Assembly (NCBI GenBank): GCA_017446885.1
Contig: JAFSOR010000023.1
Coordinates: 1-64,000 of the forward strand
Length of the DNA: 64,000 nucleotides
Reading direction: 5' to 3'
Origin: Spirochaetia bacterium
Lineage (GTDB): Bacteria > Spirochaetota > Spirochaetia > CADAEX01
Shown here: positions 1 to 64,000 of the stretch, one piece after another
Position numbering within the stretch: position 1 is the stretch's first letter
How the letters are laid out: each line of letters opens with the position of its first letter
The notes under the pieces: model-generated
Database searches by the model: none
What the model saw: only the letters and a program-made list of their open reading frames with translations
Told to the model about the DNA's origin: nothing
Program-made: the position numbers and the translations under genes

Positions 1-309
1 AACGGTCCTTCAACAGGTTCCGGTATCAGCATCAAGTTCAAGCAGATGAGCATCACCGCAGAGACAGACGGAAACAGAGACAAGATTTCTTCTGGCGAAT
101 CCCTCCAGATCAGATGCTATGCTAACGAGGACAGCGAGCAGATCGGAATGTGCGACTGGTACATCGGCGGAACCAAGGTCGCATCAGGCACAACATACAC
201 ATTCTGCCAGAGCAATCCTGGCTTGTACAACGTAACCTGCATCGCAGCAGACAGCTCAAGCAACCCAACATGCATCGACTGCCAGCAGCTGATGATTGAG
301 GTTTGGTAA
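1..309 (+). CDS. C-terminal end of a secreted or surface protein, Ig/PKD-like fold
   Basis: The reading frame is open from base 1, so the gene begins outside the window; 102 codons remain. The visible part is rich in short beta-strand-like stretches and has six cysteines. It contains a pattern of the kind seen in PKD or bacterial Ig-like domains: a strand with CDWYIGG, then GTTYTF, then GLYNVTCIA. This would suit a cell-surface or outer-membrane-associated protein, but no family is recognised with certainty and the localisation signal, if any, lies upstream. A strong terminator follows 24 nt after the stop. Confidence 0.55.
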   Translation, partial: NGPSTGSGISIKFKQMSITAETDGNRDKISSGESLQIRCYANEDSEQIGMCDWYIGGTKVASGTTYTFCQSNPGLYNVTCIAADSSSNPTCIDCQQLMIEVW

Positions 310-332
310 TCTCTCCTTAGATATAAAAAGAA

Positions 333-359
333 GGGGCATCCAGAACGGATGCCCCTTTT
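333..359. terminator. Bidirectional rho-independent terminator
   Basis: A perfect 9-bp stem (GGGGCATCC / GGATGCCCC) with a 5-nt loop is followed by TTTT on the plus strand and preceded by an A-rich run. It can therefore end both the partial plus-strand gene and the minus-strand metQ transcript arriving from the right. Confidence 0.85.
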
Positions 360-365
360 CGTTTT

Positions 366-392
366 GTCACCCTGAAACAAGTTCAGGGTGAC
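366..392. repeat. Perfect 11-bp palindromic element between convergent genes
   Basis: GTCACCCTGAA and TTCAGGGTGAC form a perfect inverted repeat around the 5-nt loop ACAAG. It follows the terminator directly and has no T-run of its own. Elements of this sequence type are often dispersed between genes in bacterial genomes, but only this copy lies in the window, so its repeat status is inferred. Confidence 0.5.
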
Positions 393-400
393 GTGGTTTG

Positions 401-1180
401 TTAGAATACCGGCACAACTTCTCCGTTAGGATATCTCTTTGCGATGTAATCCTTGACCTTCTGTGTCTTCAGGGCCTCAACCAGAGCCTTGATTGCAGGC
501 TTGTTCTCGTTGCCAGCCTTGACTGCGATGACGTTTACGTATGGAGAGGATGAACCCTCTACAAAGAGTCCGTCTTTATTTGCAGAAAGTCCAGCAGGAA
601 TAGCATAGTTGCCATTGATTACTGCGCCGTCAACATCTCCAAGAACTCTTGGCAGAGAAGCAGCCTCGATTTCTCTGAACTTGATCTTCTTAGGATTCTT
701 TGCAATGTCCAGAGGAGTTGCTGTGATTCCAGCATCAGCTTTCAGTGTGATAAGTCCGGCATCTGCAAGAAGGAGCAGTGCTCTTCCCTCGTTGGTCGGA
801 TCGTTAGGAATTGCGATTACTGCCTTGTTCTTGAACTGATCCAGCTTTGTAACCTTCTTTGAATAGAGTGCAAATGGCTCTACATGGATTCCGCCGGCAT
901 TCACCAGATGATATCCCTTCTCCTTGTTGAAGGAATCAAGATATGGGATGTGCTGGAAATAGTTTGCATCGATATCGCCAGCCTCTACTGCATCGTTTGG
1001 TGTCACATAGTCTGTGAATTCCACAACTTCAAGCTTTACACCCTTTGCTGCCAGGTCATCCTTGATAAGGTTGAGGATCTCGGCATGTGGCTCCGGTGTA
1101 GCTCCCACTTTGATTGTCTGCTGTGCATATACTGCTGTGGTGGCAAATACAAGCGCTGCGATTAAAAGAAATTTTTTCAT
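401..1180 (-). CDS. metQ: Methionine ABC transporter substrate-binding protein MetQ
   Basis: This is the periplasmic binding component for D/L-methionine uptake, feeding the MetI/MetN pair just upstream on the same strand. The 259-aa protein has the NLPA/MetQ family pattern (VGATPEPHAEIL near the mature N-terminus, DYVTPNDAVEAGDIDANYFQH, IAIPNDPTNEGRAL). Most family members are lipoproteins, but here the signal sequence ends AVYAQQ with no lipobox cysteine. It should be cleaved by signal peptidase I and be free in the periplasm or held another way. A consensus sigma-70 promoter sits in the 81-bp gap before the gene, so metQ can be made in excess over metNI, as binding proteins usually are. 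Confidence 0.93.
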   Translation of the reverse strand: MKKFLLIAALVFATTAVYAQQTIKVGATPEPHAEILNLIKDDLAAKGVKLEVVEFTDYVTPNDAVEAGDIDANYFQHIPYLDSFNKEKGYHLVNAGGIHVEPFALYSKKVTKLDQFKNKAVIAIPNDPTNEGRALLLLADAGLITLKADAGITATPLDIAKNPKKIKFREIEAASLPRVLGDVDGAVINGNYAIPAGLSANKDGLFVEGSSSPYVNVIAVKAGNENKPAIKALVEALKTQKVKDYIAKRYPNGEVVPVF

Positions 1181-1194
1181 TTATAACCCCCTAT

Positions 1195-1245
1195 TACCTA
1201 CTTGATTGGTAGGTATATTATACTTTCAAACCAAAACTGTGTCAA
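1195..1245 (-). promoter_or_regulatory. metQ promoter with operator-like inverted repeat
   Basis: On the minus strand a perfect -35 (TTGACA, 1245-1240), a 17-nt spacer and a perfect -10 (TATAAT, 1222-1217) point at metQ. Just downstream, at the expected transcription start, TACCTAC and GTAGGTA (1195-1201 and 1209-1215) form a perfect 7-bp dyad with a 7-nt centre. A dyad there could be a repressor site or a short leader hairpin. The Shine-Dalgarno AGGGGG follows. Confidence 0.8.
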
Positions 1246-1261
1246 CAGCTGGATTAAATTT

Positions 1262-1915
1262 TTATCTCTTGCTCAACATCTTGTTGGTCAGCCGGGTACC
1301 TGCGAACTGGATTGCTGCCACCATTATGATTATGACAATTACCGCTGCAGTCATTACCCCGGTGCGGAACCGCTGGTAGCCATAGCGGATAGCCAGGTCT
1401 CCCAGGCCACCGCCCCCCAGTGTTCCAGCCATAGCAGAATAGCTTATAAGATTGATGATAGTCAAGGTGATGCCTGATACAACAGATGGCATTGCCTCCG
1501 GCACCAGAACCTTGTATATGATCTGCCAGTTGGTGCTTCCCATAGCCCGGGCGGCCTGGACAATACCGGGGTCAACCTCGTTCAGTGCAGTCTCGGTGAT
1601 ACGTGCCACAAATGGGGCTGCCGCTATGGAAAGTGGTATTATAGTAGCTGTTGTGCCGATTGCTGTCCCCAGCATCAGGCGGGTGAAGGGGAGTAGCACA
1701 ATCATCAGGATTACAAATGGGAAAGACCTGAGTACATCTATAATACGGCTTAAAATTGAGTTGAACACCGGCCGCGGGGTTATGCCGTACTGGTTTGTGG
1801 TGTTAAGGAGCACTCCCAGAGGAAAGCCTATAATAATAGCGAACAATGTGGAGAAGAATACCATAAGCAGGGTCTGGAGTGTGGAGACTCCTACAAGGAT
1901 CAATATCTGTTCCAT
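1262..1915 (-). CDS. metI: Methionine ABC transporter permease MetI
   Basis: Inner-membrane permease of the methionine importer, 217 aa, about five hydrophobic segments. The ABC-2/EAA loop that docks onto the ATPase is visible in the sequence EAMPSVVSG, preceded by ARAMGSTNWQIIYKV. It starts 3 nt after the stop of metN and is followed by metQ, the order metN-metI-metQ being the usual one. No oddities in length or sequence. Confidence 0.93.
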   Translation of the reverse strand: MEQILILVGVSTLQTLLMVFFSTLFAIIIGFPLGVLLNTTNQYGITPRPVFNSILSRIIDVLRSFPFVILMIVLLPFTRLMLGTAIGTTATIIPLSIAAAPFVARITETALNEVDPGIVQAARAMGSTNWQIIYKVLVPEAMPSVVSGITLTIINLISYSAMAGTLGGGGLGDLAIRYGYQRFRTGVMTAAVIVIIIMVAAIQFAGTRLTNKMLSKR

Positions 1916-1918
1916 AGA

Positions 1919-2911
1919 CTACTCCTGCTCCTTGCGCACACGGACGTTGTTGGCCTCAAGCCATTCTATGACCTTGGAGATTTCCTCGTCGCTTCCTGTG
2001 ATATCCACATTCATATAGCCCACATCCTCATCTGGCAGATGAGAGATTCCGGCAGCAAAAATATTGAACTTTACATCGAACTTATTGGCAATCATGCTCA
2101 TAATAGGCTTGTCAGGAGTGTTTCCTGTAAAGTGCAGATGGAATCGGCCGGTCTGGTCCGACCACTTTACCATCTCTTTGTCGTTGAGCACATTCTTTAT
2201 AAAGTCCCGGGTTGTCTTTGTCTTCGGATTTGCGAAAATCTCCTTTACAAGTCCCTGCTCAACCAGCTGTCCTTCCTCGAGCACTGCCACATACTCGCAG
2301 GCGTCGCGCACCACCTCCATCTGGTGTGTTATCATGACCACAGTCAGGTTCATCTTCTTCTGGATATCCTTTATCAGGGCCAAGATAGACTGTGTTGTGT
2401 TGGGGTCCAGGGCGCTGGTGGCCTCGTCGCAGTAGAGTATGTCGGGCTGTGTGGCCAGAGCTCTTGCTATAGCTACCCGCTGTTTCTGCCCGCCCGACAG
2501 GGTGCTTATTGGCGCATTCTCCCTGTCCTCAAGGCCTACCAGTTTGAGCATCTCGGTTACACGCTCTTTTATCTGGGCCTTGGGTGTGCCGCAGATCTCA
2601 AGGGGATATGCCACATTCTTGCCGGCAGTGCGGGAGCTGAAAAGGTTAAAGTTCTGGAATATCATCCCTATCTTGCGGCGGCAGGCAATAAGCTCATTTT
2701 TAGGCAGGTTGTCGACCCGTCTGCCGCCATAGAATACCGCACCCTGGTCCGGCGTCTCCAGAAGGCTCATAAGGCGCACCAGCGATGACTTGCCGGCACC
2801 GCTTTTTCCTATGATGCCGAATATGGTGTTCTCTGGTATATCCAGCGAAACGTCATTCACTGCAGTTATTGTGTCATAGGTTTTTTTCAGGTTCTCCAGC
2901 TTTATCTGCAT
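1919..2911 (-). CDS. metN: Methionine import ATP-binding protein MetN
   Basis: ATPase subunit of the methionine importer, 330 aa. Walker A is GKSGAGKSS near residue 35, the ABC signature LSGGQKQR near 140 and Walker B ILYCDEATSALDP near 160. The last ~90 residues form the NIL domain, the methionine-sensing regulatory domain that inhibits transport when the cell is replete. It begins 15 bp after glyA, so glyA-metN-metI are probably co-transcribed, linking serine/glycine one-carbon metabolism with methionine supply. Confidence 0.95.
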   Translation of the reverse strand: MQIKLENLKKTYDTITAVNDVSLDIPENTIFGIIGKSGAGKSSLVRLMSLLETPDQGAVFYGGRRVDNLPKNELIACRRKIGMIFQNFNLFSSRTAGKNVAYPLEICGTPKAQIKERVTEMLKLVGLEDRENAPISTLSGGQKQRVAIARALATQPDILYCDEATSALDPNTTQSILALIKDIQKKMNLTVVMITHQMEVVRDACEYVAVLEEGQLVEQGLVKEIFANPKTKTTRDFIKNVLNDKEMVKWSDQTGRFHLHFTGNTPDKPIMSMIANKFDVKFNIFAAGISHLPDEDVGYMNVDITGSDEEISKVIEWLEANNVRVRKEQE

Positions 2912-2926
2912 GTGCGCCTTTCAATA

Positions 2927-4177
2927 TCATTTATACATAGGGAACTTGGCTGTAAATGCGTAAACCTCGTCCCGCAGTGCTGCAAGTTCAGCATCGTTAT
3001 CGATGTTGTCACAGGCTCTCTTGATGAACCGTGCTATCTGAACCATCTCGGCTTCTTTCATGCCACGTGTGGTTACAGATGGGGTACCGATACGGATTCC
3101 GCTGGTTACCATAGGTTTCTGCTTGTCGAACGGAATAGCGTTCTTGTTCACACTTATTCCAGCCTTGTCCAATGCCTGCTCCACAGCCTTTCCTGTAAGG
3201 CCCAGTACAGATACATCAACCAGCATCAGGTGGTTGTCTGTGCCGCCTGAAACCAGTGCAAAGCCCTGTGCTAAAAGCTCTTTTGCCAATGCCTGTGCGT
3301 TTGCCACAATCTGGGCTGCATATGCCTTGAACTCAGGCTTTAAGCATTCGCCCAGAGCCACAGCTTTTCCAGCGATAATATGCATAAGAGGACCGCCCTG
3401 GATTCCAGGGAATATAGCCTTGTTGAGCTTGTACTCATCTGCAAACTCCTGGCTTGACAGGATCATACCGCCACGTGGGCCGCGGAGTGTCTTGTGTGTT
3501 GTGGTTGTGGTCACATGAGCATATGGAATCGGGCTTGGGTGTAGACCTGCTGCAACCAGACCTGCAATGTGGGCCATATCCACCATAAGGATGGAGCCTA
3601 CAGAATCTGCAATCTCCCTGAACCTCTTAAAGTCTATTGTCCGCGGATATGCAGAGGCACCAGCGATTATCAGCTTGGGCTTGCACTCTTTGGCAATTCT
3701 CTCAAGTTCGTTATAGTCGATGAAACCGTCCTCTTTAACTCCGTAAGGAACGATGTTGAAATAGGTACCCGAGAAGTTTACAGGCGAGCCATGGGAAAGG
3801 TGTCCGCCGTGTGCCAGATTCATGCCCATTACAGTGTCGCCCGGCTTAAGGAGTGCAAACTGGACAGCCATGTTGGCCTGTGCGCCGGAGTGGGGCTGAA
3901 CATTCACATAAGTGCAGCCGAAAAGCTTTTTAGCCCTCTCCCGAGCCAGCTCCTCGGCGATATCTACGCACTGGCAGCCGCCGTAATAGCGCTTTCCAGG
4001 GTAGCCTTCGGCATATTTGTTTGTCATTATGCATCCGTCGGCCTCAAGCACGGCGTTAGAAACATTGTTCTCGGATGCGATAAGCTCTATGTTATGGTTC
4101 TGTCTGGCTTTCTCCTGCTCTATTGCAGCCCAGACTTCGGGGTCAGCGTCCTTCAGATGGTCGTCAAAAAATCCCAT
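2927..4177 (-). CDS. glyA: Serine hydroxymethyltransferase
   Basis: PLP enzyme that interconverts serine and glycine while charging tetrahydrofolate with a one-carbon unit. The PLP lysine lies in [16 protein letters not shown], and the N-terminal [10 protein letters not shown] and the YYGGCQCVD motifs are intact. The frame is open from an ATG at 4207, but a strong Shine-Dalgarno (GGGAGGA) sits just before an internal ATG at 4177, giving a 416-residue protein of normal family length, so that start is preferred. It heads a likely operon with metN-metI(-metQ). No riboswitch is recognised in the 148-bp upstream gap. Confidence 0.95.
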
Positions 4178-4325
4178 GAATTCCTCCCAGTTTGTGTTTT
4201 TCTTCATTTTATATCGAAAGCCCCAAACAGTAAATACGGGTAGGGATAAAAAGTAATTAAGTTCATTAAAATAAGTAGAAAAAGTAATTTATTATTAATA
4301 ATCAATATGATATAGTTATCTTGCT
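4178..4325. other. Divergent intergenic region between glyA and yhdT-like gene
   Basis: A very A/T-rich gap that must hold divergent promoters. On the plus strand TATAGT at 4311-4316 lies 9 nt before the ATG of the next gene, which has no Shine-Dalgarno. A short palindrome ATTATTAATAAT is present. No glycine, SAM or folate riboswitch core was recognised. Confidence 0.4.
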
Positions 4326-4589
4326 ATGAAAAAGATGACAAGACAGGAAAAGCATCAGCAGTGCATGCGGGAAATCAAAGGAACTCTGATAGTCACACTT
4401 CTCTGCTGTGCTTGGCACATTTTCACAGCCTTTGCTCTTAATGGAAAAGGTCTTTATTTTCTGGGGATGCCGGCTTGGTTCTCGGTGTCGGTCTTTGGAA
4501 CCATAGTCATTGCTCTGGTGGGGGTACGCTACCTGCTGAAGCATGTGTTTGTAGACTTTGAGTATGATGACGAGGAGGAGCAGGAATGA
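4326..4589 (+). CDS. yhdT: YhdT/DUF997 family small membrane protein
   Basis: An 87-aa protein with two hydrophobic helices (about 21-39 and 47-70) and an acidic C-terminus ending DDEEEQE. The arrangement, immediately before a PanF symporter with a 4-bp ATGA overlap, is the standard setting of the YhdT (DUF997) family, whose members accompany sodium/pantothenate symporters and may be an accessory subunit. The start has no clear Shine-Dalgarno and lies close to a -10-like box. Confidence 0.8.
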   Translation: MKKMTRQEKHQQCMREIKGTLIVTLLCCAWHIFTAFALNGKGLYFLGMPAWFSVSVFGTIVIALVGVRYLLKHVFVDFEYDDEEEQE

Positions 4590-6055
4590 TTCTGACAATC
4601 CTTATTATCTACCTTGTCTGCAACGCAATTATAGGCATCTGGTACAATAGAAAGAAAAGCAGGGAAAGCACCCTTTCTGTTGAGAAAAAATATTATATAG
4701 GCAGCCGCTCCATGAACGGTCTTCTTTTGGCTATGACCACCATGGCCACATATACATCGGTAAGCTCGTTCGTGTCGGGCCCCGGTGCTGCAGGTATGAC
4801 CTACGGCTATGCACAGGTCTGGATTGCGGCGGTGCAGGTGCCTGTAACTTTCTTTATCCTGGGCGTGCTTGGCAACAAGATGGCCTTGGTTTCCCGCCGA
4901 ACCGGTGCTGTTACTGTGGCAGGCTACCTTAAGGCACGCTACAAGAGCGATGCACTGGTCATTATCACATCGCTTCTTATGGTGGCCTTCTTCATAGCAC
5001 AGATGATATCCCAGTTCACAGGCGGGGCCACCCTGATTCAGTCCATTACTGGAATTGACTATAAGTATTCGCTGTTCATTTTTGCTGCAGTGGTGATTAT
5101 CTACACCGCTTTCGGAGGATTCTCGGCAGTAGCGATTACCGATGCTATCCAGGGCTTTATAATGTGCATAGGCACATTCCTGTTCCTGTTCTTCGTGCTT
5201 CAGGCTGGCGGTGGGCTTTCCGGAATTGATGCAGGTCTCCAGCAGAATCTGCCCGGTGTTTATGACAACCTGTTTGCAAAGTATAAGCCTGGAACTCTGC
5301 TTTCTTTCTGGATTCTGGTGGGTTTTGGTGTGCTGGGTCTGCCACAGACCGCAGTACGTGGCATGGGATTCAAGAACACCAGGAGCCTGCACAGTGCTAT
5401 GTGGATTGGTGCCATAACCTGTTCTTTCGTAGTAGTGGGTATGCATCTGGCGGGCGCATGGGCAGGAGCTCTGGTGGACAAGGCCAACCTTCCTACATCA
5501 GACTATTTCATTCCGTACATTGTGCAGCAGATTATGCCTACACCTCTGGCAGGTCTTTTCCTGGCTGCTCCTATGGCTGCAGTAATGTCCACTGTGGACT
5601 CCCTGCTGATCCTGGCCTCAGCCGCCATCGTCAAGGACCTGTGGCGGACCTATGTGGTCAAGGATGATCCTGTGAAGATTGAGAAGTACAACAAGAGGGT
5701 GGCTTTTGTAAGCCCGCTGGTTACACTGCTCTTCGGAATCCTGGTGGCTGTCCTGACCCTGAATCCCCCTGACATCATCTTCTTCCTGAATATGTTTGCC
5801 TTCGGTGGTCTTGAGTGTACATTCTTCTGGCCTCTGGTAGGTGGACTCTTCTGGAAAAAGGGTACACGTCAGGCTGCTGTTGCCAGCTCATTAGGAGCCG
5901 CATTCACCTACATCTTCTGCCATTACAATGTGAAGATTGTAGGAATCAATGCTGTAGCCTGGGGTCTTCTGGTAGGTGGACTGCTCTACTTTATCGTAGG
6001 CCATATTACCGGCAAGAAAGGGCTTGATAAGGATATTCTGGACAACTGTTTCTGA
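4586..6055 (+). CDS. panF: Sodium/pantothenate symporter PanF
   Basis: Member of the sodium:solute symporter (SSS) family, 489 aa with about 12-13 membrane segments. The early motif YYIGSRSMNGLLLAMTTMATYTSVSSFVSGPGAAGMTYGYAQVW is typical of PanF, shown here as seen in short pieces (YIGSRSMNG; TTMATYTSVSSF; SGPGAAG). It imports pantothenate for coenzyme A synthesis, driven by sodium. It overlaps the yhdT-like gene by 4 bp, so the two are translationally coupled. Substrate assignment rests on this pairing and sequence look, since SSS members differ in substrate. Confidence 0.88.
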   Translation: MILTILIIYLVCNAIIGIWYNRKKSRESTLSVEKKYYIGSRSMNGLLLAMTTMATYTSVSSFVSGPGAAGMTYGYAQVWIAAVQVPVTFFILGVLGNKMALVSRRTGAVTVAGYLKARYKSDALVIITSLLMVAFFIAQMISQFTGGATLIQSITGIDYKYSLFIFAAVVIIYTAFGGFSAVAITDAIQGFIMCIGTFLFLFFVLQAGGGLSGIDAGLQQNLPGVYDNLFAKYKPGTLLSFWILVGFGVLGLPQTAVRGMGFKNTRSLHSAMWIGAITCSFVVVGMHLAGAWAGALVDKANLPTSDYFIPYIVQQIMPTPLAGLFLAAPMAAVMSTVDSLLILASAAIVKDLWRTYVVKDDPVKIEKYNKRVAFVSPLVTLLFGILVAVLTLNPPDIIFFLNMFAFGGLECTFFWPLVGGLFWKKGTRQAAVASSLGAAFTYIFCHYNVKIVGINAVAWGLLVGGLLYFIVGHITGKKGLDKDILDNCF

Positions 6056-6069
6056 TACCGATGCGGTGA

Positions 6070-6405
6070 TTAGCCTTTCAGATTCTTCCTGGCTTCTTCG
6101 TTGTTGTTGATGACCATGGCCACCTTGCTGCATTTATCTAATTCACTGCAGTCACCGCAGGTCTCAAACCCCTTTGCTGCAGCGCATTTGCGGATGGGGC
6201 ACATGGAGGCGCAGTAGGCGAACTTTATTCCCTCGGTCCGGCATCCCATGCAGTTGATAGTCTCGGGTGTAATCTGGTCAGTATGATTCATCTCGCACCA
6301 CTTGCGTGAAGTCTCTTTACGCAGGTTGTCATCATTGTTGATTGTGGCGATTCTTGCATCGCATTTCTCGCAGTCAAGACCACAGTATGCAATAAGCTTT
6401 TTCAT
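6070..6405 (-). CDS. Cysteine-rich DUF3795 family protein
   Basis: A 111-aa cytoplasmic protein with eleven or so cysteines arranged as CGLDCEKCDA near the N-terminus, CMGCRTEG in the middle, and CASMCPIRKCAAAKGFETCGDC, then CSKVA. This pattern matches the DUF3795 family of small Cys-rich proteins that probably bind zinc or an iron-sulphur cluster; the function is not known. The frame opens at a TTG at 6417 but GGAGG lies just before the ATG at 6405, which is preferred. Convergent with panF, 14 bp apart. Confidence 0.75.
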   Translation of the reverse strand: MKKLIAYCGLDCEKCDARIATINNDDNLRKETSRKWCEMNHTDQITPETINCMGCRTEGIKFAYCASMCPIRKCAAAKGFETCGDCSELDKCSKVAMVINNNEEARKNLKG

Positions 6406-6510
6406 AGAGTCCTCCAAGAAAGAATAAAAAAATTTTACTATATGCTATATGATTTATCAATTAAATTTTTTCTGTTGATTATCAGCTGCTTTTTAATATA
6501 GTGTTAATAC

Positions 6511-7178
6511 ATGAAACAGATTTTGAAAACTATGGTTCTCGACTACAAAGCAGTTGACGCCATTCCTGATAAAATCCAGTCATTGTTGAAAGAACATGGT
6601 ATCCATAAGGCAAATATCATAAGATCCCGCCTGGCTATTGAATCAGTGCTTCTTGAAATTGCCGATCATTATGAATGCAAGAAAGAGATAACTATTTCTA
6701 TAGGAAGCAGGTTCGGCTCACGATATTTTATCATCAGATATGAGGGAGATGCATATAATCCTATGGAGGATATAGCTTCCACAGGGTTTTCTGAAATGCT
6801 TCTGGACAGGTTGTCCTTAAAGCCGATATAAGCTCTTCTTTGAATAAACTTGTCTTAGAACCAGTTTCGGCTCTCTTACCTCTCTTATATGGGAAAATGG
6901 CTTCGGTGTGTTCGCTTCGATATGGAAGCCGATCCTGTTCTGTATCATCTTTGCATATCTGCTGCTGTTCTCCTATCTGATAATAGTCTCGCTCAGGCTG
7001 AATCGGAGTAATGCTTGGGGCATATGGTATACCTGCCTCATATACTGCTCTGGCCGGCACAATAATCATGTTCTGCGATTTCTTCATGACAGCCTGCAAT
7101 ATCAGTATACGGCACCTGGAGCTGATACTTCAGGCTTTGCATTGGAAAAAGCTGGATAAAGAGAAGTTCATCAGTTAA
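6511..7178 (+). pseudogene. Decayed SDF-family transporter with N-terminal HATPase-like domain
   Basis: The first 106 codons (6511-6831) are an intact reading frame resembling the N-terminal ~110 residues of the SDF transporter at 11080-12690 (compare IESVLLEIADHYECKKEITISI with the LTFEEVLMRLIEHGDFEEKKNISISI of the intact gene). Past its stop, fragments of the transporter itself can be read in shifted frames: NGFGVFASIWKPILF plus hydrophobic helix at about 6893-7000, and GIPASYTALAGTIIMFCDFF then TACNIS at about 7029-7110, the SDF C-terminal DxxxTxxN motif, ending at a stop at 7176-7178. Internal deletion and at least two frameshifts are evident. The N-terminal piece could still be expressed. 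Confidence 0.7.
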
Positions 7179-7194
7179 CTGCTTCTGATTTTTA

Positions 7195-7270
7195 TGCGGT
7201 GAATAGGTAAAATAATCTCCGCAAAAATGCGGTGAATAGACTTGATAATCACCGCAAAAAATGTTATACT
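7195..7270 (+). promoter_or_regulatory. fic promoter with tandem 33-bp operator repeat
   Basis: Two direct copies of a 33-bp unit lie end to end (7195-7227 and 7228-7260). Both begin TGCGGTGAATAG, contain ATAATC and end CCGCAAAAA; each half-site pair forms a dyad (TGCGGTGA with TCACCGCA in the second copy). The fic promoter TTGATA (7242-7247), 17-nt spacer, TATACT (7265-7270) lies inside the second unit and ends 6 nt before the ATG. A repressor bound here would block transcription. Confidence 0.8.
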
Positions 7271-7276
7271 CCTATT

Positions 7277-8407
7277 ATGTACATATATCATGATGAACAT
7301 TGGCCATTCTTCGAATATGATTCTCATTCTCTCTCAAGGCTGCTTGAGGAATGTCACCTGGAGCAGGGAAAACTGCTTGCGCGGATGGATATGCTGGGGC
7401 TTTCAGAGAAAGAGGAGAAGATACTCTCAACCGTTACAAGCGATATAGTCAAATCCAGCGAGATAGAGGGATTTCTGTTAAATCAGGATAAAGTCCGTTC
7501 ATCTATTGCCCGCAGGCTGGGAATCAAAACATCAGGACTGGTAAATTCAGACCGTAATGTTGATGCTGTTGTTGATATGATGCTTGATGCCGCCACAGAC
7601 TTTGAAAAACCACTTACCGAGGAGCGGCTTTTTAGCTGGCATGCCTGTCTTTTTCCAACTGGTTATAGTGGAATGAACAAGATAGAAGTGGCTAAATACC
7701 GTTCATCGGATATGCAGGTGGTTTCAGGTGGTTTAGGACATGAAAAGGTGCATTATGAGGCACCAAAACCGAAGGCTGTCAGGCGGGAGATGAGGCTTTT
7801 TCTAAGATGGTTGAATAATAAGAAGAAAGAAGGGGATTCTATCATTCATGCTGCTGTTGCTCACCTTTGGTTTATCACGATACATCCTTTCGAGGATGGA
7901 AATGGACGCATAGCCCGGACAATAGCAGATATGATGCTCTGCCGCAGCGACAGGACCAAATTCCGTTTCTACAGCATGTCGAATCAGATCCTGCTTGATA
8001 AAAAAAACTACTATGATATTCTTGAGAAAACACAGCATGGCTCTGTTGATATCACCGGATGGATTGAATGGTTTTTAAAATGCTATAAGGGGGCGGTTGA
8101 AGAGAGCTTTGCCCAGACAGAGAGTGTTCTTAGGAAATATGCTTATCTTCAGGGTATCTCGCATATACCGCTGAACAGTCGCCAGTCCCTTATGCTGAAT
8201 AAAATGCTGGACAGTTCATGGTTCGGAGTGCTGAATACATCAAAATGGGCCAAAATTACCAAGTGCTCTTCTGATACTGCATTGAGAGATATCACAGATT
8301 TAGTGGAGAAGGGAGTGCTTGAGAAGAATCCGACTGCGGGAGGAAGGAGCACTAATTACGTTATACTTATTAAGGTGCAAGAGGGGAGAAATGAAGAGAA
8401 TCATTAA
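7277..8407 (+). CDS. Fic family protein (probable AMP-transferase) with DUF4172 N-terminus and winged helix
   Basis: Fic enzymes transfer AMP or another nucleotide moiety to a target protein. The active-site loop HPFEDGNGR is complete at about residue 203. The inhibitory helix motif SSEIEG near residue 60 marks a class II, self-inhibited Fic. The first ~40 residues (YIYHDEHWPFFEYD) match the DUF4172 N-terminal extension, and the C-terminus (about 320-375) looks like a winged helix (WAKITKCSSDTALRDITDLVEKGVL). The ATG at 7277 is chosen because it lies 6 nt after the -10 box; upstream in-frame starts fall in the operator. The winged helix plus tandem operator suggests autoregulation. It overlaps the next gene by 17 bp. 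Confidence 0.88.
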   Translation: MYIYHDEHWPFFEYDSHSLSRLLEECHLEQGKLLARMDMLGLSEKEEKILSTVTSDIVKSSEIEGFLLNQDKVRSSIARRLGIKTSGLVNSDRNVDAVVDMMLDAATDFEKPLTEERLFSWHACLFPTGYSGMNKIEVAKYRSSDMQVVSGGLGHEKVHYEAPKPKAVRREMRLFLRWLNNKKKEGDSIIHAAVAHLWFITIHPFEDGNGRIARTIADMMLCRSDRTKFRFYSMSNQILLDKKNYYDILEKTQHGSVDITGWIEWFLKCYKGAVEESFAQTESVLRKYAYLQGISHIPLNSRQSLMLNKMLDSSWFGVLNTSKWAKITKCSSDTALRDITDLVEKGVLEKNPTAGGRSTNYVILIKVQEGRNEENH

Positions 8408-8918
8408 ATTCAGTATTATTATTTTGTGTGCGGTGTTTATGGCAATGCCGGCAGCGGCTCAGGGCAAGTCTGGCAATAAGGTCTATTTTGCCGCCCCGCT
8501 TTTCAATATAAGCGAACTCGATTTTAACCTTAAGCTGACTCATCTGCTTGAAAGCTATGGCTATGAGGTTTTCCTGCCCCAGCGTGATGGTTATCTGGCG
8601 GCAGAATTAGCAGGCAAAAGTCAAGAAGAGCTTGCCGATATGATCTTTAAGAAGGACCAGGAAGAGGTTCTCAAGGCCGATATTATATTCATACTTCTGG
8701 ATGGCAGGGTGCCAGACGAAGGTGCCTGCGTTGAGCTGGGTATTGCCTATGCCAATGGCAAAAGATGCTATGGCTTTAAGAGCGATTCCAGATCTGTTGA
8801 GCTTGGGCTTGATGTGAATCCTATGATAACCGGATGCCTTGAGAAGCTTTTCTACGGCTTGGATGGCAATAAGCTGATTGAAGAATTAAAACAGTATCTG
8901 GCCAAGAATAAACTGTAA
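8391..8918 (+). CDS. Nucleoside 2-deoxyribosyltransferase-like protein with signal peptide
   Basis: A 175-aa protein whose body matches the nucleoside 2-deoxyribosyltransferase family: KVYFAAPLFN at the start of the Rossmann-like fold, ADIIFILLDGRVPDEGACVELGIAYA carrying the catalytic-type DEG..VELG glutamates, and a late SDSR. Family enzymes swap or hydrolyse the base on deoxynucleosides and are normally cytoplasmic. Here the fold is preceded by a basic, hydrophobic stretch ending AAAQ that looks like a cleavable signal peptide, so export is likely. A start at the later ATG (8440) would remove it. The start at 8391 has GGGGAGAA before it and overlaps the fic gene by 17 bp, pointing to one operon. 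Confidence 0.75.
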   Translation: MKRIIKFSIIILCAVFMAMPAAAQGKSGNKVYFAAPLFNISELDFNLKLTHLLESYGYEVFLPQRDGYLAAELAGKSQEELADMIFKKDQEEVLKADIIFILLDGRVPDEGACVELGIAYANGKRCYGFKSDSRSVELGLDVNPMITGCLEKLFYGLDGNKLIEELKQYLAKNKL

Positions 8919-8923
8919 GTTTT

Positions 8924-9418
8924 TCAGCTGTCGCCCTGAAGGGGTATGAACACTGCGTTGGCCAGGATGAAGAGGTTTTCCAGGGTGGCGTTGTTCCTCA
9001 TGCTCACGCAGTAGGTAAGGCCCGGTACTATGTCCTGCCAGATGACAATTCCTATGGTCTGATCCTCTATCACCGACCAGCGTGCTGTGGCAGAGTTGTA
9101 GCCTACCGGAATCTCAAGCTCGTTGTCCCATTCGTAATAGTAACCCGATATGTCCTCAAGCTCTGTTGATGTGCTGGGCTTTATCCTGGCGGTGCACTCG
9201 GTCTCCTGCCATATAAAGTCGGCCTGTGCTACTTTGTCCGATATGATTGAATAGTAGATGTTCTCTGCATCTTTGGGGATTCCGAAAGTTATTCCCAGTT
9301 TCTGCTGTATCTCTTCGAACGATGATTCTACAATAGGGTTGGGCATCTCCACCTGATTTTTGCGGCATCCAGCCAGAAGGAGAGGGAAAAGAATAAGCAG
9401 AAAGAAAATTTTCTTCAT
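8924..9418 (-). CDS. Putative lipoprotein, unknown function
   Basis: A 164-aa protein starting with a short basic segment, a hydrophobic helix and the lipobox LLAGC, so the mature protein should begin at Cys18 and be lipid-anchored. The mature part begins with a Pro/Glu-containing linker and a globular domain (IYYSIISDKVAQADFIWQ; CTARIKP; WQDIVPGLTYCVSM) reminiscent of small DUF4367-type domains. No family can be named with assurance. The promoter TTGTTT-N17-TATTCT ends 6 nt before the ATG without a Shine-Dalgarno, so the mRNA is probably leaderless. Confidence 0.7.
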   Translation of the reverse strand: MKKIFFLLILFPLLLAGCRKNQVEMPNPIVESSFEEIQQKLGITFGIPKDAENIYYSIISDKVAQADFIWQETECTARIKPSTSTELEDISGYYYEWDNELEIPVGYNSATARWSVIEDQTIGIVIWQDIVPGLTYCVSMRNNATLENLFILANAVFIPLQGDS

Positions 9419-9462
9419 AATTTCAGAATATCATAATTTGGGCAAAAAAACAAATAGTATGT

Positions 9463-10350
9463 TTAATGGTGGTGATGATGGTGATGTGCTTCGTGGTGGG
9501 GCTCGATATGGCACTCCTGGTCTGAACAGATTTCGGGCTCGGTCTCAAGTACTGCGTGGCATATGCTGTGCTCCTCAAGCTCCTCACGTATTAGGTGTTT
9601 TATCCCCTGTATGTCGGCGGCCTTGGTAACTATGTGCATAGTTGCGTAGTTGTTATAGCCGTCTATGCTCCATACATGGATATGATGTATATCCTCCACC
9701 CCTCCTATTTTGAGTATATGGTTTCTAAGCTCGGAGATATCGATGCCGGAAGGGGTTTTCTCCAGAAAAAGGTCCAGCACTGCCTTTAGGTTTTTTAATG
9801 TGTTGACAAAGATGAACAGGGCCACACCGATGCTCATAAGTGGGTCGATTACCCTGATGTCAGTGAAGTTCATTATGATAGCCCCTGCAAGGACTATAAC
9901 CCAGCCCAGCACATCCTCAAGCATATGAAGGTTCACTGCTTTCTGGTTTATGGAATCTCCTTCCCTGGTCACATATGCGGCTATGAAATTAAGCACTACG
10001 CCGATAATGGCAAATATAATCATGCCGCTGTAGTTGATCTCCACAGGGTTCAGGAGCCTTTTTACTGCCCCGATGATTACCAGGACAGAGCCCACCAGAA
10101 GTATGGTTGTAGTAATCACACCGCCCAGGACTGAATAGCGGATATATCCGTAAGTATATTTTTCATCGGCTTTCTTTTTGCTTTTTTTCTCAAGGAAATA
10201 GGAGATACCTATCGAGAGTGCATCTCCAAGGTCGTGCAAAGAGTCTGAAAGTATAGCCACAGAATTGACGAAAAGCCCACCGAAGAACTCAAAGACTGAA
10301 AATGATAGATTCAATATGAATGCGATGAGAATGTTCTTTTCTGTCTTCAT
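9463..10350 (-). CDS. Cation diffusion facilitator metal efflux protein
   Basis: A 295-aa CDF transporter with about six membrane segments in the first 200 residues. The metal site is visible as SDSLHDLGDALSIG in helix 2 (D and HDLGD) and HMLEDVLGWVIVL in helix 5. A cytoplasmic domain follows (VEDIHHIHVWSIDGYNNYATMHIV). The C-terminus is an unusual histidine tail (HIEPHHEAHHHHHHH), likely a metal sink or sensor. Family members export zinc, and often cobalt, cadmium or iron, using the proton gradient. An 18-bp dyad lies 9 bp before the start, between this gene and vanX, suggesting metal-responsive control. Confidence 0.92.
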   Translation of the reverse strand: MKTEKNILIAFILNLSFSVFEFFGGLFVNSVAILSDSLHDLGDALSIGISYFLEKKSKKKADEKYTYGYIRYSVLGGVITTTILLVGSVLVIIGAVKRLLNPVEINYSGMIIFAIIGVVLNFIAAYVTREGDSINQKAVNLHMLEDVLGWVIVLAGAIIMNFTDIRVIDPLMSIGVALFIFVNTLKNLKAVLDLFLEKTPSGIDISELRNHILKIGGVEDIHHIHVWSIDGYNNYATMHIVTKAADIQGIKHLIREELEEHSICHAVLETEPEICSDQECHIEPHHEAHHHHHHH

Positions 10351-10359
10351 TTTTTCATA

Positions 10360-10377
10360 GGTTAGCTTGTGCTAACC
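10360..10377 (-). promoter_or_regulatory. Operator-like dyad before the metal efflux gene
   Basis: GGTTAGC and GCTAACC form a perfect 7-bp inverted repeat with a 4-nt centre, 10 nt before the CDF start codon. The half-site GGTTAG/CTAACC is the core of boxes bound by DtxR/IdeR-type metal regulators, though the centre here is longer than in those boxes. It could also act as a short attenuating hairpin in the leader. Confidence 0.5.
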
Positions 10378-10381
10378 ACCT

Positions 10382-11023
10382 CTATTTCAATATATCATAA
10401 GCCACAGGGAAAGTAAAGTAGGTGTCGGGGTAGGGCTCGTCGGCAAGCATAAAGTGCCACCACTCGCAGTCCAGCGGTCTAAAGCCGTTTCTTACCATGA
10501 CTTTCTGAAGAAACATCCGGTTTGTAAACTGCTCCTCTGTTATCCCTGTGTAGTCAGGGTGAGAGATGGGACCGAAGAAATCAAAGGGGCTTCCCATGTC
10601 CACCTCCTGCCCGGTGCTCATGTCCAGCAGTGTCAGGTCTACGGCGCTGCCCCGGCTGTGGCTGGACTGGGTTGCAATATAGCCTTTCTCGAAAAGCTCG
10701 GTTTTATTAAGATCGGGGTAGAATATCTGCTTCATCCTTATATCCTGGTCCTCAAGACCCCACAGCACAAAGTGTTTTACTGCATTGGCAGGGCGGTAGG
10801 CGTCGAATACTTTAAGCCGGTAGCCGCTTACTATAAGCTCCTTGCTCACAGCCTTAAGAGCTCTGGCTGCCTCCCGGGTCAGGAATGCACAGGGTTCCTC
10901 GTAGCCGTCAATCCTGTCACCTATAAAATTGTATGTGGAATAATAACGGATCTCCTGTATGATATCCGGCACATATTCAGAGAGCAAAACAAATCCGGAA
11001 GCATCCTTTGTAAAGTCTTTCAT
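10382..11023 (-). CDS. D-alanyl-D-alanine dipeptidase, VanX/DdpX family
   Basis: Zinc dipeptidase that cleaves D-Ala-D-Ala. The catalytic motifs are complete: SSHSRGSAVD (SxHxxGxAxD) near residue 118 and EWWHF (ExxWH) near residue 188. At 213 aa it is the normal size of the M15D family. In organisms without vanHA genes, as seems the case here, such enzymes serve in peptidoglycan turnover and D-Ala recovery and do not confer vancomycin resistance. The open frame extends to 11116, but the ATG at 11023 fits the family start and lies 7 nt after a TTGATT-N17-TAAAAT promoter. No signal peptide is seen, so it is cytoplasmic. Confidence 0.88.
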   Translation of the reverse strand: MKDFTKDASGFVLLSEYVPDIIQEIRYYSTYNFIGDRIDGYEEPCAFLTREAARALKAVSKELIVSGYRLKVFDAYRPANAVKHFVLWGLEDQDIRMKQIFYPDLNKTELFEKGYIATQSSHSRGSAVDLTLLDMSTGQEVDMGSPFDFFGPISHPDYTGITEEQFTNRMFLQKVMVRNGFRPLDCEWWHFMLADEPYPDTYFTFPVAYDILK

Positions 11024-11079
11024 ACTATTGATTTTATAGTAGAAAAAAGCAATAATCAAGAGTTGGAAAGGACAGCAGG

Positions 11080-12690
11080 ATGCAGAAAAAGTTTCAGATG
11101 AAAGGGCAGGAGACAATTCAGGAGATTCTGGATTTCAACTGCGAGACACTTAAAAATTTTAAGCTTGATTCAAAGGAAAGGCTTCGTACAGAGCTGACAT
11201 TCGAAGAAGTGCTTATGCGGCTGATAGAGCATGGTGACTTTGAAGAAAAGAAAAATATTTCTATCAGTATTAATAAATTTTTAGGCAATGTCAGCATAGA
11301 TTTGAGGGTTCCTGGTTCTGATTTTGAATTTTTGCCCAGACTCGATTTTTATGATATAGAAAGCGATGATGGAACAGTAGAGAACATTCAGAATATGCTC
11401 CTACGGTCCCTTGGAGAAAGGATTAGTTTCAGACATTCAGTCGGTTATAATACAGTCAGGATACAGGTTTACCGTTCGCAATATTTCAACTTGTACTTGA
11501 TTCTTTCTTCAATGATTCTGGCGATTATAACAGGGATTGCAGCCAAGAATCTATTTCCAGAGCATATATGCAGTTTCTTTAATGATAATATTTTACAGTC
11601 ATTCATATCATTGTTTATGAATGGACTTAAGATGTGTGCTGTACCAGTTGTCTTTCTTTCTATTGTAAGCTGTTTTACTAAAGCAGACAGTTTAGCCGGA
11701 ATAAAGAGGATTGGAATCAAGCTGTTTGTTTTCTATTCTTTTTTTATGATTCTTTCTGCATCTTTAGGCTATTTTGCTGTCCAGTTATTAAAGCCAGGTG
11801 CTGGAATCCATCTAACTACATCGTCTGGTTCAAGCGAAGCAGCTGCAGGCAGTATGCTTTCAATGCGGAATGTCCTTGTTGATGTGGTGCCCAGCAATAT
11901 CATAAGACCTTTTGCAGAAGGAAATATGATTCAGCTGATACTTCTGGCAATTCTGGTGGGTGTGGCCTGTGGAGCATGCAGAATAAAAATCATCACCTCA
12001 ATCTTTGATGAGCTGAACAGGATTTTCCTTAAGATTATAGGATTTTTCATGCAGCTTATTCCTCTTTTTGTCTTCTGTGCTGTATCATCTATGCTTATTA
12101 CGACTGGTTCCAAGGTGCTGCTGTCTGTCCTGGGATTATTCTACACAAATATTTTTGGTGTTCTGCTTCTTTTCATCGCTTATTGTATTGTTTTTGCTGT
12201 CCTTGGATTTAATCCATTTAGAGTGCTTAAGAAATCGATGCAGATGCTGTTGACAGCTTTTACAACTGCCTCCAGTATCGCCTGTATGCCAGATGCTATG
12301 AAAATATCGGGGGAACTGGGTGTTGAACCTAAAATGTATAATTTTTCTGTTCCAATAGGAATAACTTTATTTAAAAGTACTTTCCCCATTATGGCGATTG
12401 TCTTTGTCTGTTCATCAGCAACTATCTATGGCATTGATCTAACGCTGTCAAAAATTATTTCAGTAGCTTTTTCATCAATTGTCCTTATAATGGCTATGCC
12501 TGGAATACCTGGAGTAACCCTTATCCTTATGTCGACTCTGCTGGCTATGGCAGGGTGTCCCGCCGAAGCACTGGGGCTGGTGGTCGGTATTGACCCGATT
12601 ATTGATATGTTTGCCACACCTGTCGGAGTTACTGGTGTTATGGCTTCTGTCCTTGCAGTGGCAAAAAGTGAGAAGATGTTAGATAAGTAG
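11080..12690 (+). CDS. SDF-family (dicarboxylate/amino acid:cation) symporter with N-terminal HATPase-like domain
   Basis: A 536-aa fusion-like protein. Residues ~135-535 are a sodium- or proton-coupled symporter of the GltP/DctA (SDF) family: the serine-rich loop, hydrophobic repeats, and the C-terminal VVGIDPIIDMFATPVGVTG motif (DxxxTxxxxTG type). Residues 1-130 are soluble and resemble a degenerate GHKL/RsbW-type ATPase domain (LTFEEVLMRLIEHGDFEEKKN resembles an N-box; a clear G-box is not seen). The soluble part may sense or gate transport. It overlaps the convergent dapL by 12 bp. A decayed paralogue lies at 6511-7178. Substrate cannot be told from the sequence. Confidence 0.82.
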   Translation: MQKKFQMKGQETIQEILDFNCETLKNFKLDSKERLRTELTFEEVLMRLIEHGDFEEKKNISISINKFLGNVSIDLRVPGSDFEFLPRLDFYDIESDDGTVENIQNMLLRSLGERISFRHSVGYNTVRIQVYRSQYFNLYLILSSMILAIITGIAAKNLFPEHICSFFNDNILQSFISLFMNGLKMCAVPVVFLSIVSCFTKADSLAGIKRIGIKLFVFYSFFMILSASLGYFAVQLLKPGAGIHLTTSSGSSEAAAGSMLSMRNVLVDVVPSNIIRPFAEGNMIQLILLAILVGVACGACRIKIITSIFDELNRIFLKIIGFFMQLIPLFVFCAVSSMLITTGSKVLLSVLGLFYTNIFGVLLLFIAYCIVFAVLGFNPFRVLKKSMQMLLTAFTTASSIACMPDAMKISGELGVEPKMYNFSVPIGITLFKSTFPIMAIVFVCSSATIYGIDLTLSKIISVAFSSIVLIMAMPGIPGVTLILMSTLLAMAGCPAEALGLVVGIDPIIDMFATPVGVTGVMASVLAVAKSEKMLDK

Positions 12691-13902
12691 CTTTGACAGC
12701 TTCTCCATAGCCTTCTGGGTGTTCTCTCTTGAGTTGAATGCACTGAACCGCACATAGCCCTGACCGCAGCTTCCGAAACCGCTTCCAGGTGTGCATACTA
12801 TGCCGCATTCGTGGAGCAGCCTGTCAAAGAATGCCCAGGAGTCGGTCTTGGTGTTGACCCATACATATGGCGAGTTGTCGCCTCCGGTGCAGCTGTAGCC
12901 AAGATCCACTATTGCTTTCTTGATTATTGCTGCATTGCCCAGGTAGTAGTCTGTCTTTTCCTTGATCTGAGCCTGACCTTCTGGTGTATAGCAGGCAGCT
13001 GCTGCGCACTGAACAGGGTATGAGGCACCGTTGAACTTGGTGGTCTGCCGCCTGTTCCACATTGCATAAAGCGATGCCGGGTTGCCATCTGAATCGTATA
13101 CTTTGCACTTTTTAGGCACTACAGTGAATCCGCACCGAACTCCGGTGAATCCAGCTGTCTTTGAGAAACTGCGGAACTCCACAGCCACCTCGTCGGCACC
13201 TGGGATTTCGAATATAGATTTAGGCAGCGCAGGATTCCGAATAAAGCATTCATATGCTGCATCGAACAGGATAAGGGATTTGTTTTCCTTGGCGTAGTCG
13301 ACCCATTTCTTAAGCTGATCCTTGGTGGCAGTGGCCCCGGTAGGGTTGTTTGGGAAGCACAGATATATGACATCTGCCTTCTGGGTCGGAAGGTCTGGCA
13401 CATAGTTGTTGGCCTGGGTAGAATCGAGGTAGATGAACTTGGAGTATCTGCCGTTTACAAAGTCGCCGCTCCGGCCTGCCATTACGTTTGTGTCCACATA
13501 TACAGGATAAACCGGGTCTGGAACTGCTATAACTGCATCTGGGGCAAAAAGCTCCTGGAAGTTTCCGGTGTCGCACTTGGCGCCGTCGCTTACAAAAATC
13601 TCATCTGCACTTATATCGGCTCCGCGGCTCTGGAAATCGTGCTCTGCAATGGCACTGCGGAGGAAATCGTAGCCCTGTTCCGGGCCATATCCTTTGAATG
13701 TAGCTTTGGAAGAAAGGTCGTCCACACCCTTGTGGAAAGCCTTGAGGCATACATCTGCCAAAGGCAGGGTCACGTCTCCGATTCCCATTTTTATAACTTC
13801 TTTATCTGGGTTTTCCTTCTGGAATGCTGCAACCCGCTTTGCTATATCCGAGAAAAGGTATGAAGCCTGGAGCTTATTGTAGTTTTCGTTGATTTTTATC
13901 AT
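12679..13902 (-). CDS. dapL: LL-diaminopimelate aminotransferase
   Basis: PLP aminotransferase that makes LL-diaminopimelate directly from tetrahydrodipicolinate, the short lysine/DAP route found in Chlamydiae, plants, archaea and many spirochaetes. Typical DapL segments are present: MGIGDVTLPL, FKGYGPEQGYDFLR, FPNNPTGATAT, and the PLP lysine in SFSKTAGFTGVR. Length is 407 aa, as usual. The start at 13902 has a strong Shine-Dalgarno (GGAGGAAAT); the open frame extends further but without family similarity. Transcribed alone, divergent from the LysM gene. Confidence 0.95.
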   Translation of the reverse strand: MIKINENYNKLQASYLFSDIAKRVAAFQKENPDKEVIKMGIGDVTLPLADVCLKAFHKGVDDLSSKATFKGYGPEQGYDFLRSAIAEHDFQSRGADISADEIFVSDGAKCDTGNFQELFAPDAVIAVPDPVYPVYVDTNVMAGRSGDFVNGRYSKFIYLDSTQANNYVPDLPTQKADVIYLCFPNNPTGATATKDQLKKWVDYAKENKSLILFDAAYECFIRNPALPKSIFEIPGADEVAVEFRSFSKTAGFTGVRCGFTVVPKKCKVYDSDGNPASLYAMWNRRQTTKFNGASYPVQCAAAACYTPEGQAQIKEKTDYYLGNAAIIKKAIVDLGYSCTGGDNSPYVWVNTKTDSWAFFDRLLHECGIVCTPGSGFGSCGQGYVRFSAFNSRENTQKAMEKLSKLLI

Positions 13903-13996
13903 GATATTTCCTCCGTAGGATACCTTGATGATATAAAAAAGTAATCGGATTTTCAATAGATTGCTAAAATTAAATATTAGGTGTAAAATAAATAAG

Positions 13997-14806
13997 ATGA
14001 TAGGTATCCGACTGGCTGACAGCACATTTTTCTCAATATGCTCCGATGGTCCCGAGAAGAAGAGGGTAGTGCTCTCTCCTGCCAATAAAAACCAGAAGAA
14101 AGCCAAGATAGATCTGTTCAGATATAATGCCTCGGACGAGAAAGACGGGTACCATATAGGCTCGCTTTTCCTTGACCCGATAGGTTATGACGATGCCGGC
14201 GAGTCGGAGATAGAACTTTTTATCGACACAGACGGAAAACGTATCAGGGCTGTTGCCACAGATTTGCGTGGTGGTTCCAAGGATGAATTTGCGACAGAGC
14301 TTCCTGGGATTATCCTGGCGCCGACTCAGGTGCAAAGCCAGGTTGTACAGACCGAAAACGCCCCGGAACCTGCACCGGTTGCAGTAAGGGGAATCAGGAG
14401 CCTCCAGATTATGATGGGGGTGCTTCTTATTATGATGGCTTTTGTCACCGGCATGCTGCTGTACAATATGATTTCTGCCCCCTGCGTGCGGAATCTGCCT
14501 GGTTTTGCTGAGCTTCCGCCTCCCGAGCCCGAGATGCAGCCTAAGCCAGAGCCACAGCCAGCGCAGCCTACACCACCGGCTCCTAAATCCGAACCAGCCC
14601 CAGCACCGCCAGCTCCTGTAGCTCCGGCTCCGGGTCAGGAATATATCCGTTACACTGTCAAGTATGGTGACACCCTGTGGTCGCTGGCCAGGGATTTCTG
14701 CAAGGACCCATACATGTATAAGCGTATCGCCTCAGAAAACCACCTGGAAAACCCCGACAAGCTTATATCTGGCACTATTTTAATTATTCCTATTAATAAA
14801 TACTAA
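13997..14806 (+). CDS. Membrane protein with C-terminal LysM domain
   Basis: A 269-aa protein in three parts. Residues 1-120 are soluble and contain IGIRLADSTFFSI and EIELFIDTDGKRIRAVATDL, the latter reminiscent of the beta-rich substrate domain of Hsp70 proteins. A single hydrophobic helix near 130-152 precedes a Pro/Ala/Glu-rich linker. A LysM domain (YTVKYGDTLWSLARDFCKDPYMYKRI) ends the protein and should bind peptidoglycan in the periplasm. The ATG at 13997 is 7 nt after a TAAAAT -10 (TTGCTA -35, 17-nt spacer), so the upstream TTG start at 13961 is rejected. A role in envelope/division is suggested by the following ftsK, but this is inference. Confidence 0.8.
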   Translation: MIGIRLADSTFFSICSDGPEKKRVVLSPANKNQKKAKIDLFRYNASDEKDGYHIGSLFLDPIGYDDAGESEIELFIDTDGKRIRAVATDLRGGSKDEFATELPGIILAPTQVQSQVVQTENAPEPAPVAVRGIRSLQIMMGVLLIMMAFVTGMLLYNMISAPCVRNLPGFAELPPPEPEMQPKPEPQPAQPTPPAPKSEPAPAPPAPVAPAPGQEYIRYTVKYGDTLWSLARDFCKDPYMYKRIASENHLENPDKLISGTILIIPINKY

Positions 14807-14831
14807 AATACATTTCATTTTCTGCCGATAG
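14804..14831 (+). promoter_or_regulatory. Sigma-28-like promoter before ftsK and fliG-like gene
   Basis: TAAA (14804-14807), a 16-nt spacer and GCCGATAG (14824-14831) match the flagellar sigma-28 consensus (TAAA-N15/16-GCCGATAA) at 11 of 12 positions. The -35 overlaps the stop codon of the LysM gene. The same 16-nt spacing recurs upstream of the export-gate operon and of flgM. Confidence 0.6.
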
Positions 14832-14857
14832 AAAATAGTAGTCTTTTGGGAGGAAGT

Positions 14858-17179
14858 GTGTCTAAATCAAGATCGATTATTATAACCTCCAGCATCCTTT
14901 TCTGTGCTGGAATACTTCTGGCGCTGGCCATGTTCTTTGCCAGTCATGGAATTGAGATTCCACTCTTTGTGCCACTTGGAGTATGGTTCTTAAGCCGGTT
15001 CCTGTGGGCTTCCTACTATGTCCCTGCATATCTTTTTTTCTGCGCTGTATATCTCCTCCTTAAGCATTGGAACCGCAAAGTCCTCTATGTCCTTATGGCT
15101 ACTATCGCACCGTTCCTTACCCTGGCCGCTTTTTTGCGTGTTCTGCTGTGGACCCGCAGCCTTAAATATTTTGTTGCAGTCCTGCTTGCCCTGGCTGTCC
15201 TGATTGAGCTATATGGAATTGCTGTCATTGCAGGGTTCAAAGGCTTCCATTTCAGGCTCCCAACATTCAAGATTCCCCGTTTTGACCTTAAATCCTTAAA
15301 TCCGTTCAGCCGCGATGACGATGAGGATGAAGATGACGAAGAGGAATATGATGAAGCTGAGGATGCCCGGGATGAAGAAAAACAGGAAGAGTTTATAGCA
15401 GTTTCTCCCGAAGCTGAATCCCAGGAAAAAGAAAATGAATCTGAATCAGCTGACAGCTATGCCCCTGAGTATTTAAGCCTTGGGCTTTCCCGTCTTTCCG
15501 AGCCAGAAGAAGTAGTATCTGAGTTTGAGATTGAGCCGGAAGATGAACCTGTGGAAGTTGAACCGGTGGAAGAGGATTCCGCTGAGGATGAACTGGAAGA
15601 AGATGCCGAAGAGCCTGTTGATGACGATTCCGAGATCAGCATAGAGATAGAAGGGGATGAAGAGGAAGAGGATGAGCCTAAACCTGCCCCGAAGCGGGTG
15701 CATAAGGCTTCTGCTGTACAGCGTAAAAGGCCGGTAAAATATGATATTCCAATAGAGAATGTGCTGGAAGACCGCGGAGATTCTTCATCCTATGTGGTAA
15801 CCGAGGAGACTAAGCGCGATGCCAGTATACTTACCGAAACATTGCGGCAGTTCAAGATAGAGGCAGAGATAATAAGCATAAAGAAGGGGCCGGTAATCAC
15901 CATGTTCGAGATTCTTCCGGCTTCTGGTGTGAATGTATCCAAGATTGCAAGCCTGGCCGACACCATAGCCATGAACCTGGCTGCCCAGAGCATCCGTATT
16001 GTCGCTCCTATCCCGGGCAAGCGGGCAGTAGGTGTGGAAATACCTAACCAGAAGCGCAATATAGTGGGATTCAAGGAGCTTATCTCTGCCAAGAACCCAG
16101 ATGTGGACAAGGCAGCATTGCCTTTTATCCTGGGGCGTGACATAGAAGGAGACCCGCAGGTTGTTGATGTGGCCAAGACTCCGCACCTCCTTATCGCAGG
16201 AACCACCGGTTCTGGAAAGTCAGTATGTGTAAACTCCCTTATATCAACCATCCTTTACAGGAAGCGTCCTGATGAGGTAAAGATGATTCTGGTAGACCCC
16301 AAGGTAGTCGAGCTTAAGATATACAACGATGTGCCACACCTGCTTACCCCTGTGATAACCGAGCCAAAGAAGGCACTCCAGGCACTGCAGTACTGCATAG
16401 ACGAGATGGAGAAGCGGTATAGGCTTCTGGAACAGCTGGATGTCCGCAACATCGAGGGATATAACAAGAAGATAAAGACCACCGATTACCTAGCCGACCC
16501 GCTGCCATATATACTGGTTGTAGTGGATGAGTTTGCCGACCTTATGCAGACATCAAGCAAGCAGCTTGAACCGGCAGTATCCAGGCTTACAGCCAAGGCC
16601 AGGGCAGTGGGAATCCACCTGGTTCTGGCTACCCAGCGTCCTTCGGTAGATGTCATTACCGGTGTGATCAAGGCCAATATTCCTTCCCGTATTGCCTTTA
16701 TGGTATCAAGCGGCACCGACTCCAAGGTGATTCTGGATGCAACAGGGGCCGAGATGCTCCTGGGCAAGGGCGACATGCTGTTCAAGCCGTCGTGGACCCC
16801 TGTCCTGACCCGTATACAGAGCGCATTCCTGTCAGATGAGGAAGTAGAGCGGCTGGTAAGCGAGGTCAAGAAGATGGGCGAGCCCGACTATATCGACGAC
16901 ATCATCTTCCATGACGACGAGGAAGATATGGATCTTTCATTCGGAGGAGGCTCTGGCGGCGGCGGGTTCGACAGCGATGCCGATGTCTTTGACAAAGCCC
17001 TTGCCATAGTTGCCGAGACAGGAAAAGCTTCTGCCTCATACCTGCAGAGGCGTCTTTCCATAGGCTACAACAAGGCTGCCCGCCTTATCGAGGATATGGA
17101 GGCAAGGGGTATAATAGGGCCACCTAACGGCAGCAAGCCGCGAGAAATTCTCCATCTGCCCGACAGGTTCAAGGATTGA
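14858..17179 (+). CDS. ftsK: DNA translocase FtsK
   Basis: Septum-located DNA pump that segregates the chromosome terminus at division. Four hydrophobic segments occupy the first ~140 residues, then a long, very acidic linker (DDDEDEDDEEEYDEAED and similar runs, about 155-290), then the motor: Walker A GTTGSGKS near residue 448, Walker B ILVVVDEFADL, and the C-terminal gamma winged helix (ASASYLQRRLSIGYNKAARLI) that reads the orientation sequences. The GTG at 14858 follows GGGAGGAA; an in-frame TTG at 14846 lies inside that Shine-Dalgarno, so GTG is preferred. A sigma-28-like promoter lies upstream, and a FliG-like gene follows after 1 bp. Confidence 0.95.
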   Translation: MSKSRSIIITSSILFCAGILLALAMFFASHGIEIPLFVPLGVWFLSRFLWASYYVPAYLFFCAVYLLLKHWNRKVLYVLMATIAPFLTLAAFLRVLLWTRSLKYFVAVLLALAVLIELYGIAVIAGFKGFHFRLPTFKIPRFDLKSLNPFSRDDDEDEDDEEEYDEAEDARDEEKQEEFIAVSPEAESQEKENESESADSYAPEYLSLGLSRLSEPEEVVSEFEIEPEDEPVEVEPVEEDSAEDELEEDAEEPVDDDSEISIEIEGDEEEEDEPKPAPKRVHKASAVQRKRPVKYDIPIENVLEDRGDSSSYVVTEETKRDASILTETLRQFKIEAEIISIKKGPVITMFEILPASGVNVSKIASLADTIAMNLAAQSIRIVAPIPGKRAVGVEIPNQKRNIVGFKELISAKNPDVDKAALPFILGRDIEGDPQVVDVAKTPHLLIAGTTGSGKSVCVNSLISTILYRKRPDEVKMILVDPKVVELKIYNDVPHLLTPVITEPKKALQALQYCIDEMEKRYRLLEQLDVRNIEGYNKKIKTTDYLADPLPYILVVVDEFADLMQTSSKQLEPAVSRLTAKARAVGIHLVLATQRPSVDVITGVIKANIPSRIAFMVSSGTDSKVILDATGAEMLLGKGDMLFKPSWTPVLTRIQSAFLSDEEVERLVSEVKKMGEPDYIDDIIFHDDEEDMDLSFGGGSGGGGFDSDADVFDKALAIVAETGKASASYLQRRLSIGYNKAARLIEDMEARGIIGPPNGSKPREILHLPDRFKD

Positions 17180-17180
17180 T

Positions 17181-17492
17181 ATGAAAAAAAATGATATATG
17201 GCGTATAGCACTTTTAAATGCCCCCTTTGCCCAGGAGACTACACCGCTCAGTTTTCTTAAGGACCTGGAAAGCGATTTCCTCTATAATCTTATAAAGGAT
17301 GAGCCCCCCGCAGTCATTGCCCAGGTGCTCCACTCAATAGGGTACGAAAAGAGCCTGCCTGTGCTGGAAAAGTTCAGATTCCCGCTCCAGAAGGAGGTTC
17401 TGCGGGCTATGTACCTGGGCGATCTGGTCGATCCTGGCATTCTGGGAGTCATAGCCAACGCCCTTAAACGAAAAATTGAAAAAAAAGGTTGA
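17181..17492 (+). CDS. Stand-alone FliG middle-domain-like protein
   Basis: A 103-aa protein that aligns with the middle (ARM-M) domain of the motor switch protein FliG. PLSFLKDLESDFLYNLIKDE matches the family pattern for the helix before the conserved E-H-P-Q motif, which here reads DEPPAVIAQVL, followed by LQKEVLRAM and a closing IANALKRKIEKK. In FliG this domain binds FliM. The N-terminal FliF-binding domain and the C-terminal torque domain are both absent, so this cannot be a complete rotor protein. It starts 1 bp after the ftsK stop and must be co-transcribed with it. The family call is made by eye. Confidence 0.65.
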   Translation: MKKNDIWRIALLNAPFAQETTPLSFLKDLESDFLYNLIKDEPPAVIAQVLHSIGYEKSLPVLEKFRFPLQKEVLRAMYLGDLVDPGILGVIANALKRKIEKKG

Positions 17493-17574
17493 CAATTTTC
17501 TCTTATAGGCATTACTGTTTTATTACATCTTTTGTAAGGAGAAGAAAAAACCATCCGGAAATACTTTGACCGAA

Positions 17575-18471
17575 ATGGTCATCAGTTATCAGAAGGGAAA
17601 TGTTTCTTATGAAGCAATCTCTGGCCATATCTCTCTTTATGCCTACGATTTCCCGCGGCGGGTCAAGCATTGGGATCAGGACCGCTGCAGCGATTTCTTT
17701 GTATTTATCCATCCGCGCCTTAAAAAGATAGCTGACACTTTTGTATTCTCCGACCTCCCGTTCGAGTCATATCTTAATGCCTCACTTAAACATCAGCTGA
17801 ATTCATTCATCAAAAAACAGCAGGAAAAAAGGATTAAAGAAGAACTTTTCTGCAATATATGTGCATCGGGCTCTCTTGCAGATGAGGGGGCTTTGTACAG
17901 AATCTACGATACATTCAACTACGAGGTCACCGAACCTGAAATATCATACCGGCATAAAGTTGACAAGGTCAGGAACAAGAAGCGGATTTTATTCCTTGCC
18001 CTGTCCCATCCTGACCAGCTTGATGATAAGGCAATAGAGCATCTGTCGGCACTGACCGGGTACAACGCCGACTGTCTTAGCATGTGCTGCATTGCTGTAA
18101 AGGAGAAGGTCCAGAAGAAAAGAGAGTCGCTAAGGCTTCTTAGGGAGCGGAAAAACGGATGGTATTTCCAGATTCTGGTAATTCAGAGAAGGATTATGGA
18201 TGAGCCCGACCCCGAAAAGCGCATCTGGCTTGAGGAGCAGATTCAAAGGCTCAGGTTCAAGATAGAGCGTGCCAACAGGATGATAAAGGCCAAGGTCTCC
18301 TGCCTGGTAAGCCATCAGGATCTGGCCGATGTGCTTGGGATACCTAAGGGAACAGTGGATTCAAGCCTCTATTATCTTATGCGGAAAAGCGGGCATCGTA
18401 AGATTAAAAGCTCTTCTGCGGATAGACTGTCTTTGCGCTCACTCCTGCAATTGCACCCAGCTTGCCAGTAA
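17575..18471 (+). CDS. Sigma-factor-like or HTH regulatory protein, unknown
   Basis: A protein of about 298 aa not assigned to a known family. The N-terminal ~85 residues resemble sigma region 2 in outline (an acidic/aromatic helix, then DLPFESYLNASLKHQLNSFIKK, like the helix before the promoter-melting region). The C-terminal ~60 residues contain a convincing helix-turn-helix (VSHQDLADVLGIPKGTVDSSLYYLMRKSG). In between is a basic coiled-coil-prone region (EKVQKKRESLRLLRERK; EEQIQRLRFKIERANRM). Start is uncertain: a TTG at 17566 is also in frame, and the nearest Shine-Dalgarno is over 20 nt away. It overlaps the convergent gene at its end by 68 bp. Confidence 0.6.
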   Translation: MVISYQKGNVSYEAISGHISLYAYDFPRRVKHWDQDRCSDFFVFIHPRLKKIADTFVFSDLPFESYLNASLKHQLNSFIKKQQEKRIKEELFCNICASGSLADEGALYRIYDTFNYEVTEPEISYRHKVDKVRNKKRILFLALSHPDQLDDKAIEHLSALTGYNADCLSMCCIAVKEKVQKKRESLRLLRERKNGWYFQILVIQRRIMDEPDPEKRIWLEEQIQRLRFKIERANRMIKAKVSCLVSHQDLADVLGIPKGTVDSSLYYLMRKSGHRKIKSSSADRLSLRSLLQLHPACQ

Positions 18472-18655
18472 TGGCATTTATCTTGTCCATAGGGGCATCC
18501 ACAGCAATGCTTATAAGGGAGATTCCCTCTTTGCGGTAGGGTATTCCCATGCGTCCTATGATGTACTCGCTTGACTCATGAAGCACTTCGTTAAGTTTGG
18601 CAGCTGCCTCGTTATCCGAGACAATGACTGCAATAAGGGCAACTTTTGTCTCCAT
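18404..18655 (-). CDS. TM1266-type iron-only hydrogenase system regulator
   Basis: An 83-aa protein with the sequence of the TM1266 family, named as putative regulators linked to iron-only hydrogenase systems: an ACT-like beta-alpha-beta fold starting VALIAVIVSDNEAAAKLNEVL, then SEYIIGRMGIPYRKEGISLISIAVDA with a closing GVSAKTVYPQK. The role is regulatory by family annotation only. The start METKV at 18655 is chosen since GGAGG lies just before it; the frame opens 12 bp earlier. It suggests this organism makes hydrogen by fermentation. Confidence 0.75.
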   Translation of the reverse strand: METKVALIAVIVSDNEAAAKLNEVLHESSEYIIGRMGIPYRKEGISLISIAVDAPMDKINAITGKLGAIAGVSAKTVYPQKSF

Positions 18656-18703
18656 AAATTCCTCCATACTTAATTATATTATAAAAGTCACCCTTTTAGC
18701 AAC

Positions 18704-18731
18704 TAAAGAAAAAAGGGGTTTTGAACGATAA
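18704..18731 (+). promoter_or_regulatory. Sigma-28-like promoter before the flagellar export operon
   Basis: TAAA (18704-18707), a 16-nt spacer and AACGATAA (18724-18731) resemble the sigma-28 consensus at 10 of 12 positions. The -10 ends 8 nt before the ATG of the 118-aa gene, which has no Shine-Dalgarno. If used, the operon including fliA would be under autogenous sigma-28 control. Confidence 0.45.
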
Positions 18732-18739
18732 AATAGTAT

Positions 18740-19096
18740 ATGATGGAAATCTTGGATATAGCCATGAAAGATGACAAAATCTGCACCATGAAACTGGCTT
18801 TCAGGTGTAAAAGTCTTGACGTGGTGATAATGGACCTGCATTTTGACGGAAACCGTCTGGCTGTGGATGTTTCGGTGGAAAATGAGCATATCCGCCATCT
18901 GTTCGAGGACGAATTCTACGATTTCCTGTACCGTTTCAAGAAAAATCACTTTATAATATCTTCCCTCAGAATCCATGTCGGAGAAGAGCATAAACTTTCC
19001 GAGCCCAGTTTGGCAGCTGTTTCAGACATCAAGGAAAAGTGGCTTAAGGTCATGAATCCCCAGGGCAGTTTCAGGCTGCTGGATGCTCTCGCCTAA
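18740..19096 (+). CDS. Small protein resembling the FliK C-terminal (Flg_hook) domain
   Basis: A 118-aa protein, no signal or membrane segment. The core reads as two long strands then two helices: MKLAFRCKSLDVVIMDLHF, NRLAVDVSVENEHIRHLF, then DEFYDFLYRFKK and IISSLRIHV. This order and spacing resemble the C-terminal domain of hook-length control protein FliK, whose job is to touch FlhB and switch export specificity. Similarity is by pattern only and a different small beta-alpha domain is possible. It precedes the FliM/FliN-like gene by 67 bp and lies behind a sigma-28-like promoter, supporting a flagellar role. The long N-terminal ruler part of FliK is missing. Confidence 0.45.
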   Translation: MMEILDIAMKDDKICTMKLAFRCKSLDVVIMDLHFDGNRLAVDVSVENEHIRHLFEDEFYDFLYRFKKNHFIISSLRIHVGEEHKLSEPSLAAVSDIKEKWLKVMNPQGSFRLLDALA

Positions 19097-19163
19097 ATAA
19101 AAATAATTAATTAATAAAAATGTTTGCAAATTTACTCTATATTTGATAAAATATTTACCAAAT

Positions 19164-20129
19164 ATGCGGACAGCAGTCTCTGATTTCATTAATGCATTTG
19201 CCTCTTCCTGCTCAGATTTGCTTACCAGGGCGCTTAGGAAAGGGGTTTCTGTACAGGTTGACTCCATATCTGCCTGTCCTGCTTCAGAGCTGCCAGATGC
19301 AGTGCTTACATCGCCTGCTGTAGTCCTGCATGGCACAGGCTGTTCATTTGCCATGGTTCTGGAACGGCAGCTTGCTTTTTCCATTATGGAGACACTCCTG
19401 GGGGGCGACGGTAAGACAGCTGTGGAAAACAGGCCTTTTTCCGATGTAGAGCAGGCTGTTGCAGCCTCATTTATGGACAAGCTGGCAGACTGCCTTAACA
19501 ATATATGGCGTTTCGGAAGCGATAAAGACCTGACCCGGGACAATATGTCAGAATATTTTTCCGAGTCCGGTTTTCCGGCAGGAAAAGAGATGCTGCATCT
19601 GGCAGTGCTGGATGTTGCCTGGGACAAAAGCTGGCGTAAAATATATGTCTGCATCCCAGACTCAGAGCTGGATGCGGCCGAGGCTGTGCTTGAGAATGCC
19701 TTTGACTCAGGCGGTAATATAGTGCTTACTGCCGAGATTGGAAGTTCCAATCTCGAACTGGAAGGGGCTTTACAGCTTGGAATTGGCGATGTTGTATGTG
19801 TAGCGCCGCCCCAGGGCGGGCTTCTGGTGCGGGCCGGGAAAAAGGCTTTATGGCTTGCACAGAGCGGTGCTGTGGGCGATTCGGTGGCAGTAAGCATACT
19901 GTCGCGTTACCAAGGGCCTGAGCCTGCCTATGGCAGGGTTGTTGCCATCCTTGGAAGCACAGCCCGCCATTGGAAGGATGTCCTTGCGCTGGACTCGGGC
20001 GATGTTCTGGTGCTGGACCGTAAGCTGCACAGCCCGGTACAGCTGTTTTTGTCCGGCAAGCTCAAGGCCGAGGGGCAGGTGGTTGTTATAGATAAAAGGT
20101 TGGGAGTGCGTATAAAGAAACTGCTCTGA
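19164..20129 (+). CDS. FliM core plus two SpoA domains (FliM-FliN-type C-ring protein)
   Basis: A 321-aa protein. Residues ~1-180 match the FliM/CheC-like middle domain (FAMVLERQLAFSIMETLLGG at 62-81, then RPFSDVEQAV at 90-99, equal to the FliM pattern R-F-T-x-I-E). Two SpoA domains follow: about 185-250 (LELEGALQLGIGDVV) and 256-321 (GRVVAILGSTARHWKDVLAL, then LDSGDVLVLDRKL, FliN-like, ending DKRLGVRIKKL). One chain therefore carries the FliM body and a FliN unit. The N-terminal CheY-P-binding peptide of FliM (LSQxEIDALL) is absent. The layout resembles SctQ of injectisomes in its tandem SpoA domains. The ATG at 19164 is taken; an in-frame TTG lies at 19143. Confidence 0.75.
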   Translation: MRTAVSDFINAFASSCSDLLTRALRKGVSVQVDSISACPASELPDAVLTSPAVVLHGTGCSFAMVLERQLAFSIMETLLGGDGKTAVENRPFSDVEQAVAASFMDKLADCLNNIWRFGSDKDLTRDNMSEYFSESGFPAGKEMLHLAVLDVAWDKSWRKIYVCIPDSELDAAEAVLENAFDSGGNIVLTAEIGSSNLELEGALQLGIGDVVCVAPPQGGLLVRAGKKALWLAQSGAVGDSVAVSILSRYQGPEPAYGRVVAILGSTARHWKDVLALDSGDVLVLDRKLHSPVQLFLSGKLKAEGQVVVIDKRLGVRIKKLL

Positions 20130-20162
20130 TTTAAGATATGTTTTAAATCTCTGGGAGGGGAC

Positions 20163-20561
20163 GTGAAAAACATTTCGGTACTTATTGTTATTTCTCTTTT
20201 TCTGATATGTGCATCTGCAGTGTTTGCAACTCCTGCAGAGCAGGATCTTTTGATTCCGGACGGCAGCCCGGCAGGTGCAGAAACTGGTGCATCGTTCGGT
20301 GCATGGGATTTTTTCCGCACCATTCTGGTCCTGGCCCTTGTGATAGCTGCAGTCTACGCAGTGCTCCACTTTCTTAAGAAGATGCATCCGAGGTTTATAC
20401 AGACCGATGACAAGAGAATAAAGGTAGAGGCCACCAAAGTTCTGGCCCCTGGAAAGACAGTGCATATCATAGAGGTGGAAGGGCGCCGGTTCCTGGTGGG
20501 CAGCGCAGACCATTCGGTCGGGCTTCTGGCCGAGCTGGACAGAAAGGAGCAGGAACAATGA
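20163..20561 (+). CDS. fliO: Flagellar biosynthesis protein FliO/FliZ
   Basis: Small membrane protein that helps FliP assemble into the export gate. 132 aa: a signal-like N-terminus ending SAVFATPA, a periplasmic stretch, one strong membrane helix (FFRTILVLALVIAAVYAVLHFL, about 50-71) and a cytoplasmic beta-rich tail (VEATKVLAPGKTVHIIEVEGRRFLVGSADHSVGLLAEL) typical of FliO. It begins with GTG after GGGAGGGG and overlaps fliP by 4 bp. Confidence 0.88.
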   Translation: MKNISVLIVISLFLICASAVFATPAEQDLLIPDGSPAGAETGASFGAWDFFRTILVLALVIAAVYAVLHFLKKMHPRFIQTDDKRIKVEATKVLAPGKTVHIIEVEGRRFLVGSADHSVGLLAELDRKEQEQ

Positions 20562-21331
20562 GAAAGATTATTCTGCTGGCCCTTATCTTATGCATACTGC
20601 TGCCCGCTTTTGCGTGTGCCCAGGAATCTGATGCAAAAGATGGAGTTTCCATTCCTTCCATAGAGATTAATGTCAAGGATTCCGGTTCCAATAAAGAGAT
20701 GGTTTCTTCCATAAAGCTGCTCCTCCTTCTGGCTGTGATTGCAGTTGCCCCATCGGTGCTGCTCCTTACCACCTGCTTTGTCCGCATTGCAGTGGTGCTC
20801 GATTTCGTAAAGCGTTCGCTGTCGCTCCAGAACACCCCGCCGAATCAGCTTATCCTGGGGCTTGCAATATTCCTTACCCTGTTTGTGATGTGGCCAGTGT
20901 TCGACACTATTTATAACGAATCTTTCAAACCATTCTCCGAGGAGCAGATAGATGCCCAGGAGATGTATACCAGGGCGGAGCAGCCCTTAAGGCTTTTCAT
21001 GTACAACCAGCTCAAGGCACACCCCGACAACATAAGGCTTTTTATGAGCATGAGGGGGCTTCCTAAGCCGGCAAACCTGTCAGAGGTGCCAACCTATGTC
21101 CTTGTTCCAGCCTTTGCCCTGAATGAGCTTACTATAGCGTTCAAAATAGGAATACTTCTGTTCATTCCTTTCATTGTCATAGATATGATTGTGGCATCTG
21201 CCCTTATGTCCATGGGCATGGTTATGGTCCCTCCTGCAATGGTGTCGCTGCCGTTCAAGCTTATCCTGTTTGTTCTGGTGGATGGCTGGAACCTGATTGT
21301 GGGACAGCTTCTCTCAAGTTTTGTCATGTAG
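20558..21331 (+). CDS. fliP: Flagellar export gate protein FliP
   Basis: Pore-forming subunit of the flagellar type III export gate. The 257-aa protein has a cleavable signal (ending FACAQES), then helices with the family motifs LLLTTCFVRIAVVLDFVKRSL and, at the C-terminal end, FKIGILLFIPFIVIDMIVAS followed by LMSMGMVMVPP and LPFKLILFVLVDGW. Length and all landmark motifs are as in full flagellar systems, so selection on the pore is intact despite the changes in FlhB and FlhA nearby. ATGA overlap with fliO. Confidence 0.96.
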   Translation: MRKIILLALILCILLPAFACAQESDAKDGVSIPSIEINVKDSGSNKEMVSSIKLLLLLAVIAVAPSVLLLTTCFVRIAVVLDFVKRSLSLQNTPPNQLILGLAIFLTLFVMWPVFDTIYNESFKPFSEEQIDAQEMYTRAEQPLRLFMYNQLKAHPDNIRLFMSMRGLPKPANLSEVPTYVLVPAFALNELTIAFKIGILLFIPFIVIDMIVASALMSMGMVMVPPAMVSLPFKLILFVLVDGWNLIVGQLLSSFVM

Positions 21332-21340
21332 AGGTGGAAT

Positions 21341-21610
21341 ATGGATACAGGAACAGCTGCATATTTAATACGGCACGCTCTGGGACAGGTGCTTCTGATA
21401 TCTGCTCCGATTCTTCTTATAAGCCTTCTGGTGGGGCTTGTAGTCTCCATAGTTCAGGCTGCTTTCTCGGTGCAGGAGCAGACTCTCTCTTTTGTTCCCA
21501 AGATTCTGGCAGTGCTTGTGGTGGTGATTATTTTCGGGGCATGGATGTTCGGCTCTATGGAGCAGTTTGCACTTGAGGTGTTCCGCCTTATTCCAAGGAT
21601 GGTGAAGTAG
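21341..21610 (+). CDS. fliQ: Flagellar export gate protein FliQ
   Basis: Two-helix subunit of the export gate, 89 aa. Both hydrophobic helices are present (LLISAPILLISLLVGLVVSIVQA and FVPKILAVLVVVIIFGAWM), separated by the conserved loop SVQEQTLSFVPK. Normal length. It begins 9 bp after the fliP stop and 4 bp precede fliR. Confidence 0.95.
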   Translation: MDTGTAAYLIRHALGQVLLISAPILLISLLVGLVVSIVQAAFSVQEQTLSFVPKILAVLVVVIIFGAWMFGSMEQFALEVFRLIPRMVK

Positions 21611-21614
21611 CAGC

Positions 21615-22343
21615 ATGGCATGGATCGGAGAACACCCACAGCTTTATTTCCTCGTCTTTGCAAGAGTGTTTGCCCTTGTTCTGTCTGCGCCCCTTTTAGG
21701 AAGCCGAAGCCTGCCTGTTGCAGTCAAGGCGGCATTGGCCCTTCTTACTGCCTATGTGGTGGCTCCGGCCATGGTGGAGCGGTATGATTCATCTATGGAA
21801 GGGCTTGCATTCTGGACTTTGCTGGCAGGCGAGGCCCTAATAGGCGTTATCATAGGGTTCTTTCTGCAGATTATCTATACTGTCTGTGTGGCTGCTTCTC
21901 ATATGTTCACAATAAAAATCGAGACAGAAAACCTTATGAATGTGGCGGCCATGGCAGTCTTTGTCACAGCGGCCGGTTTTTATAAAGTGTTCTACATCGG
22001 GGTCCTTTCCTCGTTCAAGGCAATGACAGCCCTTGATATCCTGGGCTGCAAGGAAAATCTTGCAAAGCTTTTGGTGACAGGGCTTTCCGATATGTTTGCC
22101 CAGGCTGTGGTCATGGCACTTCCTGTTGTGGGTGTGCTTTTGGTGATGACACTGGCCCTTGGACTTTTGGCGCGGCTTACTCCGCAAATCAACTTTTTCC
22201 CTGGGGCATGGCCTCTTTTCATGGGGGTTGGAATATTGATTTTAGCTCTGGTGCTGCCTGTGCTTATGGACAGCCTGGGGCGTTTTATGGATTACGGCTT
22301 TTATGCTGTTTCTGATTTTCTTAAGGCGGGAGGCAGGACATGA
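21615..22343 (+). CDS. fliR: Flagellar export gate protein FliR
   Basis: Third gate component, 242 aa with about six helices. The N-terminal part (YFLVFARVFALVLSAPLLGSRSLPVAVKAALALL) and the TPQINFFPGAWPLFMGVG segment near 185 are typical of FliR. The loop that in most FliR proteins carries a conserved Asp-Pro after the third helix is not recognisable: the sequence runs ASHMFTIKIETENLMNVAAM instead, and the protein is slightly short. It overlaps flhB by 4 bp. Confidence 0.92.
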   Translation: MAWIGEHPQLYFLVFARVFALVLSAPLLGSRSLPVAVKAALALLTAYVVAPAMVERYDSSMEGLAFWTLLAGEALIGVIIGFFLQIIYTVCVAASHMFTIKIETENLMNVAAMAVFVTAAGFYKVFYIGVLSSFKAMTALDILGCKENLAKLLVTGLSDMFAQAVVMALPVVGVLLVMTLALGLLARLTPQINFFPGAWPLFMGVGILILALVLPVLMDSLGRFMDYGFYAVSDFLKAGGRT

Positions 22344-23071
22344 CCGATATGGACATCTACGCTCCCGAGGATGAGGGCAGGACAGAAAAGGCTACCCCTG
22401 GCAAGAAAAAGAAGGCCAGGAAGGAAGGACAGGTTGCAAAAAGCAGCGAGCTTACTGCTGTAGTATCGGTCTTGGCCGCGGTTGTGTTCCTGGCTTTCTG
22501 GGGCAGACGTATGGCAGGCGAGCTTGAATCGCTTATAGGCCAGTGTGTGAACATTGCTGTGCAGGACCAGGCCGGGTACGCCGCTCTGGCTGCCGCCGCC
22601 CTGGGCAGCTTTTGCCGTGCTTTGCTGCCGCTCCTTCTGGTGGTATTTGCAGCTGCCTTGGCCGCAGAGCTTGCCCAGGTGGGGTTCCAGTTTACCTGGA
22701 AACCACTTAAGCCTAAGCTGGAAAGGCTTAGGCGGCAGCACATAAGCCGGCGTACCGGTTTCCAGCTGGGGCATGCCCTGATTAAGACAGTGGTCACTGC
22801 CTTGGTTTTAGTGGTGGGGATAAAGGTTGAGCTGCCCAGGATATGTGCCATGCTGGATACCCAGCTGGAAAGCAGCTCCAGAATTTTTGCAGCCCTTGCT
22901 GTCAAGCTGCTGTTGGAAGTGGTGCTGGCACTTCTGGCCCTGGCTGCAGTTGAATATATAGCCGAGCGCATCTTCTTTGCCGAGTCTTTAAAGATGACAC
23001 GGCGTGAGGTGCTTGAGGAGATGAAGCAGGAAGAGGGAGACCCTGTGGTAAAGGATATGCTGAGGAGATAA
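22340..23071 (+). CDS. flhB: FlhB transmembrane part only, lacking the autocleavage domain
   Basis: FlhB normally has ~350-380 residues: four membrane helices and a cytoplasmic domain that cleaves itself at N-P-T-H to switch export from hook to filament proteins. This protein has 243 aa. The start (EGRTEKATPGKKKKARKEGQVAKSSELT), the loop AQVGFQFTWKPLKPKLERL and the four helices are conserved. The chain then reaches the linker motif TRREVLEEMKQEEGDPVVKDMLRR and stops, precisely where the C-terminal domain would begin. flhA starts 2 bp after the stop, so there is no room for a frameshifted remainder. Either the domain is encoded elsewhere or the machine works without it. Confidence 0.9.
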   Translation: MTDMDIYAPEDEGRTEKATPGKKKKARKEGQVAKSSELTAVVSVLAAVVFLAFWGRRMAGELESLIGQCVNIAVQDQAGYAALAAAALGSFCRALLPLLLVVFAAALAAELAQVGFQFTWKPLKPKLERLRRQHISRRTGFQLGHALIKTVVTALVLVVGIKVELPRICAMLDTQLESSSRIFAALAVKLLLEVVLALLALAAVEYIAERIFFAESLKMTRREVLEEMKQEEGDPVVKDMLRR

Positions 23072-23072
23072 T

Positions 23073-25109
23073 ATGAAAAGCAATTCAGAAAAAAGCAAAA
23101 AAGACTATTTCATCGCGATAGGAATCATAGTGGTCATAGCTATGATGCTGATATCGCTTCCGACCCCTCTTCTGGATGCTTTCATGGCCCTGAACCTTAT
23201 GGGCAGCCTTGCCATAATCCTTATAGTCCTCTATTCAAAAAAGCCATCTGAATTCTCTATATTCCCAACTCTGCTCCTTATAGCAACTGTATTCGGGCTG
23301 GGGCTCAACATATCATCCACCCGGCTTATCCTTCTTAAGGGAGCTGCTTTCGACGGCCGCATTATACGTGCGTTCTCCCGTTTTGTCGTGGGGGGCTCTG
23401 GCGGCGAATCGCTGGTAATCGGTGTCATCATATTCATCATCCTTATTGCTGTGCAGCTGGTTGTTATAACCCGCGGAGCCACCAGGTCTGCCGAGGTTGC
23501 TGCCAGATTCACCCTGGACAGCATGGTCCAGAAGAACCTTTCAATCGATTCACAGGTTCAAAGCGGCGCTATCTCGGCCGAAGAGGGAATGCGCAGACGG
23601 GCTGCCCTTAAACAGGAAGTTGACTTCTATTCAGCCATGGACGGTGCCTCCAAGTTTGTATCTGGAAATGTAAAGGTAGGAATCCTTATAACACTGGTAA
23701 ATATTTTCGGCGGTCTTATAGTAGGCATCTGCTTTAAGAACGAGCCTTTCGGCGATGCAGTCAGGAACTATACAACCCTGACCATAGGTGACGGCCTGGT
23801 GACCCAGTTCCCTGCGCTCCTTATCTCCACCGCCACTGCCATGATAGTGACCCGCTCTGTCGCTTCAGACAGCTTTGCAGCTGAGTTCTCCAAGCAGTTT
23901 GCCAAAGAGCCTGGTGTGTTCTTGATATCTGGCTTCTTCGCCCTGTTCCTGGCAATAGTTCCTGGATTCCACAAGGCCTGGTTTGTGCTTGTTATACTGG
24001 CAGCAGTGGCATTCATTGCAGGGCTCAGGATGCGGCGCGATATGGGAAATAAGAAAGAAGAAAGCAGCCCGGACAGCGAAGGCTCAGAAAAGGGCGGGCA
24101 GCGAACCATAAGTATGCCGGCAGTGCAGAAAGTGGATCCTGTGTCGCTGGAACTGGGGGCAGCCCTGATTCCTTTGGTAAGCGGCAAAGACGATTTCCTT
24201 GACAGGATAACAGGACTGCGCAGCCAGGTGGCAATGGAGCTTGGTTTTGTAGCTCCTAAAGTAAGAATAAAAGATAATCTGCAGCTTGGCAGGTCGGAAT
24301 ACTGCATAAAAATAAGGGACATAGAGGCAGACCGGGCATCGGTGAGGATGGGCAGGTATCTGGCAGTCGATTTTGACGGCATATGTCCAGAGCTTGATGG
24401 TGAGCCTGTAAAGGAGCCGGTATCGGGAAGCCGCTCCTACTGGATTTCGGAAAGCGAAAAGGAATCTGCTCAGGCCAAAGGCTATTTTATTTCCGATGTG
24501 CCGTCGCTTATAATAACACATCTTACCGAGGTGGTTAAACTTAATGCTCCGACCCTGCTTGGGAGGCAGGAGCTTTCTGCCATGCTGGAAGAGGTTTCCA
24601 AGAGCGCCCCTGCTGTTGTGGACGAGGTCAAGAGTCTCCTTTCCCTTGGCGAGATACATAAGGTGATCCAGAATCTGCTTAAGGAGCAGGTATCTGTACG
24701 CGACTTGGTTACAGTTCTTGAGGCGCTGTGCGACGCAGCTCCAAAATCAAAGGATATAACATTCCTGACCGAGAAGACCAGGCAGGCTCTGGCACGCCAG
24801 ATTACAGCAGCCCAGCTTTCAAAGGACAGGCAGCTCCACGTAATAACACTTTCGCCAGAGCTTGAGCAGCTTATAGCTGGAACCAAGACCCTAGATAGAG
24901 AACTTGAGAAAAAAATATCATTATCTGCCCTTAAGATGGCATCGGAGATCAGGGCAAAAGGGTTTAAGCCTGTGCTTCTATGCATGGAGCAGTCCCGCCC
25001 TGCAGTAAAAAGGGCAGTGCCGCAGCTGTGTGTAATGTCGGTGCTTGAGCTGGCCGAAGGTGTCAAGAATGAATTCTATGGGCAGGTGGAGATACAGGAT
25101 AACAACTGA
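23073..25109 (+). CDS. flhA: Flagellar export protein FlhA with Asn at the Asp208 position
   Basis: Proton-channel and substrate-docking subunit of the export apparatus, 678 aa, with about eight membrane helices and a cytoplasmic domain from ~345. The signature loop reads MDGASKFVSGNVKVGILITLVN; at residue 199 (codon 23667-23669, aat) the aspartate that equals Asp208 of Salmonella FlhA is Asn, and a Lys follows two residues on. The other key charges are kept: Arg84 (STRLIL), Lys194 and Asp240 (TIGDGLV). The linker before the C-terminal domain is acidic/serine-rich (KKEESSPDSEGSEKGG). It overlaps flhF by 1 bp (TGATGG). Otherwise full length. Confidence 0.95.
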   Translation: MKSNSEKSKKDYFIAIGIIVVIAMMLISLPTPLLDAFMALNLMGSLAIILIVLYSKKPSEFSIFPTLLLIATVFGLGLNISSTRLILLKGAAFDGRIIRAFSRFVVGGSGGESLVIGVIIFIILIAVQLVVITRGATRSAEVAARFTLDSMVQKNLSIDSQVQSGAISAEEGMRRRAALKQEVDFYSAMDGASKFVSGNVKVGILITLVNIFGGLIVGICFKNEPFGDAVRNYTTLTIGDGLVTQFPALLISTATAMIVTRSVASDSFAAEFSKQFAKEPGVFLISGFFALFLAIVPGFHKAWFVLVILAAVAFIAGLRMRRDMGNKKEESSPDSEGSEKGGQRTISMPAVQKVDPVSLELGAALIPLVSGKDDFLDRITGLRSQVAMELGFVAPKVRIKDNLQLGRSEYCIKIRDIEADRASVRMGRYLAVDFDGICPELDGEPVKEPVSGSRSYWISESEKESAQAKGYFISDVPSLIITHLTEVVKLNAPTLLGRQELSAMLEEVSKSAPAVVDEVKSLLSLGEIHKVIQNLLKEQVSVRDLVTVLEALCDAAPKSKDITFLTEKTRQALARQITAAQLSKDRQLHVITLSPELEQLIAGTKTLDRELEKKISLSALKMASEIRAKGFKPVLLCMEQSRPAVKRAVPQLCVMSVLELAEGVKNEFYGQVEIQDNN

Positions 25110-26098
25110 TGGAATACTTTGAGGAATCGGGGCTGGATTACGACACTCTGATAGAGGGAATCCGGCAGAAGTATGGACAGCATATCCACATCATGAACCG
25201 CAAGAAAGTGATGCTTGGCGGCATCCTGGGCTTTGGCAGGCGAGAGGGGTGGTGTGTCACCGGTTATGTAAGCGATTCTGTATTCCAGAGCAAGGTTTCG
25301 GAACCTGTCCCCGAATCTTTGAAAAAACTTCAGGCTCTGCTTGAGAAAAACGACTTCTCTCAATCCTACATACAGCGGGTTGTTTCTGAACTTAAGAAAT
25401 CGTCCCACGAAGAAAGCCTTAAAAGCTGGGGCTATGTGATAAAACAGACCAGGGACATAATATGTGGTGATATTGCCACATATCAGGGCAGGAACATCTT
25501 TATCCCTTCAATCACGGCAGTGATCGGCCCTTCGGGGGTGGGCAAGACCACAGTGGTGGCAAAGCTTGCGGCCAGTCATCTGAAAGCTGGCAAAAGGGTG
25601 GGAATTATCTCCACCGACAAATATAAGATAGGGGCCGAGGCTCAGATAACAGCGCTGGCATCGGGTATGAATATCCCGGTGGTAACTGTGGGAAATCCTG
25701 CCGGAATGAGGCAGCAGATAGAGCTTTGGAGTTCAAAGGCAGACAGGATTATAGTGGATACAGTAGGCCGCAATCCCAAGGATTCAAAAGCCCTTATTTC
25801 GGTTGGCGAAATTCTTGGGGGCTGTGGAAGAGAGGTGGAGAAACTTTTAGCAGTAAGTGCAACCACCAAGGCCTCTGACCTGTTTGAGATAATAGGACAG
25901 TTCAACATACTGAACTTTAATGCAGTAATATGCACAAAGATGGATGAGACATATCATGCGGGAAATGTGATAAGCGCCCTGCAGCAGACAGGAAAAAGCC
26001 TGGCCTACATAGCTATGGGACAAAAGATAACATCGGGCATAGAAGGTGCCAGAAGCGAGAGGGTGCTTGAATTTCTGGAAGGTTTTGATGCAGTATAG
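25109..26098 (+). CDS. flhF: SRP-type GTPase FlhF
   Basis: GTPase that sets flagellar position and number, 329 aa. After an N-terminal basic part and helical N-domain, the G-domain shows GPSGVGKTT (P-loop, near 140), ISTDKYKIGAEAQI (Lys in place of the usual Arg in the DTYRxxA motif), DTVGRNPKD and TKMDE. The protein is shorter than many FlhF proteins through a reduced B-domain. The partner ATPase FlhG (MinD-like), which usually follows directly, is absent: fliA comes 9 bp later. Confidence 0.92.
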   Translation: MEYFEESGLDYDTLIEGIRQKYGQHIHIMNRKKVMLGGILGFGRREGWCVTGYVSDSVFQSKVSEPVPESLKKLQALLEKNDFSQSYIQRVVSELKKSSHEESLKSWGYVIKQTRDIICGDIATYQGRNIFIPSITAVIGPSGVGKTTVVAKLAASHLKAGKRVGIISTDKYKIGAEAQITALASGMNIPVVTVGNPAGMRQQIELWSSKADRIIVDTVGRNPKDSKALISVGEILGGCGREVEKLLAVSATTKASDLFEIIGQFNILNFNAVICTKMDETYHAGNVISALQQTGKSLAYIAMGQKITSGIEGARSERVLEFLEGFDAV

Positions 26099-26107
26099 AG
26101 AGGTAGT

Positions 26108-26905
26108 ATGAATACAAAGAAAACGATTGTTGAAAACCCGGAAGAAGAACAGAAACTCTGGGCTGAATATAAACAGACAAGATCTCATGAATTGCGGAAC
26201 AAGATAGTAAGCAAATATGCGCCGCTTGCCAAGTATGTGGCTGGACGGCTGTCTATAGGAATGCCCCCGAGCGTAGATTTCGGCGACCTTGTAAACTGCG
26301 GCATTGTAGGCCTTATGGATGCGGTGGAGAAGTTTGAGCCCGATAAGAATGTCAAGTTCAAGACCTATGCTATAACCCGTATCCGCGGCGCCATCTATGA
26401 CGAGCTTCGCACTCTGGACTGGGTGCCACGTTCTGTGCGGCAGAGGGCGCGGGAGATAGAGGAGGCGGTGCGTATAACCGAATCCAGACTGGGCCGTTCC
26501 GCTACCGATGAGGAAGTGGCATCGTGCCTTAAGATTTCTGTCCAGGAATATAGGGATGCTGTCTATAAAGTGAGCTGCACTTCAATCATGTCGCTTAACG
26601 ATTTAAGGAGCAACAGCGATGGAGATGACAAGATTTCCCTTATGGACAGCCTGGTGTCACCTGCCAGCCTGAATCCGGACGTGATAGTGGAGAAGGAAGA
26701 GCTTAAAAGAATAGTTGCTGAATCTATACGTGAGCTTCCAGAGAAAGAGCAGAAAGTCCTGGTACTCTACTATTATGAGCAGCTTACCCTTAAGGAAATA
26801 GGCAAAGTCCTGGATGTCACCGAGTCACGCGTGTCGCAGCTCCATACCAAGGCTATCATCAGGCTCCGGGCCCGGCTTACAAACTCAAGGCGTGGAATTA
26901 TTTAA
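26108..26905 (+). CDS. fliA: RNA polymerase sigma-28 factor FliA/WhiG
   Basis: Alternative sigma factor for late flagellar genes, 265 aa. Region 2 is seen in VSKYAPLAKYVAGRLSIGMP to KFKTYAITRIRGAIYDELRTLDWVPRSVR, the hallmark of FliA-type factors; region 3 in ITESRLGRSATDEEVASCL; region 4 in LTLKEIGKVLDVTESRVSQLHTKAI. It ends the export operon. Its expected anti-sigma factor FlgM is encoded at 57874-58158 in the same window, behind a sigma-28-like promoter. The stop overlaps the convergent murE end by 8 bp. Confidence 0.95.
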   Translation: MNTKKTIVENPEEEQKLWAEYKQTRSHELRNKIVSKYAPLAKYVAGRLSIGMPPSVDFGDLVNCGIVGLMDAVEKFEPDKNVKFKTYAITRIRGAIYDELRTLDWVPRSVRQRAREIEEAVRITESRLGRSATDEEVASCLKISVQEYRDAVYKVSCTSIMSLNDLRSNSDGDDKISLMDSLVSPASLNPDVIVEKEELKRIVAESIRELPEKEQKVLVLYYYEQLTLKEIGKVLDVTESRVSQLHTKAIIRLRARLTNSRRGII

Positions 26906-28388
26906 GCTTTTTTAAAGCGTTTTCTGCCGCAGTCCGCTCGTCCCAGGGAATAGGTCCATCTTTATAGATTATGGTGGACTCATGCCCCTTGCCTAAAAGC
27001 AGTATGGTGTCCCCTTTCTTTGCAAGCGACACTGCCTTTTCTATAGCCTCTACCCGGTCTGGAATCTTGTACAGGTTGCTCTTGTCAAATGTAGGCTCAA
27101 TCCCGGCTGCTATATCGTCTATAACCCCCATGCTGGTCTCGCCCCGGGGGTCTTCGTCTGCCAGTATAAGTATGTCGCAGTATCGGGATGCAATCTGTCC
27201 CTGTATAGGGCGCTTTTCGGTGTCACGCTCGCCCGCCGACCCGAACACTGCCATAAGGCGGCCCTTGCAGGAAGATCTCATCATAGGGAACAGCTTGGAG
27301 AATGCTCCAGGAGTGTGTGCATAGTCCACAATCACATCAAAGTCCTGCCCCATGTCCACAACCTCCATCCTCCCTTTCACCGACTTGATTCTGCTGCTTA
27401 AGGCAAATACTTTCTCGGGGACAATGCCTGTCATTTTGATTACAGCCAGGGCGGTGGCCATAAAGTTTTCCACATTGAACAGCCCAGGTATGTTGATGCG
27501 GCAGGGGTATTTATTGCCTTCGTACACCAGGCTGAAACTTGTGCCGCTGTTGTCGGCCTTTATGTCGGCAGGGTAGATGTCAAGATCTTTGACAGCACCT
27601 GGATCCAGTGCATAGCGGTAGACCGGCACCTTGGAGGACTCTGTAAAATGGGGCGCAAACTTGTCGGCTGCATTCACTATGTTGAACAGGGTAGCCTTCC
27701 GGAACAGGTTGGCCTTGTCGTCGGCATATTTTTCTATGGTGCCATGGAACTCAAGATGCTCGTGGGTTATGTTTGTAAGAATGCCTGCCTGATACTTGAC
27801 GTCGGCAAGGCGCATGGTCCGTTCCGAAAGGCCGTGGGATGTCGATTCCAAAGCTGCATACCTGCACCCCTTCTGCACCATCTCGTCCAGAATCATCATA
27901 ACTTCGGAAGATTCCGGGGTGGACTGCCTGTATGGATTTTTTGCTATCGAATCACCGTCGGAATAGGCTACTGTGGACAGGAACCCTGTCTTTTCGCCAA
28001 GCATGTTCAGCATCTGGTAAAGGAAATAGATTGATGAGCTTTTGCCGTCTGTGCCAGTTACACCTATGACCTTGAGCTTTGATGACGGGTCGTCGTAAAG
28101 GGCACAGGCAAAGGCCGACATAGTTCTCCGAATGTTGCTGCAAGTTATGTATGTGACCCCTTCTGTGCGCTCCTGGGGCATTTTTGAGCTGAATATGACC
28201 GAAGCTCCGTTTTCGATTGCAGAGCCTATGAATCTGTTGCCGTCGGTGTGTATCCCGTCAAAGGCAAAGAAGGCAAAGTCCCTGCCGGCACGGCGTGAGT
28301 CGTAGGTTACTCCTGATACAGCTTTGTCCACAGAACCAATCACCTGATCAATATTGCAATGTTTAAGCAAATCCGATAGTTTTTTCAT
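26898..28388 (-). CDS. murE: UDP-MurNAc-tripeptide synthetase MurE
   Basis: Cytoplasmic ligase adding the third residue to the peptidoglycan stem peptide, 496 aa. The ATP loop GVTGTDGKSS near residue 112, the carbamylated-Lys region, and the substrate loop DEDPRGET near 410 are visible. The DAP-type enzyme has D-N-P-R here, while the present D-E-D-P-R variant leaves the added diamino acid (DAP or ornithine) open; treponemes are known to use ornithine. The start at 28388 is preferred: it lies 7 nt after a TAACAT -10 (TTGAAG -35, 17 nt apart) and the longer frame adds no family sequence. Confidence 0.93.
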   Translation of the reverse strand: MKKLSDLLKHCNIDQVIGSVDKAVSGVTYDSRRAGRDFAFFAFDGIHTDGNRFIGSAIENGASVIFSSKMPQERTEGVTYITCSNIRRTMSAFACALYDDPSSKLKVIGVTGTDGKSSSIYFLYQMLNMLGEKTGFLSTVAYSDGDSIAKNPYRQSTPESSEVMMILDEMVQKGCRYAALESTSHGLSERTMRLADVKYQAGILTNITHEHLEFHGTIEKYADDKANLFRKATLFNIVNAADKFAPHFTESSKVPVYRYALDPGAVKDLDIYPADIKADNSGTSFSLVYEGNKYPCRINIPGLFNVENFMATALAVIKMTGIVPEKVFALSSRIKSVKGRMEVVDMGQDFDVIVDYAHTPGAFSKLFPMMRSSCKGRLMAVFGSAGERDTEKRPIQGQIASRYCDILILADEDPRGETSMGVIDDIAAGIEPTFDKSNLYKIPDRVEAIEKAVSLAKKGDTILLLGKGHESTIIYKDGPIPWDERTAAENALKKLK

Positions 28389-28439
28389 AGATAATATGTT
28401 ATCAATATTAGTGGAAATCTTCAAGGTTTGGAGGAAACA

Positions 28440-28811
28440 ATGTACACAATCTGCGTTGAAGACTGGTTTGCGGCAGCCCATTACTTAAGGAACTATCATG
28501 GCAAGTGCGAGAATCCTCACGGCCATAACTACAGGGTCAAGGTCTATGTGTCTGGAAAAGAGCTTGACAAAGGGGGAATGCTTATCGACTTCTCTATCCT
28601 TAAGAAGCACCTTAAGAGCGTGCTTGAGAACCTGGATCACCACGACCTTAACGCAACTCCATACTTTGCCGAAAAAGAGCCCAGCGCCGAGAATATAAGC
28701 CGCTACATTTACGACTCCCTCAAAGCCCTTCTTCCCGCTGGCGTACGCATGAAAGGGGTGGAGGTCTACGAGACCGAGAAGAATTCTGTTTTATATCAGG
28801 AGGATTTATGA
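28440..28811 (+). CDS. queD: 6-pyruvoyl-tetrahydropterin synthase / 6-carboxytetrahydropterin synthase (QueD-type)
   Basis: A 123-aa enzyme of the PTPS family. Zinc-binding histidines appear in AAHYLRNYHGKCENPHGHNYRV (H-x12-ish-HGHNY), with the catalytic Cys in HGKCENPHGH and LDHHDLN downstream and YETEKNS near the end. QueD makes 6-carboxy-tetrahydropterin for queuosine; no other queuosine genes lie nearby, so folate or biopterin-like roles are possible. ATG at 28440 follows GGAGGAA. Overlaps the next gene by 4 bp. Confidence 0.85.
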   Translation: MYTICVEDWFAAAHYLRNYHGKCENPHGHNYRVKVYVSGKELDKGGMLIDFSILKKHLKSVLENLDHHDLNATPYFAEKEPSAENISRYIYDSLKALLPAGVRMKGVEVYETEKNSVLYQEDL

Positions 28812-29449
28812 GACTTTTCCTTATCTCCGATATCCACGGCAACGACAATTTCGATTCCATAAAAGATAAGATTGCAGAATCTGACCTGGTGCTGTGCGCC
28901 GGGGACTTTACCATGTTCCTGCCGACCGAGGAGGGCCTTCGTGTAGCCGAAAAGCTTGCATCGCTTAATCCTGCCACCTATATGGTATGCGGCAACTGCG
29001 ATACCCCCGACCTTGACGATTTACTTGTATCAAAGGGGCTGTCCATACAGGGGCGCAGTGTAACATTCAGCAAGGGCTCAGAACGCTATACCTTGGCCGG
29101 CATCGGGGGCTCGCTCCACACCCCGCGGCCCACTCCCAACACCTGGTCCGAGAACGACCTGGTCAAAGTGCTGGCCTTGTTTGAACCCGCACCCGATATC
29201 ATAATATCCCACCAGCCGCCATACGGAGCAGGGGACACAGTTATGAAAACTTTGCACGTGGGGAGCAAGGAGCTTGCCCGGTATCTTAGGAATTTTAGCC
29301 CGATACTCTGCCTGAGCGGACATATCCACGAGGCATCCGGCATATTCAAGATAGGGCAGACAACTGTGGTCAACCCTGGCTCCTGGCGCGAGGGGCACTA
29401 TGCCACAGCTGTAATATCGGGCCGCGAATGCACCGTCACCTTATATTAA
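28808..29449 (+). CDS. Calcineurin-like metallophosphoesterase, YfcE-like
   Basis: A 213-aa single-domain metallophosphoesterase. All five metal motifs are present: SDIHGN near residue 7, AGDFT, GNCD, ISHQPPYG and SGHIHE. Substrate is not known; relatives hydrolyse phosphodiesters such as cyclic nucleotides. It is translationally coupled with queD (4-bp ATGA overlap), so it may work in the same pterin pathway, but nothing proves this. Confidence 0.88.
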   Translation: MRLFLISDIHGNDNFDSIKDKIAESDLVLCAGDFTMFLPTEEGLRVAEKLASLNPATYMVCGNCDTPDLDDLLVSKGLSIQGRSVTFSKGSERYTLAGIGGSLHTPRPTPNTWSENDLVKVLALFEPAPDIIISHQPPYGAGDTVMKTLHVGSKELARYLRNFSPILCLSGHIHEASGIFKIGQTTVVNPGSWREGHYATAVISGRECTVTLY

Positions 29450-29501
29450 TATCTCATTGATTTATATTACATTTTACAGTATTATATAATCGGAGGCTTA
29501 T

Positions 29502-30612
29502 ATGCTTGAAGATTATAAACTGGAACTTTCACAGCTCAAAGACGAAATATTAGAAACCTGGGGGCATCTTTGACTCCGAAAGGATCGAAAAAGAGATAAC
29601 AGACCTGGAGAACCGCACAGCTGCCGAAGGCTTCTGGAACAACAGAGAAGAGGCCGAGAAGGTTATGGGCGAGATCAAGCGGAAGAAGGACCTCATAAAC
29701 CCATGGAAAGAGCTTAAGGGGCTGTTGGAGGATACTGTAGATCTGTACGACCTGGCTGTGGCAGAGAATGATGAATCTTTCGAGGCCGATATAAAAAGCA
29801 CCATAGAAAAAATGAAGAATGAGTACAGCCGGCTGCGTACCCTGGCGCTGTTCAGCGAAGAGACCGACGGTTGCAACGCATTCGTAACCATACACGCCGG
29901 AGCCGGCGGAACCGAGGCCTGCGACTGGGCCAGCATGCTTTACCGCATGTACACCCGCTGGGCAGAAAGGCACGAGTTCAAGGTTGAGATAGCCGACCTG
30001 CTGGAGGCCGAGGGCGGCATAAAGTCTGTAACAATCCAGGTGGAGGGCGACTATGCTTACGGCTACCTGAAGTGCGAGTCTGGAATACACCGTCTGGTGC
30101 GCATATCGCCCTTTGACGCCAATGCCCGCCGGCACACCTCTTTCGTATCTGTATATGTATCGCCAGTAATCGACGACAGCATAGAGATTGATATCAAACC
30201 CGAGGACATAAGAATAGACACATACCGTTCCTCTGGTGCCGGTGGCCAGCATGTAAACAAGACCGATTCCGCCGTCCGCATAACCCACTTCGAGACAGGC
30301 ATTGTAGTGCAGTGCCAGAACGAGCGAAGCCAGATAAAGAACCGGGCTATGGCCATGAAAGTCCTCCGCTCGAGGCTGTACGAATACTACAAGGCCAAGC
30401 AGGAAGAAGAAAAGGAGAAGAACGCCCAGGAGAAGAAGGAGATGGCCTGGGGCAGCCAGATCCGGAGCTATGTTTTCCAGCCTTATACCATGGTCAAGGA
30501 CCACAGGACCAAGGCCGAGGTTGGCAATATCCAGAGTGTCATGGACGGAAACATCGACTACTTTATAGAAGAATACCTCAAGCTGCTCTGGCAGAACAAG
30601 GAGAACAGCTGA
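29502..30612 (+). CDS. prfB: Peptide chain release factor 2 with programmed +1 frameshift
   Basis: Release factor reading UGA and UAA. The ATG at 29502 (after CGGAGG) opens a 23-codon frame that stops at TGA (29571-29573); the main part continues in the +1 frame from there to 30612. The RF2 fold is clear: the GGQ motif in SGAGGQHVNKTDSAVR and a basic coiled coil at the end. As elsewhere, low RF2 lets the ribosome slip at the in-frame UGA, giving autoregulation. The peptide-specificity loop (SPF) appears as ISPFDANARRHTSF. Confidence 0.97.
29561..29574 (+). promoter_or_regulatory. RF2 programmed frameshift site
   Basis: An internal Shine-Dalgarno-like GGGGG run, then CAT CTT TGA C, is the canonical RF2 slip site (CUU-UGA-C). 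Spacing from the G-run to CTT matches known sites. Confidence 0.95.
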
Positions 30613-30618
30613 TACCAT

Positions 30619-32052
30619 ATGGTCAGGAGACTGCTTTTTCTTACATTCATCTTGATTCCTCTCTTTGCCTTTGGTGTTGAAGATAAGGTGCTTCGCGACT
30701 TTTCCAGTGAATGGAACATACTGGTCACAGACCTTATTTGCAACAGCTCACAGGAGGATGCTCCATATATAAGCCGTACCCTAAGCGGCGCAGTCTACCG
30801 CAACCTTTCGGTTATAAAGAAGCACAGGATGAGCGACGATGAGATTGCATCCCGCAGGGAGTCTATAAAAAAAGAATATGTGGATGAATGTCAGAAAGCT
30901 CTTTCCAAAAGTTATCAGGATTACGATGCCCTTCTTTTCAAGGACAAGGATTTAAAAGCCAGGCTCAACCTTAAATCTACTATAGCCAAGGACAAGCGTA
31001 TGCTGCGCAAGGCGAACAGGAAAAAGGTTGAGAAGATTTATGTGCTGCGGGAACGGGATATAGTGTTCCTTAACGATTCAGAGGATAAGGATACTGTAAT
31101 CCGCGGGCCTATTGAGCTTGCCTCACGCGCCAAGAAAGATAACATTGACTACATAGTGTGGGGTTCCATGAAACTGGTAGAGGATGTGGTGGTGGCCGAT
31201 ATAAGCCTTTATAGCGCACTGTTCAATAAAGAGCTTTCTTCTGTGCGGATTACCGGCGACCTTGACAGCATCTACCAGGAGCTTGACAAGGGACTCGACG
31301 TTTTCTATTCCGATATGCTTGGCAAGCCTTGGGCAAAGATGAATGTGGATGTGAACGACCAGGATGTGGATGTCTTTGTGGATGGCGTCTTTGTATCGGC
31401 AGGCTCCCTTTCCAACATAATACTGGAGCCGGGTGAGCATACAGTCCTGGTTTCGGGCACCAACAAAAGCGAGGAAGTAAGGCATGTCATGCTGGAAGAG
31501 AACCAGTCGGTGGACATAAGCTTCCAGGTGGAGCCTGTCACTTCTAAACTGTTTGCAGTATCGTCATTCCCGACAGGAGCCGATGTCTACTACAACTCTG
31601 TATGGCAGGGGCAGACCCCAATGCTCTTGAACGGCGACAAAGGCGAGGTTGTCGTATCCATGGAGGGATACCAGAACAGCCGTGTATTCCTTGAGGAGAT
31701 GTCTGGCAACACATTGGACTTTTTCCCGCAGAAAGAGATTTTCAACAAAGACGATTATCTGCTTGAGAAGAGGAACGACTTCTACAAAAACCTTACCTGG
31801 TTTGTCCTCTCCATTCCTGTGGCCTTCTTTACCTACGCAAACTATCTTGCCTACGACGACCTTCATGACCGTGCCAAAGGTTCGGGCGACAGCCACGAGA
31901 TCCACCGGACAGCCCGCATAAGGAACTACAGCCAGTATGGCTACTATGGGGCACTGTTCCTATCGGTAACACTGTTTACAAATGCAATGTTCTACCTGCG
32001 TGATTACATCGTTGCAGGACAATCATATAACAACGACAGGAGAAAAAAATGA
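30619..32052 (+). CDS. Exported PEGA-domain membrane protein
   Basis: A 477-aa envelope protein. A signal peptide (RRLLFLTFILIPLFAFGVE) is followed by a charged, helix-rich region, a domain with SRAKKDNIDYIVWGSMKLVEDVVVADISLYS like lipoprotein-type curli/CsgG or TolB-like folds, and two beta domains of the PEGA kind (VDVFVDGVFVSAGSLSNIILEPGEHTVLVSG; SFPTGADVYYNSVWQGQTPMLLNG). Two hydrophobic helices near the end (about 395-412 and 445-460) may anchor it. Function unknown; it sits between prfB and ftsY with a 4-bp overlap into ftsY. Confidence 0.7.
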   Translation: MVRRLLFLTFILIPLFAFGVEDKVLRDFSSEWNILVTDLICNSSQEDAPYISRTLSGAVYRNLSVIKKHRMSDDEIASRRESIKKEYVDECQKALSKSYQDYDALLFKDKDLKARLNLKSTIAKDKRMLRKANRKKVEKIYVLRERDIVFLNDSEDKDTVIRGPIELASRAKKDNIDYIVWGSMKLVEDVVVADISLYSALFNKELSSVRITGDLDSIYQELDKGLDVFYSDMLGKPWAKMNVDVNDQDVDVFVDGVFVSAGSLSNIILEPGEHTVLVSGTNKSEEVRHVMLEENQSVDISFQVEPVTSKLFAVSSFPTGADVYYNSVWQGQTPMLLNGDKGEVVVSMEGYQNSRVFLEEMSGNTLDFFPQKEIFNKDDYLLEKRNDFYKNLTWFVLSIPVAFFTYANYLAYDDLHDRAKGSGDSHEIHRTARIRNYSQYGYYGALFLSVTLFTNAMFYLRDYIVAGQSYNNDRRKK

Positions 32053-32915
32053 GATCACTGGGAAACCTGCTTAAGTCGATTTTCAAGACCAGGACTATAG
32101 ATGAGAGCGCTTTCGAGGATATAGAAGATGCCCTTATAGAGGGTGATGTTGGAGCCTCTGCCGCAGTTGCTATTGTGGATGAGCTTCGCACTGTGGCAAA
32201 GAAAGAGAGAATAACTGACTTTGCTTCGCTCAAGGAGGCGCTTTATAAAATTCTGGATGACAGGATAAAGGAATACGACTTCAAGCTTAATGATGGGGTC
32301 AACCTGTTCCTTTTCCTTGGTGTGAACGGTGTAGGCAAGACCACTTCAATCGCAAAGCTTGGCAAGTATCTGCAGACCCACACCGATAAAAAAGTTGTGT
32401 TTGCCGCAGGCGACACCTTCCGTGCTGCAGCCATAGAACAGATTGAGCTGCACGGCCAAAGGCTCGGGATACGGGTTGTAAGCCAGCAGAACGGCTCTGA
32501 CCCCGGTGCTGTGATTTTTGATGCCATAGACAGCGTAAAGGCCAAGGGGGAGGATGTAATCCTGGCCGACACAGCAGGCAGGATGCACAACAAATCAAAC
32601 CTTATAAAAGAGCTTCAGAAGATTGACAAGATTATCCTGAACAAGCTTCCTAAAGAGAATTACAAAAAGTTCATAGTCATAGATGCCACCACAGGTCAGA
32701 ACGGCCTATCGCAGGTGGAGATTTTCAACGAGGCGCTTTCGCTGGACGGCATAGTTCTGTCCAAGTACGACTCTGCAGCCAAGGGTGGCATACTCCTTTC
32801 CATATCGGGCAAGCTGGGAATCCCTGTGGCTTTTGTAGGTACTGGCGAGAAGTACGGCGACTTTGCACCGTTTGATAAAAAAGCATTTTTGGAAGGGCTG
32901 CTTGCGACCGATTAG
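32049..32915 (+). CDS. ftsY: Signal recognition particle receptor FtsY
   Basis: SRP receptor GTPase that delivers ribosomes to the Sec translocon, 288 aa. N-domain first (LGNLLKSIFKTRTIDESAFEDIEDALIEGDVG), then G-domain: GVNGVGKTTSIAKLG near 95, AGDTFRAAAIEQIE, DTAGRMHNKSNL, and the closing SKYDSAAKGG and FVGTGEKYGDFAPFD. The acidic A-domain seen in some bacteria is missing, as is common in spirochaetes. It overlaps both neighbouring genes. Confidence 0.96.
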   Translation: MRSLGNLLKSIFKTRTIDESAFEDIEDALIEGDVGASAAVAIVDELRTVAKKERITDFASLKEALYKILDDRIKEYDFKLNDGVNLFLFLGVNGVGKTTSIAKLGKYLQTHTDKKVVFAAGDTFRAAAIEQIELHGQRLGIRVVSQQNGSDPGAVIFDAIDSVKAKGEDVILADTAGRMHNKSNLIKELQKIDKIILNKLPKENYKKFIVIDATTGQNGLSQVEIFNEALSLDGIVLSKYDSAAKGGILLSISGKLGIPVAFVGTGEKYGDFAPFDKKAFLEGLLATD

Positions 32916-33951
32916 TATTTTCCTTTTCATCTTAACTGCATTCTCTGTTTCTGCCGAAAGCTGGTTTGTATCGAACAGCAGCGGAATGCTTTTCGAAAAG
33001 ATTCATGAATCCCGTAGGGGAGAGTACGAATGGTATGCCAGTGTAGAAGACTCAGGCGACCAGGTGGTAAAGATACTTTACGACAACGCTGGAAATGTTT
33101 CCAAACGCTGGGATATCTTCAAAACCAATGGAAGCGTTGTGCGCGAGATCCTGTCCGAAGGAAATAAAAGGACAGATTCGGAATACCAGAACCAGCGTAT
33201 CATGAAAGAGACTTTTTATAACGGTTCCAAGGTCACAGGCACCAACATATATCTCTACGACGGCAACTTCCTGAGGGAGATTCAGGAGAAGGATGCAAAA
33301 GGAGAGGTCAAGAACAAAGTGACCCTTAAGCGCGATTCCTCAAGCCGTATATCGGGGGCAGATTTTTCCTATGGCGGAGAAAGCTACACCAACCATTACA
33401 TATTCTCGCGTGGCAACCTGATTATGGAGTGGCATGGCATCGACTCACAGACAGGGACATCGGTGCGCTACAACCAGGAAGGAAGCCTTATGAACACCAC
33501 CAGGTGGGAAGATGGGCGCAAAGTATGGGAAGAGAAGTTTGAATACACAGACAAGTATCTTTCTGGCTCGGTTTCCAGGGGAATGCTGACAGGCGAGAAG
33601 ACTGCGAAAAAATATGACAGCGCTGGGAATATAACGTATCAGGAAGATACTGTGGACGATGAGGTTGTGTACAAGCTTTTCTGCGCATACGATTCCGATT
33701 CCCGCCTTATAGACAAGACCGAGGTTCAGGATAACCTGATGGAGCGTAGCAGGTATAAATATGATGGCGACCGGATGGTGCAGGAACAGCAGTACAAGAA
33801 CGGCAAGCTTGTAAAAATAATCGAATATGAATCGGCCGAAAACTATACTGTGGACACCTACATAGACAATGTGCCGGTGCTGCGGAATTATTTCATAAAG
33901 CACAGGAAAGTGAAGAAGGAAGAATGGGAAAGACAAATCATAAATGGATAA
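32902..33951 (+). CDS. Secreted repeat-type (YD-like) protein, unknown function
   Basis: About 349 aa. From a TTG at 32902, with GGAAGGG in front, the chain starts with a signal peptide (RPISIFLFILTAFSVSAES). The rest is a series of short beta-strand repeats with aromatic and Gly residues (ILYDNAGNVSKRWDI; VTLKRDSSSRISGADFSY; KKYDSAGNITYQED; CAYDSDSRLIDKTEV) resembling the YD/RHS-like or toxin-MORN-like repeats of surface proteins. Periplasmic or surface location is likely. Its place between ftsY and lolC, with overlaps on both sides, suggests an envelope role. Confidence 0.65.
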   Translation: MRPISIFLFILTAFSVSAESWFVSNSSGMLFEKIHESRRGEYEWYASVEDSGDQVVKILYDNAGNVSKRWDIFKTNGSVVREILSEGNKRTDSEYQNQRIMKETFYNGSKVTGTNIYLYDGNFLREIQEKDAKGEVKNKVTLKRDSSSRISGADFSYGGESYTNHYIFSRGNLIMEWHGIDSQTGTSVRYNQEGSLMNTTRWEDGRKVWEEKFEYTDKYLSGSVSRGMLTGEKTAKKYDSAGNITYQEDTVDDEVVYKLFCAYDSDSRLIDKTEVQDNLMERSRYKYDGDRMVQEQQYKNGKLVKIIEYESAENYTVDTYIDNVPVLRNYFIKHRKVKKEEWERQIING

Positions 33952-35219
33952 CCTTTCTCTCATTCCGTTATCTGTGGGGAAGGGAACGTGACAGCAAGAA
34001 TGTGACCCAGGTTCTTTCAGCCCTGGGGCTGGCTGCCGGCGTTCTTACCCTTATAACAGTAATCTCGGTCATGAACGGCCTTCAGATGGGTTATATCTCA
34101 TCTATCCTCGAGATAGGCTCATACCATGTCAGAATCGATGCCGACACTATCCCATCTGGATTCGAGGATGCGGTGCGGGGCGAGAAAGGGGTAAAAAGCT
34201 GTGTCCGCTTTGCCGACATCCAGGTCCTTTCGCAGGGGGCTTTTTCCCGTATGAGCCCTATAAATGTGCGGTGTGTGGACCCCGATGCCGCATCCCGTGA
34301 TGCAGGTTTTATGCAGCGCCTTAAAATAACAGGCGGTGCTTTCAGCTTAAAAGGAGAAAACAGCGTAATCCTGGGCAGCGAGCTTGCACGGTACCTGCGT
34401 CTTAAGGTTGGGGACAGCTTTGTGGTCATGGCTATGTCGGGCGAGACATTCAACACACTTAAGCCCCAGAATATAGACTTCAAAGTTACCGGCATATTCA
34501 AGACAGGCTACTACGAATACGACCGTAACCTTGCCATAATGTCACTTGACAGTGTGCCTGTTCTGCAGAGCGGCCCTGCAGGCGAGAAGCTGGGAATAAA
34601 GCTCAACAACCTGTACAGGGACAAGGCTGTAGTGGAGCGCCTGTCCACAATCACCGGCTCCCAGGCTGTATCTTGGCGGGAATACAACAAGGCTTTCTTT
34701 GGTGCGCTACGCATGGAAAAGTATGCTATGATGTTCCTTATCTGCCTTATCTTTGTGGTCATAGGCGTCAATATATTCAACTTCATGCGCCGTTCTGTAT
34801 CCGAGAAAATCGAGGATATCGCAGTGCTCTACAGCCTGGGTGTACGGGAGCAGGATATGAAGCGCATATTCATAACCGAAGGGGCTTTCGTAGGGCTTTT
34901 AGGAGGCACTCTGGGAGTTGCCCTGGGGCTTCTTATCTCCATAAATCTGAATGAGATATTTGTTATAGCAGGAAAGGTGGTATCGTGGCCGGGACAGGTG
35001 TTCGAAAAACTTTTCGGAGACCTTTTCGCCTTTGCAGGGGTGCAGTTCCAGCTGTTCTCGCCAGCATATTTCTACATACAGGAAGTGCCGGTCCAGGTGA
35101 TGTTCGGCGAGGTTGTGTTTGCGTTTTTCTTTGCATTCTTTGCGGCGTTGGTCTCTGCGTATCTTGCAGTAAAGAAGCTGGATGTCAGGAATCCGGCATC
35201 GGTCTTGAGGTGTGAATGA
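33924..35219 (+). CDS. lolC: Lipoprotein-releasing ABC transporter permease LolC-type
   Basis: FtsX-like permease of the machinery that pulls lipoproteins out of the inner membrane, 431 aa. One helix near 30-50 (VLSALGLAAGVLTLITVISVMNGLQ), a long periplasmic domain, then three helices in the last third. The family segment MRRSVSEKIEDIAVLYSLGVREQDMKRIFITEGAFVGLLGG is complete. The order lolC-lolD-lolE with 4-bp overlaps suggests a heteromeric complex. The spirochaete outer membrane carries abundant lipoproteins, fitting this role. Confidence 0.9.
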   Translation: MGKTNHKWITFLSFRYLWGRERDSKNVTQVLSALGLAAGVLTLITVISVMNGLQMGYISSILEIGSYHVRIDADTIPSGFEDAVRGEKGVKSCVRFADIQVLSQGAFSRMSPINVRCVDPDAASRDAGFMQRLKITGGAFSLKGENSVILGSELARYLRLKVGDSFVVMAMSGETFNTLKPQNIDFKVTGIFKTGYYEYDRNLAIMSLDSVPVLQSGPAGEKLGIKLNNLYRDKAVVERLSTITGSQAVSWREYNKAFFGALRMEKYAMMFLICLIFVVIGVNIFNFMRRSVSEKIEDIAVLYSLGVREQDMKRIFITEGAFVGLLGGTLGVALGLLISINLNEIFVIAGKVVSWPGQVFEKLFGDLFAFAGVQFQLFSPAYFYIQEVPVQVMFGEVVFAFFFAFFAALVSAYLAVKKLDVRNPASVLRCE

Positions 35220-35893
35220 TGGATATTCTGGAAGTAAAAAATCTGTATAAAAGCTATAAGAACGGCGACGAGCAGCTTCAGATAATAAAGGGTCTGAACT
35301 TCTCGCTTCCTGCCGGCAAGCGTATGGTCATAACTGGCGAAAGTGGCTGCGGCAAGTCCACGTTCCTTAACATGGTGGGGTCTCTTGACCAGAGCGACAG
35401 CGGCCAGATAATTGTAAACGGCACCGATATCACGGCTCTGGATGCAGCAGGGCTGTGCCAATACAGGAACCAGACTATTGGCTTTGTGTTCCAGTTCCAT
35501 TACCTTTTAAAGGAGCTTACAGCGCTTGAGAATGTTATGATTCCGGCCCTGGTGGCAGGCCTTTCCAAAAAAGATGCCTCCGAAAGGGCTATGGAACTTT
35601 TAGAGAGCGTAAAGATGACTCACCGGAAAGACTTTTATCCATCGCGCCTTTCGGGCGGCGAGCGGCAGCGTGTGGCTGTGGCCAGGGCACTGGTTAATAA
35701 CCCTGCGCTCCTTTTGGCAGACGAGCCTACAGGAAACCTGGATCAGGATAATTCTCGCCTTGTGGAGAAACTCCTTTTCCAGATTGTGGAGCAGCGCAGG
35801 ACATCGCTTATACTTGTTACCCACGACCCCACAATCGCATCCCACGGCGACATAAAAGTAAAGCTTGAGAAAGGAAAGTTCATCGCTCTATGA
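35216..35893 (+). CDS. lolD: Lipoprotein-releasing ABC transporter ATPase LolD
   Basis: ATPase of the Lol exporter, 225 aa. Walker A is ITGESGCGKST near 41, followed by the LolD-type loop FVFQFHYLLKELTALENV, signature LSGGERQRVAVARAL, and Walker B LLLADEPTGNLD. It fits between the two permeases with ATGA overlaps on both ends. Confidence 0.95.
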   Translation: MMDILEVKNLYKSYKNGDEQLQIIKGLNFSLPAGKRMVITGESGCGKSTFLNMVGSLDQSDSGQIIVNGTDITALDAAGLCQYRNQTIGFVFQFHYLLKELTALENVMIPALVAGLSKKDASERAMELLESVKMTHRKDFYPSRLSGGERQRVAVARALVNNPALLLADEPTGNLDQDNSRLVEKLLFQIVEQRRTSLILVTHDPTIASHGDIKVKLEKGKFIAL

Positions 35894-37134
35894 TCCGCCG
35901 TTTCTCCATGTTCTATGCATTCAAGACACTTTTCAGCAAAAGCGGCTTAAGCGCATTCCGCCACATAAGGGGTGCCATAATAGGGGCAGCCATAAGCATT
36001 ATTCCGCTGGTGGTGGTGCTGGAGATCTCCGACGGCATGATGCAGGGAATTGTGGACCGGTACATGGAGATAAGCAGCTTCCACATGCAGGTGACCCTTG
36101 CAGATAAAGAGGCTGTTGAGAAAGAGGATGAACTTCTTGAGAAGATAAGTTCTATTGGCGGTGTGACATATACATTCCCATACACTCAGGGAGGAGGAAT
36201 CCTCTATGGAGAGAAGGGAAGGACAGGAATCACGGTCCGTGGAATCCCAGACACTCTATTCAAAGAGGATGAAGGCTTCCGCCGTTACATAACAGTCAAG
36301 GAAGGGGAGTTCGACCTGTCGGAACCGGACAGCCTTATAATAAGCACCGAGACAGCCCAGCGTCTTAAGGCAAGCGTGGGAGACGAGATTAAACTGCTTA
36401 CAGCCAAGGTCATTCCAGGCCGTCCTATGCTGCTTAGGCCTACACGGTTTACAGTAAAGGGAATCTACAGCTCAGGCTACCAGGAACTTGATATGCTTTC
36501 TGCATTCATAACCCAGGAATATGGCGAAAAACTTTTTAAAGATGACGGCAGCAGGATGCTCGGTGTCAAGGTGGCCAATCCCCACGACGGGCAGCTCTTT
36601 GCCATTGCCGACGAGATACGCTATTTAAACGACGGCGTCCGTGTCGCGACCTGGGACGTGCTTAACGACAGCCTGGTGGCTTCGCTTGACACCACCAAGA
36701 AATTCTTGGTATTCATCATGATACTTATCATGGGGGTGGCATCGGTCAACATTTCATCATCCATGATTATGATGGTAATCTCCAAGCGGCAGGACATAGC
36801 TCTGCTTAAAAGCACAGGGGCCTCTGACCGCGACATAGCAGGCATATTCGTGCTGACAGGGCTTTTCATAGGCATAGCCGCAGCCGCACTTGGCACAGCA
36901 CTAGGCATAGCCGCTGCCATAAATATAAACGAGATTATCGACTTTATCAGTGCAGTGCTCCACTTTGACCTCTTCGACCCAGACTATTACCTTGAGAAGA
37001 TACCTGTGGAGCTTAGCCTTTACAAGCTGTCGGCAGCGGCGGCCCTGGCAGTGCTGTTCGCAGTAGTCGCCTCCTGGTTCCCCGCCAGGCGTGCCGGCCG
37101 CATAAACCCGGTGGAGATATTCAGAAAGCATTAA
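35890..37134 (+). CDS. lolE: Lipoprotein-releasing ABC transporter permease LolE-type
   Basis: Second FtsX-like permease, 414 aa, with the same layout as the gene at 33924: an N-terminal helix (GAIIGAAISIIPLVVVLEISDGMMQG), a periplasmic domain, and three C-terminal helices with MVISKRQDIALLKSTGASDRDIAGIFVLTGLFIG and WFPARRAGRINPVEIFR at the end. Paired with LolC and LolD in one operon. Which of the two permeases is C or E by function cannot be told from the sequence alone. Confidence 0.9.
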   Translation: MIRRFSMFYAFKTLFSKSGLSAFRHIRGAIIGAAISIIPLVVVLEISDGMMQGIVDRYMEISSFHMQVTLADKEAVEKEDELLEKISSIGGVTYTFPYTQGGGILYGEKGRTGITVRGIPDTLFKEDEGFRRYITVKEGEFDLSEPDSLIISTETAQRLKASVGDEIKLLTAKVIPGRPMLLRPTRFTVKGIYSSGYQELDMLSAFITQEYGEKLFKDDGSRMLGVKVANPHDGQLFAIADEIRYLNDGVRVATWDVLNDSLVASLDTTKKFLVFIMILIMGVASVNISSSMIMMVISKRQDIALLKSTGASDRDIAGIFVLTGLFIGIAAAALGTALGIAAAININEIIDFISAVLHFDLFDPDYYLEKIPVELSLYKLSAAAALAVLFAVVASWFPARRAGRINPVEIFRKH

Positions 37135-37148
37135 AAAAGGAGGAATAT

Positions 37149-37376
37149 ATGCCATACATTGCAATCAAAGCCTATCCTAAGGACAAGGAGATCAAGAAGA
37201 GAGTAGCAGAAAGGATCAACCAGGTGTTCCTGGAAGAGTGGGGCTGCCCGCCGCAGGCTATCTCCATATCTTTCGAGGAAGTGGATCCCGCAAAGTGGGA
37301 GGATACTGTCCACAAGCCCGAGATTCTGACTAAGACTGACAAGATGTTTATTCTGGACGGCCAGAAAAAGTTCTGA
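37149..37376 (+). CDS. 4-oxalocrotonate tautomerase family protein
   Basis: A 75-aa member of the tautomerase superfamily. The catalytic Pro1 follows the initiator Met (MPYIAIKAYP) and would be exposed by Met removal. The expected beta-alpha-beta fold follows with ISISFEEVDPAKWEDTV. Substrate unknown; no catabolic cluster adjoins. Strong Shine-Dalgarno AAGGAGGAA. The gene is 15 bp past lolE and may be transcribed with it. Confidence 0.85.
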   Translation: MPYIAIKAYPKDKEIKKRVAERINQVFLEEWGCPPQAISISFEEVDPAKWEDTVHKPEILTKTDKMFILDGQKKF

Positions 37377-37407
37377 AAAAAAAGGTGCTGCCTTTTACAG
37401 CAGCACC
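37376..37407 (-). terminator. Terminator of the tRNA-Pro transcript
   Basis: GGTGCTGC and GCAGCACC form an 8-bp stem with an 8-nt loop. The eight A bases on the left become a U-run on the minus strand, so it ends transcription leftward from the tRNA gene, converging on the tautomerase gene. Confidence 0.85.
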
Positions 37408-37415
37408 ATATTCAG

Positions 37416-37489
37416 TCGGGCTGACCGAACTCGAATCGGTGACCCCAAGTCCCCCAGACTTGTACGCTAACCAACTGCGCTACAGCCCG
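37416..37489 (-). tRNA. tRNA-Pro (anticodon GGG)
   Basis: Folds by eye: acceptor stem CGGGCTG/CAGCCCG, a D-arm, anticodon stem CAAGT/ACTTG with loop CTGGGGG placing GGG at positions 34-36, and T-arm ACCGA/TCGGT with loop TTCGAGT. Discriminator base A; CCA is not encoded. Reads CCC and CCU proline codons. Confidence 0.93.
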
Positions 37490-37509
37490 ATGTTTGCTCT
37501 ATTATATCA

Positions 37510-38028
37510 TTAACGCTCTTCCGGTGCCATAGGGAAACCCTGCACCAGTTCGTCGCTGAGCGCTTCCTTTATATCTGTAACCTTGACATCGAAGAAAAGG
37601 GCCTTGCCTGCAAGCGGATGGTTCGCATCAACAGTAACTCCCTTGTCATCCACCTTGATTACAGTAAGGATATAAGGAACATCGTCGATGGCAGTCTCGA
37701 ACTCCATTCCTACCTTGATATCCTGCTGCACCTCGTTAAGCTCGTCATCATCCCCCATCTTGCTCAGGAAGTTCTCCTTGGGCAGTGTGAATACCATCTT
37801 CTCGTCCCTTATTCCATAGCCTTTCTCGGGGGGTACGGCAACAGAGAATGTATCTCCTGCCTTCTTGCCCTCAAGAGCCTCTTCAAGCCCTATAGGTATA
37901 TTCTTAAAGCCGTGCAGGTATGACAGGGTGCTCTTGTCTTCAAGGACAGTTCCCTGCTCATCCTTAAGGGTGTATTCAATGGTAACAACTTTTTTCCGCT
38001 CTACAATCGGGGTCTTATCTTTAGCCAT
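37510..38028 (-). CDS. FKBP-type peptidyl-prolyl isomerase, SlyD-like
   Basis: A 172-aa isomerase and probable chaperone. The start VVTIEYTLKDEQGTVLEDKS and then LSYLHGFKNIPIGLEEALEGKKAGDTFSVAVPPEKGYG is the SlyD/FKBP pattern with an inserted-flap region between FKBP halves, ending VDANHPLAGKALFFDVKVTDI. No signal peptide; cytoplasmic. The His/Cys-rich metal tail of E. coli SlyD is missing. ATG at 38028 has AGGAGAAAG before it and shares a base with the ddl stop (TGATG), so the genes are coupled. Confidence 0.9.
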   Translation of the reverse strand: MAKDKTPIVERKKVVTIEYTLKDEQGTVLEDKSTLSYLHGFKNIPIGLEEALEGKKAGDTFSVAVPPEKGYGIRDEKMVFTLPKENFLSKMGDDDELNEVQQDIKVGMEFETAIDDVPYILTVIKVDDKGVTVDANHPLAGKALFFDVKVTDIKEALSDELVQGFPMAPEER

Positions 38029-39029
38029 CACTTTCTCCTAAGTGCCAAGGTGCAGATTCTCTCGCACAGCTTTTCGAATGATATTCCAACAGCTTTTGCC
38101 GATTTTGGCAAGAGGCTTGCGCTGGTCATGCCCGGCAGTGTGTTTATCTCAAGCACATACAGGTTGCCATCTGCATCCAGCCGGAAGTCCACGCGGCAGT
38201 AGCTGTCTATCTTGGCTGCCTTTGCCGCATCCAGGGCAATTCTCCTCATCCTGTCCGAAAGCTCCTTGCTTATAGGAGCAGGAAAAATCTCCTCGGAGCC
38301 TCCTGGCATGTACTTGCTCTTGTAGTCGAAAATCTCCGACATCTTGGGGATTATCTCGCCGGCAGCCAGCGCCTGACCGTCAAGCACACCGACTGTGAAC
38401 TCACGGCCCGGGATAAACTGCTCAAGCATAACCTCTGTATCATAAGTATACGCAAATTTGACAGCAGTGTCAAAATCCTTTATATCTTTTACCACGGTAA
38501 GGCCTACTGTGGAGCCCTCTTTATTGGGCTTAACCACCAGAGGCAGCCCCAGTTCGGCAACTGCTTTCTCGGCAGTTACAGGCATCATAAGCCACTTTGG
38601 GGTAGGAACCTGGCTGCGGACAAACAGGGTCTTGGTTATGTCCTTGTCCATGCAGCAGGCGCTGGAGGTGTGGTTTGGTCCGGTGTAGGGGATACCCATG
38701 ATGTCTAAAAAGCCCTGCATCATGCCGTTCTCGCCATTGCCGCCGTGGAGTGCCAGGAAGCATACATCCCTGTCCTCGAGGGCACCGCTCTGAATAAGTG
38801 GCAGAAGCCCGTTTTTCATCATCTTAAGGCCGTTTATGTCAGGCGGAAGCGGTTTTATGGTGTTGGAAAGGAATGCATCCTCGTCCTCTTTCTTTACTAT
38901 TCCCATGGCTGTATCTATGGCTATGACATCGTGCCCCAGCCCCTTGAGTGCCTTGTAAACCTGTGATGCACTGGATATGGAGACATCACGCTCCGAGCTT
39001 TGTCCGCCAAAAAGTACAGCTATATTCAT
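38028..39029 (-). CDS. ddl: D-alanine--D-alanine ligase
   Basis: ATP-grasp ligase making the D-Ala-D-Ala end of peptidoglycan precursors, 333 aa. The N-terminal FGGQSSERDVSISSA motif, the ATP-grasp core (VKPNKEGSTVGLTVVKD) and the metal-binding end VLEINTLPGMTSASLLPKSA are complete. The open frame starts upstream, but the ATG at 39029 follows GGAGGAATAT and suits the family. The window also encodes a VanX-type dipeptidase that would break the product down. Confidence 0.95.
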   Translation of the reverse strand: MNIAVLFGGQSSERDVSISSASQVYKALKGLGHDVIAIDTAMGIVKKEDEDAFLSNTIKPLPPDINGLKMMKNGLLPLIQSGALEDRDVCFLALHGGNGENGMMQGFLDIMGIPYTGPNHTSSACCMDKDITKTLFVRSQVPTPKWLMMPVTAEKAVAELGLPLVVKPNKEGSTVGLTVVKDIKDFDTAVKFAYTYDTEVMLEQFIPGREFTVGVLDGQALAAGEIIPKMSEIFDYKSKYMPGGSEEIFPAPISKELSDRMRRIALDAAKAAKIDSYCRVDFRLDADGNLYVLEINTLPGMTSASLLPKSAKAVGISFEKLCERICTLALRRK

Positions 39030-39090
39030 ATATTCCTCCACCTGAATTATCGGCATCCTTAAGGCGAGATATAACATTAAGTTATATTTA

Positions 39091-39119
39091 TTGAATATAA
39101 ACCTGTTCTTTGGTAAGAT
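39091..39119 (+). promoter_or_regulatory. Promoter of the aryl/2-oxoacid operon
   Basis: TTGAAT (39091-39096), a 17-nt spacer and TAAGAT (39114-39119) lie 33 nt before the aminotransferase ATG, which is preceded by GAGG. No other clear promoter is seen before the M20 gene, so one transcript of seven genes is plausible. Confidence 0.55.
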
Positions 39120-39152
39120 ATGGATAGAAAAAATCATTGAATCGAGGTATCT

Positions 39153-40337
39153 ATGGCAGTTTCATCTCAGATTGTAGAATCCATGAAAAATTCATCCTGG
39201 ATCCGCAAGATGTTTGAGGCAGGCGCAGAGCTTGCAGCAAAGTATGGGGCAGAGAATGTATTTGACTTTACTCTTGGAAACCCGAATATCGAGCCGCCCG
39301 CAGAGTTCGAGCAGATTCTAATCGACTATATAAAATCCCCGGCAAAGGGAAAATACGGCTATATGGCCAATGCCGGCTACCCTGACGTGCGCCAGAAGGT
39401 GGCAGACTATGTTGGAAGCATAGAGAAGGTGAAGATTCCTGCTAAGAACGTAATCATGTCCTGCGGCGCCGCAGGGGGCATGAACTCGGTGCTCAAGACT
39501 ATCCTGAACCAGGGTGACAACGTGGTGGTAAGCGCACCTTTCTTTGCAGAGTACACATCCTATGTGGCAAACCATGGCGGAAAACTTATCGCAGTGCCCT
39601 GCAAGGACGACCTGGACCTGAATCTTGAGGGTCTTGAGAAAGCTATCGACAAGCACACTACTGCTATGATAATCAACTCGCCTAACAACCCTTCGGGCCG
39701 TGTGTATCCGCAGGCAACCATAGATAAGCTGGCAGAGCTCCTCCGTAAGAAGAGCGTAGAGAATTCCAGAGCCATCTATCTTATAAGCGACGAGCCATAC
39801 AAGAAGATAATCTTTGACGGCAACACAGTGCCAGGCACATTTGCAGCATATGAGAACTCAATAATAAGCACATCTTTCTCCAAAGACCTTTCTATACCGG
39901 GCCAGCGGATAGGCTATGTGGTTGTAAGCCCCAAGGCCGAGGATGTGGGCCTGCTGATTGACGGCATAGTGCTGTGCACCAGAATCCTGGGCTATGTTAA
40001 CGCACCGGCAGTAATGCAGAAGGTGGTTGGCCAGATGCTTGGAAAGAGCGTTGATATCAGCTTCTACGAGAAGAAGAGAAACCGCATATGCGAAATTCTG
40101 GGCAATATCGGCTATGAGTTCGTAAAGCCTGAAGGAGCTTTCTACCTGTTCCCCAAGGCACCGGGCGGCGATGACCTTAAGGCTGTGGATGCACTGCAGA
40201 AGGAGAACGTGCTGGTAGTTCCAGGCCGGGGCTTCGGTGCGCCGGGCTATTTCCGCATAGCATTCTGCGTGGCAGATTCTGTTATCGAAGGCTCTGCAAA
40301 AGGCTTTGAGAGAGCTTTCAAGGCATTGAGTAAATAA
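39153..40337 (+). CDS. PLP-dependent aminotransferase (class I/II)
   Basis: A 394-aa fold-type I aminotransferase. NSPNNPSGRVYP carries the cofactor Asn, SDEPYKKIIFDG the Asp/Tyr, and SFSKDLSIPGQRIGYVV the PLP lysine. Family members of this kind act on aspartate, aromatic or branched amino acids. Leading a gene set that contains an indolepyruvate-type oxidoreductase, it most likely converts an amino acid to the 2-oxoacid used by IorAB; the specific amino acid is not shown by the sequence. Confidence 0.88.
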   Translation: MAVSSQIVESMKNSSWIRKMFEAGAELAAKYGAENVFDFTLGNPNIEPPAEFEQILIDYIKSPAKGKYGYMANAGYPDVRQKVADYVGSIEKVKIPAKNVIMSCGAAGGMNSVLKTILNQGDNVVVSAPFFAEYTSYVANHGGKLIAVPCKDDLDLNLEGLEKAIDKHTTAMIINSPNNPSGRVYPQATIDKLAELLRKKSVENSRAIYLISDEPYKKIIFDGNTVPGTFAAYENSIISTSFSKDLSIPGQRIGYVVVSPKAEDVGLLIDGIVLCTRILGYVNAPAVMQKVVGQMLGKSVDISFYEKKRNRICEILGNIGYEFVKPEGAFYLFPKAPGGDDLKAVDALQKENVLVVPGRGFGAPGYFRIAFCVADSVIEGSAKGFERAFKALSK

Positions 40338-40358
40338 TTTTATTGGGAGTGTGAGAGT

Positions 40359-41699
40359 ATGGATTTTCGGAGTGTCGTTGCCCTGCTTGAAGAAAAGGGC
40401 AAAGTTGTCCATGTAAAAAGCGAAGTCAATCCAGTACATGAGCTGGCTGGAATTGCCAAGAAGTTTGAAGGCACAGATAAGATTGTAGTCTTTGACCATG
40501 TCAAGGGACAAAAATATCCTGTGGTATGCGGACTTTGGTGGAACAGGGATATCATAGGCACTCAGTTCGGCGTAAGCGCAAGGGAAGTTCCAGGCCTGTT
40601 TGCAGCTGCCGGGAAAAGCTTCCAGGAGCATCCGGTGCCACCTGTGGTTGTGGACAATCCCCCCTGCCAGGAAGAGGTGAGCCTGACTCCGAATCTGTAT
40701 GATCTGACAATCCCGACATTGGCGTTGGAGGATGGCGGTGCATATTTCAGCAACTGCGTTGTAATAGCAAAAGATCCCGACACCGGTGTGCGGAATACTT
40801 CTATACACCGCCTTATGGTGACCGGAAAAAACAGGCTGGGACTGCTTATGGATGTAGGCCGTCACCTGCGCAGCTACTATGAGCGGGCAGAGGCCAAGGG
40901 GCAGAGCCTTGAGATTACAATCAACAATGGTGTGGATCCAGCAGTTTATGTCTGCGCCACCTATCCGGGCACTTCTATTTCTGACGATGAGCTTGGAGTG
41001 GCTGCCGCACTGAACGGCGGAGAACCGGTACGGCTTTCCAAAAGCAGGACAGTAGGAGTGGAAGGGCTTGCCGATGCCGAGGTAGTACTTGAAGGACGCA
41101 TTCTTCCTAAGGTCAGGGAACCAGAAGGACCGTTTGGAGAGGTAAGCGGTTTCTATGCTCAGAAGGATGACCGCTGGGTGGTTGAGGTGCTGGCTGTGAC
41201 TAACAGGAAAAACCCTGTGATGTCTACGCTGCTTCCCGGAAAAGAAGTATGGAATTCGGTAGGATGCACTGCCGAAGCCGCTATTCTGGCTGCTGTGTCA
41301 AAAATGGTGGGCGGGGTAAAGAATGTGCATCTGGCCCATGGAAACTGCGGCTTCTTCGGATGTGTGCTGCAGATGGAGCCTACACGGCCAGGTATGGGGA
41401 AAAATGCTATAATGGCAGCTTTCAGTGCATTCCCCCCTATGAGCATGGTCACAGTGGTCAATTCCGATGTCAATATCTTTGACGCAGAGGATGTGATGCG
41501 GGCTATTACAACCCGCTGCAATGTGGCCGAGGATATGGTGATTATCAAGCATGCCGCCTGCCATGAGCTGAATCCTGCAACAGACTACGGAGTAGGCACC
41601 AAGTTCGGCTTTGACTGTACAGTCAAGCCCGGCCAGGAGGCGCGGAACAAGAAAGTGGCCTTTATGGATGTGGACCTGGGAAAGTACGATATAGTTTGA
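40359..41699 (+). CDS. ubiD: UbiD-family prenylated-FMN decarboxylase
   Basis: A 446-aa UbiD-type enzyme. Such enzymes (de)carboxylate aromatic or alpha,beta-unsaturated acids with prenyl-FMN. The cofactor/active-site segments are visible: RNTSIHRLMVTG (with Asn and Arg near 152-157), and REPEGPFGEVSGFY with the catalytic Glu pair near 250. Together with UbiX and LpdD-like proteins right after it, this is a complete set for a dedicated decarboxylase and not necessarily for ubiquinone synthesis, since no other quinone genes are seen here. The substrate is likely an aryl or arylalkenyl acid. Confidence 0.9.
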   Translation: MDFRSVVALLEEKGKVVHVKSEVNPVHELAGIAKKFEGTDKIVVFDHVKGQKYPVVCGLWWNRDIIGTQFGVSAREVPGLFAAAGKSFQEHPVPPVVVDNPPCQEEVSLTPNLYDLTIPTLALEDGGAYFSNCVVIAKDPDTGVRNTSIHRLMVTGKNRLGLLMDVGRHLRSYYERAEAKGQSLEITINNGVDPAVYVCATYPGTSISDDELGVAAALNGGEPVRLSKSRTVGVEGLADAEVVLEGRILPKVREPEGPFGEVSGFYAQKDDRWVVEVLAVTNRKNPVMSTLLPGKEVWNSVGCTAEAAILAAVSKMVGGVKNVHLAHGNCGFFGCVLQMEPTRPGMGKNAIMAAFSAFPPMSMVTVVNSDVNIFDAEDVMRAITTRCNVAEDMVIIKHAACHELNPATDYGVGTKFGFDCTVKPGQEARNKKVAFMDVDLGKYDIV

Positions 41700-41712
41700 T
41701 ACGGAAGTAGAA

Positions 41713-42276
41713 ATGAGGATTATTGTTGGCGTAACCGGCGCATCCGGCGTAATCATGAGTTATCATCTCCTCAAGGCCTTAAGGTCTGTGCCGGGATGCG
41801 AGATACACCTGATTGCAAGCAAGGCGGCAAAGACTACATGGGAATATGAGGTTGATAAACCGTTTTCTGCCCTTGCCCAGCTGGCCGATGCTGTATATGA
41901 CGAAGATGACCTTGCAGCTGTTATTGCCAGCGGTACTTTTGTGACCGACGGGATGATAGTCCTGCCTTGCAGCATGAAGAGTCTGGCAGGCATTGTAAGC
42001 GGTTATGCCGAGAACCTGCTGCTTAGGGCTGCTGATGTCTGCCTTAAGGAAAACAGGCGTGTGGTGCTTTGCCCCCGGGAAATGCCTCTGAGTAAAATCC
42101 ACTTGCACAACATGGAGCAGGCAGCCCAGTATGGGTGCACAATTGTTCCACCTATGTTGACCTTTTATAATGAGACGCAGACAGTGGAGGACCAGATTCA
42201 TCATGTCATAGGAAAAGTGCTTATGCAGTTCGGGATTAAATATGACAGAATGAAGATGTGGAGAGGAAATGATTGA
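41713..42276 (+). CDS. ubiX: Flavin prenyltransferase UbiX
   Basis: Makes prenyl-FMN for UbiD. 187 aa with the FMN site VGVTGASGVIMSYHLL at the N-terminus, LPCSMKSLAGIVSGYAENLLLRAADVCLKE and the closing REMPLSKIHLHNMEQAAQYGCTIVPPMLTFYN, all typical of UbiX/Pad1. It follows ubiD by 13 bp and overlaps the next gene by 8 bp. Confidence 0.94.
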   Translation: MRIIVGVTGASGVIMSYHLLKALRSVPGCEIHLIASKAAKTTWEYEVDKPFSALAQLADAVYDEDDLAAVIASGTFVTDGMIVLPCSMKSLAGIVSGYAENLLLRAADVCLKENRRVVLCPREMPLSKIHLHNMEQAAQYGCTIVPPMLTFYNETQTVEDQIHHVIGKVLMQFGIKYDRMKMWRGND

Positions 42277-42655
42277 GCTGACTGCCGGAGAAGGAAAGTA
42301 CCGTATAAGACTCAGAGTACTTGGAACAGATGGAAACGGACTGGTTGTGTTCCTGACCGGCGGGGAGAAACCGCATCTTGGAGGTGTGTCTTTGGCCGCA
42401 ATCCCACGTGCAGATTCAGCAGAGCTTTCCCATTGTGACACTTGGGATGTGACCTTGCCAGGCCATAAAGATAAGGAGCTGGCCAGAAACATTGCCCGGC
42501 AGATATGCCTTGCCACAAGCGAACCGGTGTCAGTAAACGCAGGAATCCATATAGACAATGCTTCCAAAGAGGATATAATGTCTCTTAATCGGCTTGCAGA
42601 AGAGATTACTGAGAAATTTATAAAACAATATAAGGAATTTAAAAAGGAGATATGA
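42269..42655 (+). CDS. LpdD-like prenylated-flavin chaperone protein
   Basis: A 128-aa protein beside ubiD and ubiX that has the pattern of LpdD-type proteins (VVFLTGGEKPHLGGVSLAAIPR near 27-48, then DKELARNIARQI and SVNAGIHIDNAS). LpdD-like proteins are thought to help prenyl-FMN transfer to UbiD-type decarboxylases, as in gallate decarboxylase systems. It overlaps ubiX by 8 bp and iorA by 4 bp. Assigned by context and motif look. Confidence 0.75.
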   Translation: MIELTAGEGKYRIRLRVLGTDGNGLVVFLTGGEKPHLGGVSLAAIPRADSAELSHCDTWDVTLPGHKDKELARNIARQICLATSEPVSVNAGIHIDNASKEDIMSLNRLAEEITEKFIKQYKEFKKEI

Positions 42656-44265
42656 AAATGTCTGAACTTGTATTATTGGGAGATGAGGCAGTCGCCCTTG
42701 GAGCTATCCACGCCGGACTTTCCGGTGCCTATGGATATCCCGGCACACCATCATCTGAAATCCTTGAATATCTTATAAACGAGGCAGAGAAGACAAAGGC
42801 ATTCAGGGCCACCTGGAGCAGCAACGAGAAGACTGCATACGAAGAGGCGCTGGGAACATCAATCGCAGGAAAGCGTGCCATCGTGACCATGAAGCATGTG
42901 GGACTCAACGTGGCAGCTGACCCTTTCATGAACTCTGCATTACTCAAAATCAACGGCGGTCTGGTCATTGTGGTGGCAGACGACCCGGGTATGCACTCCT
43001 CCCAGGGAGAGCAGGATTCCCGCTTCTTTGCAGACTTTGCCAAGGTGCCATGCTTTGAGCCTACCAACCAGCAGGAAGCCTATGAGATGACCCGTGAGGC
43101 TTTCGACCTTTCCGAGAAATGGAAGGTTCCTGTACTCATAAGAATGGTCACCAGACTGGCACACTCGCGGGCTGTAATAACTCCATGGGACAAGATAAGG
43201 CCGCAGAACCCGGTCAAGAAAACCGACGATGTACGGGGCTGGATGCTGCTTCCTGCCATTGCACAGAAACTGTGGGTAGAGCTTTTGGAGACCAACAAGG
43301 AGTTTGCTTCTTATTCCGAGGCAACAGACTTCAATAAGCTGACCATCAACCCGGATTATAAGAAGGTGGGAATAATCACCACAGGCCTTGGAAAGAACTA
43401 CTTCAACGAGAATGTGGCAGAAATGGGTGTAAAGCCATCTCACCTGCACATAGGCTTCTATCCTGCACCGGCAGATAAGATCAAGAAGCTGGCAGAGAGC
43501 GTGGATAAGATTCTGATAATCGAAGAGGGCTATCCATTCATCGAGACCAAACTTAGGGGCATTCTGCCTCAGAGCATTGCTATAGAAGGAAAACTTGACG
43601 GCAAGGTTCCTATGACAGGAGAGCTTGACCCGGATGTAGTAAGACCAGCCCTTGGCCTTGAGAGAATTGCAACACGCAAGGTGGAAGGCCTTCCGGGACG
43701 GCCACCACAGCTGTGCCAGGGATGCCCGCATGTGGATACCTACGAGGCCATAAACCTGGCTGTAAAGGATTATCCAGAGCATCTTGTGGCATCTGACATC
43801 GGCTGCTACTCGCTGGGTGCTCTGCCTCCATACAAAGCAATCGAGACTATAATATGCATGGGCGCTTCCATCGGTACAGCACAGGGAGCAGCCGAGGCTG
43901 GGCTTAAGCCGGCTCTGGCAGTAATCGGCGACAGCACATTCTATCATTCAGGTCTTACAGGATTAGTGAATGCAGTGGCTGCAAATGCACCTATAACCCT
44001 GATTATCCTGGACAACTCCACAGTTGCCATGACAGGCGGACAGACCACAATCCTGCCATCCAGCAAGCTCTATCCGCTGGTAATCGGCCTGGGTGCAGAT
44101 CCTGAGCATGTAAAGACAATCGTCCCGGTCAAGAAGAACCTTGAGGAGAATGCCTCCATAATCAAGAAAGAGATGGAGTACGAAGGTCTTTCTGTAATCA
44201 TATCTGTACGTGAATGTCTTGAGGAGGCTAAGCGGCGCATCAAGAGGGAGGCTTTGAAAAAATGA
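42652..44265 (+). CDS. iorA: Indolepyruvate:ferredoxin oxidoreductase alpha subunit, without ferredoxin domain
   Basis: Thiamine-diphosphate enzyme oxidising arylpyruvates to aryl-acetyl-CoA. The 537-aa chain has the N-terminal transketolase-like domain (GAYGYPGTPSSEILEY), EEGYPFIETKLRG, the RPPQLCQGCPHVDTY motif, and the TPP site ASDIGCYSLGALPPY with IGDSTFYHSG. Usual IorA proteins continue with a C-terminal 8Fe-8S ferredoxin domain (CxxCxxCxxxCP). Here the chain stops at RECLEEAKRRIKREALKK with no such cysteines. Electrons would then pass straight to ferredoxin or another carrier, or the enzyme could act as a decarboxylase. iorB follows with a 4-bp overlap. Confidence 0.92.
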   Translation: MKMSELVLLGDEAVALGAIHAGLSGAYGYPGTPSSEILEYLINEAEKTKAFRATWSSNEKTAYEEALGTSIAGKRAIVTMKHVGLNVAADPFMNSALLKINGGLVIVVADDPGMHSSQGEQDSRFFADFAKVPCFEPTNQQEAYEMTREAFDLSEKWKVPVLIRMVTRLAHSRAVITPWDKIRPQNPVKKTDDVRGWMLLPAIAQKLWVELLETNKEFASYSEATDFNKLTINPDYKKVGIITTGLGKNYFNENVAEMGVKPSHLHIGFYPAPADKIKKLAESVDKILIIEEGYPFIETKLRGILPQSIAIEGKLDGKVPMTGELDPDVVRPALGLERIATRKVEGLPGRPPQLCQGCPHVDTYEAINLAVKDYPEHLVASDIGCYSLGALPPYKAIETIICMGASIGTAQGAAEAGLKPALAVIGDSTFYHSGLTGLVNAVAANAPITLIILDNSTVAMTGGQTTILPSSKLYPLVIGLGADPEHVKTIVPVKKNLEENASIIKKEMEYEGLSVIISVRECLEEAKRRIKREALKK

Positions 44266-44828
44266 AATACGATATTATTCTTGCAGGTGTAGGTGGGCAG
44301 GGAGTCCTTTCCCTGGCTGCAATCATAGCAAAGGGTGCCATGAAAGATGGCCTTCAGGTGCGTCAGTCCGAGGTTCACGGAATGTCCCAGCGGGGCGGAG
44401 CAGTAATGTCCCACCTGAGGCTTTCCGATGGAGATATCTCCAGCGACCTTGTACGGAAGGGTACTGCAAACCTGATTCTGGGAATGGAGCCTATGGAAGT
44501 GCTGCGTTACTCGGAGTTCCTGGCTCCGGATGGTGTCATCATCACTGCAAAGGAGCCATTCATCAACATCCCGACTTACCCTGATATCCAGTCCATCTAC
44601 GATAAGGTGAACAGCTTCAAGGGTTCTAGGCTGGTTGAGTCTGTGGCTCTGGCAAAAGAGGCTGGCAACTCCAGGGCTGTGAACATGGTTGTAATCGGTG
44701 CCGCTGCATCTGTGCTTCCTGTAAAGGCAGAATCCCTTAAGGCTGCTATCAGCGAGCTTTTTGCAGCCAAGGGTGCAGACACTGTGGCAAAGAACCTTAA
44801 GGCATTTGATTTAGGATTAGGAAAATAA
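44262..44828 (+). CDS. iorB: Indolepyruvate oxidoreductase beta subunit IorB
   Basis: A 188-aa subunit of the 2-oxoacid:acceptor oxidoreductase family (gamma/delta-type domain). GVGGQGVLSLAAIIAKGAMKDGLQVRQSEVHGMSQRGGAVMSHLR is the family hallmark, seen here across residues 9-52. It overlaps iorA by 4 bp and should form the complex with it. Normal length. Confidence 0.94.
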   Translation: MKYDIILAGVGGQGVLSLAAIIAKGAMKDGLQVRQSEVHGMSQRGGAVMSHLRLSDGDISSDLVRKGTANLILGMEPMEVLRYSEFLAPDGVIITAKEPFINIPTYPDIQSIYDKVNSFKGSRLVESVALAKEAGNSRAVNMVVIGAAASVLPVKAESLKAAISELFAAKGADTVAKNLKAFDLGLGK

Positions 44829-44835
44829 AAGATTT

Positions 44836-46005
44836 ATGGCAGAGATGAATGTACTTAAAGAGAAAATCCGCGCTGTTCTCCCGGAAATCGTGGAACTGAG
44901 GCACCAGCTGCACCAGATTCCAGAGATTGCATTCAAGGAGTACAAGACCTCTGCCAAAATCCGCACATATCTTGAGAATCTGGGGCTGGACTTGGAACCA
45001 TCTACCCTGGGGACCGATGTCACTGCCATTCTGAAAGGTGATAAACCGGGGCCTGTGGTATTGCTCCGTGCCGAGATGGACGGCCTTGCCATAGAGGAGG
45101 CAAGCGGGGTGCCATATGCATCGGTCCACCCGGGCTTTGCCCATGCCTGCGGACACGACGGCCATATGGCGGTGGTACTGGGGGCAGCCACCGTGCTTTC
45201 CCAGATGCGGGAAAGCGTAGCAGGCACAGTAAAGTTCCTGTTCCAGCCAGCAGAGGAAAGCGATGCCGGAGCCAAAGCCCTGGTGGAGGCTGGCTACCTT
45301 GAGCAGCTTCCCAAGCCTGATGTTGCCTATGCACTCCACGGCTGGCCCGGAGTAAGGACAGCACATATCCAGTGGTGTAACGGCTCCACCATGGCTGCCA
45401 CCGAAGACTTCCTTATAACACTTACCGGGCATGGCGGGCATGGGGCTATGCCTGAAAGCGCCTGCGACCTGCTATATGCCGCATCGCAGTTTGTGACAGA
45501 GCTCAAAAAGTTCAGTGCTCAGATAAGCAGCCCTGGAAAGCCTGCTGTGGTGTCGGTGTGCTCTGTAAGCGGTGGCAATGCCTACAATGTATTCCCCGAG
45601 AAGCTTATGCTGAGGGGGACTGCCCGCTTCTTGGATAAAAAACTTGGAAGCGCAATATCTGAAAAAATATCACAACTTTTAGACAAATATGTGCTTAATT
45701 GTGGTGGCAAGTACATTATTGAGCATCCAAAACCAGATTATGTGTCCACAGATAACAATATCGCACTCCTTGGGCGCATAAAAGAGAATGCAGAGCATAT
45801 TATAGGGGCAGGAGGCTGGTCAGACGACGGTGTATGCTCTATGTGCGGCGACGACTTCGGCTTTATACTCCAGAAAGTGCCTGGCATCTACTTCCGGCTG
45901 GGGATAGGAGAGGACCATCCATCTTTGCACAATGCAGGCTTCGACTTCCCCGATTCTGCGCTGGAAGCTGGTATACGCCTATTGTGCGGCCTTGTAATTT
46001 CTTGA
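44836..46005 (+). CDS. M20-family amidohydrolase (N-acyl amino acid / hippurate type)
   Basis: A 389-aa metal hydrolase. RHQLHQIPEIAFKEYKT at the start, HACGHDGHMAVVLGAA and FQPAEESDAGAKALVEAGYLEQLP carry the metal-site Cys, His and Glu residues of the HipO/AmhX group. It releases amino acids from N-acyl, including aryl-acyl, conjugates. Its place at the end of the arylpyruvate operon suggests it supplies substrate (for example from phenylacetyl conjugates), which is an inference from position. Confidence 0.85.
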   Translation: MAEMNVLKEKIRAVLPEIVELRHQLHQIPEIAFKEYKTSAKIRTYLENLGLDLEPSTLGTDVTAILKGDKPGPVVLLRAEMDGLAIEEASGVPYASVHPGFAHACGHDGHMAVVLGAATVLSQMRESVAGTVKFLFQPAEESDAGAKALVEAGYLEQLPKPDVAYALHGWPGVRTAHIQWCNGSTMAATEDFLITLTGHGGHGAMPESACDLLYAASQFVTELKKFSAQISSPGKPAVVSVCSVSGGNAYNVFPEKLMLRGTARFLDKKLGSAISEKISQLLDKYVLNCGGKYIIEHPKPDYVSTDNNIALLGRIKENAEHIIGAGGWSDDGVCSMCGDDFGFILQKVPGIYFRLGIGEDHPSLHNAGFDFPDSALEAGIRLLCGLVIS

Positions 46006-46095
46006 ATAAAAATAATTAAAAATATTGTTATATCTCTCGTAATTTTTTACCGATTATGATACTTTTATTTTTCGGAAACAGGGAGGCTAATCACT

Positions 46096-49000
46096 ATGAA
46101 GCGGAACGACATCGATAAGGTGCTTATAATCGGATCTGGTCCTATTGTGATAGGACAGGCGTGCGAGTTCGACTATTCTGGAACCCAGGCCTGCAAGGCG
46201 CTGCGGGAACAGGGGTACAAGATTGTACTGGTAAACTCAAACCCGGCCACCATCATGACCGACCCGGTCATGGCCGATGCAACGTATATAGAGCCTCTTA
46301 ACGTGGAGCGTCTTGCTCAGATTATTGATAAAGAAAGGCCCGATGCCCTGCTGCCAAACTTAGGAGGCCAGACCGGACTTAATCTGGCCTGCGAGCTTAG
46401 CAAGGCTGGAGTGCTGGATAAGTATGGCGTAAAAGTGATTGGTGTAAACCTGGATGCAATAGAACGGGGCGAGGACCGGGAAATCTTCAAGGATACCATG
46501 AGACAGCTTGGAATCGAGACCCCTCGCTCCGGTATCTGCCACACTGTTGCAGAGGCGGAGGCTATAGCAAACGAAATCGGTTTCCCAGTAGTCGTACGCC
46601 CTGCATACACCATGGGCGGTCAGGGAGGCGGTTTCTGCTACAACGTGGAGGAGCTACAGACCATAACACGGAACGGCCTTGAGCTTTCACTTACTCACCA
46701 GTGCCTTATCGAGGAATCTATCTTAGGCTGGGAAGAGCTTGAGGTAGAGGTTGTCCGCGACTCCAAGAACCAGATGGTTGCCATATGCTTTATCGAGAAC
46801 ATCGATGCAGTGGGTGTGCATACAGGAGACTCCTTCTGTTCTGCGCCATTCCTTACTATAGACAAGGAGCTTGAGAAAAAGCTTCAGGATATGGCATTCC
46901 GTATTGTTGAGAAAATCGGCGTAATAGGGGGTACCAACGTTCAGTTTGCCCACAACCCCAAGACTGGCCGCGTTGTCATAATCGAGATAAACCCGAGAAC
47001 ATCACGGTCATCAGCTCTGGCATCCAAGGCTACAGGATTCCCCATTGCACTTATCTCTGCCAAACTGGCAGCCGGTCTTACTCTGGACGAGATTCCATAC
47101 TGGCGGGACGGTACCCTGGAAAAATATACTCCGGGCGGAGCTCCAGACGGCGACTATGTGGTGCTTAAATTTGCACGCTGGGCATTCGAGAAATTCCGTG
47201 GCGTAGAAGATTCCCTCGGAACCTCCATGAAGGCTGTGGGCGAGGTCATGGCTATAGGAAAGACATTTAAGGAGACATTCCAGAAAGCTATCCGCGGTCT
47301 TGAGAACGGAAGGTCTGGCCTAGGCTTTGCAAAAGACTTTAACAAAAAGAGCGCAGACGAGCTCTGCGACATGCTCAAAACTGCATCCAGCGAGCGCTAC
47401 TTCCTGCTCTACGAGGCTATACGCAAGGGTGTTCCTCTGGAAAAACTGCACGAGATAACATACGTAAAAGAATACTTCCTAAAACAGATGAAAGAGCTGG
47501 TTGACTTTGAGGAAGAGCTCCTCAAGAATCCGGGCCGTGTCCCTGCCGACGACATGCTCAAGAAGGCCAAGATGGACGGATTCTCCGACAAGTACCTGGC
47601 TAAGATTCTGAAAGTGAGCGAGAAAGATATCCGCAAGAAGCGGAATGAGCTGGGAATAAAGGAAGGCTGGCTTGCAGTGCCTGTAAGCGGAGTCAAGAAC
47701 GCAAGCTACTACTATTCAAGCTACAATGTTCCTGACGCTTCCAAGGCTTCCGACAACAAGAAGAAGATAATGATTCTGGGCGGCGGACCTAACAGAATAG
47801 GGCAGGGAATCGAGTTCGACTACTGCTGCTGCCACGCCGCAATGCAGCTTAAGGAGATGGGCTACGAGACCATAATTGTAAACTGTAACCCCGAGACTGT
47901 ATCCACCGATTACGACACATCGGACAAGCTTTACTTCGAGCCAGTCACTGCCGAGGATGTCCTCCAGATATACGAGAAAGAAAAGCCTTATGGAATAATC
48001 GTGCAGTTCGGCGGTCAGACACCGCTTAACATTGCACGTGAACTCCAGGAAAGCGGCGTGAATATTCTGGGAACATCCATCGATTCCATCGACATAGCCG
48101 AGGACAGGGACCTTTTCCGCCACATGATGGAGAATTTGAACATCCCAATGCCAGAGAGCGGCATGGCTGTGGATTTTGAGGAGGCAAGGAAGATTGCAGA
48201 GTCTATCGGCTACCCGATTATGATTAGACCATCCTTTGTACTGGGCGGCCGTGGAATGGAAGTCATCTACGACGAGGCCACACTTAAGGAATATGTGGAA
48301 AAGGCAGTAGGCGTTACACCAGACAGGCCGCTCCTTATAGACCGGTTCCTTAAGAATGCCCTTGAGTGCGAGGCCGATGCCCTGGCAGACGGCGAACATG
48401 TATACATCCCTGCGGTGATGGAGCACGTTGAGCTTGCCGGTATCCATTCGGGCGACAGCGCATGTGTAATCCCGCCGGTATCCATAGACCAGGAGCATCT
48501 GGACACAATCAAGAATTATACCAAAAAGATTGCCGAGTCCCTCCACGTGTGCGGCCTTATGAACATGCAGTACGCCATAGAGGATGGCAAAGTATATGTG
48601 ATCGAGGCAAACCCACGGGCAAGCCGCACAGTGCCTCTGGTATCCAAAGTGTGCAACACCCAGATGGCACGTCTTGCCACACGCCTTATGCTGGGCGAAA
48701 GCCTCCAGAGCCTGGGCCTTAAAGAAAAGGTTATTCCGCACTACGGAGCAAAGGAAGCTGTATTCCCATTCTCACGCTTCCCTGGCGTAGACCCGGTTCT
48801 GGGACCCGAGATGCGCTCCACAGGCGAGGTTCTGGGACTGGCTGACAACTATCCGCTTGCCTTCTATAAATCACAGGAGGCGGCCGGCTGTGCACTGCCT
48901 CATGCACCATCGGCATGGGAGAACAAGAAAGTGCTTATATCATTGAGCGACACCCACACACAGGAAGAGCAGGTGCTTACTATAGGAAAGACACTGCAGG

Positions 49001-49344
49001 ACCTTGGTTTCACCATCCTGGCCACCGAGGGAACAGCAAACTTCTATAACCAGCACGGCATAAAGTGCGGAAAAGTCAACAAGATTGGCGAGGGGCGTCC
49101 AGACGTGGTTGACCTTATCCTTAACAATGAAGTATGCTTAGCTATCAATACACCGCGGGCAAAACGGAACTATGCCGAGGACCGGAAGACTATCCGCAAG
49201 GCTTGCCTTAAGTACAAGGTTCCGTACATAACCACACTGGCAGGTGCACTGGCCGCAGTAAAGGGTATTGAGGCTGTAAAGAACGGAATCGGCGGCGAGG
49301 GCGGGGTCAAGAGCCTCCAGGAGTACCACGCGCAGGTTAAGTGA
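46096..49344 (+). CDS. carB: Carbamoyl-phosphate synthase large subunit
   Basis: Makes carbamoyl phosphate for pyrimidines and arginine. 1082 aa with two ATP-grasp halves (VVRPAYTMGGQGGG and MIRPSFVLGGRGMEV), each with its own N-terminal GSGPIVIGQACEFDYSG / GGGPNRIGQGIEFDY motif, and the allosteric MGS-like domain at the end (LQDLGFTILATEGTANF). carA is not in the window. The gene ends in TGATG, shared with an Abi-family gene. Confidence 0.97.
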   Translation: MKRNDIDKVLIIGSGPIVIGQACEFDYSGTQACKALREQGYKIVLVNSNPATIMTDPVMADATYIEPLNVERLAQIIDKERPDALLPNLGGQTGLNLACELSKAGVLDKYGVKVIGVNLDAIERGEDREIFKDTMRQLGIETPRSGICHTVAEAEAIANEIGFPVVVRPAYTMGGQGGGFCYNVEELQTITRNGLELSLTHQCLIEESILGWEELEVEVVRDSKNQMVAICFIENIDAVGVHTGDSFCSAPFLTIDKELEKKLQDMAFRIVEKIGVIGGTNVQFAHNPKTGRVVIIEINPRTSRSSALASKATGFPIALISAKLAAGLTLDEIPYWRDGTLEKYTPGGAPDGDYVVLKFARWAFEKFRGVEDSLGTSMKAVGEVMAIGKTFKETFQKAIRGLENGRSGLGFAKDFNKKSADELCDMLKTASSERYFLLYEAIRKGVPLEKLHEITYVKEYFLKQMKELVDFEEELLKNPGRVPADDMLKKAKMDGFSDKYLAKILKVSEKDIRKKRNELGIKEGWLAVPVSGVKNASYYYSSYNVPDASKASDNKKKIMILGGGPNRIGQGIEFDYCCCHAAMQLKEMGYETIIVNCNPETVSTDYDTSDKLYFEPVTAEDVLQIYEKEKPYGIIVQFGGQTPLNIARELQESGVNILGTSIDSIDIAEDRDLFRHMMENLNIPMPESGMAVDFEEARKIAESIGYPIMIRPSFVLGGRGMEVIYDEATLKEYVEKAVGVTPDRPLLIDRFLKNALECEADALADGEHVYIPAVMEHVELAGIHSGDSACVIPPVSIDQEHLDTIKNYTKKIAESLHVCGLMNMQYAIEDGKVYVIEANPRASRTVPLVSKVCNTQMARLATRLMLGESLQSLGLKEKVIPHYGAKEAVFPFSRFPGVDPVLGPEMRSTGEVLGLADNYPLAFYKSQEAAGCALPHAPSAWENKKVLISLSDTHTQEEQVLTIGKTLQDLGFTILATEGTANFYNQHGIKCGKVNKIGEGRPDVVDLILNNEVCLAINTPRAKRNYAEDRKTIRKACLKYKVPYITTLAGALAAVKGIEAVKNGIGGEGGVKSLQEYHAQVK

Positions 49345-50288
49345 TGGCAAAGAAAGAGACGGCTGAAAATCTCCCTAAGCTTACAGTTCCCCAGCTCATA
49401 GACTACTGCAAGAATACTCTGGGGCTGACCTTCAACCTCATGGACGAGAAGAAGGCTGCAACATTCCTTTCCAGGCAGAACTACTTCTTCCGACTGGAGC
49501 AGTATCTGGGCATATGCACAAACAAGACCAGGAGCGGCAAATATATAGGGCTGGACTTCGGCCATCTGGTGGAGATGTCCACCATAGACATGTATCTGCG
49601 CAAAAAACTGTTCAAGATGGCCATAGACCTGGAGCACTACCTCAAGATGAAGCTGGTGGGCGACTGCCAGGAGAACCCTGCCGATGACGGCTACGAGGTG
49701 GTTGACGCTTTTCTTAAGGCTAATCCAAAGGTTGCATCCTCCATTAAGACAGGTTTCAAGCTTATCGGGTATTATGACAAGACTTTCTTCCGCTTCACAA
49801 AGGCTCCGGCTGTCTGGAATATTGTTGAGATGATGGACTTCAACGACTTCACCAGTTTCTATTCCTTCTATTATGATTATTTCCGCATGGAGGGGGGCTG
49901 GACCAAGCAGTTTGACGCTGTGCGCAGGATAAGGAACGCGGCGGCCCACAACTCCTGCATTCTCTGCTCATTCATCCCGAGACAGAAGGGGGATGTGGAG
50001 ACTATGCTGGAGCTTCTTGGCGGCAACTTGGGCATGAGTCAGGGAACTATATCCCAGATGATGGGGGTGCCGTTCCTCAACGACTTTACAGTGCTTCTGT
50101 CGGTCTACGTAAAAATGGCTACACATCCAAGCGTGCTCAAGAAGACCCTGAAGGAAGTACTGGAATTCTTCGAGGGACGCATGGTCCAGCACAAGGATTA
50201 TTTCGAAGGGTTCACAGAAGTCAAGAATGCCTACCGGTTTGCCAAGAGCGTTGTGGAGTTCTACAGCAAGAAGGTTGCAACGGTATAG
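49344..50288 (+). CDS. Abi-family (AbiD/AbiF-like) HEPN protein
   Basis: A 314-aa protein of the Abi_2 family of abortive-infection proteins. LTVPQLIDYCKNTLGLTF and KAATFLSRQNYFFRLEQYL form the N-terminal part, and the HEPN-type catalytic motif appears as RRIRNAAAHNSCIL (R-x4-6-H) near residue 197. Such motifs belong to RNA-cleaving toxins. The ATG shares its A with the carB stop (TGATG), an unusual physical link of a defence-type gene to a housekeeping gene. No Shine-Dalgarno other than coupling is seen. Function in defence is from family knowledge. Confidence 0.8.
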   Translation: MAKKETAENLPKLTVPQLIDYCKNTLGLTFNLMDEKKAATFLSRQNYFFRLEQYLGICTNKTRSGKYIGLDFGHLVEMSTIDMYLRKKLFKMAIDLEHYLKMKLVGDCQENPADDGYEVVDAFLKANPKVASSIKTGFKLIGYYDKTFFRFTKAPAVWNIVEMMDFNDFTSFYSFYYDYFRMEGGWTKQFDAVRRIRNAAAHNSCILCSFIPRQKGDVETMLELLGGNLGMSQGTISQMMGVPFLNDFTVLLSVYVKMATHPSVLKKTLKEVLEFFEGRMVQHKDYFEGFTEVKNAYRFAKSVVEFYSKKVATV

Positions 50289-50317
50289 TTGACCTCCCTT
50301 TGATAAAAGAGTATTCT
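50289..50317 (+). promoter_or_regulatory. Promoter of tRNA-Pro (CGG)
   Basis: TTGACC (50289-50294), a 17-nt spacer and TATTCT (50312-50317) lie 13 bp before the tRNA gene, immediately after the stop codon of the Abi gene. Confidence 0.65.
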
Positions 50318-50330
50318 AATTAGGCATTTA

Positions 50331-50403
50331 CGGGCAATAGCGCAGTTGGTAGCGCGCAACGTTCGGGACGTTGAGGTCGGCGGTTCGAATCCGCCTTGCC
50401 CGA
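50331..50403 (+). tRNA. tRNA-Pro (anticodon CGG)
   Basis: Cloverleaf by eye: acceptor CGGGCAA/TTGCCCG, D-arm GCGC/GCGC, anticodon stem CAACG/CGTTG with loop TTCGGGA giving anticodon CGG, T-arm GGCGG/CCGCC with TTCGAAT loop, discriminator A, no encoded CCA. Reads CCG. It marks the left edge of an accessory block. Confidence 0.95.
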
Positions 50404-50414
50404 TTAGTTTTATG

Positions 50415-50445
50415 AATATCGTCTGAAAAGGCGGTATTTTTTTTT
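50415..50445 (+). terminator. Terminator after tRNA-Pro (CGG)
   Basis: AATATCGTC pairs with GGCGGTATT (two G-U pairs) around a 6-nt loop and is followed by a run of T bases. Confidence 0.7.
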
Positions 50446-50481
50446 GCCCTAAAAAGCTAAAATCATAATAATTTTGGAATG

Positions 50482-50535
50482 TAATCGAAAAATATCATAA
50501 TTTTTGTTGATTATAATCGAAAAATATTATAAAAT
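50482..50535 (+). promoter_or_regulatory. Direct-repeat operator over the AAA-ATPase promoter
   Basis: TAATCGAAAAATATCATAA (50482-50500) and TAATCGAAAAATATTATAA (50514-50532) are 19-bp direct repeats 32 bp apart with one mismatch. The promoter TTGATT (50507-50512), 17-nt spacer, TAAAAT (50530-50535) runs through the second copy and ends 6 nt before the ATG. Binding to the second copy would cover the spacer and -10. Confidence 0.7.
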
Positions 50536-50541
50536 AGCCCT

Positions 50542-51693
50542 ATGAACACAATTCAGAGAGATTTGAAAAAAGTCATTGAGGCCAAGATAGGCAAAGGCAA
50601 AGTCATTGTTCTGATAGGACCGCGCCAGGTGGGAAAGACCACATTGCTCAAAGATATTCTGGCTTCATATTCATCTGAAAAACTGATACAGTTCTGGAAC
50701 TGCGACGAACCAGATATCCGTAGCGCCCTTGCAGATGCAAATTCAGCTCAGCTTAAAACCCTTGCTGGAAAATCAGAGTTCATTGTCATAGATGAGGCCC
50801 AGAGAATAAAGAATATAGGGCTTACCATAAAACTTTTGCACGATACATTCCCGCATGTCCAGCTGGCAGTTACTGGTTCATCGTCCTTGGACCTTTCCAA
50901 CACTATAAATGAGCCACTTACCGGTCGTAAGTTTGAGTATAATCTGTTCCCGTTTTCCACGCATGAACTTGTACAGAACACTTCGTTGCTCGATGAGCAG
51001 CGTATGCTGTCCACCCGGCTTGTCTACGGCTTATATCCAGATGTAGTGAACAACCCAGGGGATGAGAAAGAGATTCTTATGAACATAGTAAACAGCTATC
51101 TTTATAAGGATGTGTTTGAATTCCAGGATATCAGGAAGCCTGCAGTGATCCAGAAACTACTCCAGGCCCTTGCTTTCCAGATCGGAGGCGAAGTCTCTTT
51201 CAACGAACTTGGCAACCTGCTTGGAATTGATACTGCCACTGTTCAGCGTTATGTGGATCTGCTTGAGAAAGCATATATAATTTTTCATCTTCATTCATAC
51301 AGCAGGAATGTACGCAACGAGCTTAAGAAGAGCATCAAAATCTACTTCTATGATAATGGGGTCAGGAATGCTCTTATATCAAATTTCTCGACAGCAGAGC
51401 TTCGAAACGATACTGGTGCGCTGTGGGAGAACTTCCTTGTGAGCGAACGGCTTAAGAATAATGCTTTCAATAATATAATGGCAAGGTATTATTTCTGGCG
51501 GACCGCTCAAAAGCAGGAGATTGATTTTCTTGAGGAGAAGGATGGAAAGCTTTCAGCTTGGGAATTCAAGTACAACGAGAAGAAGGCAAACAGCAGATGT
51601 CCCCTTACATTCTCGAACAATTACCCGGGCACACCTTTTGCGGTGGTGACTCCTAAGAATTATTTGGAGTTTGTGGGCGGGGAGGGTATATAA
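50542..51693 (+). CDS. AAA-type ATPase with DUF4143 C-terminus
   Basis: A 383-aa ATPase. Walker A is GPRQVGKTTLLKDI near residue 27, Walker B EFIVIDEAQRI near 80. The C-terminal half has the DUF4143 pattern (LGIDTATVQRYVDLLEKAYIIFHL, a helix-turn-helix-like segment, then YFYDNGVRNALISNF and FWRTAQKQEIDFLEEKDGKLSAWEFKY, the latter resembling a degraded restriction-endonuclease-like D-x-n-E-x-K core). This family is common in genomic islands, function unknown. The ATG lies 6 nt after the -10, without a Shine-Dalgarno. It is followed after 6 bp by the DUF262 pair. Confidence 0.85.
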   Translation: MNTIQRDLKKVIEAKIGKGKVIVLIGPRQVGKTTLLKDILASYSSEKLIQFWNCDEPDIRSALADANSAQLKTLAGKSEFIVIDEAQRIKNIGLTIKLLHDTFPHVQLAVTGSSSLDLSNTINEPLTGRKFEYNLFPFSTHELVQNTSLLDEQRMLSTRLVYGLYPDVVNNPGDEKEILMNIVNSYLYKDVFEFQDIRKPAVIQKLLQALAFQIGGEVSFNELGNLLGIDTATVQRYVDLLEKAYIIFHLHSYSRNVRNELKKSIKIYFYDNGVRNALISNFSTAELRNDTGALWENFLVSERLKNNAFNNIMARYYFWRTAQKQEIDFLEEKDGKLSAWEFKYNEKKANSRCPLTFSNNYPGTPFAVVTPKNYLEFVGGEGI

Positions 51694-51699
51694 TAAATT

Positions 51700-53031
51700 A
51701 TGGCAAAAGTAAAAAAACAAATTAGTTTCGAAGATGCCTCCCGGATAGCTCCAGCTCAGATTATGGACGTTCAGTCTCTGCTTTCGGAAAATTTATCTAT
51801 ACCTGATTATCAAAGACCATATAAGTGGAGCATAAAAAATATAACAGATCTTCTGGTAGACACAGATAATGCAATAAATGAGGGAGAAAAATACAGTTCG
51901 TTTCGGTACAGGGTTGGAACGATAATTCTTCACTATAATGAGAAATCAAATTCTTATGATATTGTAGATGGGCAACAGAGGTGTATTTCCTTTTTGTTAT
52001 TAAAGCTATATCTTGAACCGGATATGTCTGATTGCAGTTTGTTGAATACCAGTTTCTCTCATCCTGACAGTCAAGCAAACATACATGCAAATTATCAGTT
52101 TATCAGGGATTGGTTTGCTGCCAAAAAAGATACTGATAAAAAGCGTTTTCTAGGAGCCTTTTCTAAGTTGTTGGAAGTGGTTGTGCTTGTTGTACCTAAA
52201 GAATCCGAGGCTTTTCAGCTTTTTGATTCGCAAAATACGAGAGGTAGAGAATTAGATCCTCATGATTTGCTGAAAGCATATCATTTGAGAGAAATGAGAA
52301 GTTATCCATATGAGATGCAGAGGGCGGTTACGAAGTGGGAGGCTGTAAAGCCTATTAAAATTAAAGAACTATTCAACAAGTACTTGTTCCCGATTATGAA
52401 CTGGACACATTATCAAAAAAATCGGGCATTTACTGCTAAGGAAATAGATGTTTATAAGGGGATTAACGAAGCGTCATCCTATTCGTATGCATCAAGAGTG
52501 AAAAAGGCTATGCCAGCATTTCAGATCTCGGAGCAGTTTATAGCTGGAACTGATTTCTTTGAGATGGTTGAATATTACCTTTATTTGCTTAAGTTTGTGA
52601 AGGAAGAGGTTTACAAATATATCTATCAGGATGAAAAAATAAGAATGATCCTGGAGGAAAGCAAGTCAGTTGGCTTTTGTTATGCAAAGCAGTTATTTGA
52701 ATGTGCAGTGTTCTGTTATTACGACAGATTTAGGAATTTTGATCCGCAGGTTGTTAAGAAGCTTTTTACCTGGGCATTTATGATTCGTGTTGATATGGAG
52801 AACCTTCCATTTGATACGATAAACAGATATGCGCTTGGTATTAATGATAACTCAAATTACTCAAACAGTATTCCGATGTTTTCTATAATCAAAAATGCGA
52901 GAATTCATACAGAGGTGGCAAGTGTACCGGTTACAGTTCTCCGTACGCCTGATGAAGCAAGGAATAAGAAAAACTGGAATGAATTGTATATTGCCCTTAA
53001 GAGAATAAATGGTTATGGAGAGGTAAAATAA
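51700..53031 (+). CDS. DUF262 protein (first of a pair)
   Basis: A 443-aa protein with an N-terminal DUF262 (ParB-like nucleotidase) domain: SIPDYQRPYKWSIKNITDLL and IVDGQQRCISFLLLKLYL with the DGQQR catalytic motif, then FDSQNTRGRELDPHDLLKAYHL. The rest is helical and no HNH motif can be seen, unlike its neighbour. DUF262 proteins are parts of type IV modification-dependent restriction (GmrSD type) and other phage defences. Base composition is visibly A/T-rich against the flanking genes, as expected for a gene gained by transfer. It is adjacent to its partner, with a direct join (stop then ATG). Confidence 0.85.
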   Translation: MAKVKKQISFEDASRIAPAQIMDVQSLLSENLSIPDYQRPYKWSIKNITDLLVDTDNAINEGEKYSSFRYRVGTIILHYNEKSNSYDIVDGQQRCISFLLLKLYLEPDMSDCSLLNTSFSHPDSQANIHANYQFIRDWFAAKKDTDKKRFLGAFSKLLEVVVLVVPKESEAFQLFDSQNTRGRELDPHDLLKAYHLREMRSYPYEMQRAVTKWEAVKPIKIKELFNKYLFPIMNWTHYQKNRAFTAKEIDVYKGINEASSYSYASRVKKAMPAFQISEQFIAGTDFFEMVEYYLYLLKFVKEEVYKYIYQDEKIRMILEESKSVGFCYAKQLFECAVFCYYDRFRNFDPQVVKKLFTWAFMIRVDMENLPFDTINRYALGINDNSNYSNSIPMFSIIKNARIHTEVASVPVTVLRTPDEARNKKNWNELYIALKRINGYGEVK

Positions 53032-54939
53032 ATGGAAGATAAACGAATTACAGAATTTTCCATATACGACCCTTCAGCACATAAAACAATTTTTAGTGAT
53101 ACATCAATATCGTATGTGATTCCTTTATATCAAAGGGCATTTGCTTGGGAAGATAAGGAAATTGTACAGCTTATCGATGATATCAATGATTTTGATAATA
53201 AGAATGGACGCTCTTATTATCTTGGCGCTGTTATTGTTTCCAAAGAAGGAAGTTGCTACGAAGTGATTGATGGACAGCAGAGACTTACGGCGTTGTTTCT
53301 TTTATTGAATTATTTAGGTATGCCGATGGAGAGTATCCTTTCCTTTGAATGCAGGAAAAAGTCGGATTATACATTGCAAATGATTGTCGACGATAAAGCA
53401 ATCACAATTGATGATATAGATGACAGCCTACTTAATGGAAAAAAGATTATAGAAAATGAATTAGGAAAATACACTGATTACGAGAAAAAAGTGTTTATCA
53501 ATAAATTATCATCAGTGAAAATATATCGGATTGAAGTTCCTGACAATACAGATCTTAATCATTATTTTGAGATTATGAACACCCGTGGTGAACAGCTTGA
53601 GCAGCAGGATATTCTAAAAGCTCAGTTACTGAGCTACTTAGATAATGGTTATATGGCTACATTTTCTAAAATATGGGATGCCTGCAGCGATATGACTGGT
53701 TATGTTCAAATGCATTTTGATACGGAATTACGTGCTGAGATATTTGGCTCAGAATGGGAGAATGAGCCAAACTGTAAGATTAAAGTGCGTGATGGCAGAA
53801 AAAGTGGGAAAAGTATACGGGAAATTATTGATCCTAAATTTGTTGTTGATCATAAAAGTGAAATCGCAGATTCCGATGATAGGGTCAGATTTGAGAGTAT
53901 TATTACATTCCCATATTTCTTACTGCATGTTTTAAAAATCTATGTATGGGCAAATGGGATTGATGCACATATAAATGAATTGCTTGATGACAAGAAGTTG
54001 TCGGATACCTTTACGAGTGTTATTGAGGAAGGGACAAAGGGTGGTTCTTCTCTTGACAAAGCTACTTTTTCCAAGGGTTTTATTAAATGCCTTCTGAAAT
54101 GTAGATTCCTTTTTGACAAATACATTGTTAAAAGAGAATTTGTAAATGACGATTCAGATGGAGATTGGAGCATAAAAACATTTCATTCTTCCGGAATGTA
54201 CTCGAAGAAAAAGCCATATTATTCAAATAGCTATATTGGTGTAAAAGGAGAATGGAAGCAGACATATGATGCAAGGCATAAGAGAGTTCTCATGCTTCAG
54301 GCTTTGCTTAGAGTATCCTATACATCACCCAAGATCATGCACTGGATTACGGAACTTCTTAAATGGCTGTATACAGATTCAAATGGATGGGATATGAGTG
54401 CATTTGAAGGCGTGATTGAAGATTATATATGTTTTGGATCGGAAAGCAATACAAACGGAAGTGTTACCGTTATGGATTATATTGAAGCCGGTGATTATGA
54501 TATGGGTGTAAATACACCGCATCTGATCTTTAATTATCTGGACTATCTACTTTGGAAGAATAATCAGAGTAAATACTCGAATTTTGTATTTGAGTTCCGA
54601 AATTCTGTAGAACATTGGTATCCGCAGCATCCATCAGAGGGTACATTCGAGCAGTGGGCTCCGGATGAAGGTGTTAATAATTTTGGAAACCTGTGTATTA
54701 TCCAAAGAAATGTTAATTCAAAATTCTCGAATATATCACCGGAATCGAAGCAAAGTACTTTTGAGGATATGATATCAAAGGGAAGCATTAAGCTTCGAAT
54801 CATGGCAGAGATTATCAGAAAGATGAATACAGATGGTGTTAATTCAAATAAGGAATGGAAGGAAAGTGCCTATATAGAGCATGGGATTGAGATGCTAGAT
54901 ATTTTGAGGAACGCATGCGATACCGCCAAAAACAAGTGA
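53032..54939 (+). CDS. DUF262 + DUF1524 (HNH) protein (second of a pair)
   Basis: A 635-aa protein in two parts. The N-terminal DUF262 domain has YVIPLYQRAFAWEDKEIVQL, VIDGQQRLTALFLLLNYL and FEIMNTRGEQLEQQDILKAQLL. The C-terminal DUF1524 nuclease domain shows NSVEHWYPQHP (the H of the H-N-H fold) and NNFGNLCIIQRNVNSKFSN. Together these give the same domains as GmrSD, which cuts phage DNA bearing modified cytosines; the actual target here is not known. It starts at the base after the previous stop. Codon use is A/T-rich like its partner. Confidence 0.88.
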   Translation: MEDKRITEFSIYDPSAHKTIFSDTSISYVIPLYQRAFAWEDKEIVQLIDDINDFDNKNGRSYYLGAVIVSKEGSCYEVIDGQQRLTALFLLLNYLGMPMESILSFECRKKSDYTLQMIVDDKAITIDDIDDSLLNGKKIIENELGKYTDYEKKVFINKLSSVKIYRIEVPDNTDLNHYFEIMNTRGEQLEQQDILKAQLLSYLDNGYMATFSKIWDACSDMTGYVQMHFDTELRAEIFGSEWENEPNCKIKVRDGRKSGKSIREIIDPKFVVDHKSEIADSDDRVRFESIITFPYFLLHVLKIYVWANGIDAHINELLDDKKLSDTFTSVIEEGTKGGSSLDKATFSKGFIKCLLKCRFLFDKYIVKREFVNDDSDGDWSIKTFHSSGMYSKKKPYYSNSYIGVKGEWKQTYDARHKRVLMLQALLRVSYTSPKIMHWITELLKWLYTDSNGWDMSAFEGVIEDYICFGSESNTNGSVTVMDYIEAGDYDMGVNTPHLIFNYLDYLLWKNNQSKYSNFVFEFRNSVEHWYPQHPSEGTFEQWAPDEGVNNFGNLCIIQRNVNSKFSNISPESKQSTFEDMISKGSIKLRIMAEIIRKMNTDGVNSNKEWKESAYIEHGIEMLDILRNACDTAKNK

Positions 54940-55007
54940 AATAGACAAATGAGGTATACCATATCCAAAGAAGGGTTTCGCTTGTTGTATTTGCTTGGCA
55001 GGGCTTA

Positions 55008-55090
55008 GTGTAAAGTTCGGAGAAGCTTACACAAAAATCACTGTAAGATTACTGTAAAGATTACACAAAAAATCAAATCTATGTTATAAT
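55008..55090 (+). promoter_or_regulatory. Promoter and repeated TTACAC/TGTAA motifs before the second fic gene
   Basis: GTGTAA (55008-55013) faces TTACAC (55027-55032), and TTACACAAAAA recurs 34 bp further (55061). In between lies ACTGTAAGATT followed by ACTGTAAAGATT. The -10 TATAAT (55085-55090) with a weak TACACA -35 (55062-55067, 17-nt spacer) ends 6 nt before the ATG. An 18-bp part of this region (55047-55064) recurs exactly inside the fic gene at 55930-55947. The rest of the gap from 54940 shows nothing recognisable. Confidence 0.6.
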
Positions 55091-55096
55091 AATTGC

Positions 55097-56131
55097 ATGA
55101 AAGAACTGGATTTTGAGCAATATATCCGCCACACTGATGCCAGCAAGAAAGACAAGAAACTAGCATGGTCTACAGCTATCGGTCTGCAGCAGGTGGATGG
55201 TCTTAAACCCTCAGAATATCTATACGAGACAGCAAAACGCAATATAGAGGGGGAGCTTACATTTGAGGAAGCCAAAAAACTCATCGATTCTTATTATCTG
55301 ACTCAAAAAGCCCGTCATGAAGATGAACGTACAGAGGAAGCAGACAAGGTTTCAAGCCGCATAGCCCAGCTTCTTAGTGAACCATCTTTCAACTTTACTC
55401 CTTATTTCTTGATTGCTATTCATAAACGTCTGTTTGATGGTATTTTCAAATTTGCAGGCAAAATACGTGATTATGATATAACAAAACGAGAGTGGGTTTT
55501 GGATGGTGATACGGTAATGTATGGCGCAGCATTTGACCTTGATAATGCTCTTGTTTATGATTTTAAACAGGAACAGTCTTTCGATTACAGTGACCCTTTC
55601 AGCGATGCGACAATAAAGCATATCACTTTCTTTGTATCAAGGTTATGGCAGATTCATCCTTTCGGGGAAGGGAATACCAGGACTACAGCAGTTTTTGTAA
55701 TTAAATACCTACGCTCACTAGGATACAAGGCAGATAACGATATTTTCGCAGACAATAGCTGGTATTTCCGTAATGCCCTTGTAAGAGCTAACTATACGAA
55801 TGTGCAGAGGGGAATCCAAGAGAATCAAGTATTTCTGGAACGTTTTTTCCGCAATCTCTTGCTGGATGAACATAATGAGCTTAAGAATAGATTTACTCAT
55901 ATTAGATACACTGAAAAAATTGCTCAAAAGATTACTGTAAAGATTACTGTAAATCAGCAGGCAATAATCGATGAAATTAGAAAAAATCCTTTTATAACAC
56001 AGCAACAGCTTTCAGATATTGTAGGTATTGCCAGGTTTAATATCAACCGAAATATGAAAAAGCTTAAAGAAAATGGTATAATAAAGCGTATCGGCTCAGA
56101 TAAGGCTGGTCGCTGGGAAGTTATAAAATAA
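55097..56131 (+). CDS. Fic family protein with C-terminal winged helix
   Basis: A 344-aa Fic protein, different in layout from the one at 7277. The N-terminal part (KLAWSTAIGLQQVDGLKPSEYL and EGELTFEEAKKLI) resembles the VbhA-type antitoxin helix fused in front, as in many self-contained Fic proteins. The active loop reads HPFGEGNTRT near residue 187, a variant with Thr for the usual Gly and without the last Arg of GNGRxxR, common in one Fic subfamily. The C-terminus carries a winged helix (NPFITQQQLSDIVGIARFNINRNMKKLKENGII). The start has no Shine-Dalgarno and lies 6 nt after a TATAAT box. Target protein unknown. Confidence 0.87.
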   Translation: MKELDFEQYIRHTDASKKDKKLAWSTAIGLQQVDGLKPSEYLYETAKRNIEGELTFEEAKKLIDSYYLTQKARHEDERTEEADKVSSRIAQLLSEPSFNFTPYFLIAIHKRLFDGIFKFAGKIRDYDITKREWVLDGDTVMYGAAFDLDNALVYDFKQEQSFDYSDPFSDATIKHITFFVSRLWQIHPFGEGNTRTTAVFVIKYLRSLGYKADNDIFADNSWYFRNALVRANYTNVQRGIQENQVFLERFFRNLLLDEHNELKNRFTHIRYTEKIAQKITVKITVNQQAIIDEIRKNPFITQQQLSDIVGIARFNINRNMKKLKENGIIKRIGSDKAGRWEVIK

Positions 56132-56149
56132 AAATACGGAGGTACTGCT

Positions 56150-57139
56150 ATGACAAACATTCCATATATTGACCTGCACTGCCATCTGGATGGCTCAATC
56201 ACCGTGGACATTGCCCGGAAACTGGCGGCACTGCAGAATATTGAGCTTCCTGCTTCTGATGCAGAGCTTGAGAGCCGGCTCTCTGTTCCAGAAAGCTGCG
56301 AGGACTTGAACGAATTTCTGGAATGTTTTGCCCTGCCATGCTCTCTGATGCAGACTAAGGAGGGGATAACTGAGTCTGTGCACCTGGTTCAGGAATATAT
56401 GAAGAGCCAGGGTCTTGCATACCTGGAGCTCCGGTTTGCCCCTCAGAAACACTGCGACAATGGTCTTTCCCAGCGTGATGCAATAGAGGCGGCTCTGGCT
56501 GGTCTTAAGATGTCAGACCTCCACACCAACCTTATCCTGTGCCTTATGCGGGACAGAGGGAATGAGAAAGAGAACCTGGAGACTGTGGAGCTTGCCAGGG
56601 AATATCTGGTAAAAGACGGCGGTGTTGTGGCTGTAGACCTGGCTGGAGCCGAGGCACTGTTCCATACCGACCAGTTTGCAGAACCTTTTAAAAAGGCCAG
56701 GGAATACGGAATTCCATTCACAATCCACGCAGGCGAGGCCGACGGTGCAAAAAGTGTAAAGGACGCCCTTGACTACGGTGCTTCCCGCATAGGTCACGGT
56801 GTGCGGACTGCCGAGGATCTGGCACTTCTGGAATATCTAATCAAGAACCAGATTCCCCTTGAGATGTGCCCTAACTCCAACCGGCAGACCAAGGCGGTGG
56901 ACGATATGTCAAAGTATCCTATCCGGGATTACCTGGCAAAAGGGGTCAAGGTTACTGTGAACACCGACGACCCTGCTATATGCCGCACCACTATTGCCAA
57001 AGAGTTTGAGTATCTGGAGAAGAAGTTCGGCATTACTGCCGGAGAAAAGAAGATTATGATGCTGAATGCTGTGGATGCCGCCTTTACAGACGATTCCACA
57101 AAGGCAGCTCTGAGGGCTGAAGTAGAGTCAGCTTTTTAA
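56150..57139 (+). CDS. add: Adenosine deaminase
   Basis: Zinc enzyme converting adenosine to inosine, 329 aa. DLHCHLDGSI near the start carries two zinc His, TIHAGEADG the third with the catalytic Glu following, RIGHGVR, and VTVNTDDPAI the late Asp pair. All landmarks of the family are present. A Shine-Dalgarno CGGAGG precedes the ATG. It overlaps the convergent trmH end by 12 bp. Confidence 0.94.
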   Translation: MTNIPYIDLHCHLDGSITVDIARKLAALQNIELPASDAELESRLSVPESCEDLNEFLECFALPCSLMQTKEGITESVHLVQEYMKSQGLAYLELRFAPQKHCDNGLSQRDAIEAALAGLKMSDLHTNLILCLMRDRGNEKENLETVELAREYLVKDGGVVAVDLAGAEALFHTDQFAEPFKKAREYGIPFTIHAGEADGAKSVKDALDYGASRIGHGVRTAEDLALLEYLIKNQIPLEMCPNSNRQTKAVDDMSKYPIRDYLAKGVKVTVNTDDPAICRTTIAKEFEYLEKKFGITAGEKKIMMLNAVDAAFTDDSTKAALRAEVESAF

Positions 57140-57874
57140 AAGAGAAGCTGCCCAGGCCTGGGCTGCAATGCCGAAAGCCACACCTACATTCACCGACCGC
57201 TTTATGCCGTAGATAGGGATAGAGACTATCCCACGGCTCTCTCTGGCCATTGCCATAAGTTCCGGGCTTACACCTGTCTCCTCGCTTCCAAGAATCATTA
57301 TTCCCTCTTTCGGGAATTGGAATTCATCAAGCGGTGTGCCCCCTGTCTCCAGTGAAAAAACTGGTTTATCAATTAGTTGATTTTTAGACATGATGCTCCA
57401 GGGGAGTATGGCATCGGTTCCCATGGCGCTCCGCTTGGCACGGCTCTGGGCTGGGGTAGGGGTGTCGGGCGAAAGTAGCACTTCCTTGAAGCAGAATGAT
57501 TCTGCAGTGCGGAATATTGAGCCCACGTTGAAAGGGGACCGTATGTCCTCAAGGTACACCGAGATTGGCAGCACCCTGCGTACTGCACCCGGAATGTCGG
57601 TATCCAGAGCCATATCCCAGTCGGCCACCTGAATTCCGGCTTTGTCCATGAGTTTATACTTATAACTGTTGATTGAACGCAAAAAAATGCCCTGGTCGGT
57701 GTTCTCCAGCCTTAATTCAGGCTCCTCCAGGGCAGTGCGCAGTATCATGATAAGGTAGGTGGTATCTACCGGATAGCCCCTGCGCAGGGCTTTTTCTGCA
57801 TCTTGCAAAATTCTGGCTGCCTTGCGGCAGCGCAAAAGTGGTTCTAGAGATCTGAACTTCTTCTCTGTAAACAT
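57128..57874 (-). CDS. SpoU/TrmH-family RNA 2'-O-methyltransferase
   Basis: A 248-aa methyltransferase. The knotted SPOUT fold is clear: LEDIRSPFNVGSIFRTAESF (motif 1), MILGSEETGVSPELMA (motif 2) and IPIYGIKRSVNVGVAFGIAAQAWA (motif 3). About 90 N-terminal residues form a helical extra domain. Target could be rRNA or tRNA. The ATG shares bases with the flgM stop (TGATG), so it is translated from the same transcript. Confidence 0.88.
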   Translation of the reverse strand: MFTEKKFRSLEPLLRCRKAARILQDAEKALRRGYPVDTTYLIMILRTALEEPELRLENTDQGIFLRSINSYKYKLMDKAGIQVADWDMALDTDIPGAVRRVLPISVYLEDIRSPFNVGSIFRTAESFCFKEVLLSPDTPTPAQSRAKRSAMGTDAILPWSIMSKNQLIDKPVFSLETGGTPLDEFQFPKEGIMILGSEETGVSPELMAMARESRGIVSIPIYGIKRSVNVGVAFGIAAQAWAASLLKS

Positions 57875-58158
57875 CAGATGCCGAACATGTCTACGATTTT
57901 ATCGGCAACATTGTTGATGACAGACTGATTTATGTAGTCCGGATCCTTAAGGTGCTGGATTGCAGCCTCAACTTTATCCATCCGGATGTCTGGAACACTC
58001 TTGAGTTCTTCGGAAATTGCAAGCACATCGCCCATAGCTTTTGCTTCTGGGGACAATGAGATGGAGTCCTGTTCCAGTACTTTTACTGTCGGTGCCGTTT
58101 TGCCAATACCGGAGCATCCGTTTATCGAGTTTACCCCGCTGATATTGTTGATAGTCAT
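57874..58158 (-). CDS. flgM: Anti-sigma-28 factor FlgM
   Basis: A 94-aa protein with the FlgM layout: an unstructured N-terminus starting TINNISGVNS, the central DSISLSPEAKAM, then SVPDIRMDKVEAAIQHLKDPDYINQSVINNVADKIVDMFGI, the sigma-binding helices. FlgM holds FliA inactive until it is exported through the flagellar apparatus when the hook is done. That exit step relies on the FlhB-dependent switch, which in this genome looks altered, so how FlgM is removed is an open question. A sigma-28-like promoter lies just before the gene. Confidence 0.85.
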   Translation of the reverse strand: MTINNISGVNSINGCSGIGKTAPTVKVLEQDSISLSPEAKAMGDVLAISEELKSVPDIRMDKVEAAIQHLKDPDYINQSVINNVADKIVDMFGI

Positions 58159-58182
58159 CGATCTATTTTCTCCTTACTCTTC

Positions 58183-58210
58183 TTATCGGCAAAGCCAGTA
58201 AAAAAAATTA
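58183..58210 (-). promoter_or_regulatory. Sigma-28-like promoter of flgM
   Basis: On the minus strand TAAT (58210-58207), a 16-nt spacer and a perfect GCCGATAA (58190-58183) lie 24 nt before the flgM ATG, which has AAGGAG in front. The -35 overlaps the stop codon of rsmI. Autocontrol of flgM by sigma-28 is known in other bacteria. Confidence 0.7.
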
Positions 58211-58885
58211 CTGTTTTTTTCCATAAATGCAAACTGCGAACTCACCTAATATTTTATCCCGATTCTGCAGATTGTCAACAATTTCCTTGGCAGTGCCCGA
58301 CAGGAATTCCTCGTGCAGCTTTGTCATCTCGCGTCCCAGCACCACAGGGCGCTCGGGGTCTATTGAGGCCACGTCTGCCATAGCCTTTTCTATGCGGTAG
58401 GGGGATTCGTAGAAAATAAAGCCTTCCTCCCGCTCCATAAGCTCCTTAAGGCGGCTTAACCGGCGGCCTCCCTTGGGTGATAGAAAGCCTTCGAATGTTA
58501 TTCCACGTCCCTGGGCTCCTGATACGCTCATAAGAGCAGTAAGTGCCGATGCCCCCGGAATAGGTGTTATGGTGTAGCCTGCATCCCGGACAGCCCGTAC
58601 AAGGGAGCTTCCAGGGTCGCTTACCCCCGGTGTGCCTGCATCGCTGCAGTATGCAACGCTCTTTCCCTGGTCCAGAAGGTTCATTATCTTGGCTATTCCC
58701 GGTTTCTCGTCTGCCGCATAATAGCTTAAAAGCGGCTTTTTTATCTCAAGCTTGTTCAAAAGGTGCAGGGTATGACGTGTGTCCTCGCAGGCTATGGCAT
58801 CTACGCTCTTTAGGGTCTCGATGGCACGCAGCGTTATGTCGTCCAGGTTGCCTATAGGGGTGGCTACTATAAAAAGCTGGCTCAT
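58208..58885 (-). CDS. rsmI: 16S rRNA 2'-O-ribose C1402 methyltransferase RsmI
   Basis: A 225-aa tetrapyrrole-methylase-fold enzyme. FIVATPIGNLDDITLRAIETLKSVD at the start, CEDTRHTLHLLN, and YCSDAGTPGVSDPGS with GASALTALMSVSG are the family marks. The C-terminal tail found in longer RsmI proteins (about 280 aa) is missing, as in several other bacteria. It starts directly after the nadE stop. Confidence 0.94.
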   Translation of the reverse strand: MSQLFIVATPIGNLDDITLRAIETLKSVDAIACEDTRHTLHLLNKLEIKKPLLSYYAADEKPGIAKIMNLLDQGKSVAYCSDAGTPGVSDPGSSLVRAVRDAGYTITPIPGASALTALMSVSGAQGRGITFEGFLSPKGGRRLSRLKELMEREEGFIFYESPYRIEKAMADVASIDPERPVVLGREMTKLHEEFLSGTAKEIVDNLQNRDKILGEFAVCIYGKKQ

Positions 58886-59614
58886 TCACACTCCATAGTA
58901 AGCCGGCATCTTCCGCTTGTGCTCGCTGTTTTTGTGGTACCGGTCTATAATCGCTATGTCCTTGGGGTCGCCTTCTCCTGTGGTAATATACCTGTCGATG
59001 GCTGCGTAGGTTACACCCATCTCCTTCTCGTCGGTCTGCCCTTCGTAAAGCCCTGCGGAAGGGGCCTTCTTTATGATATTGGCAGGAGCTCCCAGGTATT
59101 CAAGGAACTCATACACTTCGCCTACAGTAAGGTCGATGATAGGGTTAAAGTCGCAGCCGCCGTCGCCGTACTTGGTAAAGTAGCCCATATAGGTCTCGGC
59201 CCTGTTGCCGGTTCCTGCCACCAGCTTGCCCTCGGCTGCTCCTATAGCATACAGGGTGGTCATCCTGAGCCGTGGCGCTATGTTCGAGATTGCGCTTCTG
59301 TTGAGTTCTGTCTTCCCTTCGATAGCCTTTATAAGGTCAAGCTTGACCGGAGTAATATCGACAGTGCGTGTGTCTATGCCAAACTGTCTGGCTACATCCA
59401 GGCCATCTTTCATGTCTTCCTCGAAGTTCCGCTTGGATTCGCACGGCATAATGATTCCAGTGGTGTTGTCGCAGGCTTTCTTGCACAGTATTCCCACCAG
59501 GGCGCTGTCCTTGCCGCCGCTGTTGCCGTAGATTATCCCCTTGGCACCGCTTTCATGTAAAATTTTTTTTATGAAATCAATTCGATTCTCAAGCTCTTTT
59601 TTATAATCTCTCAT
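58886..59614 (-). CDS. nadE: NH3-dependent NAD synthetase
   Basis: Makes NAD from deamido-NAD. 242 aa, the short ammonia-using form without glutaminase domain. The P-loop-type SGGKDSALVG near residue 28, and later GNRAETYMGYFTKYGDGGCDFNPI and KKAPSAGLYEGQTDEKEMGVTY, are complete. The frame opens at a GTG 6 bp upstream, but GGAG at the right distance favours the ATG at 59614. Confidence 0.93.
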   Translation of the reverse strand: MRDYKKELENRIDFIKKILHESGAKGIIYGNSGGKDSALVGILCKKACDNTTGIIMPCESKRNFEEDMKDGLDVARQFGIDTRTVDITPVKLDLIKAIEGKTELNRSAISNIAPRLRMTTLYAIGAAEGKLVAGTGNRAETYMGYFTKYGDGGCDFNPIIDLTVGEVYEFLEYLGAPANIIKKAPSAGLYEGQTDEKEMGVTYAAIDRYITTGEGDPKDIAIIDRYHKNSEHKRKMPAYYGV

Positions 59615-59653
59615 ATTCACTCCACTTTTTTTTATTCTATCATTAAAATTGCT

Positions 59654-59682
59654 TTGACAAAAGTACTATATTAGAGTAAAAA
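59654..59682 (+). promoter_or_regulatory. Promoter of the alanine-type aminotransferase gene
   Basis: TTGACA (59654-59659), a 17-nt spacer and TAAAAA (59677-59682) stand 34 nt before the ATG at 59717, which has GGAGG in front. Confidence 0.6.
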
Positions 59683-59716
59683 AAATATAGTGATAAAATT
59701 CAATGGAGGATGCGCT

Positions 59717-60934
59717 ATGGAAAAGGTTGGACATGCAGTCAGAATGGACAATGTGCGGTATGCAATAAGGGGTCCACTCCTTGACGCGGCGCAAAGGCTT
59801 GAGAAAGAGGGCCGGAAAATCTATAAGCTTAACATAGGCAATACTGGACCTTTTGACTTTGACATTGATCCACGTATCAAGCAATATATTATTGATAACT
59901 TTACTATGGCCGGCGGATACAGCGATTCCAAGGGACTTCTGAAATCACGTCTTGCAATCAAGGCTTATCATGAGAAAAATGGAATAAAGAATATCTCAGA
60001 GGATGACATCTATATAGGAAACGGTGTCAGCGAGCTTATCATGGTGGTTATGCAGGCTCTTCTGAATCCTGGTGACGAGGTTCTTATTCCTGCTCCGGAC
60101 TATCCGCTGTGGACAGCTGCTGTAAATCTGTGCGAGGGAAATGCAGTCCACTATATGTGCGACGAAGAGTCGGACTGGAACCCGGATCTTGCAGATATGG
60201 AAAAGAAGATCACTTCCCGGACCAAGGCTATAGTCATGATCAACCCGAACAACCCGACTGGAAGTGTGTATTCCAAGGAGATGGTGCAGGGAATTGTCGA
60301 TATAGCCCGTCGTCATGGTCTTATAATCTTCTCGGACGAGATTTACGACAGGATTCTCTACGATGGCGATACTGTCTATTCTCCTGCATCTATGGCAGAA
60401 GATATTCTGGTGTTCACCTTCAACGGTCTTTCCAAGGTGCACCGTTCCTGTGGCCTCAGAGCTGGCTGGATGGTCATAACAGGAAACAAGGAGCGGTATT
60501 CAGGATACCTTGATGGAATAAAGACCCTTACCAGCATGAGGCTCTGCAGCAATGTTCCTGCCCAGCTTGCCATTATTCCTGCCCTTGAGTATGATGACTC
60601 TATAAACGAGCTTCTTGCAGAGAATGGAAGGCTAAGAATGCAGAGGGATATCATTCATCAGATGCTGAATGACATTCCGGGTGTCTCCTGCAGGAAGGCG
60701 CGTGGTTCCCTCTATGTGTTCCCGAAGTTTGACATCAGGAAGTTCAATATAACAGATGACAACAAGTTTATGCTTGATTTCTTGAATACAAAGAATGTGC
60801 TTATGGTTTCTGGAACAGGATTCAACTGGCCTGCTCCTGACCATTGCCGGATTGTGCTGTTGCCCCATGTGGAGGATCTGAGGGAAGCTATGGTGCGGCT
60901 TAAAGACTTCCTTAAAACATACAAGCAGGCATGA
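59717..60934 (+). CDS. Alanine-type PLP aminotransferase
   Basis: A 405-aa class I aminotransferase with the features of bacterial AlaA/AlaT: GPLLDAAQRLEKEGRKIYKLNIGNTGPFDF at the N-terminus, IGNGVSELIMV, INPNNPTGSVYS and FNGLSKVHRSCGLRAGW with the PLP lysine. Probable reaction is pyruvate/alanine with glutamate/2-oxoglutarate. The ATG at 59717 after GGAGG is preferred over an upstream in-frame ATG. Confidence 0.88.
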   Translation: MEKVGHAVRMDNVRYAIRGPLLDAAQRLEKEGRKIYKLNIGNTGPFDFDIDPRIKQYIIDNFTMAGGYSDSKGLLKSRLAIKAYHEKNGIKNISEDDIYIGNGVSELIMVVMQALLNPGDEVLIPAPDYPLWTAAVNLCEGNAVHYMCDEESDWNPDLADMEKKITSRTKAIVMINPNNPTGSVYSKEMVQGIVDIARRHGLIIFSDEIYDRILYDGDTVYSPASMAEDILVFTFNGLSKVHRSCGLRAGWMVITGNKERYSGYLDGIKTLTSMRLCSNVPAQLAIIPALEYDDSINELLAENGRLRMQRDIIHQMLNDIPGVSCRKARGSLYVFPKFDIRKFNITDDNKFMLDFLNTKNVLMVSGTGFNWPAPDHCRIVLLPHVEDLREAMVRLKDFLKTYKQA

Positions 60935-60946
60935 TCGGAGCATAAA

Positions 60947-62137
60947 TTGGAAATCCTTGAGAAGACAGATACACTTACACGGGTCAAGGTGTCTGGCCGC
61001 GAGATAACACTGGTGGGCACTGCCCATGTGTCACACGAGAGCGTTGAGCAGGTCAAGAGCGTAATCCAGGCCGAGATGCCCGACCGGGTGTGCGTGGAGC
61101 TTGATGACAGGCGGTTCAAGAGCCTGCGTGAGAAAAGCAGGTACGAGGACCTGGATATCTACAAGATTATAAAGACAGGGCAGGGTTTGTTCTTTCTTGC
61201 AAACCTGGCCATGGCTGCATTCCAGAAGAAGATAGGGGCAAATTTAGATATAAAGCCAGGCGAGGATATGAAGCAGGCGGTGGAGACTGCCATAGAGAAC
61301 AATATCCCATATACGCTGGCAGACAGGGACATCCAGGTTACCCTTAAAAGGGCCTGGAAGCTTTCAAGCGCAGGCGAGAAGGCCAAGATGGTAAACTCCC
61401 TTATAGGCAGCATAGTTACCAAGGAAGAGGTCTCCGAGGAGGAGATCGAGAACCTTAAGAAGAGCAATGCCCTGGACCAGATGATGAACGAGATGGCAGA
61501 GTATCTGCCTTCTGCCAAGAGTGCCATTATAGACGAGCGCGACCTTTATCTTGCCACCAAGATATATGAATGCACCGAGCCCCGTGTGCTTGCTGTGCTG
61601 GGGGCAGGGCATGTTCCCGGAATACTGCGCCATTTCGAGGCTTTTGAGAAAGCAGGAGGGGCTCAGGGCCTGGATTCCATTGCACAGGTGCCGCCTAAGA
61701 CCAGGGCAGCCAAGATTCTGCCATGGACTATCCCGGCCCTGTTTGCCGCCATTGTGATTGCCGGGTTCTTCCGGGCCGGCTGGGACAAGAGCTCAGATAT
61801 GCTTATAACCTGGATTTTAGTCAACGGAGTTCTGGCTGCCCTGGGTGCTCTTCTGGCATTGGCTCATCCTGTCACAATACTGGTCTCTTTCGTGGGTGCC
61901 CCGATCACATCGCTTAACCCCACAATCGGTGTGGGAATGCTTGCCGGCATAGTGGAGGCAGTGCTCCGTAAGCCTAAGGTAAGGGATTTTGAGAACCTCT
62001 CTGATGACATAATGAGTTTCAAGGGTTTCTTCCACAACAGGATAACCCATATACTTATAGTGCTGCTTCTTTCAAGTGTAGGCAGCGCAATCGGAACTAT
62101 TATTGTGTTCCCGTATCTTCTGGCGCTCTTGAAGTAG
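60947..62137 (+). CDS. TraB/PrgY family membrane protein
   Basis: A 396-aa protein. The N-terminal domain has the TraB core GTAHVSHESVEQVKSVIQ near 23 and later VLAVLGAGHVPGI near 213 with the conserved His and Glu residues of a putative metalloprotease of the Tiki/TraB clan. Three or four hydrophobic helices follow (about 260-285, 290-330, 370-395). It was named for pheromone inhibition in enterococcal plasmids, but is widespread and functionally open. Starts with TTG after CGGAG. It overlaps radA (convergent) by 38 bp. Confidence 0.85.
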   Translation: MEILEKTDTLTRVKVSGREITLVGTAHVSHESVEQVKSVIQAEMPDRVCVELDDRRFKSLREKSRYEDLDIYKIIKTGQGLFFLANLAMAAFQKKIGANLDIKPGEDMKQAVETAIENNIPYTLADRDIQVTLKRAWKLSSAGEKAKMVNSLIGSIVTKEEVSEEEIENLKKSNALDQMMNEMAEYLPSAKSAIIDERDLYLATKIYECTEPRVLAVLGAGHVPGILRHFEAFEKAGGAQGLDSIAQVPPKTRAAKILPWTIPALFAAIVIAGFFRAGWDKSSDMLITWILVNGVLAALGALLALAHPVTILVSFVGAPITSLNPTIGVGMLAGIVEAVLRKPKVRDFENLSDDIMSFKGFFHNRITHILIVLLLSSVGSAIGTIIVFPYLLALLK

Positions 62138-63452
62138 CGTTGCCGAACACAGCTTTTATTCCCTCGGCAATAGTCCTGATTTTTGACGGTGCCACAAAAT
62201 TCTTGAATCCGAAATCGCTTGCGCTCTTCTCCCTGCCCTGGAGATTGTTCACCTTCAGCACCTCGCCTGTAAGGGAAAGCTCGCCCGATGCTATTATGTC
62301 GGCAGGTATAGGGATTCCTGTCCGGGCAGAGTAGAGGGTCAGTGCTATAGGAAGCTCTGCGCCGACATCCCGTATCCGTATGCCTCCTGCCACATTCACG
62401 TAGATATCGTGATCCGAGAACTTAAGCCTGCAGTGCTTTTCCAGGATTGCAGATACCCTGGATATGACAGAGCTGTCTATCTTGTCCGAGAATATGCGTG
62501 ATATACCCGATTTTGCAGGTACTGTAAGGGCCTGTATCTCCACCAGGAACACCCGGGTTCCTTCGAATACAGGTGCTATGGAGACACCGGGCGGAACCTC
62601 GCCTCCTGTGCGTTTGTTTAGGAACACAGTCTCGGGGTTCTTTATCTGCACTAAGCCTTCCTGTCTCATCTGGAAAAGGCCGAATTCATCTATGGAGCCG
62701 AACCTGTTCTTGGCAGCCCGTACTATGCGAAGGTCGGTGCTTGAGCTTTCGAAGTAGAGAACTGTGTCCACCATGTGCTCCACAGTCTTGGGCCCTGCGA
62801 TAATGCCATCCTTGGTCACGTGGGCTATCATCATTACTACCTTGCCGTACAGCTTGGCCCAGTCGGTAAGGGTGCCGCAGCAGTATTTAAGCTGGTTCGG
62901 GGTGCCTGGAGTATTGCCTACCTCGGCCGATGTCATGGTCTGTATGGAGTCGAGCACTACAAAGTCGTATTTGCCTTTTGCAAGAACTGTCATAACATTG
63001 TCCAGGTTGGTCTCGCACAGAATCTCGAGCCGGTTGCTCTTTATGCCAAGGCGGTCTGAGCGCTGCTTTATCTGGGCTGCCGACTCCTCGCCCGAAATGT
63101 AGAGTGCCTTATAGTTTTCTGCAATAAGGGCGGCGGTCTGGAGCATCAGGGTCGATTTGCCTATTCCGGGCTCGCCTCCAATCATTATGGAAGAACCCCT
63201 CATTATGCCGCCACCCAGGACACGGTCTATCTCCTCTATGCCCGAGAATATGCGGCTGTTTTCGGTGGTGTCGCAGTCGGCCAGCGTAACAGGGGCTATC
63301 TTGGCCTCCTGTGCTTTGGAAAGCTTTACAGGCTTTTTAGTCACCTTGCTCTCGGAGAAACTGTTCCAGGTGCCACACTCGGGGCAGCGTCCTGTCCATT
63401 TGGGCTCTTTGTGGCCGCAGTTGTCGCAGATATAGACGGTCTTTTCTTCCAT
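62100..63452 (-). CDS. radA: DNA repair protein RadA
   Basis: A 450-aa RecA-like helicase acting in recombination repair by extending branches. N-terminal zinc finger CDNCGHKEPKWTGRCPECG, then Walker A GGEPGIGKSTL near 94, the RadA motif KNRFGSIDEFGLFQM, and the C-terminal Lon-protease-like domain. All landmarks present. The ATG is 6 nt from a TATAAT box with TTGACA 19 nt further, so the mRNA is probably leaderless. Confidence 0.95.
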   Translation of the reverse strand: MEEKTVYICDNCGHKEPKWTGRCPECGTWNSFSESKVTKKPVKLSKAQEAKIAPVTLADCDTTENSRIFSGIEEIDRVLGGGIMRGSSIMIGGEPGIGKSTLMLQTAALIAENYKALYISGEESAAQIKQRSDRLGIKSNRLEILCETNLDNVMTVLAKGKYDFVVLDSIQTMTSAEVGNTPGTPNQLKYCCGTLTDWAKLYGKVVMMIAHVTKDGIIAGPKTVEHMVDTVLYFESSSTDLRIVRAAKNRFGSIDEFGLFQMRQEGLVQIKNPETVFLNKRTGGEVPPGVSIAPVFEGTRVFLVEIQALTVPAKSGISRIFSDKIDSSVISRVSAILEKHCRLKFSDHDIYVNVAGGIRIRDVGAELPIALTLYSARTGIPIPADIIASGELSLTGEVLKVNNLQGREKSASDFGFKNFVAPSKIRTIAEGIKAVFGNATSRAPEDTGTQ

Positions 63453-63458
63453 ACCATA

Positions 63459-63502
63459 ATTATACCAGCATAGTTGCCGATTTTGTCAATCGGCGGTATA
63501 GT
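63459..63502. promoter_or_regulatory. Face-to-face promoters of radA and the phosphatase gene with shared dyad
   Basis: Leftward: TTGACA (63489-63484), 19-nt spacer, TATAAT (63464-63459), then 6 nt to the radA ATG. Rightward: TTGCCG (63474-63479), 17-nt spacer, TATAGT (63497-63502), then 6 nt to the next ATG. The two promoters overlap in a 56-bp gap, and GCCGAT and ATCGGC (63476-63481, 63489-63494) form a dyad at the centre. Confidence 0.65.
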
Positions 63503-63508
63503 AAGAAT

Positions 63509-64000
63509 ATGGGATACAGGGGAATTCTTTTTGACCTTGACGGCACACTGCTTGATACTCTGGCCGACATAGGCTTTTACATAAACCGCACTCTTTTGCG
63601 CTACGGGTATCCGCTCTTTCCTGTTGATAAAGTGAATACAATCGTGGGCTGGGGGCTTAAGAAAGCCTTGTACAAGGCGCTTCCTGCCGGAGTGGGGGAT
63701 GATGATCCTTATCTTTCCAAGCTTACAGCCGAGCTGATAGCAGACTACAATTCAAACCCTGTGATAAAGACTGCCCCATACCCTGGAATTATCCAGCTTC
63801 TTGATAATCTTAAAAGCCGCGGAATTGTGCTGGGCATTTTCTCTAACAAATCCCATCCGGTGACACTGCAGGTGGTGGATAAGACTATGGGCCTTAAACG
63901 CTTTGCCGCAGTGCTGGGCTCCGATGCCGGGTTCCCCCGTAAACCTGCTCCAGAGGGGGCTAACGAGGTTATACGCCGGATGGGGCTGCCGAAGTCCGAT
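63509..64000 (+). CDS. HAD-family phosphatase, phosphoglycolate-phosphatase-like (5' part)
   Basis: The first 164 codons of a gene cut by the window end. ILFDLDGTLLDTLADIG carries the HAD nucleophile and acid/base Asp pair, FSNKSHP motif II and the Lys-containing KPAPEGANEVIRRM motif III. These features are those of Gph-type phosphatases that dispose of 2-phosphoglycolate and similar small phosphate esters. ATG at 63509 lies 6 nt after its -10 box. Confidence 0.9.
   Translation, partial: MGYRGILFDLDGTLLDTLADIGFYINRTLLRYGYPLFPVDKVNTIVGWGLKKALYKALPAGVGDDDPYLSKLTAELIADYNSNPVIKTAPYPGIIQLLDNLKSRGIVLGIFSNKSHPVTLQVVDKTMGLKRFAAVLGSDAGFPRKPAPEGANEVIRRMGLPKSD

Follow-up and report, generated by a model that had tools for sequence, protein, structure and literature searches.

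Can a type III secretion system (T3SS) be useful while building nothing? This open evolutionary question is touched by an operon in a Spirochaetia genome, in which the flhB gene is intact but encodes no C-terminal cleaved domain. Autocleavage of FlhB is regarded as a general feature of T3SS. We analysed the window, which is the whole stretch of 64,000 nucleotides presented here, together with its source genome (G000, a metagenome bin; 28 contigs, 1,750,149 bases), six other species of the same genus (G001-G006), whose named records are metagenome bins from rumen, reticulum and omasum, and four genomes of the sister genus (G007-G010).

The FlhB truncation

The window protein (243 aa) is the single match to the FlhB/SctU family PF01312 in the whole source genome, and it covers only profile positions 2-234 of 335 (178 bits), while its score against TIGR00328 (153 bits) falls below the cut-off of 349. 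Residues 4-242 align to the solved FlhB structures 12du, 8z5s and 6s3l (36hu is matched as well), with residue 242 corresponding to residue 245 of 6s3l and 8z5s (~245 in Vibrio/Salmonella numbering). The profile and the structure alignments thus place the N-terminal transmembrane part of FlhB/SctU, which wraps the gate, within the window protein; the NPTH autocleavage site and the C-terminal domain are missing from it and from the genome. An AlphaFold model of the protein was poor (pLDDT 56) and was left out of the evidence. In Salmonella the autocleavage site is N269/P270 (PMC13344023), and the window protein ends in the linker (FlhB-CN), about 24 residues short of the Asn269-Pro270 cut. A single base separates the flhB stop from the flhA start (Table 1), which means that DNA coding for the C-terminal domain is physically absent rather than concealed behind a frameshift.

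These results bear on the original prediction, made from sequence alone, that FlhB is intact from start to stop yet ends before its autocleavage domain. That claim held, by the exact reading frame and the PF01312 coverage, and the presence of all four helices was supported by the alignment to solved FlhBs over residues 11-242. The protein was also said to stop exactly at the domain border, which is corrected here to an end within the linker, and a 2-bp gap to flhA proved to be 1 bp. Of two outcomes named as refuting, a sequencing error restoring a longer frame failed, there being no room before flhA, and full-length FlhB in all close relatives failed too, five of the six genus relatives being truncated. 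The prediction had further proposed that the domain was dispensed with or split off, and that the genome be searched for a free FlhX-type domain; that search found none in G000, so that dispensed with holds and split off fails.

For the genome search, every ORF of at least 30 aa was translated and scanned, with all filters off, with a profile built from 32 class-level FlhB C-terminal domains. Nothing was found among the G000 ORFs (best E 1.8), and the same profile recovered its controls (G007 FlhB, 1e-45; G001 FlhB, 8e-22; FlhX, 2e-15). An FlhX or hidden C-terminal domain in G000 was accordingly rejected with both Pfam and the custom profile. Four NPTH tetrapeptides in unrelated G000 ORFs were taken as chance. 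An assembly or frame artefact, or a domain encoded elsewhere as FlhX, can therefore be ruled out almost entirely: in its favour stands only that the source bin is 94% complete, and against it stand the flhA start one base past the stop, the silent profile with working controls, and an identical FlhB end in six bins, some of them 98-99% complete.

Truncated FlhB occurs in six of the seven genus genomes. In G002-G006 the protein (243-250 aa, 76-79% identical) is cut at the same point, PF01312 profile position 236-243. The exception, G001, has an FlhB of 348 aa that keeps the C-terminal domain and carries TGKDG in place of TNPTH; in the FlhA tree this species joins the genus on a long branch, and its sister placement is provisional. 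All four sister-genus genomes encode FlhB with its C-terminal domain plus FlhX as an extra copy (in G009 the gene is interrupted where its contig stops), whereas G000 has neither the domain nor FlhX. In a non-exhaustive class survey of 395 genomes, the matches examined were full length, which does not exclude truncation elsewhere in the class; a smaller class survey gave a second, FlhX-type match in most genomes. The NPTH domain is normal in other FlhB-matching loci, from Clostridia (L099) and Treponema (L101, L103), and a further search with the FlhB protein as query yielded nothing more. We thus found no FlhB truncation outside the genus among the loci and survey matches examined, which do not cover the class exhaustively. 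As a separate observation, another family of the class (f10; G019, G077, G147) lacks an FlhX match and has one strongly divergent FlhB match per genome, which in G019 and G077 scores ~190 bits with almost complete coverage; it might possibly hold another altered or non-flagellar T3SS.

Table 1. Features of the flhB operon in the window, with sigma-28 boxes found elsewhere in the source genome
Feature	Position	Strand	Remarks
sigma-28 (FliA/WhiG)-type promoter, TAAA-N16-GCCGATA	14804..14830	+	16 bp upstream of ftsK
ftsK, 777 aa, operon's first gene in the genus	14846..17179	+	Pfam FtsK alpha/motor/gamma
stand-alone FliG middle domain, 103 aa	17181..17492	+	PF14841, 40 bits
divergent sigma-70-like protein, 301 aa	17566..18471	+	TIGR02937 26.5 bits, under its cut-off
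FliK C-terminal (T3S4) domain by itself, 118 aa, ruler part absent	18740..19096	+	PF02120, fold search
FliM-FliN fusion	19143..20129	+	FliM 17-255, FliN 269-326
fliO, 132 aa	20163..20561	+	phmmer to G007 FliO, 4e-15
fliP, export gate	20558..21331	+	E 4e-100; 91-95% identity to five relatives
fliQ, export gate	21341..21610	+	similarity search and relatives
fliR, export gate	21615..22343	+	similarity search and relatives
flhB without the entire cleaved C-terminal domain	22340..23071	+	ATG to TAA, 243 codons
flhA, full length, export motor	23073..25109	+	Pfam, alignments
flhF	25109..26098	+	conserved in relatives
fliA/whiG sigma-28	26108..26905	+	NF004935 WhiG 382 bits, exceeding cut-off 343
further sigma-28 box	C17:869-893
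further sigma-28 box	C20:2387-2413
further sigma-28 box	C21:2793-2817
further sigma-28 box	C22:14852-14876

Parts lost and parts kept

We infer from spacing and strand that ftsK and the T3SS genes lie on one transcript, and ftsK is linked to the gene for the stand-alone FliG middle domain in G002-G006 as well. This 103-aa protein is conserved in all six species (78-83% identity in the five relatives); it weakly resembles one section (residues 227-314) of a sister-genus FliG-like protein of 459 aa. The divergent sigma-70-like protein is 64-69% conserved in the five relatives, and the operon thus holds two sigma-type genes, this one and fliA. The 3' ends of the sigma-like gene and of a gene for a TM1266-like putative hydrogenase-system regulator (18404-18667, minus strand) overlap. 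The FliK C-terminal protein scores 25 bits against PF02120, below the cut-off of 29.8; in a fold search its model best matched the PscP switch domain (5cuk, probability 1.00, E 5e-3) and also FliK-C (2rrl, probability 0.90, E 0.08), so that the T3S4 assignment is weak but consistent. FliF, FliG, FliH, FliI and FliJ are encoded on the same contig outside the window (positions 88229-92482). Elsewhere in the window are a Fic/DOC protein with a DUF4172 domain (7232-8407) and a GmrSD-type restriction endonuclease with both domains (53032-54939), possibly a phage defence.

The flagellar type III export apparatus is thus present in its parts (FliPQR, FlhA, FliHIJ, MS ring, C ring), with scores for FliF (192 bits), FliG (281) and FliI/YscN (554) above the cut-offs of 130, 227 and 380. 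What it would serve in a flagellum is gone. None of the seven genus genomes contains the PF06429 domain of rod, hook and HAPs (Flg_bbr_C) or flagellin (PF00669), both of which occur in the sister genus, and CheW is likewise absent in 7/7 genus genomes. Sister-genus queries for FlgB, FlgC, FliE, FlgD, the hook, MotA, MotB, FliL and the FliK ruler gave nothing significant in G000. MotA/ExbB had no match in G000 or G002-G005; the one match in G006 and two in G001 are not assigned to flagella. The losses therefore take in the FlhB switch domain, the rod, hook and filament, and the coupling to chemotaxis; the stator is missing as well from no fewer than five of the six species.

Several retained proteins are themselves reduced or altered. 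FliF has 314 aa, versus 569-585. It aligns over RBM1 and RBM2 (residues 8-228) and keeps the FliG-binding tail at its C-terminus, but has lost RBM3 and the collar. FliM lacks its CheY-binding LSQxEID start, and its fusion to FliN gives two SPOA domains, as in SctQ. FliG keeps its architecture, with the torque helix changed from DDRAIQKVLRE to DDEILCAVLAG and its arginines missing. The transmembrane/FHIPEP part of FlhA is well conserved, and its chaperone-dimple motif DPxFG (DPAFG) reads EPVSG in all six species (in Salmonella numbering D456 to E and F459 to S, with T490 unchanged). As D456 and F459 of the Salmonella dimple dock late-substrate chaperones (PMC8166844), classical late-type docking has likely been lost as well.

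G001 has an intermediate FliF, with RBM3 sequence present and collar loops missing. Its gene set is smaller still (L032 6940-7986, minus strand, and L204), with a FliG of 221 aa and a FliK-C of 107 aa; FliH/FliI/FliJ and FliM/FliN are missing, and a PBP gene stands before fliO. The gene losses in G001 suggest that the whole lineage is still shedding parts.

In the six truncated-FlhB species, FliF, FliG, FliM-FliN, FliHIJ, FliOPQR, FlhA, FliK-C, FlhF and FliA are kept intact, and the retained gene set and its lengths are near-identical. We calculated median dN/dS over the 15 species pairs, at a synonymous divergence (dS) of ~0.5-1.1, and obtained 0.058 for FliP, 0.068 for FliI, 0.069 for FliQ, 0.073 for FlhA, 0.074 for FliF, 0.074 for FliA, 0.081 for FliG, 0.163 for FlhB and 0.182 for FliK-C; ftsK, our in-operon yardstick, gave 0.081. 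The gate, the ATPase complex and the reduced MS and C rings are therefore kept under purifying selection across these species. In the FlhA tree the genus has a long stem and short tips, which calls for long-branch caution. Together with the low dN/dS and the near-identical lengths, this tree shape indicates a changed but maintained machine rather than decay.

A functionless flagellar remnant midway through its loss is the reading that this result largely refutes. It is favoured by the stepwise losses across the sister genus, G001 and the main lineage, and by the altered torque helix and the loss of the CheY-binding part. Against it, all retained genes are intact and of near-identical length in six species despite that synonymous divergence, with dN/dS of 0.06-0.18, and the promoter is conserved; we consider decay very unlikely.

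Exporter, scaffold or needle

The reading that we favour, with moderate confidence, is that a flagellum-derived type III export apparatus has outlived the flagellum and been repurposed as a switch-free, periplasm-directed device; secretion is inferred and no substrate has been identified. With rod and hook absent, the channel would open into the periplasm. Lacking the FlhB C-terminal domain, the gate would have neither the early-substrate dock nor the early/late switch and would be fixed in one mode, sending a single dedicated protein or a small set of them to the periplasm. The modified FlhA cytoplasmic ring would recognise these substrates, and the free FliK C-terminal domain may help, perhaps by acting on FlhA. 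The change in the FlhA dimple makes it probable that the substrates are something other than classical chaperoned filament proteins. The loss was probably stepwise, with the cleavage motif going first, as in the basal relative G001, and the whole domain later in the main lineage.

Experiments in Salmonella support this reading. Without rod-hook genes, export there is into the periplasm; without the FlhB cleaved domain and Flk, the apparatus is locked in late mode and independent of FliK, and the same background secretes the late substrate FlgM-Bla to the periplasm via FliP (PMC13344023). FlhB without its domain required overexpression of the apparatus, which was interpreted as poor assembly (PMC13344023). 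The original prediction had spoken of a simplified or repurposed secretion device. Simplification held for the whole machine (rod, hook, flagellin and CheW lost; FliF, FliK and FlhB shortened), and repurposing is still inference, backed by the selection data and this Salmonella FlhB-deltaCCD phenotype (PMC13344023). Against the exporter reading, neither a substrate nor an export chaperone has been identified, the FlhA dock for late-substrate chaperones is changed, the losses in G001 point to a lineage still shedding parts, and expression, assembly and export are all inferred.

The promoters offer a further view of what the operon may serve. The sigma-28 box before ftsK is kept in G003, G004, G005 and G006, and G000 contains six strict intergenic boxes genome-wide where simulations expect 0.23. 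In relatives, boxes recur before glmS, nrdR, a 269-aa gene judged GerMN-like by eye, and the gene for a 153-aa secreted protein. From these conserved and recurring boxes we infer that FliA is probably still active, without a flagellum, on a small regulon with an envelope/growth flavour. The 153-aa protein was considered as a T3SS substrate and is not an obvious one, having a Sec-like signal.

This regulon (ftsK, glmS, nrdR, the GerMN-like protein) also supports a possible rival, a non-secretory membrane scaffold in which the FliF-FliG-FliM/N ring, FlhF and the gate serve division or envelope assembly, export having been abandoned. In its favour, too, ftsK heads the operon in the genus and the G001 PBP gene precedes fliO, both known substrate docks (FlhB-C and the FlhA dimple) are gone or changed, and Lysobacter enzymogenes employs FlhA, FlhB, FliI and FliR in twitching. 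Against it, the strongest selection includes the pore and motor proteins FliP, FliI and FlhA, FliM/N of the ring and FliK-C are evolving more rapidly, and FliH/I/J are hard to explain if nothing is transported.

A second rival is a T3SS that arose independently as a non-flagellar system and delivers proteins out of the bacterium, perhaps into rumen protozoa or to other microbes, through a needle or outer conduit of its own that has escaped recognition. Injectisome-like convergence speaks for it: FliF is cut to an SctJ-like RBM1-RBM2, FliM and FliN form one fused, SctQ-like protein that carries two SPOA domains, and there is no stator. However, nothing beside the gene clusters was recognised as a needle, translocon or chaperone gene, and the sequences belong to flagellar families, scoring as FliF/FliG and not as SctJ/SctU (injectisome equivalog scores against their cut-offs are 37.5/162 bits for SctJ, 30/101 for SctQ and 145.5/358 for SctU). 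Injectisomes also differ in that SctU keeps its autocleaving domain, and inner-rod/needle export normally employs the C-terminal domain of FlhB/SctU. We regard this rival as unlikely.

Comparison with known systems and meaning

The switch-free exporter that we favour has a close counterpart in the Salmonella FlhB-deltaCCD strain lacking rod-hook genes and flk (PMC13344023). Both lack rod and hook and have an FlhB that ends in the linker, one selected Salmonella mutant having a stop at codon 258 and the genus ending at the equivalent of ~245 (PMC13344023). The Salmonella gate works without the FliK ruler and exports to the periplasm (PMC13344023), a behaviour to which the genus is likened, its own export being inferred. 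They differ in that the Salmonella strain is a laboratory mutant with a classical late substrate, whereas the genus carries the FlhB and axial losses naturally. In the Salmonella strain FliF has its ordinary full length, FliM and FliN are separate proteins, and the FlhA dimple is unchanged.

Two other bacteria have kept flagellar T3SS (F-T3SS) components without a flagellum. Buchnera aphidicola is likewise host-associated and retained its F-T3SS after loss of flagellin and stator, but it keeps fliE, the rod genes, flgH and often hook genes (PMC8109811). Lysobacter enzymogenes OH11 is non-flagellated, has FlhA, FlhB, FliPQR and FliI and still exports a flagellin (PMC7277350); its genes, unlike ours, are scattered, and C-ring fliG/fliM are lost (PMC9927559). 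The relevant sections of these papers report no FlhB truncation in Buchnera (PMC8109811), describe no FlhB or FliF domain loss in Lysobacter (PMC7277350, PMC9927559) and report no loss of FliF RBM3 in either (PMC8109811, PMC7277350, PMC9927559). The open-access literature that we searched holds no report of a natural FlhB without this domain, which is no proof of novelty. Within that literature, loss of the FlhB switch domain and of FliF RBM3 sets the genus apart from the known flagellum-less F-T3SS cases.

A bolder reading, which we put forward with rather less confidence and judge slightly more likely wrong than right, is that here, once more and independently, a flagellum has been converted to non-flagellar secretion, leaving the genus with a natural type III exporter that has neither switch nor rod and delivers novel substrates to the periplasm. 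The lineage would be a natural counterpart to the Salmonella finding of 2026, in which deleting the FlhB C-terminal domain fixed the gate in a single mode. In it the switch domain, the MS-ring collar, the ruler and the entire axial structure have been lost together, and the pump is nonetheless constrained; GKDG in place of NPTH in G001 hints at an order, with cleavage lost first and the domain second. The lineage can be read as a minimal T3SS parts list, and, if the bolder reading is true, a T3SS can be maintained in evolution without the FlhB autocleaving domain, without FliF RBM3 and without an axial structure.
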